Positions 1 through 64,000 of a stretch of 64,000 bases of DNA are shown piece by piece. The position numbers and the translations under genes were made by a program. Each line of letters begins with the position of its first letter. The first letter of the stretch is position 1. This DNA is from Prevotella sp. 10(H) (GTDB lineage: Bacteria > Bacteroidota > Bacteroidia > Bacteroidales > Dysgonomonadaceae), in NCBI RefSeq assembly GCF_000711235.1, contig NZ_JOMI01000009.1, forward strand, positions 496,001 to 560,000, in the 5' to 3' direction. The notes under the pieces are model-generated. The model made no database searches and was not told where the DNA came from. It saw only the letters and a list, made by a program, of their open reading frames with translations.

Positions 1-266
1 TATTCACCCCATGCTATACCCGTCATGAAATGGGCGATATATCCTTTGTCGCGCCATGATTTCACACGTTCTTCAAAAGGTATTCTTTTCGATTTATCAG
101 ACGGATTTCCTCCTACGCCATACACCATAACAGCATCGGCACGGTTATCTATTGTCGGTCTCCATTCCCGGGAAGTCTGAAATGTTGTCTTAACATTATC
201 AGCAGTTTGGGCAACAAGCTGAAAGCATGATCCCAAAAGACATAAAATCAATACATTCTTTTTCAT
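1..266 (-). CDS. Secreted protein of unknown function, N-terminal part only (runs off the left edge)
   Basis: The reading frame starts at the ATG at 266 and stays open to the window edge (88 codons). It begins with a signal peptide (MKKNVLILCLLGSCFQLVAQ), so the product is exported. The mature start contains an EWRPTIDNRADAVMVYG stretch and then WRDKGYIAHFMTGIAWGE, which reads like the beginning of a TIM-barrel-type secreted enzyme, but I cannot assign a family. It lies downstream of the GH76/SusCD locus on the same strand. A hairpin with a T-run separates it from the DUF3823 gene, so it may have its own promoter in the 170 bp before it. That stretch holds a 10-bp palindrome (atagcgctat, 320-329). 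A role in glycan breakdown is inferred from position only. Confidence 0.75.
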   Translation of the reverse strand, partial: MKKNVLILCLLGSCFQLVAQTADNVKTTFQTSREWRPTIDNRADAVMVYGVGGNPSDKSKRIPFEERVKSWRDKGYIAHFMTGIAWGE

Positions 267-435
267 AAGTAAATTATAGCCAAGATAATCAAAACATTTT
301 GTAATTGTAATCTATAAATATAGCGCTATTTTAACATTTACGGTATTTATTATCAGGTTTTTTGAGGGATATCTTTGTTTATTTTGGCTTACATGATTTA
401 TTGTTCTCTTACGAGAGAGTTTTATCATAAAAAGT

Positions 436-478
436 TAAGGTTTAAGGCTAAACCTGAGCAGTTGAACCTTAAACCTTA
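436..478 (-). terminator. Hairpin terminator after the DUF3823 gene
   Basis: A perfect 12-bp inverted repeat (436-447 with 467-478) starts 18 bp past the DUF3823 stop. On the minus strand the stem is followed within two bases by five Ts. This is a good intrinsic terminator for the left end of the GH76/SusCD operon, or a strong attenuator before the next gene. Confidence 0.6.
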
Positions 479-495
479 GAATTAAGTATTAAAAA

Positions 496-1326
496 CTATG
501 GAACCATTAGTTCTTTAGCCTCATTATAGTTGTAACGTCTCGTTCCGCTTCCTTTTGGTGTTCCGTAATTAATACGTGCGGCTGCACGCACAAATACCGT
601 ACGTCCCGAAGGTATGGTACCTTTAGACTGAATAGTAATTACTTCGCCTAATAGCGGACTAAAGTCAGAACCTGAATAGGAAAGTTCACCCGACCATGGA
701 TCGAACTGATCGTTATCATAGCTTGTTCCATAACCCACGCTCGATGAATAGCTGACAAATAAACGTACATCCGTAACGTTCACAAAATTGTTGTCATATC
801 CGCCCATAGGTTCTATCTTATTTTTGAATTCAGCCTCAGAAACTCCACGCGTAACACGTATTTTTGCTGTAACCTTTCCATTGCTAATTGTAGGCTCACC
901 TACCCATTCAATATTAAGGAAAGGCTGAACTTCAAATTTTACTTTAGTGACACCCTTTATTTCCATAGTCTGAGTATCGTCGGCTATTGGTGTGCCGTTT
1001 GCGTCTTCCCGAAGCAGAGGAATAAATGCCCCTATAACATCGATATGGTATGTACCTTTGAATAATTTGGTATTCTGGAAAGTACCATCCGACATACAAT
1101 TGAAGTCAGGATTATGCTGTACATTTTCTCCCCAGCTAAGTTCTGTCAGGCGTATATAAGTGCCTTCTCTTCCCTGATCGGTAAGTACTCTTTTTCCGGT
1201 AGCTGCATCCACGACTTCTCCTTGCAATGTTTCTTTAGGTTCATCATAGTTGTCTATCTCGAACATACTGCAGGAACTGAACGAAAACAGCGCACATAAT
1301 AAAGTATATAATGCTATTTTTTTCAT
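496..1326 (-). CDS. DUF3823-family SusD-associated lipoprotein
   Basis: Predicted outer-membrane lipoprotein that probably sits beside SusC/SusD on the cell surface and helps bind glycan. The start at 1326 is preferred because it gives a clean lipoprotein signal (MKKIALYTLLCALFSFSSC, lipid cysteine at 19); an in-frame ATG at 1365 would add 13 residues and overlap the susD stop. The first mature domain contains GEVVDAATGKRVLTDQG and later DGTFQNTKLFKGTY, which are typical of DUF3823 proteins that follow SusD genes. The C-terminal half is a beta-rich domain rich in Tyr, Ser and Gly. It is the last gene of the SusCD operon before the hairpin at 436-478. The family call rests on these motifs; the ligand is not known. 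Confidence 0.8.
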   Translation of the reverse strand: MKKIALYTLLCALFSFSSCSMFEIDNYDEPKETLQGEVVDAATGKRVLTDQGREGTYIRLTELSWGENVQHNPDFNCMSDGTFQNTKLFKGTYHIDVIGAFIPLLREDANGTPIADDTQTMEIKGVTKVKFEVQPFLNIEWVGEPTISNGKVTAKIRVTRGVSEAEFKNKIEPMGGYDNNFVNVTDVRLFVSYSSSVGYGTSYDNDQFDPWSGELSYSGSDFSPLLGEVITIQSKGTIPSGRTVFVRAAARINYGTPKGSGTRRYNYNEAKELMVP

Positions 1327-1364
1327 ATTCTTTATATTCATAATTATTGATTTTTCTATCATCA

Positions 1365-3419
1365 TTATCTGTTTGGTTGTTGGTCAATGACAAGACTCTT
1401 CGCTACCTCTCCGCCCGGGATTTCGAAATAATAATCGATCGGAGTATAGTTAAATGTTTTCAATGATGTCATTTGGAAATGAGCGTCGAAGAAATATTTT
1501 CCGGTTTCGGTAGAGAAGAATGGATAAAGCCCGCGGAAACGATAACCGTTAGAGTTTGAGAAGATGCTTTTATTTCTTATTTCTCCCCAGAATTCATCTC
1601 TGTTCTCGTAATGTTGTACACGCCAGCGTCTCAAATCCCATTTGGTTTTATGTTCGAAGGCCAGTTCTTTACGTCTTTCTTTGCGTACAATATTGCGGCT
1701 TTCTTCCGATGCAGTAAGGCTTCCTGTAAGAAGTGTGGCACCTGCACGTTCGCGGATATCATTTATCGCTTTTGTAGCTACATCCAGCATATTGCTTCCG
1801 TCAGGAGATTGTCCGCCGAGTCTTGCCAGTTCTACAGCAGATTCTGCAGCTGTAAGAAGTACATCACCATAACGTATAAGAATGAATGGCTGAGCTGATT
1901 TTCCTTGATCCGAAACGAATGAAGGATCAGGATTAAGCCATTTACGACCGTAAAGACCTGTTAAAGCAGATTCTCCTTGCGAATAGAACGGGCCGTTTGC
2001 TCCGGCAGCAGTCATTTCGGTTCCGTTATAGTTCACTTTTACCTGAGTTTCGAGCGTAGAACTTAGATATAGTGTTTTCGGATCCTTACTTGCTATATCC
2101 AACTGAGTATAGTTCTTCTCTGCATTGGCATAAGAATAATCATCGAATAGAGGTTTTACGGGTGCAGAGCCTGTATATATACCAGCCCTTATTTCAATTT
2201 CTTTACCTTTAAATATATCGCCCGGGAAAATCACATAAGCACGTAAGCGAGGTTCTGCATTTTTGAAAAAATCCAATGGCTTATCGTACATGATATATTC
2301 ACCTTGAGTATTCGAGTTACCTGTAGTAACTTTTACCGTTCCATCAGGATAACGGTCGAAACCTTCAAATAATTCGAGGAAATCGAGTGTAGGGCAAGTT
2401 CCGGAAGACAATGCGGTGCGAAATACTAAAGGTTGGCTGTAAGAGTCATATCCGTGAGTAAGAGTCGGATATAGATATTTTTTTACGAAAATATTCTCCT
2501 TACTGTTCAGGTCGCTGAACATATCTACCATATTCTGATATTGAGCTTCAGGATTATTAGCTTCCCATTTATTCTTATATAAAGAATATCTTCCGTCGGT
2601 TATTATTTGATGTGCAGCTTTGTATGCTTCGCTGTAATATCTTTTAGCTGCAGCATTCCATCTGTCTTCTGCAAAGCCGATTACACGTACACCTGTTTTT
2701 TTACCTAAACCGGTAAGACGTCCCGAAACCTTTTCATTGTACTGTGCTACACTACCTGCATATAACATTGCTTCAGCTTTGAATGCGAGCGCCACATATT
2801 TATTAGAGTAACCATCCTTAGGACTTTCCGGTAACATTAAAGAAATGGCCTGATCGAAATCGGCAAGTATTTGATCCCATGTCTCTTCTTCACTGGCGCG
2901 TGGAACTTCTAATGCGGATTTGTCAGCCGGATATTCTATAACTTTAGTTACCAGTGGCACCCCTCCGAAACGTTTTGCCATTGTATAGAATACAAAAGCG
3001 CGTACGTAATATGCTTCACCTATATAATGATTATAATTTGCTTCGGAATAAGAGTCTCTGTAAGTAGGTAAATTTTCGATCAGGTAATTAGCATGACGCA
3101 ATAACTCGAATGCCGGCCCCCAGTATGTTGTTCTTTCTCCATTGAAAGTTTTACAAATACCATCTCTGTTAGTCGCTTCTCCTGTAGCCTCGATTCCCAT
3201 AGCTCCAAGCCATGAATTAAACTCAAAGCCCCATTCGCCGAGATATTTAAATTCCTCGAATGGCATTTTACTATATACACGTGACATATAAATGTCCATA
3301 CCTGCATCGTTCGATAAGAGGTCATCATCTGTAATCAGCCCTTTTGGCGGTACATCCAAATCCACACAAGCGGTGAAAGAAAGTATACCAAGCAGGGATA
3401 TTATAAATATTTTTTTCAT
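1365..3419 (-). CDS. SusD/RagB-family glycan-binding lipoprotein
   Basis: Surface lipoprotein that caps a SusC channel and delivers oligosaccharides to it. The signal MKKIFIISLLGILSFTAC places the lipid cysteine at residue 18, followed by the acidic VDLDVPP seen after lipidation in many SusD proteins. The helical TPR-like N-terminal half includes the AYYVRAFVFYTMAKRFGGVPL region. Near the C-terminus the family signature appears as RKERRKELAFEHKTKWDLRRW. At 684 residues it is longer than many SusDs. It lies directly after susC (41 bp gap) and touches the DUF3823 gene, so the three are surely co-transcribed. Neighbouring GH76 suggests alpha-mannan as ligand (inference). Confidence 0.95.
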   Translation of the reverse strand: MKKIFIISLLGILSFTACVDLDVPPKGLITDDDLLSNDAGMDIYMSRVYSKMPFEEFKYLGEWGFEFNSWLGAMGIEATGEATNRDGICKTFNGERTTYWGPAFELLRHANYLIENLPTYRDSYSEANYNHYIGEAYYVRAFVFYTMAKRFGGVPLVTKVIEYPADKSALEVPRASEEETWDQILADFDQAISLMLPESPKDGYSNKYVALAFKAEAMLYAGSVAQYNEKVSGRLTGLGKKTGVRVIGFAEDRWNAAAKRYYSEAYKAAHQIITDGRYSLYKNKWEANNPEAQYQNMVDMFSDLNSKENIFVKKYLYPTLTHGYDSYSQPLVFRTALSSGTCPTLDFLELFEGFDRYPDGTVKVTTGNSNTQGEYIMYDKPLDFFKNAEPRLRAYVIFPGDIFKGKEIEIRAGIYTGSAPVKPLFDDYSYANAEKNYTQLDIASKDPKTLYLSSTLETQVKVNYNGTEMTAAGANGPFYSQGESALTGLYGRKWLNPDPSFVSDQGKSAQPFILIRYGDVLLTAAESAVELARLGGQSPDGSNMLDVATKAINDIRERAGATLLTGSLTASEESRNIVRKERRKELAFEHKTKWDLRRWRVQHYENRDEFWGEIRNKSIFSNSNGYRFRGLYPFFSTETGKYFFDAHFQMTSLKTFNYTPIDYYFEIPGGEVAKSLVIDQQPNR

Positions 3420-3459
3420 ATATCAAATTTGTTATTCGTAACTAGTTAATATAAATTTT

Positions 3460-6400
3460 TTAGAACGTGAGCGACATACCTACCGTATAGGTTTTATTCA
3501 GAGGATAGAGTCTACCGTTTTCCTCATCAGGATGCTCAGGGTCAACAAATTTTACTGCTGTTATGGTAAATAAGTTATAAGCATTTGCAAATACACGCAG
3601 ATTCATTGACGGTAATGCTTTTATTTTCGGTATTGTATATCCGAATTCGATGCTTTTAAGACGCAGATATGCTGTACTGACACGGTTAAATTCAGAATTC
3701 ACATCCGGGGAAGGGCGTCCTGTGTAACTATAATGGCCCTTTATCCACTCTGTTTTAGGATCATAAATGTCTGCCTTAGGATCTGCCGGATGCCAGCGGT
3801 CCAAATATTGCTCGAGAACTCCGCCTCCATTACTTCCCCATATAGCATATAAAGGTTCTGTGTATACCATTGAGCCGAGTGCCGATCCTTGGAAAAGTAC
3901 ATTCAGGTCAAAGTTTTTGTAGGCAAAGTCAAGATTCAAACTATAGTTTAACCATGGTGTCTGATCGAAAGCATACGGATGCATATCCAATCCGTTGATC
4001 TGACCGTCGCCATTCCAGTCCTGATATTTATAATCACCCGGTACAAGGGCACTTTCCTTATAAGTCGGATATGTCCATATATCCTGCCAGTTTTGGTAAC
4101 GTCCTGCAGATTCATAACCGAATTGTACACCTTGATAACGGTTATTAAGATTGTCGTTTCTCCAGCGATCGTAAGAGTTTGACCACGGGCCTTTTTCCGA
4201 TCCTACCAGTCGTTTCTGACGGGTAACGGTACCAATAGCTTTTACCCTGTAAGAGAAATCATTGATTCTGTTTCGATGGGTCATTTCCAAATCTAAACCA
4301 AAATGACGTTCACTATCCAGATTTTCGCGCGGTGCTGTAGAGCCTACTACAGTAGGAAGTTCCCCTGTGTTACGAGCAAAAAGCCCTTTTTGTTCTCTGT
4401 TGAAATAATCTAATGAGAAGCCGAATAATCCGTTCCATCCTTCAAAGTCTACACCGACATCAAAAGTGCGTGCTGTATACCATGTAGAATTTGCATTAGG
4501 CAAAGCTAGAGGGCTGAATGCCGTTACGAATTGACCATTAAACAGATATCCGGGAGCCCATTGTGCGTAATAGCCATTCTCTGCATTACTGCTTGTAGCG
4601 GGGTATTCGTATCCTGTCGCCCAGTCATATTCAAGTGCTCCGTCGTTACCAAGTTCTCCATAACTGGCACGGAATTTCAATTGTTCAACAAATGAAAGAG
4701 CTGATATATTTTTGAAGAAAGGCTCTTCTGATAAACGCCAGCCTATCGATGCCGAAGGGAAGAATCCCCATCTGTTTTTCGGAGTGAACTTAGAAGACCC
4801 GTCGTAGCGGAATTGGAATTCTGCAATATAACGGCTTCCGAATGCATAATTCACACGGCCTATCCAAGAAGAATAAGTATGGTCATATACGTCACCCTTA
4901 TTGCTGGACATGCCACCTATTTGAGTGGCATCATTGTGTCCTGCCGATAAATATGGGGTTGTAAAGGCAAGGTTGCGCTGTGCATAAAAGTTGTCGCCTT
5001 TTTGCTTTTGACCTTCCCAACCCAATACTCCGGTTATGGCATGATCTCCGAATGTACGGTTATAGTTGAGGAGAATCTGTCCTAATGTTTGTTGTTTATC
5101 GAATATTTCGCGACGAAGCTGCGACGGAGCGCCTTTCTCATATCTTTGTCTTGTATACGAGTCGGTATCCTTATCGTAAGCGTATTGATAATACTCTCTA
5201 CGATAAGATTCGTTATTATCCATGCGATAATCATAGCTGAATAATCCTTTCAGAGTCAAGCCTTTTAATTCCGGAGTTATTACGCCGAGGTCGTAGTTTA
5301 GAGAAACTGAAGACTGGAAATATTTTTGTTTATATTTCTTATAACCGGATATGTCAGAGTTTATGAATGCTACCGGATTTTCAAACTCTTCCAGTCCTTC
5401 ATAGTTCAACATTGTATTCTCAGGGTCTGCATATGCTCCATATATTGGGCCTTGTCTCCAATAGGAGCGGATAATGTCCTGTGTTCTCGCATACGGAGTA
5501 TTCCGTTCGTCCAAGACTCCGCTCAGGTTTAAATCCAATGTTAAACCATTAGCAATTTTAGTGGTGATATTCGAACGAAGATTGAATTTATCATAGTTCA
5601 AGTCACCGGTTTTAAAGAAACCTTCCTGATAGAAATAACCCATTCCGATGTAATACTGAGTTTTCTCATTGCCACCCGATACACTGACATCATGCTGAGT
5701 CTGAGGTGCCGTATCGGCAAAGATCAGAGAGTTCCAGTCGGCTGCGCGTCTTGTCCCATTACGGAATTCTTCAAACACATGATCTCCGAATTCAGGAACA
5801 TACACACCATTATTCTTAATATTATTACCTTTTTCGTTAGACAGGGTCATTGCATCATATGGATTCACCAGTTTAGGCATGCCCGAAGGAGCCTGCAGAG
5901 TAAAGGAGCCATTATAAGAGACAGTAGTCTTGCCGTCTTTTGTTCCTTTCTTAGTGGTTACCAATACAACACCGTTAGCCGCACGCACCCCGTAGATAGC
6001 TGCAGAAGCGTCTTTCAGTACAGATATATCGTCAATATCGTTTGCGTTTAAGCGTTGGAAGTCTGCAGTTGTGCGTGGGATACCATCGATAACTATCAAT
6101 GGAGCACCCAGCCCGCGTATATCAAAGTTATTATTGAAAGTTCCCGGCTCGGCACTTTTTTGCCATACACGTACACCGGCAATTTTACCGGTAAGCATAT
6201 TCTGCGGGTTTTCATTCTTTGTCTTTATCATTTCGTCGCCCTTGATACCTGCAACAGCACCTGTAAGGGTAACCTTTTTCTGTACACCATATCCCACTAC
6301 CACTACGTCTTCTAGCGTAGTTGCATCGACTTTCAGAGCAACGTTGATCTGTGTACGTCCGTTTACTTTTTCTTCTACAGTACTATATCCGATAAACTTA

Positions 6401-6648
6401 ATTACCAGTGTAGCATCTGCAGGGGCCTCCAGACTATATTTACCATCCACATCGGTAATGGTACCCATAGTAGTATTCTTAATCGATACACTCGCTCCCG
6501 TTACAGGTTCGTTAGTTTCATCAGTAACTACCCCTGATATGGTTCTGTTTTGCGCCAATAATGATAGAGGTGCAAAAGCTATCATTAACACCAGTAAAAT
6601 GCACGAATATAGCGTCCGCATTTTTCTTGTATGCCGTGTTTCTATCAT
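3460..6648 (-). CDS. SusC/RagA-family TonB-dependent outer-membrane transporter
   Basis: Outer-membrane beta-barrel that imports oligosaccharides with energy from TonB. After a signal peptide ending SLLAQ (about residue 33) come a carboxypeptidase-regulatory-like domain (about 35-110, GVVTDETNEPVTGASVSI), the SusC region EDVVVVGYGVQKKVTLTGAV, a plug domain (about 125-235, with DDISVLKDASAAIYG) and a long barrel ending in an aromatic strand (YTVGMSLTF). There is no N-terminal STN domain, so it is not expected to signal to a FecR/sigma pair, unlike the SusC at 53148. This fits control by the separate regulator at 10780. An alternative ATG nine codons in gives an equally good signal peptide. It is 1062 residues long, normal for the family. 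Confidence 0.96.
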   Translation of the reverse strand: MIETRHTRKMRTLYSCILLVLMIAFAPLSLLAQNRTISGVVTDETNEPVTGASVSIKNTTMGTITDVDGKYSLEAPADATLVIKFIGYSTVEEKVNGRTQINVALKVDATTLEDVVVVGYGVQKKVTLTGAVAGIKGDEMIKTKNENPQNMLTGKIAGVRVWQKSAEPGTFNNNFDIRGLGAPLIVIDGIPRTTADFQRLNANDIDDISVLKDASAAIYGVRAANGVVLVTTKKGTKDGKTTVSYNGSFTLQAPSGMPKLVNPYDAMTLSNEKGNNIKNNGVYVPEFGDHVFEEFRNGTRRAADWNSLIFADTAPQTQHDVSVSGGNEKTQYYIGMGYFYQEGFFKTGDLNYDKFNLRSNITTKIANGLTLDLNLSGVLDERNTPYARTQDIIRSYWRQGPIYGAYADPENTMLNYEGLEEFENPVAFINSDISGYKKYKQKYFQSSVSLNYDLGVITPELKGLTLKGLFSYDYRMDNNESYRREYYQYAYDKDTDSYTRQRYEKGAPSQLRREIFDKQQTLGQILLNYNRTFGDHAITGVLGWEGQKQKGDNFYAQRNLAFTTPYLSAGHNDATQIGGMSSNKGDVYDHTYSSWIGRVNYAFGSRYIAEFQFRYDGSSKFTPKNRWGFFPSASIGWRLSEEPFFKNISALSFVEQLKFRASYGELGNDGALEYDWATGYEYPATSSNAENGYYAQWAPGYLFNGQFVTAFSPLALPNANSTWYTARTFDVGVDFEGWNGLFGFSLDYFNREQKGLFARNTGELPTVVGSTAPRENLDSERHFGLDLEMTHRNRINDFSYRVKAIGTVTRQKRLVGSEKGPWSNSYDRWRNDNLNNRYQGVQFGYESAGRYQNWQDIWTYPTYKESALVPGDYKYQDWNGDGQINGLDMHPYAFDQTPWLNYSLNLDFAYKNFDLNVLFQGSALGSMVYTEPLYAIWGSNGGGVLEQYLDRWHPADPKADIYDPKTEWIKGHYSYTGRPSPDVNSEFNRVSTAYLRLKSIEFGYTIPKIKALPSMNLRVFANAYNLFTITAVKFVDPEHPDEENGRLYPLNKTYTVGMSLTF

Positions 6649-6665
6649 AAAAATTTAAGTTTAAG

Positions 6666-8135
6666 TTATTTATCTTTTTCCAGTTCGTAACGTGCTAATA
6701 CAGCATATTCGGCAGCAAAAGCGAATGTAAACATGTCTTTTACCCGGTTGTTGTTATTATCACGGCTCCATCCCAATAGTAGGTTAGTAGGAAGGAAACT
6801 TTTGTAAACAAAGTTTTTATAGCTGTAATCCAGATTCTTTTGGAAGCTATCTATTGCTTTTGATGCATTGCTATATAATGGGTAGATGTCCACATATCCG
6901 CGCATCAATACTCCGTTGAACCAGTTTCGGTCACCGCTGATATCGTAAGTATAATATCCGGCTACTGTGGTTCCCAGTTTAGCAAAGTATTCAAAGCTTG
7001 CATCCGTCAGTTTTTTAGCATCTTCCAGATATACACTGTTGTTGGTTACGCGATACAGGTCTGCAGCACCGGAAAGCATTGTTCCGCTGTTGTAGCTGAT
7101 TGCCGGTCCTGCCCGGTCAGGCAAAGGAGTATTTATACGATACCTTTTCCCTCCAACAGTTTCATAATGTATGTTTTCATCACTGAACCCGCCCATCATA
7201 TCATCATATACACCGTCGGGGCGCAAAAGATGATTCTTTTGGTAGTCGTATATCTTTTTGGCAAAATCCAGATAATAATTACTTTTCTTTACAGAAACGC
7301 TTTTACGGCTTTTATCCGGTTCTATATAACGGTGAGTAGTCTCGTCATTCTTACCTTTATATAATTCATGGAGCCATACTAAAGGGCTAACCATAGGGCC
7401 ATTACTACATGAATGTTTTGATACATAGCCGGGTCCCCAAGTGATTCCTCCGTTTTCTTTACCGTTATTATCCAAAGTACAATCCCAGCCGTCGAGAACA
7501 TATTCTGTAAGATATTCAGCTTCTTTAAGATACGTATCATTGCCTGTCAGCTTATAAGCTTCGAGCAATTCACGTATCAGCCATTGCTGATCATCGTATA
7601 CATTTTCTCTGTGTTCTACATTTGCCGAACCTTTATCACCAGCTCTATGAACTCCGTATACAGTCCATTCTCTAGTCTGTGTGTATGAAGTAAGGGTGAA
7701 TGTTCCTTTATAGTAGGCAGCATTGTCATAGAGTTTGGCCAGTAAGTCAGTATACTTATTGAAGTACTGGTTATAGAGTTCAGGCTTTCCGTTATCTTTC
7801 AGGGATTTGAGCCCGTGTAAAACTGTATTCACCGCTTCGATCGAACTGGTATAATCCCATACACTTCCTGTTTCCTCTTCTCCTTTCGAGTTGGTACGCG
7901 CTCCGGTATAAGGATTGTAATACATAGACAATTTCATACCTGTACCTTCAAAATAGTTTGATACGGCAGCATCAACTATTTCCATTGCTTTGGAAAGGTT
8001 TTCCTCTGCTACAGTCTGTGTCGGTGCAGGGTCTGGATTCCCTCCGCCATTATCGGAACCATCATCCGAATCGCTACAAGCATTAGTACTTAAAATGAAT
8101 AGAGAGGAGAGAATAGTGATAACTATTTTTTTCAT
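6666..8135 (-). CDS. GH76-family lipoprotein, probable endo-alpha-1,6-mannanase
   Basis: Predicted lipoprotein (MKKIVITILSSLFILSTNAC, cysteine 20) with a flexible Ser/Asp/Gly linker and an (alpha/alpha)6-type catalytic domain of the GH76 family, which cleaves the alpha-1,6-mannan backbone of fungal mannan. The adjacent catalytic aspartates characteristic of GH76 are visible as D181-D182 in ENVYDDQQWLI. Other family-like blocks are SVWDYTSSIEAVNTVLHGL, NGGITWGPGYVSKHSCSNGPMV and NSGTMLSGAADLYRVT. The 489-residue length fits. It lies 17 bp before susC and 80 bp after the duplicated-domain lipoprotein. A lipid anchor plus surface SusCD suggests cutting at the cell surface to make importable oligomannosides. 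No GH92 or GH125 partner is present in the window. Confidence 0.85.
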   Translation of the reverse strand: MKKIVITILSSLFILSTNACSDSDDGSDNGGGNPDPAPTQTVAEENLSKAMEIVDAAVSNYFEGTGMKLSMYYNPYTGARTNSKGEEETGSVWDYTSSIEAVNTVLHGLKSLKDNGKPELYNQYFNKYTDLLAKLYDNAAYYKGTFTLTSYTQTREWTVYGVHRAGDKGSANVEHRENVYDDQQWLIRELLEAYKLTGNDTYLKEAEYLTEYVLDGWDCTLDNNGKENGGITWGPGYVSKHSCSNGPMVSPLVWLHELYKGKNDETTHRYIEPDKSRKSVSVKKSNYYLDFAKKIYDYQKNHLLRPDGVYDDMMGGFSDENIHYETVGGKRYRINTPLPDRAGPAISYNSGTMLSGAADLYRVTNNSVYLEDAKKLTDASFEYFAKLGTTVAGYYTYDISGDRNWFNGVLMRGYVDIYPLYSNASKAIDSFQKNLDYSYKNFVYKSFLPTNLLLGWSRDNNNNRVKDMFTFAFAAEYAVLARYELEKDK

Positions 8136-8158
8136 TTTTCTTTCTGTGTTTTTTACTT

Positions 8159-8199
8159 CCCTTGCGAATCTTCTTATTGCGAAAAAGATTCGGCAAGGG
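8159..8199 (-). other. Intercistronic hairpin in the PUL messenger
   Basis: Arms of 14 and 15 bases (8159-8172 and 8185-8199) pair with a single bulged G across a 12-base loop. It lies in the 80-bp gap between the lipoprotein gene and the GH76 gene. On the minus strand it is followed by an A-rich stretch and not a T-run, so it is more likely an mRNA processing or stability element than a terminator. Confidence 0.5.
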
Positions 8200-8216
8200 A
8201 TATAAAGTCATTTTTA

Positions 8217-10031
8217 TTAGTTTAGATCGATACTATAGAATACAAGCTTATTTTCATCACCATTGAGCTCGCCTTTGTGTACTCCAAAGGTTAGTACTAC
8301 ATTCTTGCCATTGAATTGTGAAAGGTCGTAGACAAATGATGCATAATCCTTAGCACTGTCTTTACCTCCTTTACCATGCTTAAACTTCCAACAGCCGTCG
8401 TCAGCCGCAGATGCTTCTTCCGCCGTGTTTGATTCAGGAGTTAAGTATGTCACTGTACCATTTTCTTCTATTGCGGTAATTTTGAAGAAAGTGTAGTTGC
8501 TTCCAAAATTACGTGTCTTAAATGTCAACTTATTATTTCCGCTCGCTATAGCATATTTAGAATAGAAATATGCCTCAGGTACTTTCGTATTTATAGCGCC
8601 ATCATTACCTTTCGTTTTAAGCAGGTAGCCTTCTGAAGGAGTTATTTCCGGATCTTTATTTACAGGAACAAGTGACCATTCATATCCTACGTGGCTTACA
8701 TTACGCCAAGACTGATAAATTTCCTGACGTTGGTCTTTTCCGCCACCTACAGGGCTGATACCGGTAAATGATTTTTTAGTATTTACCATTGTCGAACGTA
8801 CCATTTCCTGTGTCATATGCCAGCCTTCCAATCCTGCAACTTCTGTACCCGGTAACCAATCCCAGTTTTCAACTTTTCTATCAGCAAAGCGGATAGCACG
8901 AAGTACAAGCTGTTTCCAGTAATCGCCTGTTTCTTTACGGTAAATACCGACAGCGATGATTACTTCTTTGCCGATATATTCACTCAAGTCGAAATCGAAG
9001 TCTGCATATTTATCCGAGCCATAAGTTTTAGTATCTCCGATTTTCTTAGCTTTAGGTTCGGCATCGCTCAGATTAACTACTTGTACACCGAAGTATGCAG
9101 GAGCATTATCGTCTGCATTGTGTGTCCTTACTCTCAAAGAAAGTATTTTGTTATCTTCCGAAATCAGTTTGCTACCGTAAACATAAGAGTCAAAGACATC
9201 TAGGCTAGCAGGATTTTTCTGCTCGTTTCCGCTATTGCGTATCTGCAGCGTAGTTCCTTCATTTTGCTCTTGCCATGCCCCTTTGAAGTTTAGCGTAGCC
9301 ATATAGTCGGTAGACCAGTCCCAATGAGGGTAAGCATCTCCATTGCCTCCGCCGCGATATTCGTTATAGTACCATTTATCAGCTTCTTCTAAATCGTTTA
9401 CGCTTAATCCCGGTAAAGGCTCGAAGCCACTCATTTGTAAATTGATAGTTGCTACTCCATTTACAAAATCACTTTTCGATACCGATTTTATTACCGATAC
9501 ATATTCCGCTTTGGAGAATGTTACCGTATAATCATCTATAGATAAGTATTCGATAGCATATGTACCGTCGCTTCCGCTAGTTGCAGTTTTCTCAGCACTG
9601 ATAGTAACAGTAACGCCGGCAAGCGGTGCCCCGTTGTTATTGCCGTCGAGGATGGTACCTGTGATTTTGGCAGAAGCATCTGTCATAGATACGCTGATAG
9701 TGGCCACTTTGCTGCCATCGAAATGACCAGCTAAAACTGTTGAGCTGATTGTCTGATAGCCCGTTTTCGTGAAACTGACAGCATGTTTTTCCATAGAAAC
9801 ATTCGGAAAAGAGTATTTTCCGTCGGATCCGGTTGTAACCGATCCTTCCACATCTGATATAGTGACAGTAACGCCCGAGATAGGATTATCCATCAGGTCG
9901 GTAACAGTACCGGTGACAGTACCAAAATCGACATTGACAGACTCATCGTCGTCACTACAACTTGCAAAGGATACTATTGTTCCCAGCAAGACGGCGAACA
10001 CAAAGGTTCTTAAGATTCTGATTCTTTTCAT
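8217..10031 (-). CDS. Lipoprotein with two carboxypeptidase-regulatory-like domains and two related beta-sandwich modules
   Basis: First gene of the minus-strand PUL. Lipoprotein signal MKRIRILRTFVFAVLLGTIVSFASC (cysteine 25). Two successive CarboxypepD_reg-like folds follow: about 36-105 (GTVTDLMDNPISGVTVTI, then GSDGKYSFPNV) and about 118-200 (GTILDGNNNGAPLAGVTVTI, then GSDGTYAIEYL). The rest contains two modules that resemble each other: about 280-395 ending DFDLSEYIGKEVIIAVGIYR, and about 490-604 ending VYDLSQFNGKNVVLTFGVHK. They look like jelly-roll carbohydrate-binding domains, but I cannot name the family and no catalytic motif is visible. The position suggests a surface glycan-binding protein for the GH76/SusCD system, standing where other PULs carry a SusE/SusF-type protein. 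The function is inference. Confidence 0.7.
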   Translation of the reverse strand: MKRIRILRTFVFAVLLGTIVSFASCSDDDESVNVDFGTVTGTVTDLMDNPISGVTVTISDVEGSVTTGSDGKYSFPNVSMEKHAVSFTKTGYQTISSTVLAGHFDGSKVATISVSMTDASAKITGTILDGNNNGAPLAGVTVTISAEKTATSGSDGTYAIEYLSIDDYTVTFSKAEYVSVIKSVSKSDFVNGVATINLQMSGFEPLPGLSVNDLEEADKWYYNEYRGGGNGDAYPHWDWSTDYMATLNFKGAWQEQNEGTTLQIRNSGNEQKNPASLDVFDSYVYGSKLISEDNKILSLRVRTHNADDNAPAYFGVQVVNLSDAEPKAKKIGDTKTYGSDKYADFDFDLSEYIGKEVIIAVGIYRKETGDYWKQLVLRAIRFADRKVENWDWLPGTEVAGLEGWHMTQEMVRSTMVNTKKSFTGISPVGGGKDQRQEIYQSWRNVSHVGYEWSLVPVNKDPEITPSEGYLLKTKGNDGAINTKVPEAYFYSKYAIASGNNKLTFKTRNFGSNYTFFKITAIEENGTVTYLTPESNTAEEASAADDGCWKFKHGKGGKDSAKDYASFVYDLSQFNGKNVVLTFGVHKGELNGDENKLVFYSIDLN

Positions 10032-10160
10032 GTTTACATTAAAAAGTAAAGAGATTAATAAGTAAAGTGTTAGTAAGAGTTAATTGAAGATTTAATAAAT
10101 TATGAATTCAATTTGATTTTAAATTTTTCATAGTTCTTGCATTTTACTTGGTATGGGTAG

Positions 10161-10206
10161 CAAAGATTATGGGTTAATGGTTAATGAATGGGTTAAAAAA
10201 GGGTTA
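10161..10206 (-). promoter_or_regulatory. Direct-repeat operator overlapping the predicted PUL promoter
   Basis: The motif GGTTAA (plus strand) starts at 172, 179, 191 and 202 past 10000; the last copy is GGTTAT. Spacings are 7, 12 and 11 bp. Directly next to it on the minus strand is AATCTTTG (10168-10161), one mismatch from the Bacteroidetes -7 consensus TAnnTTTG, so the repeats occupy the -33 region. The first codon of the PUL is about 130 bp downstream. Repeats at about one helical turn over the upstream promoter element resemble activator sites for OmpR-type winged-helix/BTAD regulators, and such a domain is encoded next door. Binding is inferred. Confidence 0.45.
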
Positions 10207-10645
10207 TATTTTAGAAAAAATCATTAACCTTTTTTATATTTTGGCCTTTTCTGTATTAATTGTTTTTTTGTCAGTTCTCTTATTGGTTTTATTGATTATC
10301 TTCGTGTCTAAGTATATTTATATGATTAATTTCCGATTAGTTGCTGTCTTTGTGACAGAATTAACTCATATAAAGTAGCAGGGCTTTGTTTCGAAAGGAT
10401 CTGGTAGATTTCAACTACGATAATAGACGTACTCTCCATATAAATTTTTAAAAAAAGCATAGGATATTCTTTATCTATGGCTGATATCAGGAAAAATATT
10501 CAGTTTATATATGTTTTTTAATATGTATCGTTTAATAATGGCGATTGAATAATCAGTGAATTCTAATTATGAACAAAAATGATGTGGACGCTAAACTAAT
10601 TGCTATAAGAATAAAATATCTAATCTATATCAACAAACACAACTA

Positions 10646-10703
10646 GAGGGAATCGGCAGGGTGCGTCGACACCCGCTTATTTATTAAGAAATAAAAATTC
10701 CTC
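10646..10703 (+). other. Possible structured RNA leader (three-way junction) before the regulator gene
   Basis: By hand the segment folds as follows: closing stem 10646-10653 with 10697-10703 (one bulged G), a GC-rich hairpin 10656-10663 with 10670-10676 (one bulged A, six-base loop), and an AT hairpin 10677-10682 with 10689-10694. It is unusually GC-rich for this gap and ends 77 bp before the preferred start codon of the regulator. I do not recognise it as a known riboswitch. It could be a leader control element or a chance fold. Confidence 0.3.
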
Positions 10704-10779
10704 ACCGAATGGGGGACAATTATAATAAGATTCAGCAATGCTTTACCGTGTTGCTCTATACGGAAATCAATTTAAATCT

Positions 10780-13281
10780 ATGAAACTATCTCATTTTGTA
10801 TTTATTATTTTAAGCCTTTCGGCTTCGCAGACGACTTTTTCTCAAGGATTAAAGTTTTATGGTGGTGACCATCCTATTAATGAACGGACATCGTACAATG
10901 TATTTAGTAATAAATCACCTGAATTCTCAGGATATTTTGATATCGAATTCGATCTATCCCTATATCCGGCCCGACAGATAGGATATATAATAAGAATCAA
11001 AAATGAAGACAGCAATAAGATATTTAATTTATTCTATGACGGACAAGGTGGCAACCATATATTCAAACTAAACGAAGAAGGCAGGAGCAGTCTTATTACG
11101 GCAGAAATCGGACGGGAAGAACTTATGAATGCACATTGGTTTAAGATGATTATTTCTTTCGACCTGAAAAAAGATTCTATAAAATTTACGATTCATGATA
11201 AGACATTTGCTGCAGGTGATGTAAGGCTATCTGAAAAATACCGTCCCGTAATAGTTTTTGGAAAGAGCGACCATGTTATTGATGTGCCTTCCTTTGCTAT
11301 AAAAGACCTTTCTGTGGGGAACAGCCGCAGGTATATTTTTGAGTTGAGGGAAAGCGAAGGTAATTTTATTTATGATATAAAAGGAAAGCGGAGGGGAGAT
11401 GTTTTGAATCCCGAATGGCTTATTAATGATTCTTACCATTGGCGTTTCAAAGCTGCTTTTGGGTCAGAGACTGTGGCAGGGGCAAACTACAATGCTGAAA
11501 AGAAAGAGATATATTATTTTAACAAGGATTCAATAATAATATACAACGTAAGAACAGGAGACAAGAAAACAGAAATATTCAAGGAACCATGCCCGATAAA
11601 GCTCGTGCTAGGCTCCAATTTCATTGAGACAAAAAATAATGAATTATTTGTATACGAGGTGTTTTATGACCTTGATAAGCCCTATGACGGACCTAGTGTA
11701 GCCAGCCTTGATTTATCTACTTATGAATGGACAGTAAGGAGCAACCACAGATTACCCAGACAGTTGCACCACCACGCATCGTATATCGATCCCTCTACTG
11801 GCAGATATACAATCTTCGGAGGTTTTGGCAATATGTATTATAATAAGGATTTTTACTATTTCGATTCCCAATCAGAAGAGTGGCATCAGATTGAAGGCCT
11901 TGAAGGGGACCCGATATTTCCAAGATACTTCTCATCTGTAGGATATTTGGATAAGACAAAATCTGTATATGTATTTGGCGGAATGGGAAATGAATCAGGA
12001 GAACAGGTCGTCGGGCGAAGATATTTTTACGATCTACATAAGGTTGATCTTAGTACGAAAAGAGTTGAAAAATTATGGGAAATCCAATGGGATAAGGATT
12101 ATATTGTTCCTGTAAGAGGCATGGTGATACTTAACGATTCTTGTTTTTATACTTTATGTTACCCTGAGTCTTTTTCAGATTCATTTCTCCAGCTTTACCG
12201 CTTTTCTTTAACAGATGGGAGTTATGAGATTCTGGGAGATTCTATTCCGATACATTCTGATAAGATAACAACAAATGCAAACCTGTATTATGACAATCAA
12301 TTACATAGTCTCTATGCCCTTGTTCAGGAATTTGACGATGATATAGTTTCTGACCTGAAAATCTATTCTTTAGCATTTCCTCCTATCACTGCCGAAGACT
12401 TGGCAAGTTACCCGAAAGGCAAGAATGATAATACTGCTTTGCGGGTAATTATTATTTCGTGTGTATGTGTGACGGCTATCGTATATTTCTTTTTCAGAAG
12501 ATTTAATTCGAAATACGGTAATAACCGGAATGAATCGGGAGGTTTACAAAAACATAGTAATGAGTCTAAGGAGGTCAGGGCCAACTCGATTTATCTTTTC
12601 GGTGATTTTACCGTACGCGACAAACGTGGAAAAGATATTACATATATGTTGAGTACGAGATTAAAACAAGTACTCTTTCTTGTACTTCAACACAGTGTAG
12701 ACAATGGTATAACTTCTCAGCGTCTCAGCAGCCTGCTATGGCCGGGTAAACCGGAAGATAAAGTAAAGAATTCAAGGGGGGTTACTATCAATCATTTACG
12801 TAAGGTATTGAGCGAATTGGACGGAATAGAATTAATATATGATAAAGGTTATTTCCGCATCGTGCAGACTTCGGATTTCTATTGTGATTATGAGAGATGT
12901 ATAAATATAATTTCGACAAATAAGACAGAAGAGAATAAAGCTGAATTAGTAAGGATACTGACCAGAGGTAAATTCCTCAAATCCTCCGATCATCCTTTGT
13001 TCGATTCGTTTAAAGAGGAGGTTGAACAAAGAATTGAACCTGTATTATTATCCGAAATGGAGAAAAGTTACGATATGGAAGATTACCGTTCAACTATCTG
13101 TTTTGCAGAAGCTATATTCAACATTGATGCATTGAATGACGATGCTCTTATTTTTCAGACCAGAGCCCTGAAAAGATTGAAAATGGATGACGAGGCCAGA
13201 ATAAGGTATCAGGCTTTTATTATTGAATACAAGAAAGCTATGGGGAAAGATTATCATTATTCATATAAGGATTTGAATTAG
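10780..13281 (+). CDS. Trans-envelope one-component regulator: periplasmic Kelch sensor, membrane helix, OmpR-type winged helix and BTAD-like domain
   Basis: The ATG at 10780 is chosen because it opens directly onto a signal peptide (MKLSHFVFIILSLSASQTTFSQ); an ATG at 10738 would add 14 unrelated residues. Layout of the 833-residue product: about 20-190 a concanavalin/laminin-G-like beta-sandwich; about 230-545 a Kelch-type propeller (YTIFGGFGNMYYNKDFYYFD, SVYVFGGMGNES); 553-573 a transmembrane helix (VIIISCVCVTAIVYFFF); about 602-705 a winged helix (IYLFGDFTVRDKRGKDIT, TSQRLSSLLWPG, GVTINHLRKVL, YDKGYFRIV); 706-833 a helical BTAD-like tail with TPR-like repeats. The expected role is to sense a periplasmic glycan and regulate DNA directly, without kinase or receiver. 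It faces the GH76 PUL and precedes a GH78 region, so either may be its target. Domain calls are from motifs; the ligand is unknown. Confidence 0.8.
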   Translation: MKLSHFVFIILSLSASQTTFSQGLKFYGGDHPINERTSYNVFSNKSPEFSGYFDIEFDLSLYPARQIGYIIRIKNEDSNKIFNLFYDGQGGNHIFKLNEEGRSSLITAEIGREELMNAHWFKMIISFDLKKDSIKFTIHDKTFAAGDVRLSEKYRPVIVFGKSDHVIDVPSFAIKDLSVGNSRRYIFELRESEGNFIYDIKGKRRGDVLNPEWLINDSYHWRFKAAFGSETVAGANYNAEKKEIYYFNKDSIIIYNVRTGDKKTEIFKEPCPIKLVLGSNFIETKNNELFVYEVFYDLDKPYDGPSVASLDLSTYEWTVRSNHRLPRQLHHHASYIDPSTGRYTIFGGFGNMYYNKDFYYFDSQSEEWHQIEGLEGDPIFPRYFSSVGYLDKTKSVYVFGGMGNESGEQVVGRRYFYDLHKVDLSTKRVEKLWEIQWDKDYIVPVRGMVILNDSCFYTLCYPESFSDSFLQLYRFSLTDGSYEILGDSIPIHSDKITTNANLYYDNQLHSLYALVQEFDDDIVSDLKIYSLAFPPITAEDLASYPKGKNDNTALRVIIISCVCVTAIVYFFFRRFNSKYGNNRNESGGLQKHSNESKEVRANSIYLFGDFTVRDKRGKDITYMLSTRLKQVLFLVLQHSVDNGITSQRLSSLLWPGKPEDKVKNSRGVTINHLRKVLSELDGIELIYDKGYFRIVQTSDFYCDYERCINIISTNKTEENKAELVRILTRGKFLKSSDHPLFDSFKEEVEQRIEPVLLSEMEKSYDMEDYRSTICFAEAIFNIDALNDDALIFQTRALKRLKMDDEARIRYQAFIIEYKKAMGKDYHYSYKDLN

Positions 13282-13348
13282 GCTGTGTTTGATTTTTAGT
13301 CAAAATAATTTTTATCCTTTTTCTAACACCCGTTTTTCAAAATATTTA

Positions 13349-13356
13349 TATATTTG
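13349..13356 (+). promoter_or_regulatory. Candidate -7 promoter element (TATATTTG) for the gene at 13392
   Basis: It matches TAnnTTTG exactly in an AT-rich gap after the regulator gene. A T-run lies upstream at 13333-13337, at shorter than ideal spacing. A single GGTTAA, the motif repeated at 10161-10206, lies at 13362-13367 just downstream. Weak but plausible. Confidence 0.35.
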
Positions 13357-13391
13357 TATTAGGTTAAACGTTTTAGCTAAATATAAATACT

Positions 13392-14471
13392 ATGAAAAAT
13401 ATCCTGATTTTAATCTGTTATTTTTATGCATTATCTCTGAATGCACAACGCTCGGAGCTTAAATTTCATGAACTTGCAGCCCCCGATACAGGACGGCTTT
13501 GGATACAGCCAGCGAAGAATAAACCGGCAATGGCAATCTGGGGACATGCAAAAGGAATTTCTGTTGCAATCCCCCAGCAGGATATCATGCCAAGAGGATT
13601 GATACGTATTTTTACTCCATATTTAGATCACATGCCTCATGTTGTTACTAATTTCATTGCTATGGAGCCAATACCTGCCGGGCAGGAGCACAGAGGGCTC
13701 TCCGAACTTGAGATGAGCAGTATGGATCCGGGGATACGTGGTAAGAGATTTTGGAGTTCGAATGATTCCGGATATTCAACAAACAATAATGAAATATATC
13801 CTGCAAGAGGAATTATCGAAGAAAAGAACGGAAAACAAACGCTGACTGTTTATATTTTCTGTGAGCCATTCGATAACGGGGCAAAAGTGTATGTTCGTCT
13901 ACGGTTTTTTGAAGAGCGTCCTTATGAATTTGAATTGACAAGTTATGCCTCGGAGGAATCTGTATCTCTCGATAGTTTTATCCTCACTGCTACTATGGCT
14001 AATAAAGCCCGACTGCGAACCCTTTACCTTAAGGATTACAAAAAAGTGTCTTCAGAAATATGGCCTGACTATAGAGGAGATGCATTTACACCACATGCAT
14101 TCTTCTCAATTAAAGATATGATACATGGCCCTGAAGGGCATGCTTACTTTATAGCAGCCCCGAATGAAAAAGATCCCTCGAAGGCTATATATGCAGCAGA
14201 TACTCATCAACATTGGAAATATACGGGAAAGAAAGCAACCCAATATTGGATAAGTACCACGCCGGATGAAAAATTACAAGGGATTGTCAATGGTCGTTAT
14301 ACTTATTGGGCAAGTCAATCTCCGATACCGGGAGGCATTTCATTCGAAAATTTTGAGATGAAACAGCCTTTTAAGAATGGTAATCGCTATATATTCGGAA
14401 TTATACCTGACTCGCCGGAAGAATTTAAAAAACAAGCATTAAAGGGTAGATATCATAATTATAATAAGTAA
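13392..14471 (+). CDS. Secreted protein of unknown family (possible glycan-active or lectin-like protein)
   Basis: A 359-residue product with a signal peptide ending SLNAQ (residue 19), so periplasmic or surface located. The mature part is rich in aromatic residues and predicted beta strands. Segments such as RGLIRIFTPYLDHMPHVVTNFIAMEPI, shortened here in meaning to a strand-rich core, and PEGHAYFIAAPNEKDPSKAI are not ones I can place in a named family. No lipobox and no recognised catalytic motif. It starts 110 bp after the regulator and converges with the GH78 rhamnosidase gene, with a large hairpin between them. Genes of this kind beside rhamnosidases often encode auxiliary glycoside hydrolases or lyases, but that is guesswork here. 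Confidence 0.75.
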   Translation: MKNILILICYFYALSLNAQRSELKFHELAAPDTGRLWIQPAKNKPAMAIWGHAKGISVAIPQQDIMPRGLIRIFTPYLDHMPHVVTNFIAMEPIPAGQEHRGLSELEMSSMDPGIRGKRFWSSNDSGYSTNNNEIYPARGIIEEKNGKQTLTVYIFCEPFDNGAKVYVRLRFFEERPYEFELTSYASEESVSLDSFILTATMANKARLRTLYLKDYKKVSSEIWPDYRGDAFTPHAFFSIKDMIHGPEGHAYFIAAPNEKDPSKAIYAADTHQHWKYTGKKATQYWISTTPDEKLQGIVNGRYTYWASQSPIPGGISFENFEMKQPFKNGNRYIFGIIPDSPEEFKKQALKGRYHNYNK

Positions 14472-14517
14472 ATCCCAGATAGATACTGACGGACGCAAAA
14501 AATCTATGACAAAACAA

Positions 14518-14602
14518 CGATGCTCCGGACGGGTAGATATGTAGTTGACACGGTAAATAATCTCCCGTCATGCAGCTACTTCCTAAGCCGTCCGGAGCAT
14601 CG
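14518..14602. repeat. 85-bp imperfect hairpin between convergent genes
   Basis: Perfect 15-bp GC-rich arms (14518-14532 and 14588-14602) enclose a second imperfect inverted repeat: GTAGTTG-ACACGG on the left against GTAGCTGCATGACGGG read from the right. The arms are separated from it by an 8-by-8-base internal bulge. It sits between the stops of the gene at 13392 and the GH78 gene. It could work as a bidirectional terminator, though neither side has a strong T-run. Its size and layered structure also fit a small mobile palindromic element. Confidence 0.7.
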
Positions 14603-14628
14603 TATATTTAGTTCTTTATTCCTTTTTA

Positions 14629-17250
14629 TTACTGATTAATAGTGAAAACATGCTCTCCGCCTTTCACTTCTTTCGTCGTTTCACCCGGCAGGATAATCGA
14701 GGCTGTACTTGTTGCAGGTATAGTCACTTTCAATGTAACCTTGTTTCCTTCACGTTTCCATTCCGATTTTATTACTCCTTGCTGAGAATCATGCGACGCT
14801 TTTACCCAGTCGAGGCCCTGAACAAAAGACGGTTTGATGATTATCTTCTTAAACGCAGGTTCCGCAGGATCGAGATTAATACCCGCGAGATATTTATACA
14901 TCCATGCATTTATTGCTCCCATCGACGGATGATTTAATGAAGCATCACCTATACGGCGTGTAACATCCCATGTTTCGTAGAGGGAAGTAGCATCCGTTTC
15001 TTTTATCCAGTAACCCCATGAAGGAAGTGTTGTTTTGGTTGCCATACGAAAAGCTGCATCGGTATTTCCTGTTTCGGAAAGTGCATCGGGAACCATTACA
15101 CTTCCAATAAATCCAAAGTCGAGGTTACCATCTGTTTCCTTCATTTTTTCGCGTAGGTTTTCTGCCAGACGGTCTTTATATTCAGCAGGAACAATATCAA
15201 AATATAAAGGAAGTGCGTAAGCCAGCTGTGTCTTATTAGAATATGATACAGTCTTAGTATCGAAGAAATTATCATTTATCCGTTTTTTTAATACGGCCGC
15301 TTTATCCAGATATTTTTGTTTTTGATCGCTACGGCCGATGAGTTCCGACATTTTGGCCATCACTATATTATTCCAATATACGTAACTGGTTGTCATAAAA
15401 TCTACAGGGGTCTCTGCTTTGTAGAATAGCCAGTCATTCAATCCGTGATTTATAAGTCCGCGTTCGTCTTCCCTTGTTTCTATATATTTCATATAGCGTT
15501 CGGCTGTCGGATATATTTCACGTATCGTTTCGATGTCGCCTGTATATTGATAAAGCGTATACGGAACAATAAAGATTGCAGCATCCCATATTGGCCCGGC
15601 CCAGTTTGAATCCCATTTCCATGATGTAGGCACAATTCCCGGAACATTTCCATTCTCTTCTTGTGCATCTATCATATCCCTTACCCATTTGGCATATACA
15701 TTCCGGCTGTCATATGTAAACATTCCGGCTTCCTGTACCATAAAACCATCAGCCATCCAGCCGTTTTTTTCACGGGTAGGGCAATCGGTTGGTATTCCGA
15801 ACAGATTGCTTAAATAAGAACGGTTACATATCTCATTTATCTTATTTAAAAGCTCATTAGAACACTCAAATGAACCTATCTTATCTACATTGCTATGCAT
15901 CACCACGCCTGTAAGCGTATTTTTATCTATAACCATCGGTTCACTAAGAGTAACTTCGATATAACGGAACCCATGATAGGTAAATTGAGGGAAGAATTCT
16001 TCTATACCTTGTCCCTTAAGTGTATAAATATCTGTCTGTATCACCTCGCGGCTATTGCGGGGACGTAAATGCATATTGATATTCTGTTGATCGATATTTC
16101 CTTCTTTGTCCAGCATTTCAGCATGACGCAACTTTACACTGGCGCCAGCAGGGCCTTTTATTTTCAAAGAACATACTCCCGCGAAGTTTATTCCCATATC
16201 AACGATGTATGTTGTATCATTCTTTTGAGTTACGGATACGGGAGTTACTAAGTCTGAAAAACTGATAGCGGGCATTTTCATTGCTTCCACCAATGGAGCC
16301 GGAGATGTGGTAAGCTTTGCATTTTTCCATGCCGAATCATTGAAACCCGCAGTATTCCATCCTTTTTGTTCTTTGCGTGCATCATATGTTACACCTACGT
16401 GTATGTTGTCGAACAAATAAGGCCCGGTAGAAGTTTTCCAGCTATTGTCGCTTAGAATTTTTTCCTGAGTACCGTCAGTGTAAGTTATGAGTAGCTCACA
16501 TATCAATCTCGGGCGGTCTTTCCATGGTGCTTGGTGAAAATTCCACACGGTAGGAGTCTGTTCATTATACCAGCCGTTACCAAGCTGTATACCTGCTGCA
16601 TTTTTGCCTTTTTTAATAGCTTTGGTAACGTCATATGTAGAATAGAGTACTCTCTTGCCGTAATCGGTAAAGCCCGGATCCAGCAGATTGTTTCCTATCT
16701 TTTCTCCGTTTAAGAATAATTCATAATAACCCAATCCGCTTATATAGTAACGTGCCGACGCAATATTTTTATTTACAGTAAAGTCTTTTCGGAACATAGG
16801 TGAAGGCTCATAATCACTGTTATGATCATCTGTAATCCACGATGCATTCCAATCTGTTAAAGACATCTTTCCTGTTTCGAACCATGTCGGCTGTGACTTT
16901 ATGGTCTTATTTCCCGAAATCACTTCGACCATTACCCAGTAGCGCGTGTGTGATTTCAGCCTGTTTCCTTCATAATATACAAGCTGATCTTCTGTCTTTA
17001 TCTTTCCCGAATCCCAGATATCGGCTTTGCCTTTCATTACATTTTCTTTCGAAGAGGCTACCAGCAATCTGCATTCATCTTGTTTGAAAGGAGACTTTGA
17101 ATTTATTTTCCACATAATCCTCGGGTTTTGGACATCGATACCTAACGCTTCTTCCATGTATTCACATTTCAGAGAAGTGATATTTTGAGCTGAGAGGTTA
17201 AGGGTTAATAATATCGATACTAATAACAGAAATGTTTTTAAGTGTGTCAT
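14629..17250 (-). CDS. GH78-family alpha-L-rhamnosidase
   Basis: Secreted enzyme predicted to release terminal alpha-L-rhamnose by an inverting mechanism. Signal peptide ends NLSAQ (residue 22). An N-terminal beta-sandwich begins LKCEYMEEALGIDVQNPRI, the usual opening of Bacteroidetes GH78 proteins, followed by the rhamnosidase N domain (ARYYISGLGYYELFLNGEKIG) and the (alpha/alpha)6 barrel. The catalytic-region motif is DCPTREKNGWMADG at 489-502, carrying conserved acidic residues D489, E494 and D501; later come NDWLFY, SWGYWIKE and TSLYETW. The C-terminal beta domain includes IIKPSFVQGLDWVKASHDS. Length 873, normal. It is transcribed alone, opposite to the gene at 13392. The 200 bp upstream carry no clear TAnnTTTG. 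Confidence 0.93.
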   Translation of the reverse strand: MTHLKTFLLLVSILLTLNLSAQNITSLKCEYMEEALGIDVQNPRIMWKINSKSPFKQDECRLLVASSKENVMKGKADIWDSGKIKTEDQLVYYEGNRLKSHTRYWVMVEVISGNKTIKSQPTWFETGKMSLTDWNASWITDDHNSDYEPSPMFRKDFTVNKNIASARYYISGLGYYELFLNGEKIGNNLLDPGFTDYGKRVLYSTYDVTKAIKKGKNAAGIQLGNGWYNEQTPTVWNFHQAPWKDRPRLICELLITYTDGTQEKILSDNSWKTSTGPYLFDNIHVGVTYDARKEQKGWNTAGFNDSAWKNAKLTTSPAPLVEAMKMPAISFSDLVTPVSVTQKNDTTYIVDMGINFAGVCSLKIKGPAGASVKLRHAEMLDKEGNIDQQNINMHLRPRNSREVIQTDIYTLKGQGIEEFFPQFTYHGFRYIEVTLSEPMVIDKNTLTGVVMHSNVDKIGSFECSNELLNKINEICNRSYLSNLFGIPTDCPTREKNGWMADGFMVQEAGMFTYDSRNVYAKWVRDMIDAQEENGNVPGIVPTSWKWDSNWAGPIWDAAIFIVPYTLYQYTGDIETIREIYPTAERYMKYIETREDERGLINHGLNDWLFYKAETPVDFMTTSYVYWNNIVMAKMSELIGRSDQKQKYLDKAAVLKKRINDNFFDTKTVSYSNKTQLAYALPLYFDIVPAEYKDRLAENLREKMKETDGNLDFGFIGSVMVPDALSETGNTDAAFRMATKTTLPSWGYWIKETDATSLYETWDVTRRIGDASLNHPSMGAINAWMYKYLAGINLDPAEPAFKKIIIKPSFVQGLDWVKASHDSQQGVIKSEWKREGNKVTLKVTIPATSTASIILPGETTKEVKGGEHVFTINQ

Positions 17251-17476
17251 AATTGCTTAATATATTTAGATTAAAGTATACCAAAAAAGATATTGATAAA
17301 AGATAAGCCTGAAATAACAGTATGATTATCTTACAAATATCCAAATATCTGATTTTTATGCTTTTTATTATATGATATTTTTGACAAAAAGACTTTATAA
17401 TTTGATATTTGAATATAATAAAATGGGAAAATCGTTAAAGATTCTCCCACTTCTATCTAAATAACCATTGAACAAT

Positions 17477-17611
17477 TTATGAATAATTATCTGTAGCAAT
17501 CTCACGAATATACCGAACAAATATATCCGGTTCTTCCATATTCGGAGTATGGGCCGAGTTATTGATTGCTGGATTGATTAAAAATAGTTTTTCTATTGTT
17601 TTGCTCTTCGA
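17477..17611 (-). pseudogene. C-terminal relic of an alpha/beta-hydrolase
   Basis: A 44-codon open frame without a start codon lies directly after the AsmA-gene stop and ends in TAA at 17477. It contains NNSAHTPNMEEPDIFVRYI, very close to the C-terminal signature of alpha/beta-hydrolases (the NSGH-x-P-x-x-EEP block holding the catalytic histidine). The in-frame stop at 17612-17614 and the neighbouring AsmA gene leave no room for the body of the enzyme. I read it as the remnant of a deleted gene. The remaining 226 bp up to the GH78 start hold no gene. Confidence 0.6.
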
Positions 17612-17619
17612 TTAATACT

Positions 17620-20595
17620 TTAGTTTACCATTCGCCTGAATCTCCGGACTATTTCATTTCCCATATTCAGGCGGGTGCTATCTACTTTTCTTATTTCGAC
17701 GGGAGTAACGGCATCTTTATATTTTGCGCCTCCAAGGCGTATCTTCATCTTATCGAGGTTTCCTGTTATATTAACCCCCATTTTGAACGGAATGGGCGAT
17801 TTCAGCACGGATATATGATACTCAAAATTCATATCCAAGCCCTGCCGTCCTCCTACCGCAGCTCTATATCGGTCAATTTCCACAAGGAAAGGATAGATAT
17901 TTACACTTCCGTTGTCGACGGTGATATTTACAGAAATACTATCTACCAGATTCTGTTTTTTATTCTTAAACATCAACATCTTGGATATTTCAGCAAAAGT
18001 CTCCCCATCCATAAGTACAAGGCTGTCGCCTTCTATTTTTATAGCTGACTTCAATGTAGGTACTTTTATATTTAACAAAGAATCCAGTTGCGATTCGGCC
18101 ACAATATCGAAGTCTACATAACCTTTAAACGAACGAAGCATAGGTACAATTGTATCGAGAGAAGGAATGAATTCTACAAGTTTCCCTACATTGATATCCT
18201 TAATTTTAAAATCGAAGCCTGTATAACCCTGCGCTTGAGTCGCCTTATATACCATGACTGTTTTCATCTCGGCATCGAGGGCTCTCATACTTAAATCTCT
18301 CAAATGCACTGCCTGATTCTTAATTTCTGCCCAGCCATGCACATTTTCGAAAAGCATTTTATCATATGTCACTTTTTTTATATCCGTTTTCAGTTCAAAA
18401 TCGATGTTTTCAGGAATTACAAACAAACGAAAATCAGAAGATAAGCTATCGTTTGGCAGTACTTCATTCTCCACAAAGAAATCATGGTTGGTAGAGTCTC
18501 CCGGAATAGACAAAGCATTGATCAATTGGTTGCAGTCTATTCTGTCGGAATTTATATCCAGGCGGGCTTTCAGCAAACCCTTCTTTTTCATTGCCCTGTA
18601 GGGTTTATAAATAGCCCCGCTTGCGGTTATATTCGATTTGCCGATTCTAATAGCAGCATTATGTAGCTTGATATCTCCTTTTTCGAGGCTGACTTTTGTT
18701 TTACCTGCTCTTATCGGCAAACCGAAATGAGGTGTAGAAAGGAATAATTTATCAAAGCCTACCGTACCTTCCGGCAACCAGATAGAATCTTTGTGTTTCT
18801 CGGCATGAACATCAAATCCGGCAACACCAAGCCCTAGTTTCGACTGATTGGCACGAAAAAAGAGCGAATCTGTTTTGAAGTTCAATCCTATCAACGGCTT
18901 TGTTTTATCCCGTTTACCCGGACTGATAGTTGCTTTAGCCCTCGTTTTGCCACTGTAAAGGCTAATGGTATCGCCTACTTTTGCTTTTAATTTGCTTAGT
19001 CCGAAATTGCACTCCAGATTTACGATCGGAGACGTATCCTGTGGATTTGTAGATGTTACCTGTGCCGATAAAAGTTCTATAGAAGATGAAAGTTGTTTGC
19101 TTTTAAGAACCAGTTGGCGTACGTCTGCATATGCCTGCAATGTGCTGTCTCCGGTAAATCTTAATGAAGCATTGCTCGTTAACTCGAAGTCTTGCTTTGT
19201 ATCTTTCAATCCGAATCCGTTCAGATTCAGGTTACCCATTAGTTTGATACGTCCAATATCCTGCTTTTTCAATGATGATAAGTGGCATTTCATATTCAGG
19301 TCGGCATCCAGTTTTCCGGTTATACTTAATCCTTCTTGTAGTGGAAATGTTTTTGCCAGTGCATCCATATCTACTGTAGATTTAGTATTTACAGTGATAT
19401 ACGGATCTGTCAGTAAGTCGGTAGCCCGGGCGCTGGCTATTATATCGGTATGTGCCCCTTTAAAATGGAAAATCTGCAGATTAAGATAAGAGGGTTTGTT
19501 CCTCATCAAATCTATATATGCATCGAAATCGGTAGAAAGATGATCTATCCCGTATGCTAAACCGGAATATTTAGCGGAAGCATCCTTAATTTGGATTTTC
19601 AACGATGCGGCAGGGATTTTCTTCTCGCCGTACGCTCCCTTTATGGTTCCTTTTACCGAGACTTCTCCCTTTGCCGTTACTTTCATCTTCTTCATAATAG
19701 ATTCCGGTATCATCTCCAGTACGGTCTTCACCGACGGGGTGTGCAATCCGTACTCGATATCCACATCGACTTGCTTAGCAATAGTATCGCGGACAAAAGT
19801 ACCATTAGCCGCTAATTTTATACCGTTAACGGAAAGTTCGGTATCTGTGAGAGTGAAAGTCTGGGTCGGTTTGTTTATATCTATTTTAGTTTTAAGCGAT
19901 GTTTTTATTTTATTTACCAGTAACTCTCCCTCTTGCCAGAAAATGATATTATCATTATCGAAATCCAGTTTCAATGAAGAGTTTTCCTTTTCCAGTAATA
20001 GTTTCAGCTTAAGGTTTGTATTTTCCAGACGCGAGTATATCCGTGTGTTACGGTCGTCAAATGTGATATTTGTATTTTTCAGGGCTATATTCCGGACGTC
20101 TATTTCACTATCGAATTTAGACTGGATAGTATCTTCTTCTGCAACCAATGTATCGGATGAAGCTTTCATTATATCCCAATTACTTTTTCCCTCACGATTT
20201 TTAAAGGCATATAAGGAAGCATCTTCCAATAGTATATTGTGAATGATTATTTTATTATCTTTTATATATGCTATCGTATTGACGGATATCAGGCATTCTT
20301 TGAAAGCTACAAGAGAATCGGTTTTACCCCATAAGGTATCATTTAATGATTTTGATACTACAGCTCCATTCTTCACCCGCAGACTGAAATTGGGAAAAGT
20401 AGAAAAAAAAGTAAGGTCGACGCTTTCTATATCAATTTTGGCGTTTAACGACTCATTTGCAATATCAAGAACTACAGGAGTAAGTTTAGCGGGAGTGAAT
20501 ATAAAATTTATTAAAAGGGTAATTGCTATAACACACAACAATACCAAGGATAAGATAGATATTAAAGATATCTTAATTATTTTGCCAGCTTTCAT
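17620..20595 (-). CDS. AsmA-like inner-membrane-anchored envelope protein
   Basis: A 991-residue protein with one N-terminal transmembrane helix (about residues 7-33, ISLISILSLVLLCVIAITLL) followed by FTPAKLTPVVLDIANESLNAKIDIESVDLTFFSTFPNFSL, a typical AsmA opening given here as family evidence. The rest is repetitive beta structure spanning the periplasm, and the C-terminal part has the AsmA_2-like region (GYVDFDIVAESQLDSL). AsmA/TamB-type proteins are linked to lipid transport between membranes or outer-membrane assembly. It is transcribed alone towards the GH78 gene, with the hydrolase relic directly downstream. Frame and length are secure; the exact role is inferred from the family. Confidence 0.85.
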   Translation of the reverse strand: MKAGKIIKISLISILSLVLLCVIAITLLINFIFTPAKLTPVVLDIANESLNAKIDIESVDLTFFSTFPNFSLRVKNGAVVSKSLNDTLWGKTDSLVAFKECLISVNTIAYIKDNKIIIHNILLEDASLYAFKNREGKSNWDIMKASSDTLVAEEDTIQSKFDSEIDVRNIALKNTNITFDDRNTRIYSRLENTNLKLKLLLEKENSSLKLDFDNDNIIFWQEGELLVNKIKTSLKTKIDINKPTQTFTLTDTELSVNGIKLAANGTFVRDTIAKQVDVDIEYGLHTPSVKTVLEMIPESIMKKMKVTAKGEVSVKGTIKGAYGEKKIPAASLKIQIKDASAKYSGLAYGIDHLSTDFDAYIDLMRNKPSYLNLQIFHFKGAHTDIIASARATDLLTDPYITVNTKSTVDMDALAKTFPLQEGLSITGKLDADLNMKCHLSSLKKQDIGRIKLMGNLNLNGFGLKDTKQDFELTSNASLRFTGDSTLQAYADVRQLVLKSKQLSSSIELLSAQVTSTNPQDTSPIVNLECNFGLSKLKAKVGDTISLYSGKTRAKATISPGKRDKTKPLIGLNFKTDSLFFRANQSKLGLGVAGFDVHAEKHKDSIWLPEGTVGFDKLFLSTPHFGLPIRAGKTKVSLEKGDIKLHNAAIRIGKSNITASGAIYKPYRAMKKKGLLKARLDINSDRIDCNQLINALSIPGDSTNHDFFVENEVLPNDSLSSDFRLFVIPENIDFELKTDIKKVTYDKMLFENVHGWAEIKNQAVHLRDLSMRALDAEMKTVMVYKATQAQGYTGFDFKIKDINVGKLVEFIPSLDTIVPMLRSFKGYVDFDIVAESQLDSLLNIKVPTLKSAIKIEGDSLVLMDGETFAEISKMLMFKNKKQNLVDSISVNITVDNGSVNIYPFLVEIDRYRAAVGGRQGLDMNFEYHISVLKSPIPFKMGVNITGNLDKMKIRLGGAKYKDAVTPVEIRKVDSTRLNMGNEIVRRFRRMVN

Positions 20596-20797
20596 AGCAT
20601 CAATTCGATTTCTATTGATCTTTTTGGAATGAATTAAATACTTAAATACTCAAAGGCTAAAGCATCTCTTTTCAATTTAGTTTTGCCTATTCAATATTTA
20701 ACGATATTTTAACTAAATGAACATTTTGCTTCTGTTAGTCTGTGTAAGTAGATAAATTAAGAATACTGCACTAAACCAATATTCTATATATAAACGC

Positions 20798-20825
20798 AAA
20801 AAGCGATTACTAATGTAATCGCTTT
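20798..20825 (-). terminator. Terminator after tRNA-Val
   Basis: An 11-bp perfect stem (20800-20810 with 20815-20825, four-base loop) is followed by a short T-run on the minus strand and a longer one on the plus strand. It sits 12 bp past the 3' end of the tRNA. Confidence 0.75.
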
Positions 20826-20837
20826 ATTTTTTTTTGT

Positions 20838-20911
20838 GGGCGCTGAGGGATTCGAACCCCCGACCCTCTGGGTGTAAACCAGATGCTCTGAACCAACTGA
20901 GCTAAGCGCCC
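20838..20911 (-). tRNA. tRNA-Val (anticodon TAC)
   Basis: A 74-nt cloverleaf: 7-bp acceptor stem GGGCGCT/AGCGCCC, D-stem GCTC/GAGC, anticodon stem TCTGG/CCAGA with loop TTTACAC (anticodon TAC), and T-arm GGGGG-TTCGAAT-CCCTC. CCA is not encoded. It has its own promoter upstream and a terminator downstream. Confidence 0.95.
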
Positions 20912-20945
20912 TTATTAAAGGTTGCATTTTCTCTCAAATGCGTGG

Positions 20946-20975
20946 CAAAGGTATACATATTTTTTAATCTGCAAA
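20946..20975 (-). promoter_or_regulatory. Promoter of tRNA-Val
   Basis: On the minus strand, TTTG (20975-20972), an 18-bp spacer, then TACCTTTG (20953-20946). This fits the Bacteroidetes housekeeping promoter, about 35 bp before the mature tRNA. Confidence 0.7.
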
Positions 20976-21115
20976 ACAATTTGCGGACATTTTTTGAAAT
21001 TTATTTTATAACAAAATAGCTTTTAGCATTTTAAATTCTTAATTTTTATCAATTAGCAGAGTAGATTGCAAAGATTTAACTAATTTCGCAGCAATAAAAT
21101 AACTAAGTCGACCTA

Positions 21116-21550
21116 ATGGAAGTAAAAATTATAAATAAATCGCATCATCCGCTACCCGAATATGCAACTCCTTATTCTGCCGGAGTAGACCTTAGAGCAA
21201 ACATTACAGAACCGATAACTCTTAAGCCGTTGGAGCGTACGCTTGTTACTACAGGGCTTTTTATCGAATTGCCGCAGGGTTATGAAGCGCAGATACGCCC
21301 GAGAAGCGGACTGGCTTTTAAGCACGGGCTGACAGTTCTCAATTCTCCCGGAACTATTGATGCCGACTATCGTGGCGAGATTAAAGTTATTTTAGTCAAC
21401 TTATCCAACGACGATTTTGTTATAAATGACGGTGAACGCATCTGCCAGATGGTGATTGCTTCACACGAGCAGGTGAGGTGGTCGAAAGTTGAAGCAATAA
21501 ATGAGACCGAACGTGGGGCAGGCGGCTTCGGACATACCGGAAAACAATAA
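21116..21550 (+). CDS. dut: dUTP diphosphatase
   Basis: Trimeric dUTPase that hydrolyses dUTP to dUMP and pyrophosphate, keeping uracil out of DNA and feeding dTMP synthesis. All five conserved motifs are present in order: [33 protein letters not shown] (with the catalytic Asp and the uracil-binding hairpin), ERICQMVI, and the flexible C-terminal GAGGFGHTG. At 144 residues it is full length. It is the first gene of a cluster with the TPR, DUF4292 and EnvC-like genes, an order common in Bacteroidales. The downstream gap is 23 bp. Confidence 0.97.
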
Positions 21551-21573
21551 AATTTAGAAACGTCATTTTTAAT

Positions 21574-23331
21574 ATGTATAAAAAAATACGTGTTTTTTGT
21601 TTAGTCTTATTCGTTATAGCAGGCAATCTTCCTTTTTTCGCGCAAAATACTCAGATAGCTGATATTACAGTTGAAAAGTTGTCTGATGACGATAAGCGGA
21701 AATTCGATTACTATTTCTACGAGGCAATGAATGCGAAGGCATCCAATGAATACGATGCAGCATATGATTTGCTTAGTTATTGTATGGCAATCGATTCCAC
21801 GAATGCCAATGTACTGTACGAACTGGGCAATTATTATAACTCTCTTGAAAGTAAAAACAAGGCAATCAATTACTACCGCAAAGCTGTACTGTATGATAGC
21901 GACAACTACTATTACAATATGGCTTACGGTTCGATGTGCCTCGAATTTAAACAATACAGCGATGCCATTCAGCAGTTTGAAAAGCTGATAGCCAAAGACC
22001 CCGATAACAATGAACTATATGTGTATCTGTCAGAAGCCTATCGGCTGGATGGTGATATCAAAAATGCTATATCAACACTCGACAAACTGGAACAACTGAC
22101 AGGGCTAAATGAAAAAATAAGCCTTCACAAATATCAGTTGTATACGATGATGAAGCAGGAGAAACAAGCTTTTGCCGAAATACAGAAATATATAGATAAA
22201 TATCCGACCGAAATAAAATATTATACACTCTTGGGTGATCTTTACCTGCAGGCAGGAAAGAAAAATGAAGCTTATCTGGTGTATAGCAAAGCTAAATCAA
22301 TCGATCCTGACGACCCGTATTTGATTTCTTCTATGGCTGAATATTATCAGCAAGCCGGAAATAAAGAGGCTGCTGAAGAAGAATTGCATATAGCACTCGT
22401 CAGTCCTAAAATGGATATAGATACAAAACTGTCCATACTTGCGCAGTATGTAGGTACACTGCAGCGTACGCAAAAGGATACGCAGACAGCTAATGCTCTT
22501 TTCGATACTTTGATGATACAGCATCCTCAGGAACCGAAACTGAACCTGATGTACGGAAATCTGCTGATGATACAGGATAAGAAAAACGACGCGCGTTTTC
22601 AATATCAGCTTTTTGCCGATGCAAATCCGACAAATCCTGTAGGCTGGGAACAGATGCTTTCTACATCTTTTCCCGATAGTATCGATCTATCTATAAAAAT
22701 TTGTGAACAGGCGCTTTCTTATATCAAAGATCAGCCGCAGTTTTACTTCTATCTCGGTGTATCCCAATATATGAAAGAAAATTATCAGGAGGCACTCACT
22801 GCCCTTCAGGACGGTGTGGTATACGTTGACGAAAAGAACACGAAGTTATTAGCTGACTTTTACGGCCAGATAGGAGACCTTTATTATCAGTTAGAAAAAC
22901 GAGACAGCGCTTTTGTTATTTACGAAAAGGCACTCACTTATGATCCGAATAATCTGGGAGTATTGAATAATTACAGCTATTATTTATCGTTGATAAAGAA
23001 AAATCTCGATAAGGCCGAGAGGATGAGCAGCATAACCGTAAAGGCAGAGCCTTCGAACCCTACTTATCTCGATACATACGGCTGGGTACTTTTCGAACAG
23101 GGAGCCTATACGATAGCAAAGATTTATATCGAAAACGCTATAAAGTATAGTGAAGAAAATAAAGAAGATATAAGCGCCGAAGTATTAGAGCATTACGGGG
23201 ATGTACTATATAAAACCGACGAGCCGGAAAAAGCGCTCGAATATTGGCAAAAAGCAAAAGAAAAGGGTGACAGCAAGTCGAAAACCCTTGAAAAGAAAAT
23301 AGAAACAAAAACATATATAGCTGAGCTATGA
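21574..23331 (+). CDS. Secreted tetratricopeptide-repeat protein
   Basis: A 585-residue protein with a signal peptide ending FFAQ (about residue 24) and a solenoid of about ten TPR units. Clear units include NVLYELGNYYNSLESKNKAINYY-type and PQFYFYLGVSQYMKENYQEAL segments, and near the end PTYLDTYGWVLFEQGAYTIA. There is no enzymatic domain, so it most likely serves as a periplasmic or outer-membrane-associated scaffold. Its 3' end overlaps the start of the DUF4292 gene by 4 bp (ATGA), implying translational coupling. The conserved grouping with a LolA-like lipoprotein and an EnvC-like protein points to envelope assembly or cell separation (inference). Confidence 0.85.
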   Translation: MYKKIRVFCLVLFVIAGNLPFFAQNTQIADITVEKLSDDDKRKFDYYFYEAMNAKASNEYDAAYDLLSYCMAIDSTNANVLYELGNYYNSLESKNKAINYYRKAVLYDSDNYYYNMAYGSMCLEFKQYSDAIQQFEKLIAKDPDNNELYVYLSEAYRLDGDIKNAISTLDKLEQLTGLNEKISLHKYQLYTMMKQEKQAFAEIQKYIDKYPTEIKYYTLLGDLYLQAGKKNEAYLVYSKAKSIDPDDPYLISSMAEYYQQAGNKEAAEEELHIALVSPKMDIDTKLSILAQYVGTLQRTQKDTQTANALFDTLMIQHPQEPKLNLMYGNLLMIQDKKNDARFQYQLFADANPTNPVGWEQMLSTSFPDSIDLSIKICEQALSYIKDQPQFYFYLGVSQYMKENYQEALTALQDGVVYVDEKNTKLLADFYGQIGDLYYQLEKRDSAFVIYEKALTYDPNNLGVLNNYSYYLSLIKKNLDKAERMSSITVKAEPSNPTYLDTYGWVLFEQGAYTIAKIYIENAIKYSEENKEDISAEVLEHYGDVLYKTDEPEKALEYWQKAKEKGDSKSKTLEKKIETKTYIAEL

Positions 23332-24176
23332 ATATAAAAGGATCAGGTAGAATATTGTTATTCGTGTTTATTGCATCTGCAATATTCTTCGGTAGCAGTT
23401 GTAAGTCTAAGAAGACGATTGTTACAGGTGGTGCTTTACAACCGAAAGAGCATAATCAGATTATTGAGGATGCCTTAAGTTCCGAAGTTCAATACAGGAC
23501 AATCACTACAAAAGGCAATATCGAATTTAAGATAGGAAATTCTTCACAGAAAGCGCCGGCTGTATTCAAAATGGTAAAAGACAGTATTCTGCAGGTGTCT
23601 ATCCGTATCCCTATTCTGGGAGGTGAAGCTATGCGCTTTACCATTACTCCTGACAGTATTATAATGATAGACCGCATGAAAAAGCAATATATTGCCGAAC
23701 GCTTTTCAGATTCGAAAGTTATTGCTAATTTCGATTTCAACTTTTATAATCTTCAGGCATTGTTTACCAATAAATTATTCCTTCCGGGAAAACAGGAAGT
23801 GCAGCAGAAAGACTTTCAAAAGTATAATATCTCTGCTACCGATGAAACATATATGCTGCAAACTAAAGGAAAAAGCGATTTATTATATAATTTTGCAGTA
23901 GATGCTTCTAACCATGTCGTGTCTACATTGATATACAACGAGAAGAAAAAAGTGACAATACAATGGTCATATACCGACTTTATAAAAGATAACAGTCTGG
24001 TATACCCGACAAATATGCAGGCCAAAGTGGATGTTGCCAAGAAACGCCTCGATATCAATATAACTTATGATAAGCTGGAGGTAAATAAACCTTTTAACAT
24101 AGACAATTCAATATCATCGAGATATACCAAAGTTGATTTTTCCGATTTAATAGGAGCTTATATTAAAAAGAAATGA
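23328..24176 (+). CDS. DUF4292 lipoprotein, LolA/LolB-like fold
   Basis: A 282-residue lipoprotein (signal through FFGSSC, cysteine 25) matching the Bacteroidetes DUF4292 family, which is thought to resemble LolA/LolB lipid-binding half-barrels. The region LSSEVQYRTITTKGNIEFKIG, the strand pair ILQVSIRIPILGGEAMRFTI, and the C-terminal KRLDINITYDKLEVNKPF are characteristic of the family as I know it. It overlaps the preceding TPR gene and the following EnvC-like gene by 4 bp each, so all three should be made together. A role in lipoprotein or lipid handling at the outer membrane is inferred from the fold and context. Confidence 0.8.
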   Translation: MNIKGSGRILLFVFIASAIFFGSSCKSKKTIVTGGALQPKEHNQIIEDALSSEVQYRTITTKGNIEFKIGNSSQKAPAVFKMVKDSILQVSIRIPILGGEAMRFTITPDSIIMIDRMKKQYIAERFSDSKVIANFDFNFYNLQALFTNKLFLPGKQEVQQKDFQKYNISATDETYMLQTKGKSDLLYNFAVDASNHVVSTLIYNEKKKVTIQWSYTDFIKDNSLVYPTNMQAKVDVAKKRLDINITYDKLEVNKPFNIDNSISSRYTKVDFSDLIGAYIKKK

Positions 24177-25456
24177 GATCACTAGTTCTTTTGTTTGTTC
24201 TCTTACTCAGTATTTCTTCCTTTGCTCAAAATAATAAAATAAAACAATTGGAGCAACAGCGGAAGAATGCCTTACGCGATATATCCAATACGGACAAAAT
24301 CCTGAAAGAGACAAAGAAAAGCACCAGTACCTTACTAAGTAGAATTCAGCTTATATCCAACCAGATGTTTTCACGGCAGAAAGTATTGGATCTCTTAAAT
24401 CAGGAGATAAATGGTATAGATGCTGAACAAAAAAATATAGAATCGGAAGTCCTCATCCTTGAATCCGAACTTAAAAGCAAACAGTCAAATTATGCAAAAG
24501 CGATAGACGGAATGCTCCAGAATCGCCAAAGTGAAAATAAAATACTGTTCGTTTTATCGGGTCGCTCACTAACAGAATCATATCGCAGACTGCGTTATCT
24601 GCGCGACTACTCGGAATGGAGGCAACAGCAGGCAACTGAAATCAAAGACAAAAGCGTAAAGTTAAAAGAACGCAAAGAGGCGTTGGCAAAAGCAAAAGCT
24701 GCCAAGACCGCTTTGCTCGGCCAACGAACTACTGAACAGGAGAATCTGAGGCTGGAAGAAGTCAATTATAAAAAAGAAGTAACTGAAGCGCAGGAAAAGC
24801 AAAAAGACCTGCAAAAAATATTAGCCCAGAAGCGTCAGCAGGCAGAAGCCCTCGACAGGCAAATAGCCCGTCTGATAGCAGAAGAGGTCGCCCGACAAGA
24901 AAGGGAAGCCAAGCGTATTGCAGCAGCTAAAGCTAAGGCTGCGGCAGAAGCAGCGGCTAAAGCAAAAGCTAAATCAGGCTCGAGCAAAAGTAGTGGAAAA
25001 GCTTCTACGAAACCAGCTGCACCCGTCACCACCGAAAATGTGGCGCTATCCAATAATTTCGCATCAAATAAGGGCAGATTGCCGTATCCGATTACAGGAA
25101 ATTATTCCATTACCACGCGTTTCGGCTCCCATAAGCATAGTCAGTTTGTAACTACATCCAGTAGTGGTATCGATATACAATCGCAATCGGGTGCAGAAGC
25201 AAAAGCCGTATTCGACGGAGAAGTAACATATGTGGCCGCTATACCGGGATACAATACCTGTATTATCATCCGTCACGGGAATTATTATACTTTCTATGGA
25301 AACATACAGGGGATATATGTAAAGCAGGGCGAAAAAGTCAAAACCGGGCAATCGTTAGGCAAAGTCTATACCGACACCGATACAGGTCAGTCCCAGATAC
25401 ATTTTCAGCTATGGCAGGGAACCAAGAAGCTGAATCCCGAGCCTTGGCTGCGGTAA
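24173..25456 (+). CDS. EnvC-like murein hydrolase activator (degenerate M23/LytM domain)
   Basis: A 427-residue periplasmic protein: signal peptide ending SSFAQ (about 19), long coiled coil (about 20-255), an Ala/Lys-rich linker (about 235-285), then a LytM/M23 domain (about 300-427, beginning LPYPITGNYSITTRFGSH). In an active M23 enzyme the zinc site uses the H of an HxGxD motif and an HxH pair. Here the first position is serine (SSGIDIQ) and the usual YxHL segment reads FYGNI, although IHFQLW keeps one histidine. Loss of zinc ligands is the hallmark of EnvC/NlpD-type proteins that activate N-acetylmuramoyl-L-alanine amidases at division. It overlaps the DUF4292 gene by 4 bp and ends the dut cluster. 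Confidence 0.87.
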   Translation: MRSLVLLFVLLLSISSFAQNNKIKQLEQQRKNALRDISNTDKILKETKKSTSTLLSRIQLISNQMFSRQKVLDLLNQEINGIDAEQKNIESEVLILESELKSKQSNYAKAIDGMLQNRQSENKILFVLSGRSLTESYRRLRYLRDYSEWRQQQATEIKDKSVKLKERKEALAKAKAAKTALLGQRTTEQENLRLEEVNYKKEVTEAQEKQKDLQKILAQKRQQAEALDRQIARLIAEEVARQEREAKRIAAAKAKAAAEAAAKAKAKSGSSKSSGKASTKPAAPVTTENVALSNNFASNKGRLPYPITGNYSITTRFGSHKHSQFVTTSSSGIDIQSQSGAEAKAVFDGEVTYVAAIPGYNTCIIIRHGNYYTFYGNIQGIYVKQGEKVKTGQSLGKVYTDTDTGQSQIHFQLWQGTKKLNPEPWLR

Positions 25457-25472
25457 TTAATACTTAAATACT

Positions 25473-26255
25473 ATGGAAAAAGAACGGTTTATCGAATTGC
25501 CCCAGATTACAGACCGTAGAGGAAACCTTTCTTTTATGGAGGCCGGCAGGCATATTCCATTTTCCATTGGTCGTACTTGCTGGATATATAATATCGGTAA
25601 AGGACAGAAATGGGAAGACCATAAATCTGAACCACTGCGAAAGCTTATTATTTCCCTTTCCGGAAATTTCGAAATACTAATTAGTGACGGAGAAGAAAAG
25701 CATCGCTATACACTCGATCATCCAAACACATCATTTTACATACCGGAGAAGCTTTCTTTTTCAATTGAAAATTTTTCATCTGATGCCGTCTGTCTGATTA
25801 TTACTTCAGATGCCGTTAATGAAAATAGTCATATTGCTGATCTTAAGCCAAAATCTTATACAGTAGAAGATTGTTCCCTTATTAAATTGCCGGAAATTGA
25901 GAATGGTATAGGCAATAGTGCCAACAATCTACCTTTCGATGTTAAACGTATATTTTATATTTATGATATACCAATCGGGAAAGTCAGAGGAATGCATGCC
26001 CATAAACTTTGCCATGAAGTACTGGTTGCCGCCAATGGTAGTTTTGAAGTGGAGCTGGATGATGGGGTAAACAGGAAGACTATATTACTCGACAGCCCCG
26101 ACTACGGACTTTATATACCTCCCGGCATATGGGCAACCGAAAGGAATTATGCATCGGGAACTGTTTGTCTGGCACTGGCTTCGGATATATATGATAAAGA
26201 TAATTACATTAATGCCTATCCGGACTTCTTAAAATACCGTCAGCATGAAAATTAA
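25473..26255 (+). CDS. Tandem FdtA/QdtA-like (WxcM) cupin protein
   Basis: Two copies of the cupin fold found in dTDP-4-keto-6-deoxyhexose 3,4-ketoisomerases. The second copy (about 130-255) keeps the family motif RGMHAHK with H175 and H177, plus a C-terminal FLKYR. The first copy (about 5-115) has WEDHKSEPLRK at the same place and lacks the HxH pair, so it looks catalytically dead. The expected role is remodelling a nucleotide sugar for surface polysaccharide. The gene is 16 bp after the EnvC-like gene and overlaps the next gene by 11 bp. WxcM-type domains are often found beside or fused to acyltransferases, which fits the FemAB/GNAT neighbour. No dTDP-sugar genes are present here. Confidence 0.8.
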   Translation: MEKERFIELPQITDRRGNLSFMEAGRHIPFSIGRTCWIYNIGKGQKWEDHKSEPLRKLIISLSGNFEILISDGEEKHRYTLDHPNTSFYIPEKLSFSIENFSSDAVCLIITSDAVNENSHIADLKPKSYTVEDCSLIKLPEIENGIGNSANNLPFDVKRIFYIYDIPIGKVRGMHAHKLCHEVLVAANGSFEVELDDGVNRKTILLDSPDYGLYIPPGIWATERNYASGTVCLALASDIYDKDNYINAYPDFLKYRQHEN

Positions 26256-27186
26256 ATTGTATACTCCCGAGAACAAAAATATCTGGGACGATTTTGTCCG
26301 GAATTCAAGAAATGGTACTTTCCTTTTCTACAGGGATTTTATAGAGTATCATGGCAAACGCTTTGAGGATTACTCTCTGATGTTTTATTCGGGTGATAAT
26401 CTTATCGCCTTATTGCCCGGACATATCGAAGACAAGGTATATTATTCGCACCGCGGACTCACATACGGCGGGCTTATTATGGGAGAAAAGGCGACAGCAG
26501 CCAATGTGCTAACTATATTCAGATATCTGACTACAACTTTCCGGCATCAGGGAATACAGAAGATTGTTTATAAAGCTGTTCCGCATATCTATCATAAATT
26601 TCCGGCAGAAGAAGATTTATACGCGCTTTTCCGACATAAGGCTGTAGTCAGTACACGGAATATCTCTTCTACTATTTTATTACCCGATAAAACTGCATAT
26701 TCTGAACAACGCAGGCGCGGATTGAAAAAAGCACAGAAGAATGGATTAGTAATTAATAAATCCTGTGATTTTTTCTGTTTCTGGGAAATCCTTTCTTCTA
26801 ATCTGAAAGAAAAATACAATACGAAGCCTGTTCATACACTGAAAGAAATCAATTATCTAAAAGAGAAATTCCCTGACAATATACATTTATTTACGGTGAC
26901 GGATGCAGATAATAATTGCTTATCAGGCTGTGTTGTGTTCGAGACCGACAAGGTTATTCATGTGCAGTATGTGGCTGCAACCGAAGAGGGTAAAAATCTG
27001 GGAGCTGTGGATTTAGTTATAGACCATATTATAAATTCGGCATCCGGAGATAAACTATATTTTGATTATGGCACCTCTACCGAAAACAACGGTTGGCATC
27101 TGAATGAGAGCCTCATACATCAGAAAGAAGGATTCGGTGCGCGGGCTACAGTGTATGATATTTATACTATAGATTTATCTATATAG
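26245..27186 (+). CDS. FemAB/GNAT-type acyltransferase
   Basis: A 313-residue protein opening WDDFVRNSRNGTFLFYRDFIEYH, a typical start of FemAB-like GNAT proteins in polysaccharide clusters. The central segment RRGLKKAQKNGLVINKS and the later LSGCVVFETDKVIHVQYVAATEEGKNLGAVDLVIDHII, quoted as family-type landmarks, fit a double-GNAT fold that transfers an acyl or aminoacyl group. The overlap with the cupin gene implies coupled translation, and together they may make and acylate an amino- or keto-sugar (inference). The last five codons (DLSI and stop) lie inside a 260-bp intergenic repeat whose other copy is at 38957-39218, so the C-terminal end may have been set by repeat insertion. Confidence 0.75.
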   Translation: MKIKLYTPENKNIWDDFVRNSRNGTFLFYRDFIEYHGKRFEDYSLMFYSGDNLIALLPGHIEDKVYYSHRGLTYGGLIMGEKATAANVLTIFRYLTTTFRHQGIQKIVYKAVPHIYHKFPAEEDLYALFRHKAVVSTRNISSTILLPDKTAYSEQRRRGLKKAQKNGLVINKSCDFFCFWEILSSNLKEKYNTKPVHTLKEINYLKEKFPDNIHLFTVTDADNNCLSGCVVFETDKVIHVQYVAATEEGKNLGAVDLVIDHIINSASGDKLYFDYGTSTENNGWHLNESLIHQKEGFGARATVYDIYTIDLSI

Positions 27187-27438
27187 GAGGCTGTATGCCT
27201 ATCGTTCTTTGAATAATATAGTATTTACAGTTACTTCGCCCTACGGCAGTTACGAGTTACACAACTATTAATTGTTAATTACTAATTGATTTCTGTTACT
27301 TTTGTTACCTTTTAACATTGTATCTCACAAAAACGCAAGGACGCAAAGAGGTGTTGTTAACTGATAACTGTTCACTGCTAACTGTAAAATCCGTTACTTT
27401 CGTTACTTTTTAACTATATATTGTTAATATATGTAAAT
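27173..27438 (+). repeat. Intergenic repeat, copy A
   Basis: It shares four blocks in the same order with the inverse complement of 38957-39218: atttatctatatagg (27173-27187), gcctatcgttctttga (27197-27212), gttacttttgttaccttttaac (27295-27316), and a 48-bp block (27391-27438) that begins ccgttactttcgttac. The last differs from copy B at one position. The spacers between blocks are unrelated and partly of different length. Blocks three and four contain the same sub-motif gttacttt-ygttac-yttttaac, so the unit is also internally repeated. It fills most of the 343-bp gap between the GNAT gene and the gene at 27530. No reading frame or transposase. Confidence 0.8.
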
Positions 27439-27529
27439 GATAAACCAGAAAATATTTCTTAGCTTTATGGGCAATATACAGACAGTGAATTCATAAGCAA
27501 TATTTTGAAATAAAGAAATACAATATACT

Positions 27530-28189
27530 ATGGCTAAAATAAACATATCATTTGAGAAAATCAGAAAATATTTATTAGATGTTTCTGTAGTTGTAATAGG
27601 TGTGGCTATCACGTTAGCTGCAAGCTATTGGATTACCGGCAATAACGAACGAAGAGATATGGCTCTTTATCTGGATACCATAAAGCTGGAGTTGGAAGAG
27701 AACAAAAGCATGCTCGACTCAACCGTAAAACGATTGCAACCCTCGGTCAAATATGCCGACTATCTGCGGTCGCACGATATGAAGTCACTAAATGCGGATA
27801 CAATCAGATTCTATGCCCCTTTTTATTTAGAAGTTGCTTCAATTAATATCAAGACCGATGCTTTTGATATGTTTAAGACTTCCGGTAACATGCGTTTGGT
27901 AAAAGATAAAAAGCTATTACTTACGATATGGGAAACATACGCCAGATTAGCTGAATTCAAAGAAACATTTGACTCATTTATGCAAATGAAGACAGATGAA
28001 ATTAGAAAAGAGGTTGAACTTCGCTCGTTATATGATCTTTGGTTATTGCCTGATGAGGAACTATTGAAAAATGTACCCATACATAAATATTATACCCGTA
28101 TAAGTGCCCCTTATATGCTTCCAGCCGCGTGTAAGCATAGTTCGAATATGATAAGTGAAACAATAACAAAGTTAGAAGAAGCGAAATAG
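27530..28189 (+). CDS. Small membrane-anchored protein of unknown function (DUF6090-like)
   Basis: A 219-residue protein with one N-terminal transmembrane helix at about 14-33 (LLDVSVVVIGVAITLAASYW), then TGNNERRDMALYLDTIKLELEENKSML-type helical sequence and a mostly helical soluble domain. The layout (short cytosolic start, VIGVAI helix, then a conserved region on the outer side) resembles DUF6090 proteins of Bacteroidota, but this is from memory of the pattern and is uncertain. No catalytic motif. It stands alone between repeat copy A and rlmB. An AATATTTTGA stretch about 25 bp before the ATG may be its -7 element. Confidence 0.65.
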   Translation: MAKINISFEKIRKYLLDVSVVVIGVAITLAASYWITGNNERRDMALYLDTIKLELEENKSMLDSTVKRLQPSVKYADYLRSHDMKSLNADTIRFYAPFYLEVASINIKTDAFDMFKTSGNMRLVKDKKLLLTIWETYARLAEFKETFDSFMQMKTDEIRKEVELRSLYDLWLLPDEELLKNVPIHKYYTRISAPYMLPAACKHSSNMISETITKLEEAK

Positions 28190-28309
28190 TGTATTTTATA
28201 CTTCTCTGATTTTGTTGTTCTTCCGGAACTCCGTATTTCATAAACTCAGATCAATACAATAGGGAATAACCCTAATTTAAAGGATAGAACATAAATGAAC
28301 TGCATATCG

Positions 28310-28341
28310 TTTTCATATTACCCTTAGTTGCAGTATCTTTG
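28310..28341 (+). promoter_or_regulatory. Promoter of rlmB
   Basis: TTTT (28310-28313), a 20-bp spacer, then TATCTTTG (28334-28341). This is an excellent match to TTTG-N19-21-TAnnTTTG. The predicted transcript starts near 28348. An upstream in-frame TTG at 28339 lies inside the -7 box, so it cannot be the start codon. Confidence 0.75.
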
Positions 28342-28362
28342 TTCGCCAATAATAAACAGAGA

Positions 28363-29103
28363 ATGAAAGAAAAAGAAATGATTTTCGGCATACGTGCTGT
28401 AATAGAAGCCGTAGAAGCCGGAAAAGAAATAGATAAGGTAATTATTAAACGGGAATTGCAAGGCGATTTGTCGAAAGAGTTGCTGACGCTATTGAAGTCG
28501 CACGATATACCTGTACAACGTGTGCCGAATGAGCGTCTAGACCGTTTTACACGTAAAAATCATCAGGGAGTGATTGCCTTCCTGTCGGCTATTACCTACG
28601 AGAAAATAGAAGATATTGTACCGTTCCTTTATGAAAACGGGAAAGACCCTTTCGTTTTGGTGCTTGACGGCATAACCGATGTTCGCAACTTCGGTGCTAT
28701 TGCCCGTACTTGCGAAGTGGCGGGTGTGAATGCCATTGTCATTCCAGCAAAAGGAAGCGTGACCGTGAATGCCGATGCAGTGAAAACATCAGGAGGAGCA
28801 TTGCTTAAAATCCCTGTTTGCAAGGAGCAAAATCTGACGCAGGCTATCCAGTTCCTGAAAAATAGCGGCATCAAAATCGTAGCAGCTACCGAACGGGGAG
28901 CAGACATGTATACAGACGTGGATTATTCAGGCCCTGTGGCTTTCGTTATGGGCGCTGAAGATACAGGAGTATCGAATGACAATCTGCGCATCGCGGATAA
29001 TCTGGTAAAAATACCGCAATTCGGGACTATCGGTTCACTGAATGTGTCTGTAGCAGCCGGAGTATTGATATATGAAGTCATCCGTCAAAAAGGTTTGAAG
29101 TAA
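28363..29103 (+). CDS. rlmB: 23S rRNA (guanosine-2'-O-)-methyltransferase RlmB family
   Basis: SPOUT-class methyltransferase that uses S-adenosylmethionine to methylate the ribose of a guanosine in 23S rRNA (G2251 in E. coli numbering). An N-terminal substrate-binding domain (about 1-75, MIFGIRAVIEAVEAGKEID) leads to the knotted catalytic domain with the three SpoU motifs: DVRNFGAIARTCEVAG, VMGAEDTGVSN and PQFGTIGSLNVSVAAGVLIYE. The start at 28363 is chosen because it follows the promoter by about 15 bp; an ATG at 28378 is also possible. Related SpoU enzymes share these motifs, so the exact target base is not proven. ridA follows after 24 bp. Confidence 0.92.
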   Translation: MKEKEMIFGIRAVIEAVEAGKEIDKVIIKRELQGDLSKELLTLLKSHDIPVQRVPNERLDRFTRKNHQGVIAFLSAITYEKIEDIVPFLYENGKDPFVLVLDGITDVRNFGAIARTCEVAGVNAIVIPAKGSVTVNADAVKTSGGALLKIPVCKEQNLTQAIQFLKNSGIKIVAATERGADMYTDVDYSGPVAFVMGAEDTGVSNDNLRIADNLVKIPQFGTIGSLNVSVAAGVLIYEVIRQKGLK

Positions 29104-29127
29104 AATATAATTTTAAAAACAGAAGCG

Positions 29128-29505
29128 ATGAAAAAAGTTATAGCAACTGAAAATGCCCCTGCGGCAATAGGCCCGTACAGTCAGGCAATAGAAGCCAACG
29201 GATTTGTATTTGTTTCGGGGCAGCTGCCTGTCGATCCTGCAACAGGAGATTTTCCAGCCGAAGATATCAGGGAGCAAACCACACAGTCATTCAAAAATAT
29301 AAAGGCAATACTAGATGAAGTCGGCTTAACAATGGATAATATCGTTAAAGTTACCGTATTCCTTAACGACATTGCAAACTTTGCAGGGATGAATGAAGTA
29401 TATGAAACGCAATTCACAGGAACATTCCCTGCCCGTTCGGCTTTTGCTGTAAGGGATCTGCCCAAAGGAGCAATGGTAGAAATAGAGGTAATTGCTGCAA
29501 GATAG
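29128..29505 (+). CDS. ridA: RidA family reactive enamine/imine deaminase
   Basis: A 125-residue protein of the RidA/YjgF/UK114 family, which forms trimers and hydrolyses reactive 2-aminoacrylate and related enamines to ketoacids and ammonia, protecting PLP enzymes. Family marks are visible: APAAIGPYSQAIEANGFVFVSGQ at the start (core residues GPYSQA), VFLNDIANFAGMNEVY, the substrate-binding arginine in PARSAF, and a terminal MVEIEVIAAR. Full length with no odd features. It is cotranscribed with rlmB by position, and ribD follows after 74 bp. Confidence 0.96.
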   Translation: MKKVIATENAPAAIGPYSQAIEANGFVFVSGQLPVDPATGDFPAEDIREQTTQSFKNIKAILDEVGLTMDNIVKVTVFLNDIANFAGMNEVYETQFTGTFPARSAFAVRDLPKGAMVEIEVIAAR

Positions 29506-29579
29506 GCTTTAAGAAAAAACAGTTAAAATAAAATATACTTATGATAATTGCGTTTCTCAATTTGTAGAAACTTAACAGT

Positions 29580-30644
29580 ATGACTATAGACGAGAAATAC
29601 ATGCATCGTTGCCTGCAGCTTGCCCAAAACGGAAGAGGCTATACAAGCCCCAATCCAATGGTAGGTTCCGTCATAGTACATAATGGTAAAATCATAGGAG
29701 AGGGTTATCACCGTCAGTATGGGAAGCCGCATGCCGAGGTGAATGCCATAGATAGTGTGAAGGATAAATCACTGTTGAAGAAATCCACTATCTATGTTTC
29801 TCTCGAACCTTGTTCCCACTACGGAAAAACGCCTCCCTGCGCACAACTGATTATCGACAGCGGAATACCCGAAGCAGTAATTGCTTGTCTCGATCCTTAT
29901 CCTGCTGTATCAGGCAGAGGAATAAAGATGTTGCAAGATGCCGGGGTAAAAGTGACTATGGGAGTATTGGAAAAAGAGGCATGGCATCTGAATAAGGAAT
30001 TTATTACCGCTCAAACGCAAAACCGTCCGTATATATACCTGAAATGGGCGCAGACTCAGGACGGATTTATCGATAAGGAACGGAACGAAAACGAACAGCC
30101 GCAGCCAACCCCTATCTCGAACGATTTCTCTCGTATTCTTGTGCATAAAAAAAGAGCGGAAGTCGGAGCTATTAAGATAGGGACTAATACGGCAGTAAAA
30201 GACAATCCGTCGCTCACTACCCGTTTCTGGTACGGAAAGAATCCTGTAAGGATTGTTCTGGACAGGCAGGGAAGGATTCCCACATCGTATAATATATTCG
30301 ATGGTAGGGTACAGACGATTGTTTTTACAGAGAAGATATACGAAAATACATCGGACAACGTTATTTATATCCGGACAGACTTCGGAAAGAATCTCTTTGA
30401 TAATATCTTCTGTGATTTGAGGAGCCGTAAGATTCACTCAGTTCTTGTAGAAGGGGGATGCGAATTATTACAGAGCCTTATAGACAGAAAGATGTGGGAC
30501 GAAGCATATATAGAAACATCGTCTATATGTTTCGGTAAGGGAGTAAAAGCTCCGCGGATTGAAGGAAATACTGTTGAAGAGAGGAGTTGGGGCTCGTCGC
30601 GACAGCTGCATTTAAGCAATCCGGATAACTATAAAATTTTATAA
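29580..30644 (+). CDS. ribD: Bifunctional riboflavin biosynthesis deaminase/reductase
   Basis: Catalyses steps two and three of riboflavin synthesis: deamination of the pyrimidine ring, then NADPH-dependent reduction of the ribosyl side chain. The N-terminal deaminase domain (about 1-145) has the zinc site as HAEVNAI and PCSHYGKTPPC, preceded by YTSPNPMVGSVIV. The C-terminal reductase domain (about 146-354) shows PYIYLKWAQTQDGFI, VGAIKIGTNTAVKDNPSLTTR and VLVEGGCELLQSLI. Length 354, normal. The other rib genes are not in the window. The start at 29580 fits the family N-terminus. Confidence 0.96.
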   Translation: MTIDEKYMHRCLQLAQNGRGYTSPNPMVGSVIVHNGKIIGEGYHRQYGKPHAEVNAIDSVKDKSLLKKSTIYVSLEPCSHYGKTPPCAQLIIDSGIPEAVIACLDPYPAVSGRGIKMLQDAGVKVTMGVLEKEAWHLNKEFITAQTQNRPYIYLKWAQTQDGFIDKERNENEQPQPTPISNDFSRILVHKKRAEVGAIKIGTNTAVKDNPSLTTRFWYGKNPVRIVLDRQGRIPTSYNIFDGRVQTIVFTEKIYENTSDNVIYIRTDFGKNLFDNIFCDLRSRKIHSVLVEGGCELLQSLIDRKMWDEAYIETSSICFGKGVKAPRIEGNTVEERSWGSSRQLHLSNPDNYKIL

Positions 30645-30681
30645 ATATTAGATTTGTTGAGGTGTAAGCCGAAATTCTTTC

Positions 30682-30689
30682 TATTTTTG
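30682..30689 (+). promoter_or_regulatory. -7 promoter element (TATTTTTG) for the lipoprotein gene at 30722
   Basis: It matches TAnnTTTG exactly and lies 33 bp before the start codon. TTTG occurs at 30653-30656, 25 bp upstream, which is longer than the usual spacer. Confidence 0.5.
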
Positions 30690-30721
30690 CACATTGATAT
30701 TGAATAAATCTGTTTAAACTA

Positions 30722-32104
30722 ATGAAATTGAAGCCAATTACTAAGCTATTGTTCGTAATTATTTCTGTCTTTGCATTGAGTTCCTGTAACAGCAGCGATA
30801 CAGAATACACTACCGGCAGCCTTTCGGGTGATGCCCAGATATATAGCTTCAAAATAGATGCAAAGCCATTTACGGCAATCGATACTATCAATTATCCTGC
30901 TTTGGCCAAGACTCGTTTCGCGATAGATCAACAAGGCCTTCTTATCTACAATCCCGATTCGCTGCCTTACCGCACTGTTTTGAGAAAGTGTTTGGCTACT
31001 GTAGCATTTCCGAGTACAATTAGTAAATTTCAGCTGATATATCCTAAGGATTCGATAGTGGATTGGAATGCAACCGATTCTGTTGATTTTTCTACATATC
31101 TTTACCCTAAATTTAGTCTTTCTCCTCAGAATGGGCAGGAATCACCTAGGATTTATACAGTAAAAATCCTGATACATCAGGAAAATCCTGATACCATGGT
31201 ATGGAGACCCAAGACAACAACAGGTTATCCGACTACTATAAGCAATCAAAAGACATTGTTGGTTAATAATACATTCTATACCTTTATCACCACAGGCGAT
31301 AATGTATATCTCTATACTGCCGATAAACCTGCAACGCAAGAAGGTACTTTGGCTTACACACGCCAGAATGTATCGGGATTGAATGCATCTAAACTTAATC
31401 TTGAAAGTATAATTTTCTTCAATGATAAGTTCTTTGCTGTTAACGATGGTAAGGGTTATGTAGCCGATATCAACGGTACAAACTGGAGCAAAAAGAACGA
31501 TGCTGTAGCAGTCACAAACATTATCGGCGTATTGCCAACAACAAAGGCTGAAACCGATTCGCTCCTTATCATAACTAATGAGGCGGACGGTCCGCATTTT
31601 GCCAAGACCAGAGATATGCAGACAATATTAGTGAAAGGTAAAGTGAATGAAGACTTTCCTCTTTCCGGTTATTCATCCGTTACGAATTATGACAGGAATA
31701 ATCTGAACAACTGTATACTTGCTGTTACGGGAGGCGCAAGTTCTGCAAATTATGCTAAAACATGGTCTCTTAAGACGACTGATAAAAATATATTAGAGGT
31801 TATTTCGAACCAATCAAATCCGACGTTTCCTAAAAAGGCCGGCATATCAACTTTCCTTTATGATGGTTATATGTATGCCTTAACCGGAAACCAGCTGTAT
31901 AAAACGGTAAGTTACGGATATAAATGGATAAAGGCTCCAAGTGTGGAAAAAGTAGACCTGTTTATGCCGGTAGCACACGGTCAATCGGTAATTGTAGATA
32001 GTGACAACTTTATCTGGGTATTCGGCGGAATACGTGATTCGGGCACTAATCCTGTTGTCGAGGTTTGGACCGGCAGATTGAACAAACTCAAAGCCAAAAA
32101 GTAA
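30722..32104 (+). CDS. DUF6242-type lipoprotein with a probable beta-propeller
   Basis: A 460-residue lipoprotein (MKLKPITKLLFVIISVFALSSC, cysteine 22). The N-terminal part (GDAQIYSFKIDAKPF, then YTVKILIHQ) looks like a surface-lipoprotein immunoglobulin-like region. The larger C-terminal part has repeated strands ending in short turns (KFFAVNDGKGYVADINGTNW, KTVSYGYKWIKAP, FIWVFGGIRDSG) that suggest a seven-bladed propeller. This matches Bacteroidales proteins annotated as DUF6242 as far as I recall, and no function is established. The gene has its own promoter and is followed after 70 bp by the DUF6089 gene, then uppS-bamA, so an outer-membrane role is likely. Confidence 0.75.
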   Translation: MKLKPITKLLFVIISVFALSSCNSSDTEYTTGSLSGDAQIYSFKIDAKPFTAIDTINYPALAKTRFAIDQQGLLIYNPDSLPYRTVLRKCLATVAFPSTISKFQLIYPKDSIVDWNATDSVDFSTYLYPKFSLSPQNGQESPRIYTVKILIHQENPDTMVWRPKTTTGYPTTISNQKTLLVNNTFYTFITTGDNVYLYTADKPATQEGTLAYTRQNVSGLNASKLNLESIIFFNDKFFAVNDGKGYVADINGTNWSKKNDAVAVTNIIGVLPTTKAETDSLLIITNEADGPHFAKTRDMQTILVKGKVNEDFPLSGYSSVTNYDRNNLNNCILAVTGGASSANYAKTWSLKTTDKNILEVISNQSNPTFPKKAGISTFLYDGYMYALTGNQLYKTVSYGYKWIKAPSVEKVDLFMPVAHGQSVIVDSDNFIWVFGGIRDSGTNPVVEVWTGRLNKLKAKK

Positions 32105-32174
32105 ATTCGGAGTTATTCCGGTATACTTTAAGTCCTGTTTCTTGCGTTATAAAGAGAAACAATGTATTGATACA

Positions 32175-32885
32175 ATGAGTAAAAGAAAGATATTATATAC
32201 CTTACTATTGGTTGTTATCTGTTCTTTCTTCTCTTTCATCGAACTTAAAGCGCAAGATGATTATAAATTTGAGATAGGAGGAATGGCAGGAACCTCTTTT
32301 TATATGGGGGATGCCAATAAGACTAAACTATATCAGAACCCGGGCTTATCTGCAGGTGCTATATTCAGATACAATATAGACCTCAGATGGTCAGTGAAGA
32401 GTAACTTTGTAATTGGGAAAGTATCGGATGATACCCGCGATTCGGGAAACAAATTCCCGTTTGGAAGAGAAACTTCTTTTAGCAGGATGTTTTACGAACT
32501 AGGCACCCAAATTGAATTTAACTTCTTCAATTACAGTGATAAGTTTGGTTATCTCGGAGCAAAACGGATATCGCCGTATATCTTTACTGGTATAGGCGCT
32601 ACCTTAGGCTCCGGTGAGAAGACGTTTTTTGATGTAAATATTCCCTTAGGCGTTGGGGTTAAATATAAATTAAGGGACAGATTGAATTTAGGCTTTGAAT
32701 TCTCTTTCAGGAAGTTGTTCAGCGACTCGTTCGATGTAACCAAGAAAGGGCAAAGTCTGGAACTTGAAGAGCCATATAAAATAAAGGGCAATATCTTTAA
32801 AAACAATGACTGGTATTCCCTTACTATGATAACTTTAACCTGGGATTTCGGAGCGAGGGTATGTCCTTGCCTGAATATTGATTAG
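32175..32885 (+). CDS. DUF6089-family outer-membrane beta-barrel protein
   Basis: A 236-residue protein beginning at the ATG at 32175 (MSKRKILYTLLLVVICSFFSFIELKAQ, signal peptide about 27); an ATG at 32142 would only add hydrophilic residues. The mature part alternates strands and turns: YKFEIGGMAGTSFYMGDANKT, GLSAGAIFRYNIDLRWSV, YIFTGIGATLG, LGVGVKYKLRDRLNLGFEFSFRKLF. It is a small outer-membrane barrel of the DUF6089 family, which is regularly encoded just upstream of uppS and bamA in Bacteroidales. It ends with an unusual CPCLNID tail (two close cysteines). The function is unknown, but the conserved place suggests a link to outer-membrane assembly. Confidence 0.82.
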   Translation: MSKRKILYTLLLVVICSFFSFIELKAQDDYKFEIGGMAGTSFYMGDANKTKLYQNPGLSAGAIFRYNIDLRWSVKSNFVIGKVSDDTRDSGNKFPFGRETSFSRMFYELGTQIEFNFFNYSDKFGYLGAKRISPYIFTGIGATLGSGEKTFFDVNIPLGVGVKYKLRDRLNLGFEFSFRKLFSDSFDVTKKGQSLELEEPYKIKGNIFKNNDWYSLTMITLTWDFGARVCPCLNID

Positions 32886-32904
32886 AAATATAAACTAAAT
32901 ACAA

Positions 32905-33654
32905 ATGTCATATCTTGACCAAATAGATAAAGGACGGATACCCAAGCATATTGCCGTAATTATGGACGGTAACGGGCGATGGGCTAAAAAACAAAATCTG
33001 GACAGGACATTCGGACACAAAGAAGGTATAGCTGCTGTTCGCAGGGCCATAGAAGGTGCATCCAGAGCGCAGGTCGCTTACCTTACACTCTATACATTTT
33101 CTACAGAAAACTGGAAGCGTCCCGAAGAAGAGGTCAAGGCTCTTATGGCATTGATGGTGCAGGCTGTAGCAAACGAAACACCCGAACTGGTTAAAAACAA
33201 CGTAAGGGTAAAAGTTATCGGTGATATCGATCGCCTGCCGGAAGATACAAGAAATGCACTCGACTATTGTCTCAAGACTACATCGGTATGTACTGGTACA
33301 ACAGTTATTCTGGCTCTGAGTTATTCTTCGAAGTGGGAACTGACAAAGGCAATGAAGGATATAGCTGCAGATGTAAAATCAGGACAATTGGATGCAAACG
33401 ATATAAATGAAACACTCATAGGTTCTTATCTGGGAACGAAAGGTATTCCTGATCCCGATATATTGATAAGAACAGGGGGGGAGTTTCGCGTAAGCAACTT
33501 TCTTCTTTGGCAGATAGCATATTCGGAACTTTATTTTACCGATGAGTTGTGGCCCGATTTTAAAGAAGAATCCTTATACAAGGCAATTATTGATTTCCAG
33601 AACAGGGAAAGACGTTTTGGAAAAACGAGCGAACAAATATCAGGTAAACCCTGA
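32905..33654 (+). CDS. uppS: Isoprenyl transferase (undecaprenyl diphosphate synthase)
   Basis: Cytosolic cis-prenyltransferase that builds undecaprenyl diphosphate, the lipid carrier for peptidoglycan and polysaccharide synthesis. The catalytic motif IMDGNGRWAKK is present with D21, followed by GHKEG, YTFSTENWKRP, and the C-terminal signature DPDILIRTGGEFRVSNFLLWQIAYSE, cited for the conserved RTGG...SNF..WQ residues. Length 249, normal. It starts 19 bp after the DUF6089 gene and precedes bamA by 72 bp, an arrangement shared across Bacteroidales. Confidence 0.97.
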   Translation: MSYLDQIDKGRIPKHIAVIMDGNGRWAKKQNLDRTFGHKEGIAAVRRAIEGASRAQVAYLTLYTFSTENWKRPEEEVKALMALMVQAVANETPELVKNNVRVKVIGDIDRLPEDTRNALDYCLKTTSVCTGTTVILALSYSSKWELTKAMKDIAADVKSGQLDANDINETLIGSYLGTKGIPDPDILIRTGGEFRVSNFLLWQIAYSELYFTDELWPDFKEESLYKAIIDFQNRERRFGKTSEQISGKP

Positions 33655-33726
33655 TTGCAGTATCTAAATATTAACTATTTGACTCAAACCAAAATCAGAT
33701 ATTAGAAAGTAACCACTCGACAAAAT

Positions 33727-36420
33727 ATGTTCAAAAGAAGTTTATTTTTTCTATTCATTCTCCTCTGCTCCATATCTATGAGCACTAAGGCTCAGGTAGC
33801 AGACACTTCTGCAGAGCTCAACGAAGTGAATAAAGCCTTACAGGCAAATGTAGATAGCCTGCCGGTGATTTCATACAATACCAGTAAAAAGTATGAAATA
33901 GCAGATCTGAAGCTTTCAGGTATTGTCAATCCGATGTATGAAGATTATACATTATTCGGGTTTGCGCAGTTGCAGGTAGGCGATAAAATTGAAATACCCG
34001 GGGCTGAGATAACAAATGCAGTAAGACGTTTCTGGAGACAGGGATTATTCTCGGATGTAAAGATTATGGCTACCAAAATCGAAGGGAACAAGATCTGGAT
34101 AGAAATAAACCTGAAAGAACGTCCGCGTATATCCGACATTGTTTATTCTGGGATGAAGAAAGGTGAACGTCAGGACATCGAGGCAAAAATCGGCATGGTG
34201 AAGAACCTGCAGGTTACTCCTAATCAGATGGATAGGGCAAGGACTATCATAAAGAAATATTTCGATGAAAAAGGTTTTACCAAAGCCGAAATCTCCCTGA
34301 CTGAAAAACCGGACTTATCAAAGGAGAATCATGTCATATTGAACATTGATGTTACAAAGAAAAACAAGACAAAGGTTAACAAAATAACATTCGAAGGAAA
34401 TACCGAAGTTAAAGCCAGAACACTCGAAAAAGCAATGAAGAAGACTCGTCATAAAAGCAACTGGCGCTCATGGCTGGCTAATTTCCTTCGCTCAACCAAA
34501 TTTGTATCCGAAAGCTATGAGGAGGATAAAGAGTTATTGATTGAGAAATATAATGAATTGGGATACCGTAATGCAGTTATCACATGGGACACTGTATATT
34601 CAGATCCTCAAAAACCTGAAAAAGTTGATATTGAAATTAAGGTAGAAGAAGGAAAACAGTTCTTCCTTAAAGATATCAAATGGGTAGGGAATACGCATTA
34701 TCCGACATGGCAGCTTCAGCAGGTACTGAATATGAAGCCCGGAGATGTTTATAACCAGAAAAAACTGACAGAACAGCTAACGATGAATGAAGAATCTGTG
34801 ATGAACTACTTTTATCAAAATCACGGATATATATTCTCGAACGCCGACCCTGTTGAAGTCAATATAGATAACGACTCTATCGACCTCGAGATTCGTATCA
34901 TGGAAGGACCTAAAGCATCTATCAGAAAAGTAAGCATTTCGGGAAATGACCGTGTATATGAAGATGTTGTTCGTCGCGAATTAAGGGTTAAGCCGGGTGC
35001 ACTATACAGTCGTGACGATATTGTTCGTTCACTCAGGGAAATAGCCCAAACTGGTCACTTCGACCCTGAAAATCTGAATCCGGGTATTGTGCCTGACCCT
35101 GAATCGGGAACAGTCGATATCAGCTTACCGTTAGTATCCAAAGCAAACGACCAGGTCGAATTCTCTGCCGGATGGGGTCAAACGGGTATCATCGGTAAAT
35201 TAAGTCTGAAGTTCTCCAACTTCTCACTAAAAAACTTGTTGAATCCTAAATCATATAAAGGTATCATACCTCAGGGTGAAGGACAAACGCTTACATTGAG
35301 TGCGCAGACAAATGCTAAATTCTATCAATCATACTATGTATCTTTCATGGACCCTTGGTTTGGAGGTAAGCGTCCGAACTCTCTGTCTGTGGGACTGTCT
35401 TATTCAAGACAAACCGATATTAATAGCCGTTATATAAACAATAACTATGGCTATGGATATGGCTACGGTTACGGCTATGGTTATGGTGGCTATGGTGGTT
35501 ATGGCAACAGCGGATACGGAGACTATAGTTTTGCAGCCGACCCGAATAAGTCTATTCAGATGATAGGGGCCTCTGTAGGTTATGGTAAGCGTTTAAGCTG
35601 GCCGGATGATTATTTCTTCGTACAAGCCGAGCTATCTTACCAGATGTACCGGATGAAAGACTGGGCATACTTTATAGTTAAGGATGGTGTTTGTAATAGT
35701 TTGAGTCTGAACCTTTCATTAAACAGGCGCTCTATCGACAACCCTATATATACACGCCGGGGAACAGATATCTCTTTGAGTTTGCAAGTCACCCCTCCAT
35801 TCTCTGCTTTTGATGGGAAAGATTATGCAAATATGAAACGTGACGACAATGGCTACGAGCCGGGTGAAAAGTTTAAATGGATAGAATACCACAAATGGAA
35901 ATTTAAGGCTAAGACCTTTACTTCACTATACGATACCAAGAAGACACCAGTATTGATGACCCGTGCCGAATACGGATTTGTGGGATACTTCAATAAAAAT
36001 AAGAAATCTCCATTCGAAACATTCTATGTCGGAGGTGACGGTATGTCAGGATATTCAAGTACATATGCTACCGAAACAATCGGTTTGCGCGGTTACGAAA
36101 ACGGAGCATTGGGAACACAGGCAAGTGCTTACTCACGTCTCGCTCTGGAACTAAGATATCCACTCATATTGGAACCGTCTTCTACTATCTATTTGCTTAC
36201 ATTTGTTGAAGCAGGTAATGCATGGAATGACCTGAAAGATTTCAATCCTTTCAGTTTGAAACGTTCTGCCGGAGTAGGCGCACGTATTATGCTTCCGATG
36301 ATCGGATTAATGGGTATAGACTGGGCATATGGATTCGACCCGATTGAGAGTAATATACTTACTTCTTCACGCGACAGGAGCGGAAGCCAGTTCCACTTTA
36401 TCATTGGTCAGGAATTCTAA
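33727..36420 (+). CDS. bamA: Outer-membrane protein assembly factor BamA
   Basis: Core of the machine that inserts beta-barrel proteins into the outer membrane. Signal peptide ends STKAQ (residue 23). Five POTRA domains span about 55-470 (repeats with KIEGNKIWIEINLKERPRI, TKVNKITFEGNTEVKA, GKQFFLKDIKWVGNT, PKASIRKVSISGNDRVYEDVV). The 16-stranded barrel follows, with the conserved FYVGGDGMSGY loop and a terminal FHFIIGQEF. At 897 residues it is normal for Bacteroidetes. A Tyr-Gly repeat (574-600) is inserted in a likely surface loop and described separately. The gene lies between uppS and two Skp-like chaperone genes, the classical arrangement. Confidence 0.96.
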   Translation: MFKRSLFFLFILLCSISMSTKAQVADTSAELNEVNKALQANVDSLPVISYNTSKKYEIADLKLSGIVNPMYEDYTLFGFAQLQVGDKIEIPGAEITNAVRRFWRQGLFSDVKIMATKIEGNKIWIEINLKERPRISDIVYSGMKKGERQDIEAKIGMVKNLQVTPNQMDRARTIIKKYFDEKGFTKAEISLTEKPDLSKENHVILNIDVTKKNKTKVNKITFEGNTEVKARTLEKAMKKTRHKSNWRSWLANFLRSTKFVSESYEEDKELLIEKYNELGYRNAVITWDTVYSDPQKPEKVDIEIKVEEGKQFFLKDIKWVGNTHYPTWQLQQVLNMKPGDVYNQKKLTEQLTMNEESVMNYFYQNHGYIFSNADPVEVNIDNDSIDLEIRIMEGPKASIRKVSISGNDRVYEDVVRRELRVKPGALYSRDDIVRSLREIAQTGHFDPENLNPGIVPDPESGTVDISLPLVSKANDQVEFSAGWGQTGIIGKLSLKFSNFSLKNLLNPKSYKGIIPQGEGQTLTLSAQTNAKFYQSYYVSFMDPWFGGKRPNSLSVGLSYSRQTDINSRYINNNYGYGYGYGYGYGYGGYGGYGNSGYGDYSFAADPNKSIQMIGASVGYGKRLSWPDDYFFVQAELSYQMYRMKDWAYFIVKDGVCNSLSLNLSLNRRSIDNPIYTRRGTDISLSLQVTPPFSAFDGKDYANMKRDDNGYEPGEKFKWIEYHKWKFKAKTFTSLYDTKKTPVLMTRAEYGFVGYFNKNKKSPFETFYVGGDGMSGYSSTYATETIGLRGYENGALGTQASAYSRLALELRYPLILEPSSTIYLLTFVEAGNAWNDLKDFNPFSLKRSAGVGARIMLPMIGLMGIDWAYGFDPIESNILTSSRDRSGSQFHFIIGQEF
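35446..35526 (+). repeat. Tyr-Gly repeat tract inside bamA
   Basis: Residues 574-600 consist almost only of Tyr and Gly: seven YG pairs, then GYG units, ending NSGYGDY. The DNA repeats a tat/tac-gg(t/a/c) six-base unit with varied third bases, so it is not a perfect slippage tract. It falls early in the barrel after a strand with LSVGLSYSRQTD, which places it in an external loop. Confidence 0.85.
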
Positions 36421-36510
36421 ATATTCGCAAATTAACATTATTTATACAAGCGCGAATAAACAAAAGCATAAACTGGGTGTCTAATATATATCACCAAAAA
36501 ATTAACAGTT

Positions 36511-37026
36511 ATGAAAAAGATACTATTGCTATTTACATTACTTATCGGGGTTACTGCCGGCAGCTATGCTCAAAAGTTTGCCCTGATAGATATGGAATAT
36601 ATATTAAAGAACATCAGTAGCTACGAAACTGCACAGGAACAACTTGACGTAATGTCAAAGAAATGGCAGGGCGAAGTAGAGAAGGTACAGGCGGACGTAA
36701 AGAATATGTACAAACAATATCAGACCGATCTGGTATTCCTATCTGCTGAGCAAAAGACTAAAAGGGAGAACGAAATAGTAGAGAAGGAAAAAAGCCTTCA
36801 AGAACTCAATAAAAAGTATTTTGGTCCTGAAGGAGAGCTTTTTAAAAGAAGAGAAGCTTTGGTAAAGCCTATTCAGGATGATATATATAATGCGATAAAA
36901 GAAATATCAGAGGCAAAAGGTTACCAACTGGTGCTGGACAGGTCTTCGGCCGAGAGCGTTATTTTCGCTTCTCCGAGGATTGACATTAGTAATGAAGTTC
37001 TTGCAAAACTCGGATATTCAAAATAA
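36511..37026 (+). CDS. ompH: Skp/OmpH-family periplasmic chaperone (first copy)
   Basis: A 171-residue protein with a signal peptide ending GSYAQ (residue 20), then KFALIDMEYILKNISSYETA and a long charged helical arm (about 45-130). It ends in YQLVLDRSSAESVIFASPRIDIS, the usual Skp tail. Skp trimers hold unfolded outer-membrane proteins in a clamp and pass them to BamA. It begins 90 bp after bamA and is followed by a paralogue, as is usual in Bacteroidetes. The two copies share the VDx(E)-type opening and general length, but not close sequence, so they may serve different clients. Confidence 0.92.
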   Translation: MKKILLLFTLLIGVTAGSYAQKFALIDMEYILKNISSYETAQEQLDVMSKKWQGEVEKVQADVKNMYKQYQTDLVFLSAEQKTKRENEIVEKEKSLQELNKKYFGPEGELFKRREALVKPIQDDIYNAIKEISEAKGYQLVLDRSSAESVIFASPRIDISNEVLAKLGYSK

Positions 37027-37083
37027 TTATTTATATTTGTCGTCGCATAATATAGAATTAACCACTTAAAAGAACTTATAACT

Positions 37084-37584
37084 ATGTTGAAAAAGCTAAT
37101 CCTGTTACTTATTGTAATAGTGCCAATGTCGATCTTTGCACAAGATAAAATTGCTTATATCAATGCAAATGAGATCTTCTCTAAAATGCCGGAATTGAAA
37201 GATGTTGAAACAAAACTGGCTGCTAAAAGTGAAACTATCAAAAAGAACGCTGCTGCAATAGAAGCAGAATATACTAAGAAAGTTGAAGAATTTCAGAAAG
37301 ATACAACCAACCTTACTGAAAGCGTTATTGTTGACAGGCAAACTCAGTTAGACGGATTGAGAGACAGATACCAAAACTTTATCCAGACAAGTCAGACTGA
37401 ATATGAGAAAGAGCAACAGACATTGCTTACACCTCTTCAACAGAAAATGAGACAAGCTATAAAAGATGTAGGCGACGAGAATAATTATGTATATATCCTC
37501 GATGCAGCTACTCTTTTACACATTGGCTCGAACGCTATCGATGCCAGCAAAATGGTTAAAACCAAACTGGGAATTACTGACTAG
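37084..37584 (+). CDS. ompH: Skp/OmpH-family periplasmic chaperone (second copy)
   Basis: A 166-residue Skp-like protein: signal peptide ending SIFAQ (residue 19), DKIAYINANEIFSKMPELKDVE opening, helical arms rich in Lys and Glu (about 40-125), and a C-terminal NNYVYILDAATLLHIGSNAIDAS segment. It presumably carries outer-membrane proteins across the periplasm together with the copy just upstream (57 bp gap). A TATATTTG box at 37032-37039 could give it a separate promoter, although no -33 element is obvious. It ends before a two-way terminator shared with the converging sulfhydrylase gene. Confidence 0.92.
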   Translation: MLKKLILLLIVIVPMSIFAQDKIAYINANEIFSKMPELKDVETKLAAKSETIKKNAAAIEAEYTKKVEEFQKDTTNLTESVIVDRQTQLDGLRDRYQNFIQTSQTEYEKEQQTLLTPLQQKMRQAIKDVGDENNYVYILDAATLLHIGSNAIDASKMVKTKLGITD

Positions 37585-37604
37585 TTCTGAATATAAGATA
37601 TAGG

Positions 37605-37638
37605 AAGAGAGGCTGATTGATATAATCAACCTCTTTTC
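37605..37638. terminator. Two-way terminator between the second ompH and the sulfhydrylase gene
   Basis: An 11-bp stem (37608-37618 with 37624-37634, one G-T pair) with five-base loop, followed by Ts on the plus strand. It occupies the 58-bp gap between converging genes. Confidence 0.75.
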
Positions 37639-37642
37639 TGTT

Positions 37643-38947
<1,305 letters not shown>

Positions 38948-38956
38948 TCAAATTAA

Positions 38957-39218
38957 ATTTACATATATTAACGATATATAGTTAAAAAGTAACGAAAGTA
39001 ACGGAAATTTCAGTTGACAAGTAAACGAGATACGAGTTGAAAGACTCGTCTACTTGTTTACCCGATTACTTGTATCTAATCGAAGTATTTCACATTCATT
39101 AACCATATATTGTTAAAAGGTAACAAAAGTAACATATTTCTCTCCTTTTTATTCTCGCTTTAATTACTCTTTATTGTTTTCAAAGAACGATAGGCAAAGA
39201 ACCCCTATATAGATAAAT
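38957..39218 (-). repeat. Intergenic repeat, copy B
   Basis: Inverted counterpart of 27173-27438. On the minus strand it carries the same four blocks in the same order: atttatctatatagg (39218-39204), gcctatcgttctttga (39195-39180), gttacttttgttaccttttaac (39133-39112) and the 48-bp block (39004-38957). Spacers differ from copy A. One spacer contains its own inverted repeat around gacgagtctttcaactcgt. It fills most of the 366-bp gap between cysK and the sulfhydrylase gene; the rest of the gap is the cysK terminator. Confidence 0.8.
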
Positions 39219-39240
39219 CATTTACTTATTTATCTATCTT

Positions 39241-39279
39241 AAAAAGGTAATCAGCCTAACTTAATATACTGATTACCTA
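39241..39279 (-). terminator. Terminator of cysK
   Basis: A 10-bp perfect stem (39245-39254 with 39269-39278) with a 14-base loop, followed on the minus strand by five Ts. It starts about 26 bp after the cysK stop. Confidence 0.75.
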
Positions 39280-39304
39280 CTCAAAACAAAACAATCGGAT
39301 ATAA

Positions 39305-40252
39305 TTAAAGTGGATACTCTTCAAATGCATATAATACTGTAGACAGATATCGCTCTCCGGTATCAGGAAGAATAACCACTATATTTTTGTGTTTATTCTC
39401 CGGTCTTTTAGCAAGCTGGGTAGCGGCATATGCTGCTGCTCCCGATGATATACCTACCAGCAAACCTTCTTCGCGGGCAAGCTCGCGACTGGTTCGGATA
39501 GAATCATCGTTGCTTACCTGTATTATCTCATCTACTACTACCGAATCGTAAGTCTTAGGTACAAATCCTGCCCCGATGCCCTGTATCTTATGAGGCCCCG
39601 CTTTTCCACCCGATAATACGGGAGAATCGATTGGTTCTACAGCCACGATTTTTACGTCGGGTTTATATTTTTTCAGAACTTCACCTACCCCACTTATTGT
39701 ACCGCCTGTACCTACACCGGCTACGAAGATATCGACTTTCCCGTCTGTATCTTTCCAAATTTCTTCGGCGGTAGTTTTCCTGTGTATAGCCGGATTGGCC
39801 GGATTGGCAAATTGTTGTAGAACAACAACTTTAGGATTTTCACGTTGCATTTCTTCGGCTTTTGCTATCGCTCCTTTCATCCCTTCGGGGCCGGGAGTAA
39901 GCACTATATTGGCACCTAATGCCTTGAGCAGGTTGCGACGCTCTATACTCATGGTTTCCGGCATAGTCAGGGTCAGTTTATAACCCTTAGCTGCTGCTAC
40001 GAATGCCAGTCCTATACCTGTGTTCCCGCTTGTCGGTTCCACCAGTTCGCTGTCGGGTTTCAGTACACCTGATGCTTCAGCATCCTCTATCATGGCATTG
40101 GCAATACGATCCTTTACGCTCGATGCAGGATTAAAGTACTCCAGTTTACCTATTACATGCGCTTCCAGCCCATGTTTTTTATTATAGTTAGACAACTCCA
40201 GTAATGGAGTGTTACCTATCAAATCTGTCAGTTTCTTAGCTATTTTTGCCAT
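39305..40252 (-). CDS. cysK: Cysteine synthase A (O-acetylserine sulfhydrylase)
   Basis: PLP enzyme that makes cysteine from O-acetylserine and sulfide. Motifs in order: NTPLLEL, the PLP lysine K47 in [25 protein letters not shown], the phosphate-binding [18 protein letters not shown] and the C-terminal [14 protein letters not shown]. At 315 residues it is the CysK type, without the extra domains of cystathionine beta-synthase. It has its own promoter and terminator and is followed on the same strand by the homocysteine-forming sulfhydrylase, so two sulfide-fixing enzymes sit together. Confidence 0.96.
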
Positions 40253-40286
40253 AAGATTTTAGTTTTTATGTTTATATTATATGTTA

Positions 40287-40317
40287 CAAAGTTAAATTTT
40301 ATTTATCATATCTGAAA
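40287..40317 (-). promoter_or_regulatory. Promoter of cysK
   Basis: On the minus strand, TTTC (40317-40314), a 19-bp spacer, then TAACTTTG (40294-40287). A close match to the Bacteroidetes consensus, 35 bp before the ATG. Confidence 0.7.
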
Positions 40318-40512
40318 TCGCTAAAACGAGGTATTTTCATACCATAAATATGGTATAATTTATAAAGTAAAAAACGTTAAGAAGTACTACCAATCCGAAT
40401 AATTAACGTTATATTCGTATAGCCTTAAATAATCTTATAGATGTATACAGAAAAGAACAATAATAGTAGACAAAATGTTGTTTAAGATAAATAATTTCAT
40501 CCCTAATTGACC

Positions 40513-41799
40513 ATGGAGATATCCGAACTATATAAGATTTATAAACAATATCCGACAGTTTCGACCGATACGCGCAACAGCCCTAAAGGCTCGATTTTTT
40601 TTGCCCTTAAGGGAGCTAATTTTAATGGAAATGAGTATGCTGAAAAATCTATCGACGCAGGTTGTAGTTATGCTGTAGTCGATGAAGCAAAATATGCGAC
40701 AAGGCCGAATATAATTCTGGTAGAAAATAGTCTGGAAACATTACAAAAGCTGGCGAATCATCACCGCAAACAGATGAAAACACCTGTAATAGGCATTACA
40801 GGAACGAATGGGAAAACAACCACCAAAGAACTGATAACTTCCGTACTATCTCAGGAATATAACGTGCTGGCTACCGAAGGGAACCTGAATAACCATATAG
40901 GAGTACCGCTGACGTTGCTACGATTGAAGAAAGAGCATGAGATTGCTGTTGTGGAAATGGGGGCGAGCCATGTAGGAGAAATAAAATTCCTTTCAGAGAT
41001 GGCTATGCCGAATTATGGTGTGATAACAAATATAGGTCATGCACATATCGAAGGCTTCGGATCATACGAAAACGTGATAAAGGCTAAAGGCGAACTTTAT
41101 GAATATATAAGGAGTACGCGCGATGGTAAGATATTTATCGATTACGATAATTCTTTGCTTAGGGAAATGTCGGAAGGCATTACATCTATATATTATGGCT
41201 TTGAAGAAAATCTTTTCATTTCGGGTAAGGTATTATCACTAAGGCCTTTCCTCGAATTCGAATGGAAATTCGGCAATAAGCGAAATAAAGTGAAGACTAA
41301 CCTTATCGGGGAGTATAACTTGACGAACGTACTGGCTGCTATAACAATTGGCAAGTATCTGGGAGTAAAGGCTCCGTTGATATGTAAGGCAATTGAAGGA
41401 TACGTTCCTACCAATAACCGTTCGCAGCTTAAGGAAACCGATAGGAACATGCTCATCATAGATGCATATAATGCCAATCCTACAAGCATGCATGCTGCAC
41501 TCGAAAATTTCGATCATATGGATGTAAATCATAAAGTTCTGATTCTGGGAGATATGAAGGAACTGGGCCCCGATACCGATATGGAGCATCAGAAGGTTGC
41601 TGATTATGTTTCTCACCACAACTTCGACAAAGTAATATTTGTTGGTGACAACTTCAGCCGTATCCATACCGATTATCCGCGTTTTACCGATCTGGATAGT
41701 CTGAGGACTTATTTAACGAAAAATCCGATAGAAGACAGCTATGTGTTGTTGAAAGGTTCGCGTAGTGTTCAACTCGAGAAATGCATAGACGTATTATAA
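40513..41799 (+). CDS. murF: UDP-N-acetylmuramoyl-tripeptide--D-alanyl-D-alanine ligase
   Basis: Cytosolic ATP-dependent ligase that adds D-Ala-D-Ala to complete the peptidoglycan precursor UDP-MurNAc-pentapeptide. The N-terminal domain includes STDTRNSPKGSIFFALKG; the ATP loop is GITGTNGKTTTKELI; the central domain has NNHIGVPLTLL, VVEMGASHVGEI and NIGHAHIEGFGS; the C-terminal domain has DAYNANPTSM and LGDMKELG. The start is the ATG at 40513; a TTG six bases earlier is not needed. Length 428, normal. It stands alone here, away from the dcw cluster, which is common in Bacteroidales. Confidence 0.96.
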   Translation: MEISELYKIYKQYPTVSTDTRNSPKGSIFFALKGANFNGNEYAEKSIDAGCSYAVVDEAKYATRPNIILVENSLETLQKLANHHRKQMKTPVIGITGTNGKTTTKELITSVLSQEYNVLATEGNLNNHIGVPLTLLRLKKEHEIAVVEMGASHVGEIKFLSEMAMPNYGVITNIGHAHIEGFGSYENVIKAKGELYEYIRSTRDGKIFIDYDNSLLREMSEGITSIYYGFEENLFISGKVLSLRPFLEFEWKFGNKRNKVKTNLIGEYNLTNVLAAITIGKYLGVKAPLICKAIEGYVPTNNRSQLKETDRNMLIIDAYNANPTSMHAALENFDHMDVNHKVLILGDMKELGPDTDMEHQKVADYVSHHNFDKVIFVGDNFSRIHTDYPRFTDLDSLRTYLTKNPIEDSYVLLKGSRSVQLEKCIDVL

Positions 41800-41814
41800 G
41801 ATATCTGCAGAAAT

Positions 41815-41855
41815 AAAAAAGCAGGGTTTTCTACAGTAAGAAGATCCTGCTTTTT
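41815..41855 (+). terminator. Terminator of murF
   Basis: Stem aaaaagcagg/cctgcttttt with a loop of about 20 bases and trailing Ts, beginning 16 bp after the murF stop. Confidence 0.75.
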
Positions 41856-41912
41856 GCTTTCTGTTAATATTCACTTTATTTTCTCCTTCTCATATTACTT
41901 TCCGGTTAACAG

Positions 41913-41945
41913 TTTTATTTATACGGGTTTTTATGAGTAATTTTG
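41913..41945 (+). promoter_or_regulatory. Promoter of the patatin gene
   Basis: TTTT (41913-41916), a 21-bp spacer, then TAATTTTG (41938-41945), an exact -7 match 34 bp before the ATG. Confidence 0.65.
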
Positions 41946-41978
41946 CTCAGATTTTAAGAATATCTAACACAATAATAA

Positions 41979-42806
41979 ATGAATCCGGAAAAGAATATGT
42001 ATAAACTGGGTATTGCCCTCAGTGGAGGAGGTGCAAAAGGCTTTGCGCATTTAGGTGTTCTGCAGGCTCTTAATGAAATCGGACTGTATCCTGAAGTTAT
42101 TGCTGGTACAAGTGCCGGAGCATTTGCCGGAGTCCTTTATGCCGACGGACATACACCTAAAGAAATACTTACTTTTTTCCAGAAGAAAGTTTTTCGCGAA
42201 TTTGCAGAATTTGCCATTCCGCATGGAGGAATATTCAAGAATGACGGTTTTCGCTCTTTCCTAAAAAAGCACCTGCGTTCAAAAACATTTGAGGATCTGC
42301 TGATTCCGTTGCAAGTAGTTGCTACCGATATAGAGTATGGCGAAAGCCACACGTTTACATCTGGCCCGCTTATTCCGGCTGTATTGGCTTCCTGTTCGGT
42401 ACCAATTGTATTTCGTCCGGTAGAAATCAATGAACATTATTATGTGGATGGCGGTTTATTTAAAAACTTCCCCGTATCGGTGATACGGCGCGAATGCACC
42501 AAGATAATAGGTGTAAATGTAAGTCCTATTACAAAAGCAGAGTACAGAAGTTCGATAAAATATATTGCCGAACGTTCGTTCCATTACATGTCGGGGTCAA
42601 ATACGTTACTCGACCGTAACCTCTGTGATTATTTGATAGAATCGACTTCGTTGTCCCAGTATTCGATGTTCGATCTCGAGCATATCGAAGAAATTTTTCA
42701 GGCCGGATACGATCTGACCATGGATTTCATTGACGAAAACAGGGAATCCCTGATTAAGGATTTTCCTATAATTGCACTTTACGACGAAAAAATTTGTTTA
42801 AAATAA
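41979..42806 (+). CDS. Patatin-like phospholipase (RssA-type)
   Basis: A 275-residue serine lipid acyl hydrolase of the patatin family. The oxyanion motif is LSGGGAKGFAHLGVL, the catalytic serine is S45 in GTSAGAF, and the partner aspartate is D157 in YVDGG, completing the Ser-Asp dyad. There is no signal peptide, so it acts in the cytosol or at the inner face of the membrane. It resembles short bacterial RssA/YchK proteins and not the longer exported patatins with a POTRA/barrel. The following GH13 gene begins 5 bp after its stop, so the two are one operon. The likely substrate is phospholipid or lysophospholipid (family knowledge). Confidence 0.92.
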   Translation: MNPEKNMYKLGIALSGGGAKGFAHLGVLQALNEIGLYPEVIAGTSAGAFAGVLYADGHTPKEILTFFQKKVFREFAEFAIPHGGIFKNDGFRSFLKKHLRSKTFEDLLIPLQVVATDIEYGESHTFTSGPLIPAVLASCSVPIVFRPVEINEHYYVDGGLFKNFPVSVIRRECTKIIGVNVSPITKAEYRSSIKYIAERSFHYMSGSNTLLDRNLCDYLIESTSLSQYSMFDLEHIEEIFQAGYDLTMDFIDENRESLIKDFPIIALYDEKICLK

Positions 42807-42811
42807 AGGAA

Positions 42812-44503
42812 ATGAAAGAGAAAATTTTTATTTACCAGGTACTTCCCAGACTATTCGGAAACAATAACAGCCTTAACAAAGAGAATGGTACACTCGAGGA
42901 AAACGGAGTGGGCAAACTCTCGGCGTTCGACAATAAAGCGCTGAAAGAGGTGAAGAAGATGGGATTTACCCATATATGGTATACCGGTGTACTCGAGCAT
43001 GCCTCAAAGACAGATTATTCAGCATATAATATACCCAAAGATAATCCCGATGTGATAAAAGGGAACGCAGGTTCACCCTATGCTATACGCGACTACTACG
43101 ATATATCGCCCGATCTGGCAGATGTCGTGGAAAACAGGATGGCCGAATTTGATGCTTTAATAGAACGCACTCACAAAAACGGGCTGAAAGCTATCATAGA
43201 TTTCGTTCCTAACCATGTGGCCCGTCAGTATTACTCGGATGCAAAGCCTGAAAAGGTGAAAGATTTCGGGGAAGATGATAAGACTGATCTGGCTTTCGAT
43301 CCGGACAATAACTTTTATTATATTCCCGGAGAGAAACTGGAGTTACAGTTCCCCGTTCAGGAGGGAGATGGCGCTTATGTTGAGTTCCCAGCCAAAGCAA
43401 CAGGCAATGATTGCTTTAACAATAAGCCGGGTATAAACGACTGGTATGAAACTATAAAACTTAACTATGGAGTGGATTATATGCATGGTAGAACAAATTG
43501 CTTTACTCCTGTGCCCGACACATGGCTGAAGATGAAAGATGTTCTCATGTACTGGATCGAAAAAGGAGTGGATGGCTTCCGTTGCGATATGGCGGAAATG
43601 GTTCCCGTCGAATTCTGGAGTTGGGTAATTCCTAAAGTAAAAGTGAAAAATAAATCACTGATATTTATTGCGGAAATATACAATCCGTCTCAATATCATA
43701 ATTATATACATTGGGGGATGTTCGATTATTTGTATGATAAGGTGGATCTTTACGATACATTGCGAGACGTTATATGCGGCAGGAAACCGACATCGGAGAT
43801 TACTTTCTCGTGGCAGCGGATAGGCGATCTGCAACCCCATATGCTTAACTTTCTTGAAAATCATGATGAGCAAAGAATTGCCTCAGACTTTTTTGCCGGG
43901 GATGCTTTCAAGGCTGTTCCGGGAATGATTGTAAGCGCTACGATGCATACAAATCCTGTAATGATTTATTTCGGACAGGAGCTGGGTGAACGGGCAATGG
44001 ATAAGGAAGGCTTCAGCGGACGGGATGGACGGACAACTATCTTCGACTATTGGTCTGTGGAATCTATACGCAACTGGAGGAATAACGGGGCTTTTAGTGC
44101 AGATAATTTGAGCGAAGAACAGATAAGGCTGCGTAAGTTTTATTTGCAGCTGATACAGATAGCTAAAGATGAAGAGTGTATAAACTCCGGCAAGTTTTTT
44201 GACCTGATGTACAGTAATTATGAGAATCCCGAATTTGATTCTACAAAGCAGTATGCATTCCTGCGTTCGGGAAAAAATGAATTCATAATGGTAATTGCAA
44301 ACTTCGCAGCAGAGGCTAAAGAAGTATGTGTCCATATTCCTGATGATGCTTTTGTATATATGGGTATTGAGCCTCAGAAGATTAAATCGGCAAAAGAATT
44401 GTTTACCAAGAAGAATATACCATTAAGTTCGCGTTGGGATAAAGGCTTATATATAAGTATGGAATCATATTCGGGAAAAATCATCAAATTTTCTATGATA
44501 TAA
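42812..44503 (+). CDS. Cytoplasmic GH13-family alpha-amylase-like enzyme
   Basis: Retaining alpha-glucan-active enzyme with the (beta/alpha)8 barrel. The start is the ATG at 42812 (MKEKIFIYQVLPRLFGNN), five bases after the patatin stop; an upstream TTG inside the patatin gene is rejected. The four conserved regions are clear: IIDFVPNHV, GFRCDMAE with nucleophile D259, FIAEIYNP with acid/base E288, and FLENHDEQR with D352. An extra stretch YHNYIHWGMFDYLYDKVDLYD follows region III. There is no signal peptide, so it should act on internal glycogen, maltodextrin or trehalose-like sugars. The subfamily is not assigned. The C-terminal beta domain ends SMESYSGKIIKFSMI. Pairing with a patatin is unusual. 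Confidence 0.9.
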   Translation: MKEKIFIYQVLPRLFGNNNSLNKENGTLEENGVGKLSAFDNKALKEVKKMGFTHIWYTGVLEHASKTDYSAYNIPKDNPDVIKGNAGSPYAIRDYYDISPDLADVVENRMAEFDALIERTHKNGLKAIIDFVPNHVARQYYSDAKPEKVKDFGEDDKTDLAFDPDNNFYYIPGEKLELQFPVQEGDGAYVEFPAKATGNDCFNNKPGINDWYETIKLNYGVDYMHGRTNCFTPVPDTWLKMKDVLMYWIEKGVDGFRCDMAEMVPVEFWSWVIPKVKVKNKSLIFIAEIYNPSQYHNYIHWGMFDYLYDKVDLYDTLRDVICGRKPTSEITFSWQRIGDLQPHMLNFLENHDEQRIASDFFAGDAFKAVPGMIVSATMHTNPVMIYFGQELGERAMDKEGFSGRDGRTTIFDYWSVESIRNWRNNGAFSADNLSEEQIRLRKFYLQLIQIAKDEECINSGKFFDLMYSNYENPEFDSTKQYAFLRSGKNEFIMVIANFAAEAKEVCVHIPDDAFVYMGIEPQKIKSAKELFTKKNIPLSSRWDKGLYISMESYSGKIIKFSMI

Positions 44504-44506
44504 CTC

Positions 44507-44535
44507 TTTGGACTGATTTGTTTTTCCTAATTTTA
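44507..44535 (+). promoter_or_regulatory. Possible promoter of prs
   Basis: TTTG (44507-44510), a 17-bp spacer, then TAATTTTA (44528-44535), one mismatch from the -7 consensus. It lies about 50 bp before the prs start. Confidence 0.4.
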
Positions 44536-44586
44536 CAGCGTCTAACAAAACAGTAACCTATAATTGTCAAAAAGTTTAACGAAAAA

Positions 44587-45525
44587 ATGGAAAGTAACGT
44601 TCCTTTCAAAATTTTCTCCGGGACAAAATCCCGTTATTTAGCTGAAAAAATCTGTGCAAGTTTAGGATGTCCTTTAGGAAAAATGAATATCGAGCGTTTC
44701 GCCGATGGCGAATTCTCCGTTTCATACGAAGAGTCGATAAGGGGATGTCAGGTGTTTCTGGTGCAATCAACATTCCCGTCTTCGGATAATCTTATGGAAT
44801 TGTTACTAATGATCGATGCGGCAAAACGGGCATCGGCTCATTCCATAATTGCAGTTATTCCTTATTTCGGCTGGGCAAGGCAAGACCGTAAGGACAAGCC
44901 GCGTGTATCTATCGGTGCAAAGCTTATTGCCGACATGCTGGCAGCAGCAGGTATCAGCCGGTTGATAACTATGGACTTACATGCCGACCAGATACAGGGA
45001 TTCTTTAATGTTCCGGTAGACCACCTTTATGCTTCTGCCATATTTGTAGATTACATTAAGTCGCTTGACCGCGAGAATCTGGTAATTGCAACACCGGATG
45101 TAGGAGGAACGAAACGTGCCAGTTCGTATGCAAAATATTTCGGCATACCTATGGTTATCTGTTATAAACTTCGCAAAAAAGCAAATGAAATATCCGAGAT
45201 GCAGATAATCGGAGATGTTTCGGGTATGGATGTACTGCTGGTAGATGATATCGTGGATACCGCAGGCACCATAACAAAAGCTGCCGACCTGATGATGGCA
45301 AGCGGTGCCAAATCGGTACGTGCAATAGCCAGCCATGCGGTGATGTCGGATCCGGCATCGCAAAGGGTAGACTTTTCAGGCCTGACCGAAATGGTATTCA
45401 CCGATAGTATTCCCTACTCTAAAAAATGTGAAAAAGTTGTTATACTTTCTGTAGCGGATGTATTTGCCAATGCTATCAGAAGAGTCCTTTCGAACGAGTC
45501 TATCAGTTCATTATACGTTTTGTAA
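44587..45525 (+). CDS. prs: Ribose-phosphate pyrophosphokinase
   Basis: Makes phosphoribosyl pyrophosphate (PRPP) from ribose 5-phosphate and ATP, the common precursor for purines, pyrimidines, NAD, histidine and tryptophan. Motifs: FADGEFSVSYEESIRG, ATP-binding GWARQDRKDKPR, MDLHADQIQGFF, the flexible-loop region DVGGTKRASSYAK, and the PRPP-binding VLLVDDIVDTAGTI. Length 312, normal. It is flanked by its own possible promoter and a good terminator, so it is probably monocistronic. Confidence 0.97.
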   Translation: MESNVPFKIFSGTKSRYLAEKICASLGCPLGKMNIERFADGEFSVSYEESIRGCQVFLVQSTFPSSDNLMELLLMIDAAKRASAHSIIAVIPYFGWARQDRKDKPRVSIGAKLIADMLAAAGISRLITMDLHADQIQGFFNVPVDHLYASAIFVDYIKSLDRENLVIATPDVGGTKRASSYAKYFGIPMVICYKLRKKANEISEMQIIGDVSGMDVLLVDDIVDTAGTITKAADLMMASGAKSVRAIASHAVMSDPASQRVDFSGLTEMVFTDSIPYSKKCEKVVILSVADVFANAIRRVLSNESISSLYVL

Positions 45526-45557
45526 GCAATTACACCCCGATTTATAAAACAAAAAAT

Positions 45558-45585
45558 AAAGAGAGATTATTTAATCTCTCTTTTT
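45558..45585 (+). terminator. Terminator of prs
   Basis: A 12-bp stem aaagagagatta/taatctctcttt with a two-base apex (the inner pairs probably open), followed by Ts. It is 33 bp after the prs stop. Confidence 0.75.
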
Positions 45586-45611
45586 GTATGTCCTAAAAAG
45601 AGAAAAGCAAA

Positions 45612-45643
45612 TTTGTATATATCATCAAATAAAGATACTTTTG
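45612..45643 (+). promoter_or_regulatory. Promoter of psd-pssA
   Basis: TTTG (45612-45615), exactly 20 bp, then TACTTTTG (45636-45643). This is a full match to the Bacteroidetes consensus on both boxes and the clearest promoter in the window. It lies 36 bp before the psd ATG. Confidence 0.8.
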
Positions 45644-45678
45644 CATGTTACAACGAATTTGTTTTATAAAATACAATA

Positions 45679-46341
45679 ATGAAAGTTCATCACGAAGGAC
45701 GCGGCGTTTTAACGACATACCTCATTATATTAGTCATCCTGAATGGAGCACTATGGTATTTTTTTCATCTGCCCGTTCTGTCCTATATTGTAGGTGCAGC
45801 ATCTTTGATCCTCTTTCTGATAGTATTGAATTTTTACAGAAGCCCATACCGCCAGTTTGAAGGAGATACAGACGGCATAGTCGTTGCTTCGGCTGATGGC
45901 AAGATCGTTGCTATTGAAGAAGTATATGAGAGTGAATATTTTAAGGATAAGCGAATTGTTATTTCTATATTCATGTCTCCTTTCAATGTGCATGCCAACT
46001 GGTATCCTATTAATGGTAAGGTGTTGATGTCGAAACACCACGACGGACGTTTTATGGCTGCTTATCTGCCCAAATCGAGCACCGAAAACGAACGTTCTAC
46101 AGTGGTGATGGAAACTGAGGATGGTAAGCATCAGATATTATTAAGGCAGGTGGCAGGAGCCATGGCCCGGCGTATTGTTACATACGCCCAAGTGGGAGAG
46201 ACTGCCCATATCGACGAGCATCTGGGTTTTATTAAACTCGGGTCGCGTGTCGATGTATATCTCCCTGTAGGAACTGAAGTATTGGTGGAGATGGATCAGA
46301 AGGTGACAGGTAATCAGACTGTTATCGCCAAATTCAAATAA
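45679..46341 (+). CDS. psd: Phosphatidylserine decarboxylase (short type)
   Basis: Inner-membrane enzyme that decarboxylates phosphatidylserine to phosphatidylethanolamine using a pyruvoyl group made by self-cleavage. The cleavage site is the GS of FIKLGSRVDVYLP (G188/S189), the variant found in the short 210-230 residue class. Two hydrophobic segments near the N-terminus (about 12-52) anchor it. SIFMSPFNVHANWYPINGKV contains the conserved catalytic histidine region. pssA follows after 7 bp, so substrate-forming and substrate-using enzymes are made together. Confidence 0.94.
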   Translation: MKVHHEGRGVLTTYLIILVILNGALWYFFHLPVLSYIVGAASLILFLIVLNFYRSPYRQFEGDTDGIVVASADGKIVAIEEVYESEYFKDKRIVISIFMSPFNVHANWYPINGKVLMSKHHDGRFMAAYLPKSSTENERSTVVMETEDGKHQILLRQVAGAMARRIVTYAQVGETAHIDEHLGFIKLGSRVDVYLPVGTEVLVEMDQKVTGNQTVIAKFK

Positions 46342-46348
46342 TTGAGAC

Positions 46349-47056
46349 ATGAAAAGACATATACCTAACGTATTTACTTCTTTCAATCTTTTTTCGGGCT
46401 GTATAGCTACAGTAATGGCTTTTCAGGGTGAATATACATGGGTTGTAGTATGGGTTGTTATTGCTGCCTTTTTCGACTTTTGTGACGGTTTCTCGGCTCG
46501 TTTACTCAAGGCTTATTCGCCAATGGGAAAAGAACTGGATTCATTGGCCGACATGGTAAGTTTCGGTGTGGCCCCGAGCATGATCGTATTCCATTTTTTA
46601 TCAGCAAATGTGATTCGTATATCTCAAAACCCTGTTATTACTGAATATTTGCCGTATATAGCATTCTTACTGGCTGTATTTTCTGCATTGAGATTAGCTA
46701 AATTCAATATAGATACCCGTCAGTCCGAGTCATTTATCGGGCTCAATACGCCTGCAAACGCTATGTTCTGGATAAGTTTTTGCTACGGGTTGGTACATGA
46801 GGCTCCGATGATTACTCCGGTTTTAGTATACACAGTATTAGCAGCCATTCTGGTATTTTCTTCCCTTATGGTATCGGAAATACCAATGTTCTCATTGAAA
46901 GTAAAGCATATTAAATTTAAGGGGAATGAGTACCGCTATTTCCTTGTAATATTCATGGTCGGACTAGTTGCATATATAGGTATACTCGGTATTGCCGGCG
47001 GTATATTGCTATATATTGCTCTTTCGATAATAACCAGCCGTAATCAGTCTGCCTGA
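46349..47056 (+). CDS. pssA: CDP-diacylglycerol--serine O-phosphatidyltransferase
   Basis: Integral membrane enzyme that makes phosphatidylserine from CDP-diacylglycerol and serine. The CDP-alcohol phosphotransferase motif DG-x2-AR-x8-G-x3-D-x3-D is intact in CDGFSARLLKAY to DSLAD (about residues 48-70). Six or so hydrophobic helices span the 235 residues, starting IPNVFTSFNLFSGCIATVMAF. It is the second gene of the psd-pssA operon. The downstream 60 bp contain no obvious terminator before the tRNA promoter. Confidence 0.95.
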   Translation: MKRHIPNVFTSFNLFSGCIATVMAFQGEYTWVVVWVVIAAFFDFCDGFSARLLKAYSPMGKELDSLADMVSFGVAPSMIVFHFLSANVIRISQNPVITEYLPYIAFLLAVFSALRLAKFNIDTRQSESFIGLNTPANAMFWISFCYGLVHEAPMITPVLVYTVLAAILVFSSLMVSEIPMFSLKVKHIKFKGNEYRYFLVIFMVGLVAYIGILGIAGGILLYIALSIITSRNQSA

Positions 47057-47112
47057 ATTGCATGCAGTTACGGTACTGGCCTACATTTTTCGAACTATTT
47101 TTCGTGCAAATG

Positions 47113-47144
47113 TTTGCTGGTTTCAGCAAAAAGCAGTAATATTG
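47113..47144 (+). promoter_or_regulatory. Promoter of tRNA-Met
   Basis: TTTG (47113-47116), a 20-bp spacer, then TAATATTG (47137-47144), one mismatch from the -7 consensus. It lies 32 bp before the tRNA. Confidence 0.65.
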
Positions 47145-47175
47145 CATCCGATTTCGGGTTAACCACCGAAAATCA

Positions 47176-47249
47176 GGTCCTATAGCTCAGTTGGTTAGAG
47201 CATCTGACTCATAATCAGGGGGTCCCTGGTTCAAGCCCAGGTGGGACCA
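47176..47249 (+). tRNA. tRNA with anticodon CAT (elongator Met; Ile-CAT not excluded)
   Basis: A 74-nt cloverleaf: acceptor GGTCCTA/TGGGACC (one T-G pair), D-arm GCTC/GAGC, anticodon stem TCTGA/TCAGG-type pairing with loop CTCATAA (anticodon CAT), and T-arm CCTGG-TTCAAGC-CCAGG. CCA is not encoded. It lacks the unpaired first acceptor position expected of an initiator. A lysidine-modified Ile tRNA would carry the same anticodon. Confidence 0.92.
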
Positions 47250-47258
47250 CTTACAATC

Positions 47259-47290
47259 AAAGAGTTACAATATATGTTGTAACTCTTTTT
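47259..47290 (+). terminator. Terminator of tRNA-Met
   Basis: A 12-bp perfect stem (47259-47270 with 47277-47288) and six-base loop followed by Ts, 9 bp after the tRNA. Confidence 0.8.
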
Positions 47291-47310
47291 CTATTTATGT
47301 TAGGGGATAA

Positions 47311-47439
47311 TATAGTCTACTGAATGGCTGTACCCAAAGGAATGTCTATAACCTATTCAATAAACAGTCGGGAGAATATACACCGATGAAAATCAAAACG
47401 GAAGGTACTCCGTTCCGTTTATTGTCTTTTGAGGACTAA
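47311..47439 (+). pseudogene. Possible 3' remnant of a lost gene
   Basis: The 254 bp between the tRNA terminator and the S46 gene hold a frame open for 42 codons that ends in TAA at 47437-47439, 10 bp before an intrinsic terminator in the same direction. The text reads like ordinary protein (NLFNKQSGEYTPMKIKTEG) but matches nothing I know. The only in-frame ATG is at 47386 and would give 17 residues. A decayed gene end with its old terminator is the best guess. Confidence 0.25.
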
Positions 47440-47449
47440 CGAATAATAG

Positions 47450-47481
47450 AAACGAGATGCTTAAAGTTTCTCGTTTTTTAT
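47450..47481 (+). terminator. Orphan intrinsic terminator
   Basis: Stem aaacgaga/tctcgttt (47450-47457 with 47469-47476) followed by six Ts on the plus strand. No intact plus-strand gene precedes it after the tRNA terminator. The opposite strand lacks a T-run, so it does not serve the S46 gene. Confidence 0.6.
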
Positions 47482-47544
47482 ATATAAGTTTTCTTGTTAG
47501 ATAACTACTCTCTGTCTGACATAATGTAGAATACAATTACTAAA

Positions 47545-49641
47545 CTATTTTTTCAGCGTCATCTCGTTGATTAAATATCCGGCACCGCAAACTTTTTCTG
47601 TTACAAAAAGGATATAGCGGATATCCAGACCTATATTGCGGCATATGCTAGGGTCGAATTCGATATCGCTCATGGTGCTTGTCCATGTACGGTCGAAATT
47701 AAGGCCGATTAATTCACCTTTTCCATTCAGTACGGGACTACCGCTGTTTCCACCACTGGTATGATTACTGGCTAGGAAACAAACCGGAATTGTACCGTTC
47801 GTTTCCCATCTTCCATAATCTGCAGCAGAATGAACATCCCGTAGCTTCTGCGGAATATTGAAATCGTAATCTTCAGGATTATCTTTAGCGATAATTCCTT
47901 CTAATGTAGTTACCGGTACATACCATACTCCATCTTCCGGTGAATAGCCGCTTACCGAACCATAAGCAACTCTTAAAGTATGATTGGCATCGGGGAAGAA
48001 GGCCCGGTTTGTCTTTTTTTCGGCATCGTATTCCTGCTGTCCACGAACGAATACTTTCTGAAGTGATTCTATATTTGCATTGTATGTTTCTAAATAGTTC
48101 AGGACTTTATTTCTGTACATATCTCTGAATGCCGAATATAACTTTACTGCCGGATCTTCAATAAAATTGTAGCCTTTATTTATTCCCGCTTTCAGATTCT
48201 CTTCGGAAACGAATAAAGAATTCTCGAAAAGGGAATCAATATATTTATTAACTCCTCCCGCATCCGATATATTTTTGTTTACCTCAACCGGAATAAATTC
48301 TTTCGGCACATTGTTCATATATTCAGCCAATACCTTTTTGGCTATTCTTATATCGATTTCCGGATAATAATCTTTATAGAATCCGGTTAACGCTGCAGGA
48401 ACTGTATCAGTTGTGTTACTTGACCATTTGCCGGCCAGTTCTACAGCCTTTATGAGTTCTATTGCCCTGATTGCCTCATTATAATAATCACGTACAAGTG
48501 CATAATCATGGATCAAATCGTACTGATTCTTAAGGTCGGAGATTACATCTTTATACTCTGCTTTTCCTTGTGCCCACTCGTTAAAAGACATTTCATAAGC
48601 CCTTTTCTTATCTATGGTATTCAGTCGGTGCAGCCCAAGGCTTTCTCCCTGCCACTTTTTCCAAGCATTCGCAATATTAGCCTCCTTATAGGCATAGGCG
48701 ATTCTTATTGCAGGATCAGATTTGCGGGCTTTTTGTATCTCTTCCAGCCGCATAGTTCTCAGTTTTATCTTTGCAGGGTTCGAATAATTGAGAATATCAT
48801 CTACTCCTTCCGAAAAAAGATATTGCTGTGTACGCGCCGGGTAACCGTATATCATAGTGAAGTCACCCTCATTTATACCTTTGGTGGCTATATTGAAATA
48901 TTTCTTTGGCCTGTATGGAACATTGTCTTTGGAATATGGTGCCGGCTTGTTGTCCTTTCCTGCATATACCCGGAAATACATAAAGTCTCCGGTATGACGC
49001 GGCCACATCCAGTTGTCCGTTTCCCCGCCGAACTTTCCGATAGAAGAAGGTGGTGCGCCGACTATACGCACATCTTTAAAGACTTCGTATATATAAACAT
49101 AATACTGATTGCTGTAATAGATCGGTTTTACCTCTGCCATATAATCGGTTCCTTCTACAGATTCTTTTATTATCTTCTCTATATTGTCCTGCTTGATTCT
49201 TTCCGTATCGGTTGCATTCTGTCCATTCGTTCCGGCAAGTATTTTATCCGTGACGTCTTCCATGCGTATCAGAAATTTTGCTTCCAGCCCCGGATTTGGC
49301 AATTCTTCATCCCTGTTCTTTGCCCAGAATCCGTCTTTAAGGTAGTCATGTGTTACCGAGCTGTGTTTTTGCAGTTGAGAGAATCCGCAGTGATGATTGG
49401 TAAGCATGAGTCCGTCAGGTGATATCATTCCTCCCGTACATCCCCCACCGAATATTACAACTGCATCTTTGTAAGATGGCTTTTTCGTATTGTAGATATC
49501 ATCTGCAGAAAGAGAAGAACCTTTCGATTTCATATCTTTTATGCGTTCCCCTATCATGGACGGTACCCACATACCTCCCTGAGCCGAAGAATAAATGTAA
49601 GGAAACAATATGCATGCAATAATGAGAGTGATTTTTTTCAT
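47545..49641 (-). CDS. dpp11: S46-family dipeptidyl-peptidase, predicted DPP11 (acidic P1 specificity)
   Basis: Periplasmic chymotrypsin-like exopeptidase that removes dipeptides for uptake. Signal peptide ends YSSAQ (residue 21). Catalytic elements: histidine in LTNHHCGF (H84), aspartate region GETDNWMWPRHTGDF, and serine S633 in GGNSGSP. In the Porphyromonas enzymes the residue 18 positions after the catalytic serine sets specificity: Arg in DPP11 (Asp/Glu) and Gly in DPP7 (hydrophobic). Here that position is R651 (FDRTW), pointing to DPP11. Length 698 fits S46. The gene stands alone. Such enzymes serve bacteria that feed on peptides. Confidence 0.93.
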   Translation of the reverse strand: MKKITLIIACILFPYIYSSAQGGMWVPSMIGERIKDMKSKGSSLSADDIYNTKKPSYKDAVVIFGGGCTGGMISPDGLMLTNHHCGFSQLQKHSSVTHDYLKDGFWAKNRDEELPNPGLEAKFLIRMEDVTDKILAGTNGQNATDTERIKQDNIEKIIKESVEGTDYMAEVKPIYYSNQYYVYIYEVFKDVRIVGAPPSSIGKFGGETDNWMWPRHTGDFMYFRVYAGKDNKPAPYSKDNVPYRPKKYFNIATKGINEGDFTMIYGYPARTQQYLFSEGVDDILNYSNPAKIKLRTMRLEEIQKARKSDPAIRIAYAYKEANIANAWKKWQGESLGLHRLNTIDKKRAYEMSFNEWAQGKAEYKDVISDLKNQYDLIHDYALVRDYYNEAIRAIELIKAVELAGKWSSNTTDTVPAALTGFYKDYYPEIDIRIAKKVLAEYMNNVPKEFIPVEVNKNISDAGGVNKYIDSLFENSLFVSEENLKAGINKGYNFIEDPAVKLYSAFRDMYRNKVLNYLETYNANIESLQKVFVRGQQEYDAEKKTNRAFFPDANHTLRVAYGSVSGYSPEDGVWYVPVTTLEGIIAKDNPEDYDFNIPQKLRDVHSAADYGRWETNGTIPVCFLASNHTSGGNSGSPVLNGKGELIGLNFDRTWTSTMSDIEFDPSICRNIGLDIRYILFVTEKVCGAGYLINEMTLKK

Positions 49642-49839
49642 AGTAGAAAGTATATTGAATAATTATTTAATGCTAAATTATAAATTTTAAGTCATAATAT
49701 TCTATGTACAGTTTATAAGTTTTTATCAGGATAAAGGGAGTTCCTCTATTTTTAAGTAAACATGCAGAGGATAATAACTTTTCAGATTTTTTGCGCTAGG
49801 ATTCGAAGTCTCATAATCGGCTGAAAGTAAGCTCAAATG

Positions 49840-49870
49840 AAAGGGTTACAATTTAAATTGCAACCCTTTT
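49840..49870 (-). terminator. Hairpin after the manganese catalase gene
   Basis: Inverted repeat aaagggtt-acaattt/aaatt-gcaacccttt with one mismatch, 12 bp past the catalase stop, followed by TTTCATTT on the minus strand. Confidence 0.55.
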
Positions 49871-49881
49871 CTGATTATATA

Positions 49882-50826
49882 TTATTTTTTCTTTTTCTTA
49901 AATTGTGTCCATTGCTGGTCTTTTTCCGGATTCGCTTCTCTGACTTTCGTACTACGTTCCTCACTGAGTTTTTTATCCAGATCTTCAATAGATTTGTCTG
50001 TCCGGTCTGTTCCTTTAGGCTCCAAGTCTAATAAACCGTTCGTTTCATCTGCTTGTTTCACAGCATCATCACACACCTGCCATTCTTCTTTGAGCTGAGT
50101 ACTCATACCTTCTTTCCATGGGCCGTTATACTTATCGCCTTTCGACATATTATAATGAGTATTGCTATATTTTTGATTTCCTTGCAATATTCCCGGAGGG
50201 AAATTCGGTTCAATAGTTTGCAATGCGGCTTCGAACTGTTGGTAATGAGTAATCTCCCGGGTCATCAGAAATCCTAGTGTTTTCTTTACCCACGGGTCAT
50301 CTGTGTATTTGAATAAATATTCATATACGATTTTAGCTCTTGATTCAGATGCAATATTAGATCTCATATCTACTGTAGGGTCGGAATTGGCACTTATATA
50401 TGCTGCGGTCCAAGGATTGCCGTTGCTGTCGGATAAGATTACACTTCCTGCCGAGATAATTCCGAATTGAGGATTAACCAGGGCTTCATGGATAAATTCT
50501 TCCTTGGCGGCTTTTCCATTCATAACGCCGTTATATTCGGCATTCTCATGCATATCTTTCATCTCGCCATTGATACCGGTAAGTAACATTTGTATGGTAG
50601 CGCCCACCATTTCCAAGTGTCCGAGCTCTTCTGCTGCAATGTCCATTAACATATCATAGATTTCCGGATACGTATTCTTACAGGAATAAGCCTGAACAAA
50701 ATATTGCATTGCTGCTGATAATTCTCCATTCGCTCCTCCGAATTGTTCGAGCATAAGACGGGCAAACCGTGGATCTGGTTTTGATACACGTACATTAAAT
50801 TGGGTTTCTTTTACATGATAAAACAT
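49882..50826 (-). CDS. Manganese (non-haem) catalase
   Basis: Splits hydrogen peroxide into water and oxygen at a di-manganese centre in a four-helix bundle. The ligand motifs are present: E35 in GANGELSAAM, E67 and H70 in AAEELGHLE, and the second ExxH in MTREITHYQQFEAAL. The opening MFYHVKETQFNVRVSKPDPRFA is typical. The C-terminal tail is Lys/Glu-rich and ends KKKKK, which is low complexity and may be disordered. Length 314, normal. It is transcribed alone, with an 8-bp dyad symmetry element 54 bp upstream that may be an operator. It gives an anaerobe or microaerophile peroxide protection without haem. Confidence 0.95.
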   Translation of the reverse strand: MFYHVKETQFNVRVSKPDPRFARLMLEQFGGANGELSAAMQYFVQAYSCKNTYPEIYDMLMDIAAEELGHLEMVGATIQMLLTGINGEMKDMHENAEYNGVMNGKAAKEEFIHEALVNPQFGIISAGSVILSDSNGNPWTAAYISANSDPTVDMRSNIASESRAKIVYEYLFKYTDDPWVKKTLGFLMTREITHYQQFEAALQTIEPNFPPGILQGNQKYSNTHYNMSKGDKYNGPWKEGMSTQLKEEWQVCDDAVKQADETNGLLDLEPKGTDRTDKSIEDLDKKLSEERSTKVREANPEKDQQWTQFKKKKK

Positions 50827-50879
50827 AATACTAATCTTTTTAGTTGAAAATTGGTTGCATAACCCGATAAATATTTATG

Positions 50880-50899
50880 TTCTGATAATACTATCAGAA
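50880..50899. promoter_or_regulatory. Dyad-symmetry element upstream of the manganese catalase
   Basis: ttctgata-atac-tatcagaa: perfect 8-bp arms and a 4-bp centre, 54 bp before the catalase start and 280 bp before the sigma gene. The size suits a dimeric repressor or activator. The 353-bp gap between the two genes holds nothing else except the -7 box at 51136. Confidence 0.4.
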
Positions 50900-51135
50900 T
50901 TACAATCTGCAGGTTATACTTTATTTTTATAATTAATAGAACAAATCTATTATATGATTAGTTTTGTCTTGACATAATAAATGTCGAGGATTTTATAAAT
51001 TATTTTTTATTAGATTTCCATAATTTCTTGCACGAAATACAGTTTTATAATTATAATTGTATCTATAACTTTAAATTTATTATTGTAAAAATCATTTAAA
51101 CTTCTCTTTAAAGATTCATCCTCTAAAACTTGTTT

Positions 51136-51143
51136 TATCTTTG
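51136..51143 (+). promoter_or_regulatory. -7 promoter element (TATCTTTG) of the sigma-factor gene
   Basis: Exact match to TAnnTTTG, 36 bp before the ATG of the sigma gene. No good -33 box at the normal distance. Confidence 0.5.
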
Positions 51144-51179
51144 ATGCATCATGATCGCCGTTTTGTTAAATAATTCTTT

Positions 51180-51758
51180 ATGACTATACATACCAAAGAA
51201 GGAAAGTATTTGGAAAATTTTCAGAATCTATTCTCAGAATATTATGAGTCTCTGTGTCTTTTTGCTTACAAATATGTGAGGAACAAAGACATTGCTGAAG
51301 ATATTGTACAAGACACATTTTTCTCACTTTGGAACAATCAGGAAGATATTGATTTCAGCCAGCCAAAACCACTATTATATAAGTATGTAAAAAACAGGGC
51401 AATCGATTTTCTGAGGCAGGCACAAACTAGAAATATCAGCCTGAATACTGATGATATTAGTATAAAGCTTGATAATTATGTCAGGAATCTAATTGTAAAT
51501 CAACAGGAAGAAGACTTTCACTACAAGCAACTGCAAATAGAATTAAATAAATGTATTGAAGACTTACCGCCTCAATGCCGCAGGGTATTCGAGTTAAGCA
51601 GATTCTCTAATTTAAAAAATAAAGAAATTGCTGAAGAGTTACAAATAAACATAAAAACAGTAGAAAAGCACATTACCACTGCACTATTAAGAATAAGACA
51701 ACATTTGGCAAAACAGGGATTTATATACCTGTTGTTTTATTATTATCTCTTACATTAA
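51180..51758 (+). CDS. ECF-type RNA polymerase sigma factor
   Basis: A 192-residue sigma-70 family factor of the Bacteroidetes extracytoplasmic type. Region 2 includes YYESLCLFAYKYVRNKDIAEDIVQDTFFSLW, cited for the conserved AEDIVQDTF core that binds polymerase and the -10 DNA. Region 4 includes LPPQCRRVFELSRFSNLKNKEIAEELQINIKTVEKHI, a helix-turn-helix for the -35 element. It should drive the PUL that follows when released by the FecR protein encoded 65 bp downstream. The C-terminus is an odd hydrophobic, Tyr-rich tail (YLLFYYYLLH). A hairpin separates it from fecR. Confidence 0.93.
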   Translation: MTIHTKEGKYLENFQNLFSEYYESLCLFAYKYVRNKDIAEDIVQDTFFSLWNNQEDIDFSQPKPLLYKYVKNRAIDFLRQAQTRNISLNTDDISIKLDNYVRNLIVNQQEEDFHYKQLQIELNKCIEDLPPQCRRVFELSRFSNLKNKEIAEELQINIKTVEKHITTALLRIRQHLAKQGFIYLLFYYYLLH

Positions 51759-51766
51759 AGAAATAA

Positions 51767-51788
51767 ATGAATCTTTTTTAAGATTCAT
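51767..51788 (+). other. Hairpin between the sigma and FecR genes
   Basis: Perfect 9-bp arms atgaatctt/aagattcat around TTTT, 9 bp after the sigma stop. The stem is AT-rich and not followed directly by Ts, so at most a weak attenuator or an mRNA processing site. Confidence 0.4.
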
Positions 51789-51823
51789 GGTAGGGTTTTT
51801 ATTATCGTGTACGTATTAATATT

Positions 51824-52996
51824 ATGAATGTTATGCATACGAATGATATAAAACCATATATAGTCCGTTATCTCGATGGAACCATTAATCAATCTGATAA
51901 AGAAATTCTTCTGTCATGGTTGGAACATTCTGAAGAAAACCGTAAACTATTTTTGGAATATTTTAATCTTTGGAATTTTTCTGCATCAGAAAATCTATCT
52001 TTTGATAAAAATAAAGCTTTAGGTACCTTCTTAAGTAAACTTGAGATTGAAAATTCTAGAGCTAAACCTAAAACTTACAGAAGAAAACTATACAGGAATA
52101 TAGCTGCCGTTGCTTGTATATTCCTCTTAATTGCTCTCCCCGTATATTATTATACAACAAATAACACTCCGTTAGAATCGGATATTCTCTCCTATGCCAA
52201 TCAGTACATGCCCGAATTGACTGATACGGCTGATGTACAACTTATATTATCGAAAGAAAAAGTGATAGCTGTAAACGAAAAAGCATCTACAATACAATAC
52301 GATAAGGATGAGATAAAAATAAACGAAGACCGCCGGATTTCTAAGGAAGAAACCGAAGAATACAATCAGTTAATAGTCCCTTATGGAAAGCATTCTTCTG
52401 TTAAGTTCAATGATGGGACAAAAATATGGGTCAATGCCGGTACAAGAGTAATTTATCCAACCCAGTTTGGTAAAAACAGGGAAATATTTGTAGACGGTGA
52501 AATCTTTTTAGATGTAGCTAAAGACGAATCACGGCCTTTTATCGTAAAGACGAATAATCTCGACATTCAGGTTCTCGGAACCCGGTTCAATGTATCAACC
52601 GATACGCATAATGATAAAAAGGATATTGTACTCGTTTCGGGCTCTGTAAAGATATTGACTAAAAATAAATCCGAGGACATACTGCTCAGCCCGGGCCAAA
52701 AATATACGCTGGAAAAGAATGTCTATTCTATACGTGATGTTAATGTGGAAAAATATGTCCAGTGGATTCAAGGATATTATCTTTTGGAAAATGATAAGAT
52801 AAGCGAGATTGTAAAATATCTGACAAGGTATTATGGCGTTAAAATCGATTATGCCCCATCGGTAGCCAATCTAACTTGCTCAGGAAAACTGGACCTGAAA
52901 AAGGATTTATCCGAAGTACTCACCATTCTTGGCAAAACAGCCCCTATAAAATATTCAAAATATAAAGACAATACTTACCGTATCGAGTATAAATAA
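51824..52996 (+). CDS. FecR-family anti-sigma factor
   Basis: A 390-residue inner-membrane signalling protein. The cytosolic N-terminal part (about 1-88) should bind the sigma factor. One transmembrane helix follows (about 91-112, IAAVACIFLLIALPVYYYTT). The periplasmic FecR domain has VPYGKHSSVKFNDGTKIWVNAGTRV and VDGEIFLDVAKDESRPFIV, both family hallmarks. The C-terminal DUF4974-type domain (about 315-390, LENDKISEIVKYLTRYYGVKID) is where the STN domain of the SusC partner is thought to dock. It forms a signalling set with the sigma gene before it and the STN-type SusC after it. Confidence 0.94.
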   Translation: MNVMHTNDIKPYIVRYLDGTINQSDKEILLSWLEHSEENRKLFLEYFNLWNFSASENLSFDKNKALGTFLSKLEIENSRAKPKTYRRKLYRNIAAVACIFLLIALPVYYYTTNNTPLESDILSYANQYMPELTDTADVQLILSKEKVIAVNEKASTIQYDKDEIKINEDRRISKEETEEYNQLIVPYGKHSSVKFNDGTKIWVNAGTRVIYPTQFGKNREIFVDGEIFLDVAKDESRPFIVKTNNLDIQVLGTRFNVSTDTHNDKKDIVLVSGSVKILTKNKSEDILLSPGQKYTLEKNVYSIRDVNVEKYVQWIQGYYLLENDKISEIVKYLTRYYGVKIDYAPSVANLTCSGKLDLKKDLSEVLTILGKTAPIKYSKYKDNTYRIEYK

Positions 52997-53063
52997 CCAC
53001 TATGTTAAACTTAACCGAAAATTTAAATGCCTATGAAAATCCGATGAAAAACAATTAAAAAGA

Positions 53064-53091
53064 ATCGGGCAATACTCCAATATCGCCCGAT
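53064..53091 (+). other. Leader hairpin before the second susC
   Basis: A GC-rich 7-bp stem atcgggc/gcccgat with a 14-base loop in the 151-bp gap between fecR and susC, without a T-run. It may mark an mRNA processing point that separates regulatory genes from transport genes. Confidence 0.4.
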
Positions 53092-53147
53092 CGAAGATTA
53101 AAACCAAAAATCATTGCAAATTTATTAATCTTAATCTATACAAATGT

Positions 53148-56100
53148 ATGATAAAAATTGAAAGATTTGGCTTGTTTCGAGCCAAAGTGAGAAGAATATG
53201 CCGAATTATGAAGATATTGATCTTATTTTTAATACTAGGTACCAGCACATGTTTTTCGATTAACACCTACTCTCAAACCACAAAGCTTTCTATCAAGGCC
53301 AAAAGCAAAACACTAAAGCAGGTTTTTTCTGAAATAGAGAGGCAGAGTGAGTTCATTTTTGTCTATTATGATAATGTCATAGATACAAAAAAGCGTGTGT
53401 CGATTGATGTAAATGATAGTACAATAGATGAAATCCTGAATAAGCTTTTTGAGTCTACAGATAATACCTATGAAATATCGGGCAGACAAATTGTAGTCTC
53501 TTCAAATCCGAAAGCTGATACAGTGAAAGATGTAGTGCAGGATGATAGAATAACCGTTAAAGGGAATGTTACCGATATGGATGGTAATCCATTGATAGGC
53601 GTTACCATCTTTTTAAAAGAGAATGCTAAAGTAGGAACAGTTACCGATACCGATGGAAATTATTCGATAGATGTACCTGACAAATACGCGACTCTTACTT
53701 TTAAGTATATCGGCTTTATAGCCAGAGAAGAAGTTGTCGGTAACCGTAAAGTGATTAACGTCATTCTTCAGGAAGATGTCGGTCAGCTCGAAGAAGTTGT
53801 GGTCGTCGGTTTCGGTACGCAGAAAAAACAAAATCTGACAAGCGCCATTACTACAGTCAGGGTTAAAGAACTGAAAGGGCCGACAAGCAACCTCACCACA
53901 ATGCTTACCGGACGGATTGCAGGAGTAATATCTTACCAGCGGAGCGGAGAACCGGGGCAGGATAATTCCCAGTTCTTTGTGCGGGGGGTAGGTTCATTCG
54001 GTGCAGGTAAGGTAAATCCGTTAATTCTCATCGACGGTATCGAGTCATCAGATACTGACCTTGCACGCTTACAACCCGACGATATATCCGATTTCTCGGT
54101 TTTAAAAGACGCTGTGGCTGCTGCTGTATACGGAGCAAGGGGTGCAAACGGAGTAATTCTGGTAAATACCAAGCAGGGTATTGACGGAAAGACAAAATTT
54201 AATTTCCGTGTAGAAAATTCAATCTCTACTAATACCCGGAATTTTAAGCTTGCCGATAACATTACTTATATGCAATTGGCAAACGAGGCCTACCTGACGC
54301 GTATCAAGTATTCGGGAAGCAGTAACGGATTACCCTACAGTATGAAAAAAATAGACCGGACTAAGGCCGGAGAAAATCCGTATCTCTATCCGAGTAACGA
54401 TTGGATGGATTTGCTGATAGAGCCCCGGACTATGAATCAGCGAATCAACTTAAGTGCTCAGGGTGGCGGACTTATAGCAAAATATTATGTAGCCGGTACC
54501 TTCAATATCGACAACGGTATTCTCAAAAATGATAAAGGGAATAATTTCGATAATAATATTAAGTTGAAAAATTATTCAATCCGGTCAAATACCACCCTAC
54601 AGCTTACGCGAACAACTGAAGCCGTTATCCGTGTATACGGTCAATTTGATGATTATGAAGGACCTGTAGGGGGTGGAGGTGCAATATTCAACTCGGTGTT
54701 GAAAGCTAATCCTGTAGCTTTTACTCCTTACTATCCGGCAAGTTATTCACCTTATAAGGAGCACATTTTATTCGGTAATGCCTTGATGACGGGAACAACC
54801 AATAAGTTATATAAAAATCCTTATGCCCAAATGGTTTCGGGATATCAGATGTATAATACTTCTACAATAAATGCCCAGATAGAATTGAATCAGAATTTTG
54901 ATTTTATACTGCCCGGACTTTCTGCCCGTGGAATGGGGTATGTGCAGAGGTATTCAAAATTTGCATCTAACAGGTCATATAATCCGTTTTTCTACAAATC
55001 TACCGAGACTGACGGTAATATTTATCTGACACCGTGGAATGACGGTGGGCCATCTTCTATCGGAACTACAGGAACGGAATATCTGAGTTATAATGAAGAT
55101 GCAAAAGAAATGACAAGTATCTATTATGGAGAAGCTGCATTAAATTATAATCATACATTTAGTAAAGTGCATGCAGTTTCAGGGATGCTCATTGGAACAT
55201 TACAAAATACGGTGTATGGGAATCCCGGAAGTTTGGAGAAATCATTGCCTCACCGCAATTTAGGATTGTCGGGACGTGCCTCCTATGCCTTTGATTCAAG
55301 ATATTTTGTAGAATTCAATTTCGGATATAACGGTTCAGAGCGGTTTGCTAAAAACAATCGCTGGGGGTTCTTCCCATCAGTGGGAGTGGCGTGGAATCTT
55401 TCCAACGAATCATTCTTTAGCCCTTTGAAAAATACCATATCCAACCTGAAATTTAGGGCTTCGTACGGATTAGTCGGTAATGACCAGATTGGTAAGGCCG
55501 AAGACCGTTTCTTCTACTTGTCGAATGTCGATCTCAATTATGATGACAGAGGTTATCGGTTTGGTACAGAATGGGGCTATCACCGAAAAGGAATCAATAT
55601 AAACCGGTATCCGAATGTAGAAATAGGATGGGAAGAATCGCGGCAAACAAATATAGGGATGGATATTTCGGCTTTTGGAGTGGAAGTAATTGTCGATGCA
55701 TATCGGAACAAAAGGGATAACATATTGATGCAGCGTACATTTATCCCCGGGACTTTGGGTCTTACCACTGGTAATCCATATGCAAACATAGGTAAAGCCG
55801 AGTCGGAAGGAATCGATATTGGCATTACCTATAATAAAGCTTTCGGGAAAGACTGGTGGACTCAGTCGAGAGCAAATTTCACATATGCAACAAACGAAAT
55901 AAAAGTATATGATGAACCTAACTATCCTGCCAGTGAATGGTATAGGACTAGGGTTGGCCAGAACTCGAATCGCCAGTATGGTTTTATCGCAGAACGTTTG
56001 TTTATAGACGATGATGAAGTTGCCAACTCTCCGACACAAACTTTCGGCTCTTATCATGCCGGCGATATCAAGTATCGCGATATAAATGGCGATGGAGTAA

Positions 56101-56636
56101 TCAATGATAAAGATAAAGTGCCGATCGGGCATCCTACCACTCCGGAGATAATTTACGGTTTTGGAGGAACTGTAGGATATAAAGATTTCGATTTAAGTTT
56201 TTTCTTTCAGGGATCGGCCCGTTCTTCATTCTTTATCGATCCGGGTGCTATTTCCCCATTCGTACAGAATACAGAATCAGGAGAACAAAATGGCTTGTTA
56301 AGAGCTATTGCCGATGACCATTGGTCGGAAGACAACAGAAACCTATATGCGTTCTGGCCACGATTGAGTTTAGATGGTGTAGGAAATAATAACCAGACAT
56401 CTACATGGTGGATGAGAAACGGATCATTCCTGCGCCTCAAGACACTGGAAGTAGGTTATACTATGCCGGAAAAATTTGTACGGAAGATAGGTATTTCAGA
56501 TTTCAGGCTTTACCTGAATGCATCGAATTTATTTGTCTTAAGCAACTTCAAAATGTGGGATCCCGAAATGGGCGGTAACGGCTTGGGATATCCGCTGCAG
56601 AGAGTTTATAACATAGGAATCAGTTTCGGAATATAA
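53148..56636 (+). CDS. SusC/RagA-family TonB-dependent transporter with N-terminal STN signalling domain
   Basis: A 1162-residue outer-membrane transporter. After a signal peptide (to about 43; ATG at 53148 or 53208) comes an STN domain (about 45-120, LKQVFSEIERQSEFIFVYYD, STIDEILNKLFEST), which passes the substrate signal to FecR. Then a carboxypeptidase-regulatory-like domain (about 132-210, GNVTDMDGNPLIGVTIFLKE), the SusC motif EEVVVVGFGTQKKQNLTSAI, a plug (about 240-345, DISDFSVLKDAVAAAVYGARG) and a barrel ending RVYNIGISFGI. The STN domain, missing from the SusC at 3460, explains why this locus carries sigma/FecR genes. SusD starts 13 bp downstream. Confidence 0.96.
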   Translation: MIKIERFGLFRAKVRRICRIMKILILFLILGTSTCFSINTYSQTTKLSIKAKSKTLKQVFSEIERQSEFIFVYYDNVIDTKKRVSIDVNDSTIDEILNKLFESTDNTYEISGRQIVVSSNPKADTVKDVVQDDRITVKGNVTDMDGNPLIGVTIFLKENAKVGTVTDTDGNYSIDVPDKYATLTFKYIGFIAREEVVGNRKVINVILQEDVGQLEEVVVVGFGTQKKQNLTSAITTVRVKELKGPTSNLTTMLTGRIAGVISYQRSGEPGQDNSQFFVRGVGSFGAGKVNPLILIDGIESSDTDLARLQPDDISDFSVLKDAVAAAVYGARGANGVILVNTKQGIDGKTKFNFRVENSISTNTRNFKLADNITYMQLANEAYLTRIKYSGSSNGLPYSMKKIDRTKAGENPYLYPSNDWMDLLIEPRTMNQRINLSAQGGGLIAKYYVAGTFNIDNGILKNDKGNNFDNNIKLKNYSIRSNTTLQLTRTTEAVIRVYGQFDDYEGPVGGGGAIFNSVLKANPVAFTPYYPASYSPYKEHILFGNALMTGTTNKLYKNPYAQMVSGYQMYNTSTINAQIELNQNFDFILPGLSARGMGYVQRYSKFASNRSYNPFFYKSTETDGNIYLTPWNDGGPSSIGTTGTEYLSYNEDAKEMTSIYYGEAALNYNHTFSKVHAVSGMLIGTLQNTVYGNPGSLEKSLPHRNLGLSGRASYAFDSRYFVEFNFGYNGSERFAKNNRWGFFPSVGVAWNLSNESFFSPLKNTISNLKFRASYGLVGNDQIGKAEDRFFYLSNVDLNYDDRGYRFGTEWGYHRKGININRYPNVEIGWEESRQTNIGMDISAFGVEVIVDAYRNKRDNILMQRTFIPGTLGLTTGNPYANIGKAESEGIDIGITYNKAFGKDWWTQSRANFTYATNEIKVYDEPNYPASEWYRTRVGQNSNRQYGFIAERLFIDDDEVANSPTQTFGSYHAGDIKYRDINGDGVINDKDKVPIGHPTTPEIIYGFGGTVGYKDFDLSFFFQGSARSSFFIDPGAISPFVQNTESGEQNGLLRAIADDHWSEDNRNLYAFWPRLSLDGVGNNNQTSTWWMRNGSFLRLKTLEVGYTMPEKFVRKIGISDFRLYLNASNLFVLSNFKMWDPEMGGNGLGYPLQRVYNIGISFGI

Positions 56637-56649
56637 AAAACAAAATATA

Positions 56650-58581
56650 ATGAAAAGAACAGGACGATTACGGTCAATCAAAAAGCAGGCTAATATGTTT
56701 TTATTATTAGCTATAGCGCTCTTTTATTCTTCATGTTCAAATTTTCTGGATATTGTGCCGGATAATGTAGCAACATTAGACCATGCCTTTTCTAATACCG
56801 TAGAGGCGGAAAAGTATTTATTTACATGTTATTCTTATATACCGAATAATGCCGATATCTCTAACAATCCGGGAATGGTTTCGGGTGATGAATTCTGGCT
56901 CAATGACCAATACGCACCCTATACATGGAATCTTATTGCCAAAGGGCAACAGAACTCTGCCAATCCTGCGGCAAATTGCTGGGATGGCTTTCAAAATGGT
57001 ATCGAATCTTTTAAAGCAATTCGCCATTGTAATACATTCATTGAGAATGTAAGTGACCTGAATAAAGTCAGGGACTTACAATTAGATAAGCGTATGCGAT
57101 GGCTGGCAGAGGTGAAATTCCTGAAGGCATATTACCATTTTCATTTGCTGCGTCATTACGGGCCGATACCGCTGATAGACAAAAACCTTCCTATATCGGC
57201 TACTCCGGAAGAAGTAAAGGTGAAGCGTAAGCCAGTAGATGAATGTGTGGATTTCATAGTGAATCTATTGGACGAATGCTATGAAGATCTGCCTACAAAA
57301 ATTTTATCTGAAAATGATGAAGCCGGACGGATAACAAAACCGATTAACAGGGCAATAAAAGCACGTGTCCTCTTGTTGGCAGCCAGCCCCTTATTTAATG
57401 GAAATACCGATTATAGAAATTTTACAGATAAGGATGGTGTTCTACTGTTTAACACTACGGAAGATGTAAGTAAATGGCAGAAAGCAGCCGATGCAGCCAA
57501 AGAAGCGATAGACATAGCGGAACAGACCGGTAACAAGCTTTACTATTATACCTCACCTAAATTTCAGATGACTGATACTACCATGATTCAGATGAGTATA
57601 CGGGGAGCTGTTACAGAAAGATGGAATGATGAAGTTGTCTGGGGACTGTCTGACAGAAGAGCAGATGGAATACAGAGAGATGCTCAGGCTCATTTATCTA
57701 AAGATTGGGGCTCGGGAGAAGCTCATGGTTATCTGGCGCCGACACTGAAAATTATACAACAATTTTACACCAGCAACGGCGTTCCGATCACTGAAGATAA
57801 GTTTCTTAACTTTAACGATATAGGAAGATTAAGAACCGCTACGAATGCAGAACGGGTCAATTTTGAAGTGAGATATGAAACTGCCCGTATAAATTTTGAC
57901 AGGGAAAATCGCTTTTATGCTTCGGTAGGTTTCGATGGTGGTAAGTGGCTTACCGCGGATCTGGCTGCACAAATAGACTACGAGGCGCTCGTCGTTAAAG
58001 GTAAAAAGGGGCAGATAAGTTCGGGTGAAATATTAGGTTTTAATTCACAAACCGGATACTATCCCAAAAAACTCGTTAACTGGGAATCTGTATTCAAGGC
58101 AAACTCTACGGGAATCAGACAGTATCCATGGCCGGAAGTTCGTTTGGCTGATATCTATTTGATGTATGCCGAAGCACTGAATGAAATACAAGGACCGGTT
58201 GAAGATGTGCATAAATATTTAGACCTGATACGAAAACGCGCCGGACTGGAAAGTGTGGCTGACTCATGGAAAAAATATTCGACAAATCCTGCAAAACCGA
58301 CAACAAAAGAAGGAATGCGAGAGATTATCCGCCAGGAACGTTTAATCGAATTGTGTTTTGAAGGGCATCGTTTTTGGGATTTGAGGAGATGGAAAAAGGC
58401 AGCGGAAGTGTTAAATGCCCCTGTTACCGGATGGGATGTAACGCAGAAGGACGCTCCTGCCTATTATCAGGTTGTTACTTATTATCAACAAAAATTTGTA
58501 GCTCCCAGAGATTACCTTTGGCCTATACGAATAGACGAATTATCTGTTAACTTGAATTTAGTACAAAATCCGGGATGGTAA
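56650..58581 (+). CDS. SusD/RagB-family glycan-binding lipoprotein (second locus)
   Basis: A 643-residue surface lipoprotein paired with the preceding SusC. Lipid cysteine at about 29 (LFYSSC), then SNFLDIVPDNVATLDHAF, a common SusD opening. TPR-type helices include LAEVKFLKAYYHFHLLRHYGPIPLI and RAIKARVLLLAASPLFN. The C-terminal signature reads IIRQERLIELCFEGHRFWDLRRWK. It presumably lids the SusC channel and selects rhamnose-containing oligosaccharides (inferred from the GH78 genes nearby). Confidence 0.95.
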   Translation: MKRTGRLRSIKKQANMFLLLAIALFYSSCSNFLDIVPDNVATLDHAFSNTVEAEKYLFTCYSYIPNNADISNNPGMVSGDEFWLNDQYAPYTWNLIAKGQQNSANPAANCWDGFQNGIESFKAIRHCNTFIENVSDLNKVRDLQLDKRMRWLAEVKFLKAYYHFHLLRHYGPIPLIDKNLPISATPEEVKVKRKPVDECVDFIVNLLDECYEDLPTKILSENDEAGRITKPINRAIKARVLLLAASPLFNGNTDYRNFTDKDGVLLFNTTEDVSKWQKAADAAKEAIDIAEQTGNKLYYYTSPKFQMTDTTMIQMSIRGAVTERWNDEVVWGLSDRRADGIQRDAQAHLSKDWGSGEAHGYLAPTLKIIQQFYTSNGVPITEDKFLNFNDIGRLRTATNAERVNFEVRYETARINFDRENRFYASVGFDGGKWLTADLAAQIDYEALVVKGKKGQISSGEILGFNSQTGYYPKKLVNWESVFKANSTGIRQYPWPEVRLADIYLMYAEALNEIQGPVEDVHKYLDLIRKRAGLESVADSWKKYSTNPAKPTTKEGMREIIRQERLIELCFEGHRFWDLRRWKKAAEVLNAPVTGWDVTQKDAPAYYQVVTYYQQKFVAPRDYLWPIRIDELSVNLNLVQNPGW

Positions 58582-58600
58582 TATCTTAATTTTAGATGAT

Positions 58601-59809
58601 ATGAAAACAGTAAACAAAATAGCAATAATTACTCTTGGCATAGTCCTCCTTGTTCTCATCGGATGCAAGGAAGATAAAATAGCTCCTTGGGAAAACAACA
58701 CGACTCCTCCCGGGCCGATTTCAAATATAACGATTGTAAATCAGCCCGCACAGGCAACAATAACTTATACATTGCCCCGCGATAAAGACCTCTTGTATGT
58801 GAAAGCGGTATATCCTTTGCAATCGGGCGCAATCAGAGAAGTAAAAGCCTCATATTATACAAATACGATGGTTTTGGATGGTTTTGGTGAAGCCGGAACT
58901 TATGATGTGAAATTATATGCAGTAAATAGAAGTGAGGTTGAGTCCGAACCTGTAACTATACAGGTTGAGCCATTAAAGAACCCGATATGGGATGTATTTG
59001 AGACAATGGAGATTCTACCCGATTTTGCCGGAGTAAGAATAAAGGCTCTCAACGAATTCAGAGCAGATGTAACTATTGAAGTTCTAAGAAAGGATTCGTT
59101 AGGCGAATGGGAAAAATTCGGGGATGATATATACACATCGATAGCAGATATAAGTAATACCACCCGCGGATTGGATACAGTTGCCCAGATGTTTGGCGCT
59201 ACTGTGAGAGATCGTTTCATGAATTATACAGATACGGTGTTTACTACCATTAAACCATTATTTGAAGAGGCACTAGATAAGAGCAAGTTCAGAGAGTTAC
59301 GACTTCCGGGCGATGCAGATATACAAACAGTGACTGCCGGTATGCGTTTGATATGGGATGGTGATGCGAATTCATCACAAAGCCAGAGAATGTTGACCAC
59401 TACAGACAATCATAATCCTCAATGGATTACTTTCGATACGGGTCAGGAGTCTAAGTTAAGCCGCTTTAAAACTTATAATTATACTGAATTTGTGGGTGGT
59501 AACCGCTTTTACTATTATAGAGGTCAGTTCCGTTATTTCGAGTTATGGGGAACCACGCAATACTCATTAGATGGAAGTTTTGACAGTTGGACTTTACTGG
59601 GTACCTATGAAGTAAAAAAACCGTCAGGGCTACCATATGGACAACAGACAACAGAAGACTTTAATTTTGCCGAGGCAGGATTCGAATTCGATGTAGATCC
59701 GAATGCTCCAAAAGTGAGGTATCTGAGGATAAAGAGTAACCAGAACTGGGAAGGTAGTACCTGGATGGAGCTTTTAGAGATCAATTTATATGGAGATACT
59801 CGTAAATGA
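58601..59809 (+). CDS. DUF4959/DUF5126/DUF5000 three-domain lipoprotein
   Basis: A 402-residue lipoprotein (MKTVNKIAIITLGIVLLVLIGC, cysteine 22). The first domain (about 35-130) is the fibronectin-like DUF4959: ATITYTLPRDKDLLYVKAVY and SEVESEPVTIQVEPL. The middle (about 130-235) is DUF5126-like (IWDVFETMEILPDFAGVRI), and the C-terminal third (about 240-402) is a DUF5000/discoidin-type jelly roll (PQWITFDTGQESKLSRFKTY, FRYFELWGT, VRYLRIKSNQNW). This combination follows SusD genes in many PULs and is thought to be a surface glycan-binding protein. It overlaps the next frame by 4 bp if that gene starts at 59806. Confidence 0.88.
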   Translation: MKTVNKIAIITLGIVLLVLIGCKEDKIAPWENNTTPPGPISNITIVNQPAQATITYTLPRDKDLLYVKAVYPLQSGAIREVKASYYTNTMVLDGFGEAGTYDVKLYAVNRSEVESEPVTIQVEPLKNPIWDVFETMEILPDFAGVRIKALNEFRADVTIEVLRKDSLGEWEKFGDDIYTSIADISNTTRGLDTVAQMFGATVRDRFMNYTDTVFTTIKPLFEEALDKSKFRELRLPGDADIQTVTAGMRLIWDGDANSSQSQRMLTTTDNHNPQWITFDTGQESKLSRFKTYNYTEFVGGNRFYYYRGQFRYFELWGTTQYSLDGSFDSWTLLGTYEVKKPSGLPYGQQTTEDFNFAEAGFEFDVDPNAPKVRYLRIKSNQNWEGSTWMELLEINLYGDTRK

Positions 59810-59829
59810 TAATTATTAATGTGATGTTT

Positions 59830-60972
59830 ATGAAAAAATATATATTTAGAAAATTGATTTATTTACTGTTGCTGGCAATAATATTTAATTCTTCCTGTGC
59901 TGATCCCGAAGACTATAAGCAATTTCTTGAAGGAGGAGAAATATCTTATACAGGGAAAATCGATTCTGTAATAGTATTATCGGGAAAAGAAAGGATTTAT
60001 ATTCAGGGTCTGTTCAGATCAGACCCAAAAGTAACAAAATGTGTAATATACTGGAATAGCAAATTGGATTCGTTAGCTGTGCCTGTTGAGCGCACAGACA
60101 GGACGGATACAATGAAAGTGATTGTACCACTGGCAGAAAATCTATACAATTTTGAGTTCCGCACATTCGATGCCGACGGTAATGCTTCTATTCCGGTATA
60201 TTCTATTGGAAGATCATACGGGGATTTATACCAGAAATCTATTTCCAACAGGCTTATCCTCTCAGCAATAACGGATGAAGCTACAGGCGATGTCACAGTG
60301 AACTGGAGAGATATAGATAAAACGTTGGGTGCTTTTGCTACAGATGTGATATATACCGATAATCAGGATAAAGAGCGTAAAGTACGTGTAAGCACAAGTG
60401 CGTCGAATTCTATTCTGGAAGATTATAAGAAAGGAACGCAGTTTAGCTATAAGACTCTATATAGACCTGATACACTCTGTATTGACACGTTCTATACAGC
60501 AATAAACAATCAAAAGGCTGTATTTAAAATAGATAAGAGCAGTTGGGTTGCTTCAGCCGATACCTATGAGCCTACAGGGCAAATGCCAAACGGAGGGCCA
60601 CCGTCATTCGTTATTGATGACAATCCTGATACATACTGGCATACGGTGCATGCATCGCATACAACACCGTTCCCGCATTGGCTGGCTTTCGATATGGGTA
60701 AAGAAGTTGTTGTAGATATAGTTGAACTTACTTCTAGGAGTGATCACCTCAACGCTGATTTCAGAGATTTCTGGATAGAGGGTAGAAACTCCGAATCGGA
60801 AGAATGGAAATTGTACGGAGTTTTCTTCTTGCCTGATGTGGTAGGTCCGCAACAGTTCATGCTGAATGATTCGCCAAGGATGAGGTATCTCAGGATATAT
60901 CAGCTGAATGGCGGAGGGGAGCCGCATTCTCATCTGGCAGAATTTTCTGTATACGGAAGTTTTATAGAGTAA
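59830..60972 (+). CDS. DUF4998/discoidin-type lipoprotein
   Basis: A 380-residue lipoprotein. The ATG at 59830 gives MKKYIFRKLIYLLLLAIIFNSSC (cysteine 23); in-frame ATGs at 59806 and 59824 are possible, and the first would overlap the upstream stop as ATGA. The N-terminal part matches DUF4998 (YKQFLEGGEISYTGKIDSVIVLSGKERI, quoted for the GEISYTGK core). The C-terminal part (about 245-380) is an F5/8-type-C-like jelly roll (PSFVIDDNPDTYWHTVHASH, PHWLAFDMGKEVVVDIVELT). It is another probable surface carbohydrate-binding protein of this PUL, similar in design to the product of the gene before it. Confidence 0.87.
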   Translation: MKKYIFRKLIYLLLLAIIFNSSCADPEDYKQFLEGGEISYTGKIDSVIVLSGKERIYIQGLFRSDPKVTKCVIYWNSKLDSLAVPVERTDRTDTMKVIVPLAENLYNFEFRTFDADGNASIPVYSIGRSYGDLYQKSISNRLILSAITDEATGDVTVNWRDIDKTLGAFATDVIYTDNQDKERKVRVSTSASNSILEDYKKGTQFSYKTLYRPDTLCIDTFYTAINNQKAVFKIDKSSWVASADTYEPTGQMPNGGPPSFVIDDNPDTYWHTVHASHTTPFPHWLAFDMGKEVVVDIVELTSRSDHLNADFRDFWIEGRNSESEEWKLYGVFFLPDVVGPQQFMLNDSPRMRYLRIYQLNGGGEPHSHLAEFSVYGSFIE

Positions 60973-61008
60973 TAATATATCAAATATATATTATTATCTT
61001 TATTTCCC

Positions 61009-61044
61009 AACCTGCAGGCATTCGTTGTGCCCTGCCTGCAGGTT
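61009..61044 (+). other. GC-rich hairpin between lipoprotein and rhamnosidase genes
   Basis: A perfect 12-bp stem (61009-61020 with 61033-61044) with a 12-base loop, 36 bp after the stop of the preceding gene. Just before it is another perfect AT inverted repeat (60971-60980 with 60986-60995). No T-run follows. It probably limits read-through or stabilises the 3' end of the susCD message. Confidence 0.55.
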
Positions 61045-61080
61045 TAAATTGTTTGCCAATAATCCGTTAACCTATACTCA

Positions 61081-63822
61081 ATGAATATGAAAAGTAATTT
61101 CCGGTACCTGTTGTATATTTGTTTATCATCCATTTTTTTTCTTGTTTCCTGTGCTCAGAAAGATATTATAATTAAAAACCTGAAATGCGAGCATCTTGAT
61201 AATCCGATAGCCATTGATAATGCCGAGCCTCTTTTAAGCTGGCAACTCCAATCCATAGAAAGAAATAAGAAACAGTCGGCATACAGGATTCTTGTTGCAA
61301 GCGACCCTTCCTTATTGAAAGATTCTGTTGCCGATTTATGGGATTCGGGTATAGTGAAGTCCGACCAATCTGTGAATGTACCTTATAAAGGTAAGAGACT
61401 GGGATCAAGACAGAATGCCTGTTGGAAAGTCATGGTTTGGGATGAGAATAACCAACCTTCAGATTGGAGTAAAACTTCATTTTGGAGTATGGGATTATTA
61501 AATCCTGAAGATTGGGCTGCTCAATGGATTACTAATATGGAAGATATGTATCCGGATTCGACTTTAACATATCCGGCTCCTTATTTTAGGAAGGAAGTCG
61601 AGATAAATAAATCGATAAAAAAGGCTAAGGCATATATCTGTGGGCTTGGATTTTACGAATTATATCTGAACGGAGAGAAAGTCGGGGATCATGTAATGGC
61701 TCCTGTTGTAACCAACTACGACAAGAGACAATTGAAAAACCTGATATATCCATATGACGATCAGTCCACTCAGCGTGTACTTTATAATACCTTTGATGTG
61801 ACCGATATGCTGAAAAAAGGCAAAAATGCACTCGGAGCAATATTAGGAAACGGATGGTATAATCAACGTGAAAGGACTGTAGAAGGATGGATGTGGTATA
61901 ATACACCACGCATGATTCTTCAATTGGAAATTGAATACAAAGATGGGTCTACAGAAGTTATTAAGACTGATGAAACATGGAAGACTTCAGATAGTCCGAT
62001 AATACATAATTCTATATTTATCGGTGAGGTTTACGATGCAAGGCTCGAGCAGGATGGATGGAATAAGGTTAATTATGATGATTCGACATGGAAAGATTGT
62101 ATCATTGCCAAAAGCCCGGTCGGAAGTTTGCAACCTCAGCTGGCACCGGCAGATAAGGTCATTCGCTCTTTAGATGTAAAACTAAAAGAGCAGGTAAATG
62201 ATTCCACATATATATATGAATTACCGGAACTGATCTCAGGCTGGATAGAGATTAATGTTAAAGGTTCAGCAGGTGATTATGTAAAGATGCAATTTTTTGG
62301 TGAAGAAGGCGATAGCTTTGGTCAGCAGGACATTTATATATCGAAAGGTGGCGATGCCGAAAAATGGGAACCACGTTTTACATGGCATGCATTCAGAACA
62401 TTTAAAGTTATTTCACCTAATATTAAATTGGAAGAGAAAGACTTAATAGCCAAAGTTGTACATACATCTGTGGAAAGAAGTGGAGAATTTAATTGCTCCA
62501 ACGACTTATTCAATAAAATATTTGATGCATATATACGTACCCAAAATGCAAATTTCCATGGTAGTATAAGCAGCGATTGCCCGCATAGAGAACGCCTCGC
62601 CTATACGGGAGATGGACAGGCATTGACTGAAAGTTCGATCCTTTCGTATGATATGACGAGAATGTATCCAAAATGGTTCAATGATATGGAGGATGCCCGT
62701 AACAAAAAAACGGGATATGTTCCGCATACTGCTCCATTTGCAGGCGGTGGTGGCGGCCCTGCATGGGGTTCGGCTTTTGTTATTATGCCATGGATTTATT
62801 ACAATTATTATGGTAATAAAGCAATATTGAAAAGCTATTATGAAGGGATGAAGCAATGGGTGGAATATCTAGGCACACGTACGAACGAGAGAGGATTAAT
62901 AGTAAAAGAAGAACCGAACGGCTGGTGTCTGGGAGATTGGTGTATGCCTGATGATAGTAATCATACTCCTTTGCCCGAGCCTCTCGCTAATACTTGCTAC
63001 TATTATCATATGTCTGATATAATGTCGAAGATTGCAGGGATATTAGGCATGCAAAATGATTCTCTTTTCTTTGCCGATCTTGCCAGTAAAATAAAACAGG
63101 ATTTCAATCGTGAATTTTATAATCCCGAGACTAACCATTATTGGGAAGGAAGGCAAGGAGCCGATGTCTTTCCTCTTGCTTTCGGTCTAGTTCCGGAAGA
63201 TAATAAGGAAAAGGTTTTCAATGCATTACTGAAACATCTGGAAAATATCGATTATCATTTCGATACCGGATTTTTGGCTACACCTTTGACCCTTAAAGTA
63301 TTATCGGATAATGGGCGGGATGATATAGCTTTCAGGTTGATGAATCAAAATTCATATCCAAGTTATGCTTATCTTATGGATGACAAATATTCTACAATAT
63401 GGGAAAGATGGGATGGAAGAGATTCCCGTTGTCACCCGATGTTTGGCGGTGTTGTCACTTGGTTTTATAGGGCAATAGCCGGAATAAATATAGATGAAAG
63501 CAATCCGGTGATGAAACATATAAAGATATCACCTAAACTTATCGGGGATATAAAGTATTGCAATGCATCTTATAAATCTCTTTACGGAATGATCCGTTCT
63601 TCGTGGAAAATTCAGGAAGGGGGTACAATCAATATAAATATTGAAATTCCGGTTAATACGGCTGCTACAGTTTATTTACCCGAGGCGAAGAATAAGACTG
63701 TTACAGAATCCGGTTTATTTCTCGACCAGCATAAAGACATTCATTTTGTGGGCTTCGATAATAATGACGCTGTTATAGAATTAGGCTCTGGAAAATATGA
63801 ATTTATTATTTCCGCAAATTAG
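61081..63822 (+). CDS. GH78-family alpha-L-rhamnosidase lipoprotein
   Basis: A 913-residue lipoprotein (cysteine 24 in FFLVSC; ATG at 61081 or 61087). It opens IKNLKCEHLDNPIAIDNAEPLLSWQL, the GH78 N-terminal sandwich, then KKAKAYICGLGFYELYLNGEKVG and the (alpha/alpha)6 barrel. The catalytic-region motif is DCPHRERLAYTGDGQ from D499; TIWERWDGRDSRCHPMFGG is the usual region near the end of the barrel. A glycine-rich AGGGGGPAWGSAF loop is notable. It removes alpha-L-rhamnose, and the lipid anchor suggests surface or periplasmic action. It belongs to the sigma/FecR-controlled PUL and is followed 36 bp later by another GH78 start. Confidence 0.93.
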   Translation: MNMKSNFRYLLYICLSSIFFLVSCAQKDIIIKNLKCEHLDNPIAIDNAEPLLSWQLQSIERNKKQSAYRILVASDPSLLKDSVADLWDSGIVKSDQSVNVPYKGKRLGSRQNACWKVMVWDENNQPSDWSKTSFWSMGLLNPEDWAAQWITNMEDMYPDSTLTYPAPYFRKEVEINKSIKKAKAYICGLGFYELYLNGEKVGDHVMAPVVTNYDKRQLKNLIYPYDDQSTQRVLYNTFDVTDMLKKGKNALGAILGNGWYNQRERTVEGWMWYNTPRMILQLEIEYKDGSTEVIKTDETWKTSDSPIIHNSIFIGEVYDARLEQDGWNKVNYDDSTWKDCIIAKSPVGSLQPQLAPADKVIRSLDVKLKEQVNDSTYIYELPELISGWIEINVKGSAGDYVKMQFFGEEGDSFGQQDIYISKGGDAEKWEPRFTWHAFRTFKVISPNIKLEEKDLIAKVVHTSVERSGEFNCSNDLFNKIFDAYIRTQNANFHGSISSDCPHRERLAYTGDGQALTESSILSYDMTRMYPKWFNDMEDARNKKTGYVPHTAPFAGGGGGPAWGSAFVIMPWIYYNYYGNKAILKSYYEGMKQWVEYLGTRTNERGLIVKEEPNGWCLGDWCMPDDSNHTPLPEPLANTCYYYHMSDIMSKIAGILGMQNDSLFFADLASKIKQDFNREFYNPETNHYWEGRQGADVFPLAFGLVPEDNKEKVFNALLKHLENIDYHFDTGFLATPLTLKVLSDNGRDDIAFRLMNQNSYPSYAYLMDDKYSTIWERWDGRDSRCHPMFGGVVTWFYRAIAGINIDESNPVMKHIKISPKLIGDIKYCNASYKSLYGMIRSSWKIQEGGTININIEIPVNTAATVYLPEAKNKTVTESGLFLDQHKDIHFVGFDNNDAVIELGSGKYEFIISAN

Positions 63823-63858
63823 GAGCTATTTGATTAATAATGAAAATGTAAAAATATA

Positions 63859-64000
63859 ATGAAAACATCTTTAAAACTTACTATATTAATTATATTCAGT
63901 TTCATTTTTTGCAGTACAGGTACAGCAAAAAATGGTAGCGATATAGAAATAACTAATCTTCGATGTGAATTAATAAAGAACCCTAAAGGGATCGATATAA
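63859..64000 (+). CDS. Start of a further GH78-type rhamnosidase (cut by the right edge)
   Basis: The frame opens at the ATG at 63859 and is intact to the window edge (47 codons). A hydrophobic signal (MKTSLKLTILIIFSFIFC) is followed by EITNLRCELIKNPKGIDI, which aligns with the opening of the two other GH78 proteins here (ITSLKCEYMEEALGIDV and IKNLKCEHLDNPIAIDN). It is therefore probably another secreted alpha-L-rhamnosidase in tandem with the previous gene. The catalytic domain is not visible. Confidence 0.7.
   Translation, partial: MKTSLKLTILIIFSFIFCSTGTAKNGSDIEITNLRCELIKNPKGIDI

Follow-up and report, generated by a model that had tools for sequence, protein, structure and literature searches.

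The window analysed here is a 64,000-nt stretch of the genome of Prevotella sp. 10(H) (contig NZ_JOMI01000009.1, positions 496,001 to 560,000). On its plus strand it carries a gene for an 833-aa protein, from here on the regulator, which is divergent from an operon encoding a lipoprotein, a GH76 protein, SusC, SusD and a DUF3823 protein. The features of the locus are listed below, with positions counted from the first letter of the window unless L018 is given.

L018:9631-13155, plus strand: LytTR-type histidine kinase and response regulator
3-266, continuing at L018:18098-20000, minus strand: 722-aa PUL protein
496-1365, minus strand: DUF3823 protein
1365-3419, minus strand: SusD
3460-6648, minus strand: SusC
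6666-8135, minus strand: GH76 protein (alpha-1,6-mannanase family; Pfam, PDB match)
8217-10031, minus strand: CarboxypepD_reg lipoprotein, first gene of the predicted target operon (Pfam)
10161-10169, minus strand: -7-like element TAATCTTTG of the PUL operon
10179-10206, plus strand: predicted operator GGTTAA-N6-GGTTAA-N5-GGTTA, spacings 12 and 11
10224-10229, minus strand: repeat unit in inverted orientation (plus-strand sequence TTAACC)
10780-13281, plus strand: regulator gene, 833 aa, with signal-like N-terminus, N-terminal domain, Kelch propeller, transmembrane helix and predicted SARP-type module
10843-11394, plus strand: N-terminal exported domain, residues 22-205 (weak assignment)
11698-12225, plus strand: Kelch repeats, residues 307-482 (PF24681)
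12439-12495, plus strand: transmembrane helix, residues 554-572 (Kyte-Doolittle scan)
12586-12864, plus strand: predicted OmpR/SARP-type winged helix, residues about 603-695 (family alignment, hhalign)
12880-13260, plus strand: predicted BTAD-type helical tail, residues about 701-827 (family alignment, Pfam, hhalign)

Beyond the window the operon continues with the 722-aa protein, a GtaA-like protein and a GH92 protein. The GH92 protein matches solved alpha-1,2-mannosidases (1312.9 bits) and the GH76 protein matches GH76 mannanases (E 1.8e-13 and weaker), so that the facing operon was assigned as an alpha-mannoside PUL; the conservation of an operon with GH76, SusCD and GH92 likewise points to alpha-mannosides. 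A rhamnosidase gene (14629-17250) and an open reading frame downstream of the regulator, 13392-14471(+), were dropped as parts of the system because neither has a counterpart in the regions flanking the first ten relatives of the regulator, which share 53-64% identity with it. The latter reading frame encodes 359 aa with a signal-like start and gave no Pfam or NCBIfam match. The 722-aa protein has relatives of 733-734 aa that are conserved in the Cytophagales group described below. The pieces searched had no Pfam match and the relative at L013 matched nothing in the PDB (E up to 1), and we regard the protein as a candidate for an unclassified enzyme of alpha-mannoside PULs.

The initial annotation stated that this PUL has no other regulator in the window. 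This holds for the window itself and needs a rider, as the LytTR two-component pair sits next to the GH92 gene, at the PUL's 3' end shortly beyond the window, and an ECF sigma factor and FecR follow at a greater distance (L018).

Domain architecture of the regulator

The regulator gene is a stop-free reading frame. Translation from an ATG further upstream, at 10738, would yield 847 aa; the start at 10780 opens a signal-peptide-like stretch when the sequence is read by eye. Most of the architecture claimed in the initial annotation was borne out. The Kelch region scored above the cut-off of PF24681 (E 3.3e-15, 56.4 bits vs a cut-off of 50). The proposed absence of kinase and receiver agrees with the Pfam search, in which only Kelch families appeared at E up to 0.1, with no HisKA/HATPase, receiver or AraC domain and no sigma-70 regions or FecR domain. 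The regulator hence combines a predicted DNA-binding domain and a transmembrane helix in one chain that is free of phosphorelay domains. The single membrane helix also recurs across the family: an internal helix was scored in 54 of 55 module-bearing rows (one of them a duplicate, L059 = L017), the exception being L090, and Lys plus Arg residues were more numerous after the helix than before it in 52 of 54 rows and equal in number in the other two, a positive-inside bias. The linker between the helix and the module, which measures about 230 residues, varies among relatives.

The description of the N-terminal domain as lectin-like fared less well. No Pfam match was obtained for this domain in the window protein, Laminin_G_3 was matched weakly in 2/24 relatives (best 5e-4), and an hhalign comparison with a LamG pair was negative (Prob 0.6). 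A LamG identity thus found little support; the domain is possibly jelly-roll or LamG-like, a weak assignment.

The C-terminal module had been proposed to consist of an OmpR-type winged helix and a BTAD-like tail. With Pfam, the window module alone gave Trans_reg_C at E 0.12, below the cut-off and suggestive only, while among 15 family modules (E up to 1) BTAD was matched in five (best 4.8e-4) and Trans_reg_C in five (best 5e-4). A profile search of the PDB with the module returned apolipoprotein E as the best match (0.059), with SaeR at 0.24 and AfsR at 3. Single-sequence searches of Pfam, NCBIfam and the PDB were thus each insufficient to establish a DNA-binding module. Profile-profile comparison gave a firm result. 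The 15 aligned family modules were compared by hhalign with nine aligned proteins carrying winged helix and BTAD, which had been picked by Pfam BTAD from other genomes of the same phylum, and matched at Prob 99.3 (E 3e-20, 224 columns). The halves matched in register (winged helix to winged helix 97.1, BTAD to BTAD 97.7), and all controls, comprising crossed halves, reversed profiles, ten column-shuffled profiles, SusC and SusD, stayed at Prob ≤0.2. By this homology the module is predicted to be a SARP-type winged helix plus BTAD. Because it stands C-terminally, behind a transmembrane helix, we speak of a SARP-type module and not of a classical SARP. A PF03704 search of the regulator's own genome returned no match, so a BTAD search alone misses the family there.

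The regulator family and its association with PULs

The own genome encodes two regulator paralogues with 26% identity, one of which, at C1:788404, lies away from PULs (27.8 kb). Family members were detected in 17 of 25 genomes of the window's genus, with up to seven per Dysgonomonas genome, and in a class-wide sample the module was matched in 8 of 396 genomes, the own one included and G097 by a 52-aa piece only. Leaving out that piece and the duplicate L059 (= L017), 54 distinct loci were counted. The gene at L017 (Dysgonomonas sp. Marseille-P4361, Bacteroidales), one of the first ten relatives, is identical to the one in G415, which belongs to the genus of the window; on this ground we assign the window to Dysgonomonas.

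The part ahead of the membrane helix differs between members. In the L006/L023 gene (G186), two LamG_3 domains and no Kelch match precede the helix and the module, and the proteins at L088 (G308) and L089 (G396), of about 500 aa and without Kelch, have a short N-terminal domain in this place. Within Bacteroidota the family is frequent in Dysgonomonas and occurs sporadically in other lineages, and its sensor is exchangeable.

A survey of homologues for their position beside PULs, proposed in the initial annotation, found SusC in the examined flank of 37/54 loci and SusC or SusD in 42/54, counts in which some contigs end early. Among the 12 loci without either gene, L009 lies in the same PUL on wider sequence (L164), and in the L016 genome the start of the PUL is on a separate contig (L161). 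In G413 and G000 together, seven of eight members lie within 10.5 kb of SusD, a limit picked after the distances were seen, vs 0.23 (G413) and at most 0.20 (G000) for a random 2.5-kb gene.

Eight relatives, L008-L014 and L016, form one branch of the regulator tree. We call this branch the Cytophagales group; its members from Ohtaekwangia, Dawidia and Chryseosolibacter are Cytophagales, L008 is labelled likewise, and it includes three MAGs labelled otherwise (L011 Bacteroides sp., L012 Chitinophaga sp. and L016 Flammeovirgaceae). The group has the same operon genes in the same order at 52-70% identity, complete in G744 and G745 and in pieces in the remaining genomes; at L013 and L014 the GH92 and GtaA-like genes are absent at that place. 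The regulator is located at the 3' end of the operon and is convergent with it, as seen in six genomes, the other two being split over contigs. From the shared PUL and the tree, in which branching support was moderate (0.725), we infer that PUL, operator and regulator were passed together between Dysgonomonas and Cytophagales.

A conserved repeat array at the predicted promoter of the operon

The gap between the lipoprotein and regulator genes contains GGTTAATGAATGGGTTAAAAAAGGGTTA (10179-10206), three direct repeats that we predict to be the operator. On the operon strand, the -7-like element contains TTTG at a distance of 14 bp from the proximal repeat and has three bases between TA and TTTG, vs two in the consensus; the sections consulted of one study give the Bacteroides -7 box as TAnnTTTG and the -33 box as TTTG (PMC7366714). 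SARP sites consist of 11- or 22-bp direct repeats, the 3' one of which stands 8 bp away from the -10 box, according to part of one source (PMC10936776), and some comprise three heptamers overlapping the -35 element, according to part of another (PMC10972967). In silico, the locus likewise has direct repeats of about 11 bp at the -35 region of the putative target promoter. The array is unique in the 4.3-Mb genome at up to two mismatches (reversed control 0), and the same array occurs in the corresponding gap at L017 and L054-L058 (0-1 mismatches) and L015 (2 mismatches).

An inverted copy, ATTAACC, follows about 18 bp past the third repeat, after an A-rich run, and is also present at the same place in L017, L056-L058 and others, sometimes altered. 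This copy, and the overlap of the array with the core promoter, would suit a protein that represses the PUL from the same site until a ligand releases it. We consider such repression quite improbable, as SARP-type proteins of this geometry are described as activators in the portions cited of both SARP sources (PMC10936776, PMC10972967), and we continue with the array as a predicted activator site.

In the Cytophagales group the array was found 35-130 bp upstream of the lipoprotein gene in 8/8 genomes (0-2 mismatches). Regulator and array are on one contig, 12-19 kb apart, in six of the eight and on separate contigs in G743 and G751. Since the array is upstream of the operon while the regulator is distant, the array stays with the operon promoter and not with the regulator gene. 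The initial annotation had tied the regulator to the PUL that it faces, and this link gains strength from the conserved gene content together with the conserved predicted operator. By eye, TTTG is exact at 14 bp in four of the eight genomes (G745, G746, G747, G751), has one mismatch in G743 and is missing in G748 and G749, and in G744 the repeats are shifted; L157 and L158 lack TTTG at 13-14 bp.

The constant neighbourhood of lipoprotein gene and array, in the window and in all eight of these genomes, also bears on what is sensed. Kelch propellers often bind proteins, and the Kelch domain might sense a protein partner, e.g. the lipoprotein encoded by the first gene of the operon, rather than a glycan. 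Against this stands the family variant in which the sensor is a pair of LamG_3 domains, as glycan binding is frequent in this fold. We rate a protein partner as a real but minor possibility and retain a glycan as the favoured signal.

The distances of 12-19 kb between gene and promoter, the variable linker after the membrane helix, and the candidate second sites 17-22 kb away that are described below would suit a module that regulated proteolysis releases from the membrane, so that it activates in soluble form. We judge this release unlikely and prefer a module that remains anchored.

When 27 further genomes were searched at up to two mismatches, the GGTTAA pattern gave 41 matches vs 40 for the reversed control, i.e., no enrichment, so that support comes from the place of the matches and from those with 0-1 mismatches only. 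Of the latter, 14/15 are at the orthologous regulator or its PUL (the reversed control was counted at up to two mismatches). The remaining one, in G400:C44 (L162, about 4848), is an array with TTTG at 14 bp before another SusC operon; a family member is absent within 121 kb on this contig, and the operon is a possible regulon member in trans.

Gaps were also scanned without a preset motif, with L059 (same gene as L017) removed from the gap scans. Among 212 gaps searched for triple repeats of 11/12-bp period, 29 were unmatched by 20 shuffles, and 21 of these border a regulator and have a TTAA/GGTTA-type repeat. GGTTAA triplets with at most 3/18 mismatches occurred in 30/80 regulator-bordering gaps vs 2/201 others, and ten permuted hexamers in 0-3 of the 80. 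These 30 arrays have an exact CAAA/TTTG at 13-14 bp in 14 cases, and in 20 cases if single-letter departures of the form (C or T)AA(A or G) count as well. The generalised form CAAA-N13/14-(NNTTAA)x3, with at most one mismatch, was present in 41/66 regulator-bordering gaps vs 2/243 others, and on the wrong strand in 6/66; as this form was shaped on the same gaps and the loci are related, these counts are not independent tests. Per locus, the generalised array lies beside 36/54 regulators. By the triplet scan, L023, L060, L063, L065 and L066 have a GGTTAA-type array, the eight loci of the Cytophagales group have theirs at the distant promoter, and among the 54 loci scanned the array was absent at L019, L061, L088, L089 and L092. 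Repeat types, assigned by eye, tend to agree with the branches of the regulator tree.

Six of the 30 GGTTAA arrays had first been scored in the wrong orientation. The TTAA core is palindromic, and the rescan with the generalised form superseded this reading: on the expected strand, L070, L071, L072 and L077 score 0 mismatches and L073 and L082 score 1, with L071 and L072 also scoring 0 on the wrong strand.

LytTR proteins are another group that recognises spaced direct repeats, and a LytTR pair stands beside the GH92 gene of the window PUL. The array could accordingly be owned by another regulator, such as the response regulator of this pair at the opposite end of the PUL, with the Kelch protein acting elsewhere. 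LytTR-like matches (E up to 1e-5) were, however, found at only nine of the other loci examined, three of them below 1e-20, whereas arrays of the same form lie beside the 36 of 54 regulators counted above. We consider LytTR ownership very improbable and assign the array, as a prediction, to the membrane-bound regulator.

In an exact search of 18 genomes, the generalised form had 35 matches vs 5 in reversed controls. Eighteen of them (15 distinct sites) are ≤500 bp from a family member, six are within 10-22 kb of one and 11 have no member near. Six of the 35 are directly upstream of a gene for a protein of 888-901 aa, in the expected orientation (L165:13704, L166:13978, L167:6816, L168:7474, L169:5853 and L170:3665); five of these are 17-22 kb from a member and the sixth, in G406:C26, is on a contig without one. 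The arrays before this gene possibly mark a second target operon of one extended locus.

Proposed mechanism and relation to known regulators

The architecture, the module homology, the association with PULs and the conserved array with its place were all computed here. We hold with good confidence that they are best explained by a one-component, membrane-anchored activator of SARP type that acts on the PUL through the conserved array. The N-terminal domain and the Kelch propeller would be periplasmic and would sense a product or a partner of PUL activity, an alpha-mannoside being the most likely signal for the window member. A single transmembrane helix would couple this sensor to the cytoplasmic SARP-type winged helix and BTAD module. 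Two or three modules may bind head to tail on the 11-12-bp direct repeats NNTTAA (here GGTTAA), in an array that sits where the -33 element would be, beside the -7 box of the PUL operon. Bound modules would then recruit RNA polymerase, as described for AfsR, and the likely switch is that a signal makes the anchored modules cluster on the array.

It also appears likely to us that these proteins form a further class of PUL regulators. They would be SARPs that span the membrane and have periplasmic sensors that can be exchanged, and their operators would follow a code specific to the clade, with three NNTTAA repeats beside a -7 box. In this view they moved between Dysgonomonas and Cytophagales along with an alpha-mannan PUL and the operator belonging to it, and in some lineages a regulator governs more than one operon within a single extended locus. 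If this is true, the readable operator would make regulons predictable from sequence in Dysgonomonas and soil Cytophagales, the class would illustrate how a SARP module can be gated from outside the cell, and the regulator would offer a compact one-gene glycan-responsive switch. It further raises a testable mechanical question: by what route an activator anchored in the membrane gets to a promoter that lies 12-19 kb from the gene encoding it.

The control of PULs is usually explained by HTCS, SusR-like or ECF/anti-sigma systems. HTCS resemble the regulator described here in that a single chain, encoded next to PULs for mannan among others, unites a periplasmic propeller-type sensor with a DNA-binding domain, and the mannan PULs of B. 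thetaiotaomicron were assigned to HTCS, in the part consulted of PMC3878776. In contrast to HTCS, the regulator is without histidine kinase, receiver and AraC domain. ToxR and CadC also combine an OmpR-type winged helix, a transmembrane helix and a periplasmic sensor in one chain; to our knowledge, their winged helix is N-terminal and there is no BTAD. SusR-like proteins are membrane one-component PUL regulators with a periplasmic sensor and a cytoplasmic DNA-binding domain; by description, SusR differs in that its DNA-binding part is atypical and its predicted repeats are spaced by 67 or 77 bp (PMC3878776, same part). A survey of transmembrane regulators does not name a SARP/BTAD class in the sections consulted (PMC10269533), and the matches listed from the open-access literature included no study of a Bacteroidota SARP linked to Kelch or to the membrane.

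There is also a likeness to the SARP activators of Streptomyces (AfsR, ActII-ORF4, DnrI, PimR). It consists in the winged helix and BTAD module and in the predicted operator of direct repeats with 11-12-bp period beside a -7/-10 box (PMC10936776, PMC10972967, both in part). SARPs are soluble proteins that carry this module N-terminally, whereas here the module is C-terminal, after a transmembrane helix and an exported Kelch region. Membrane-anchored SARP-type activators of PULs apparently constitute a class beside HTCS, ECF/anti-sigma systems and SusR, the latter compared by description.
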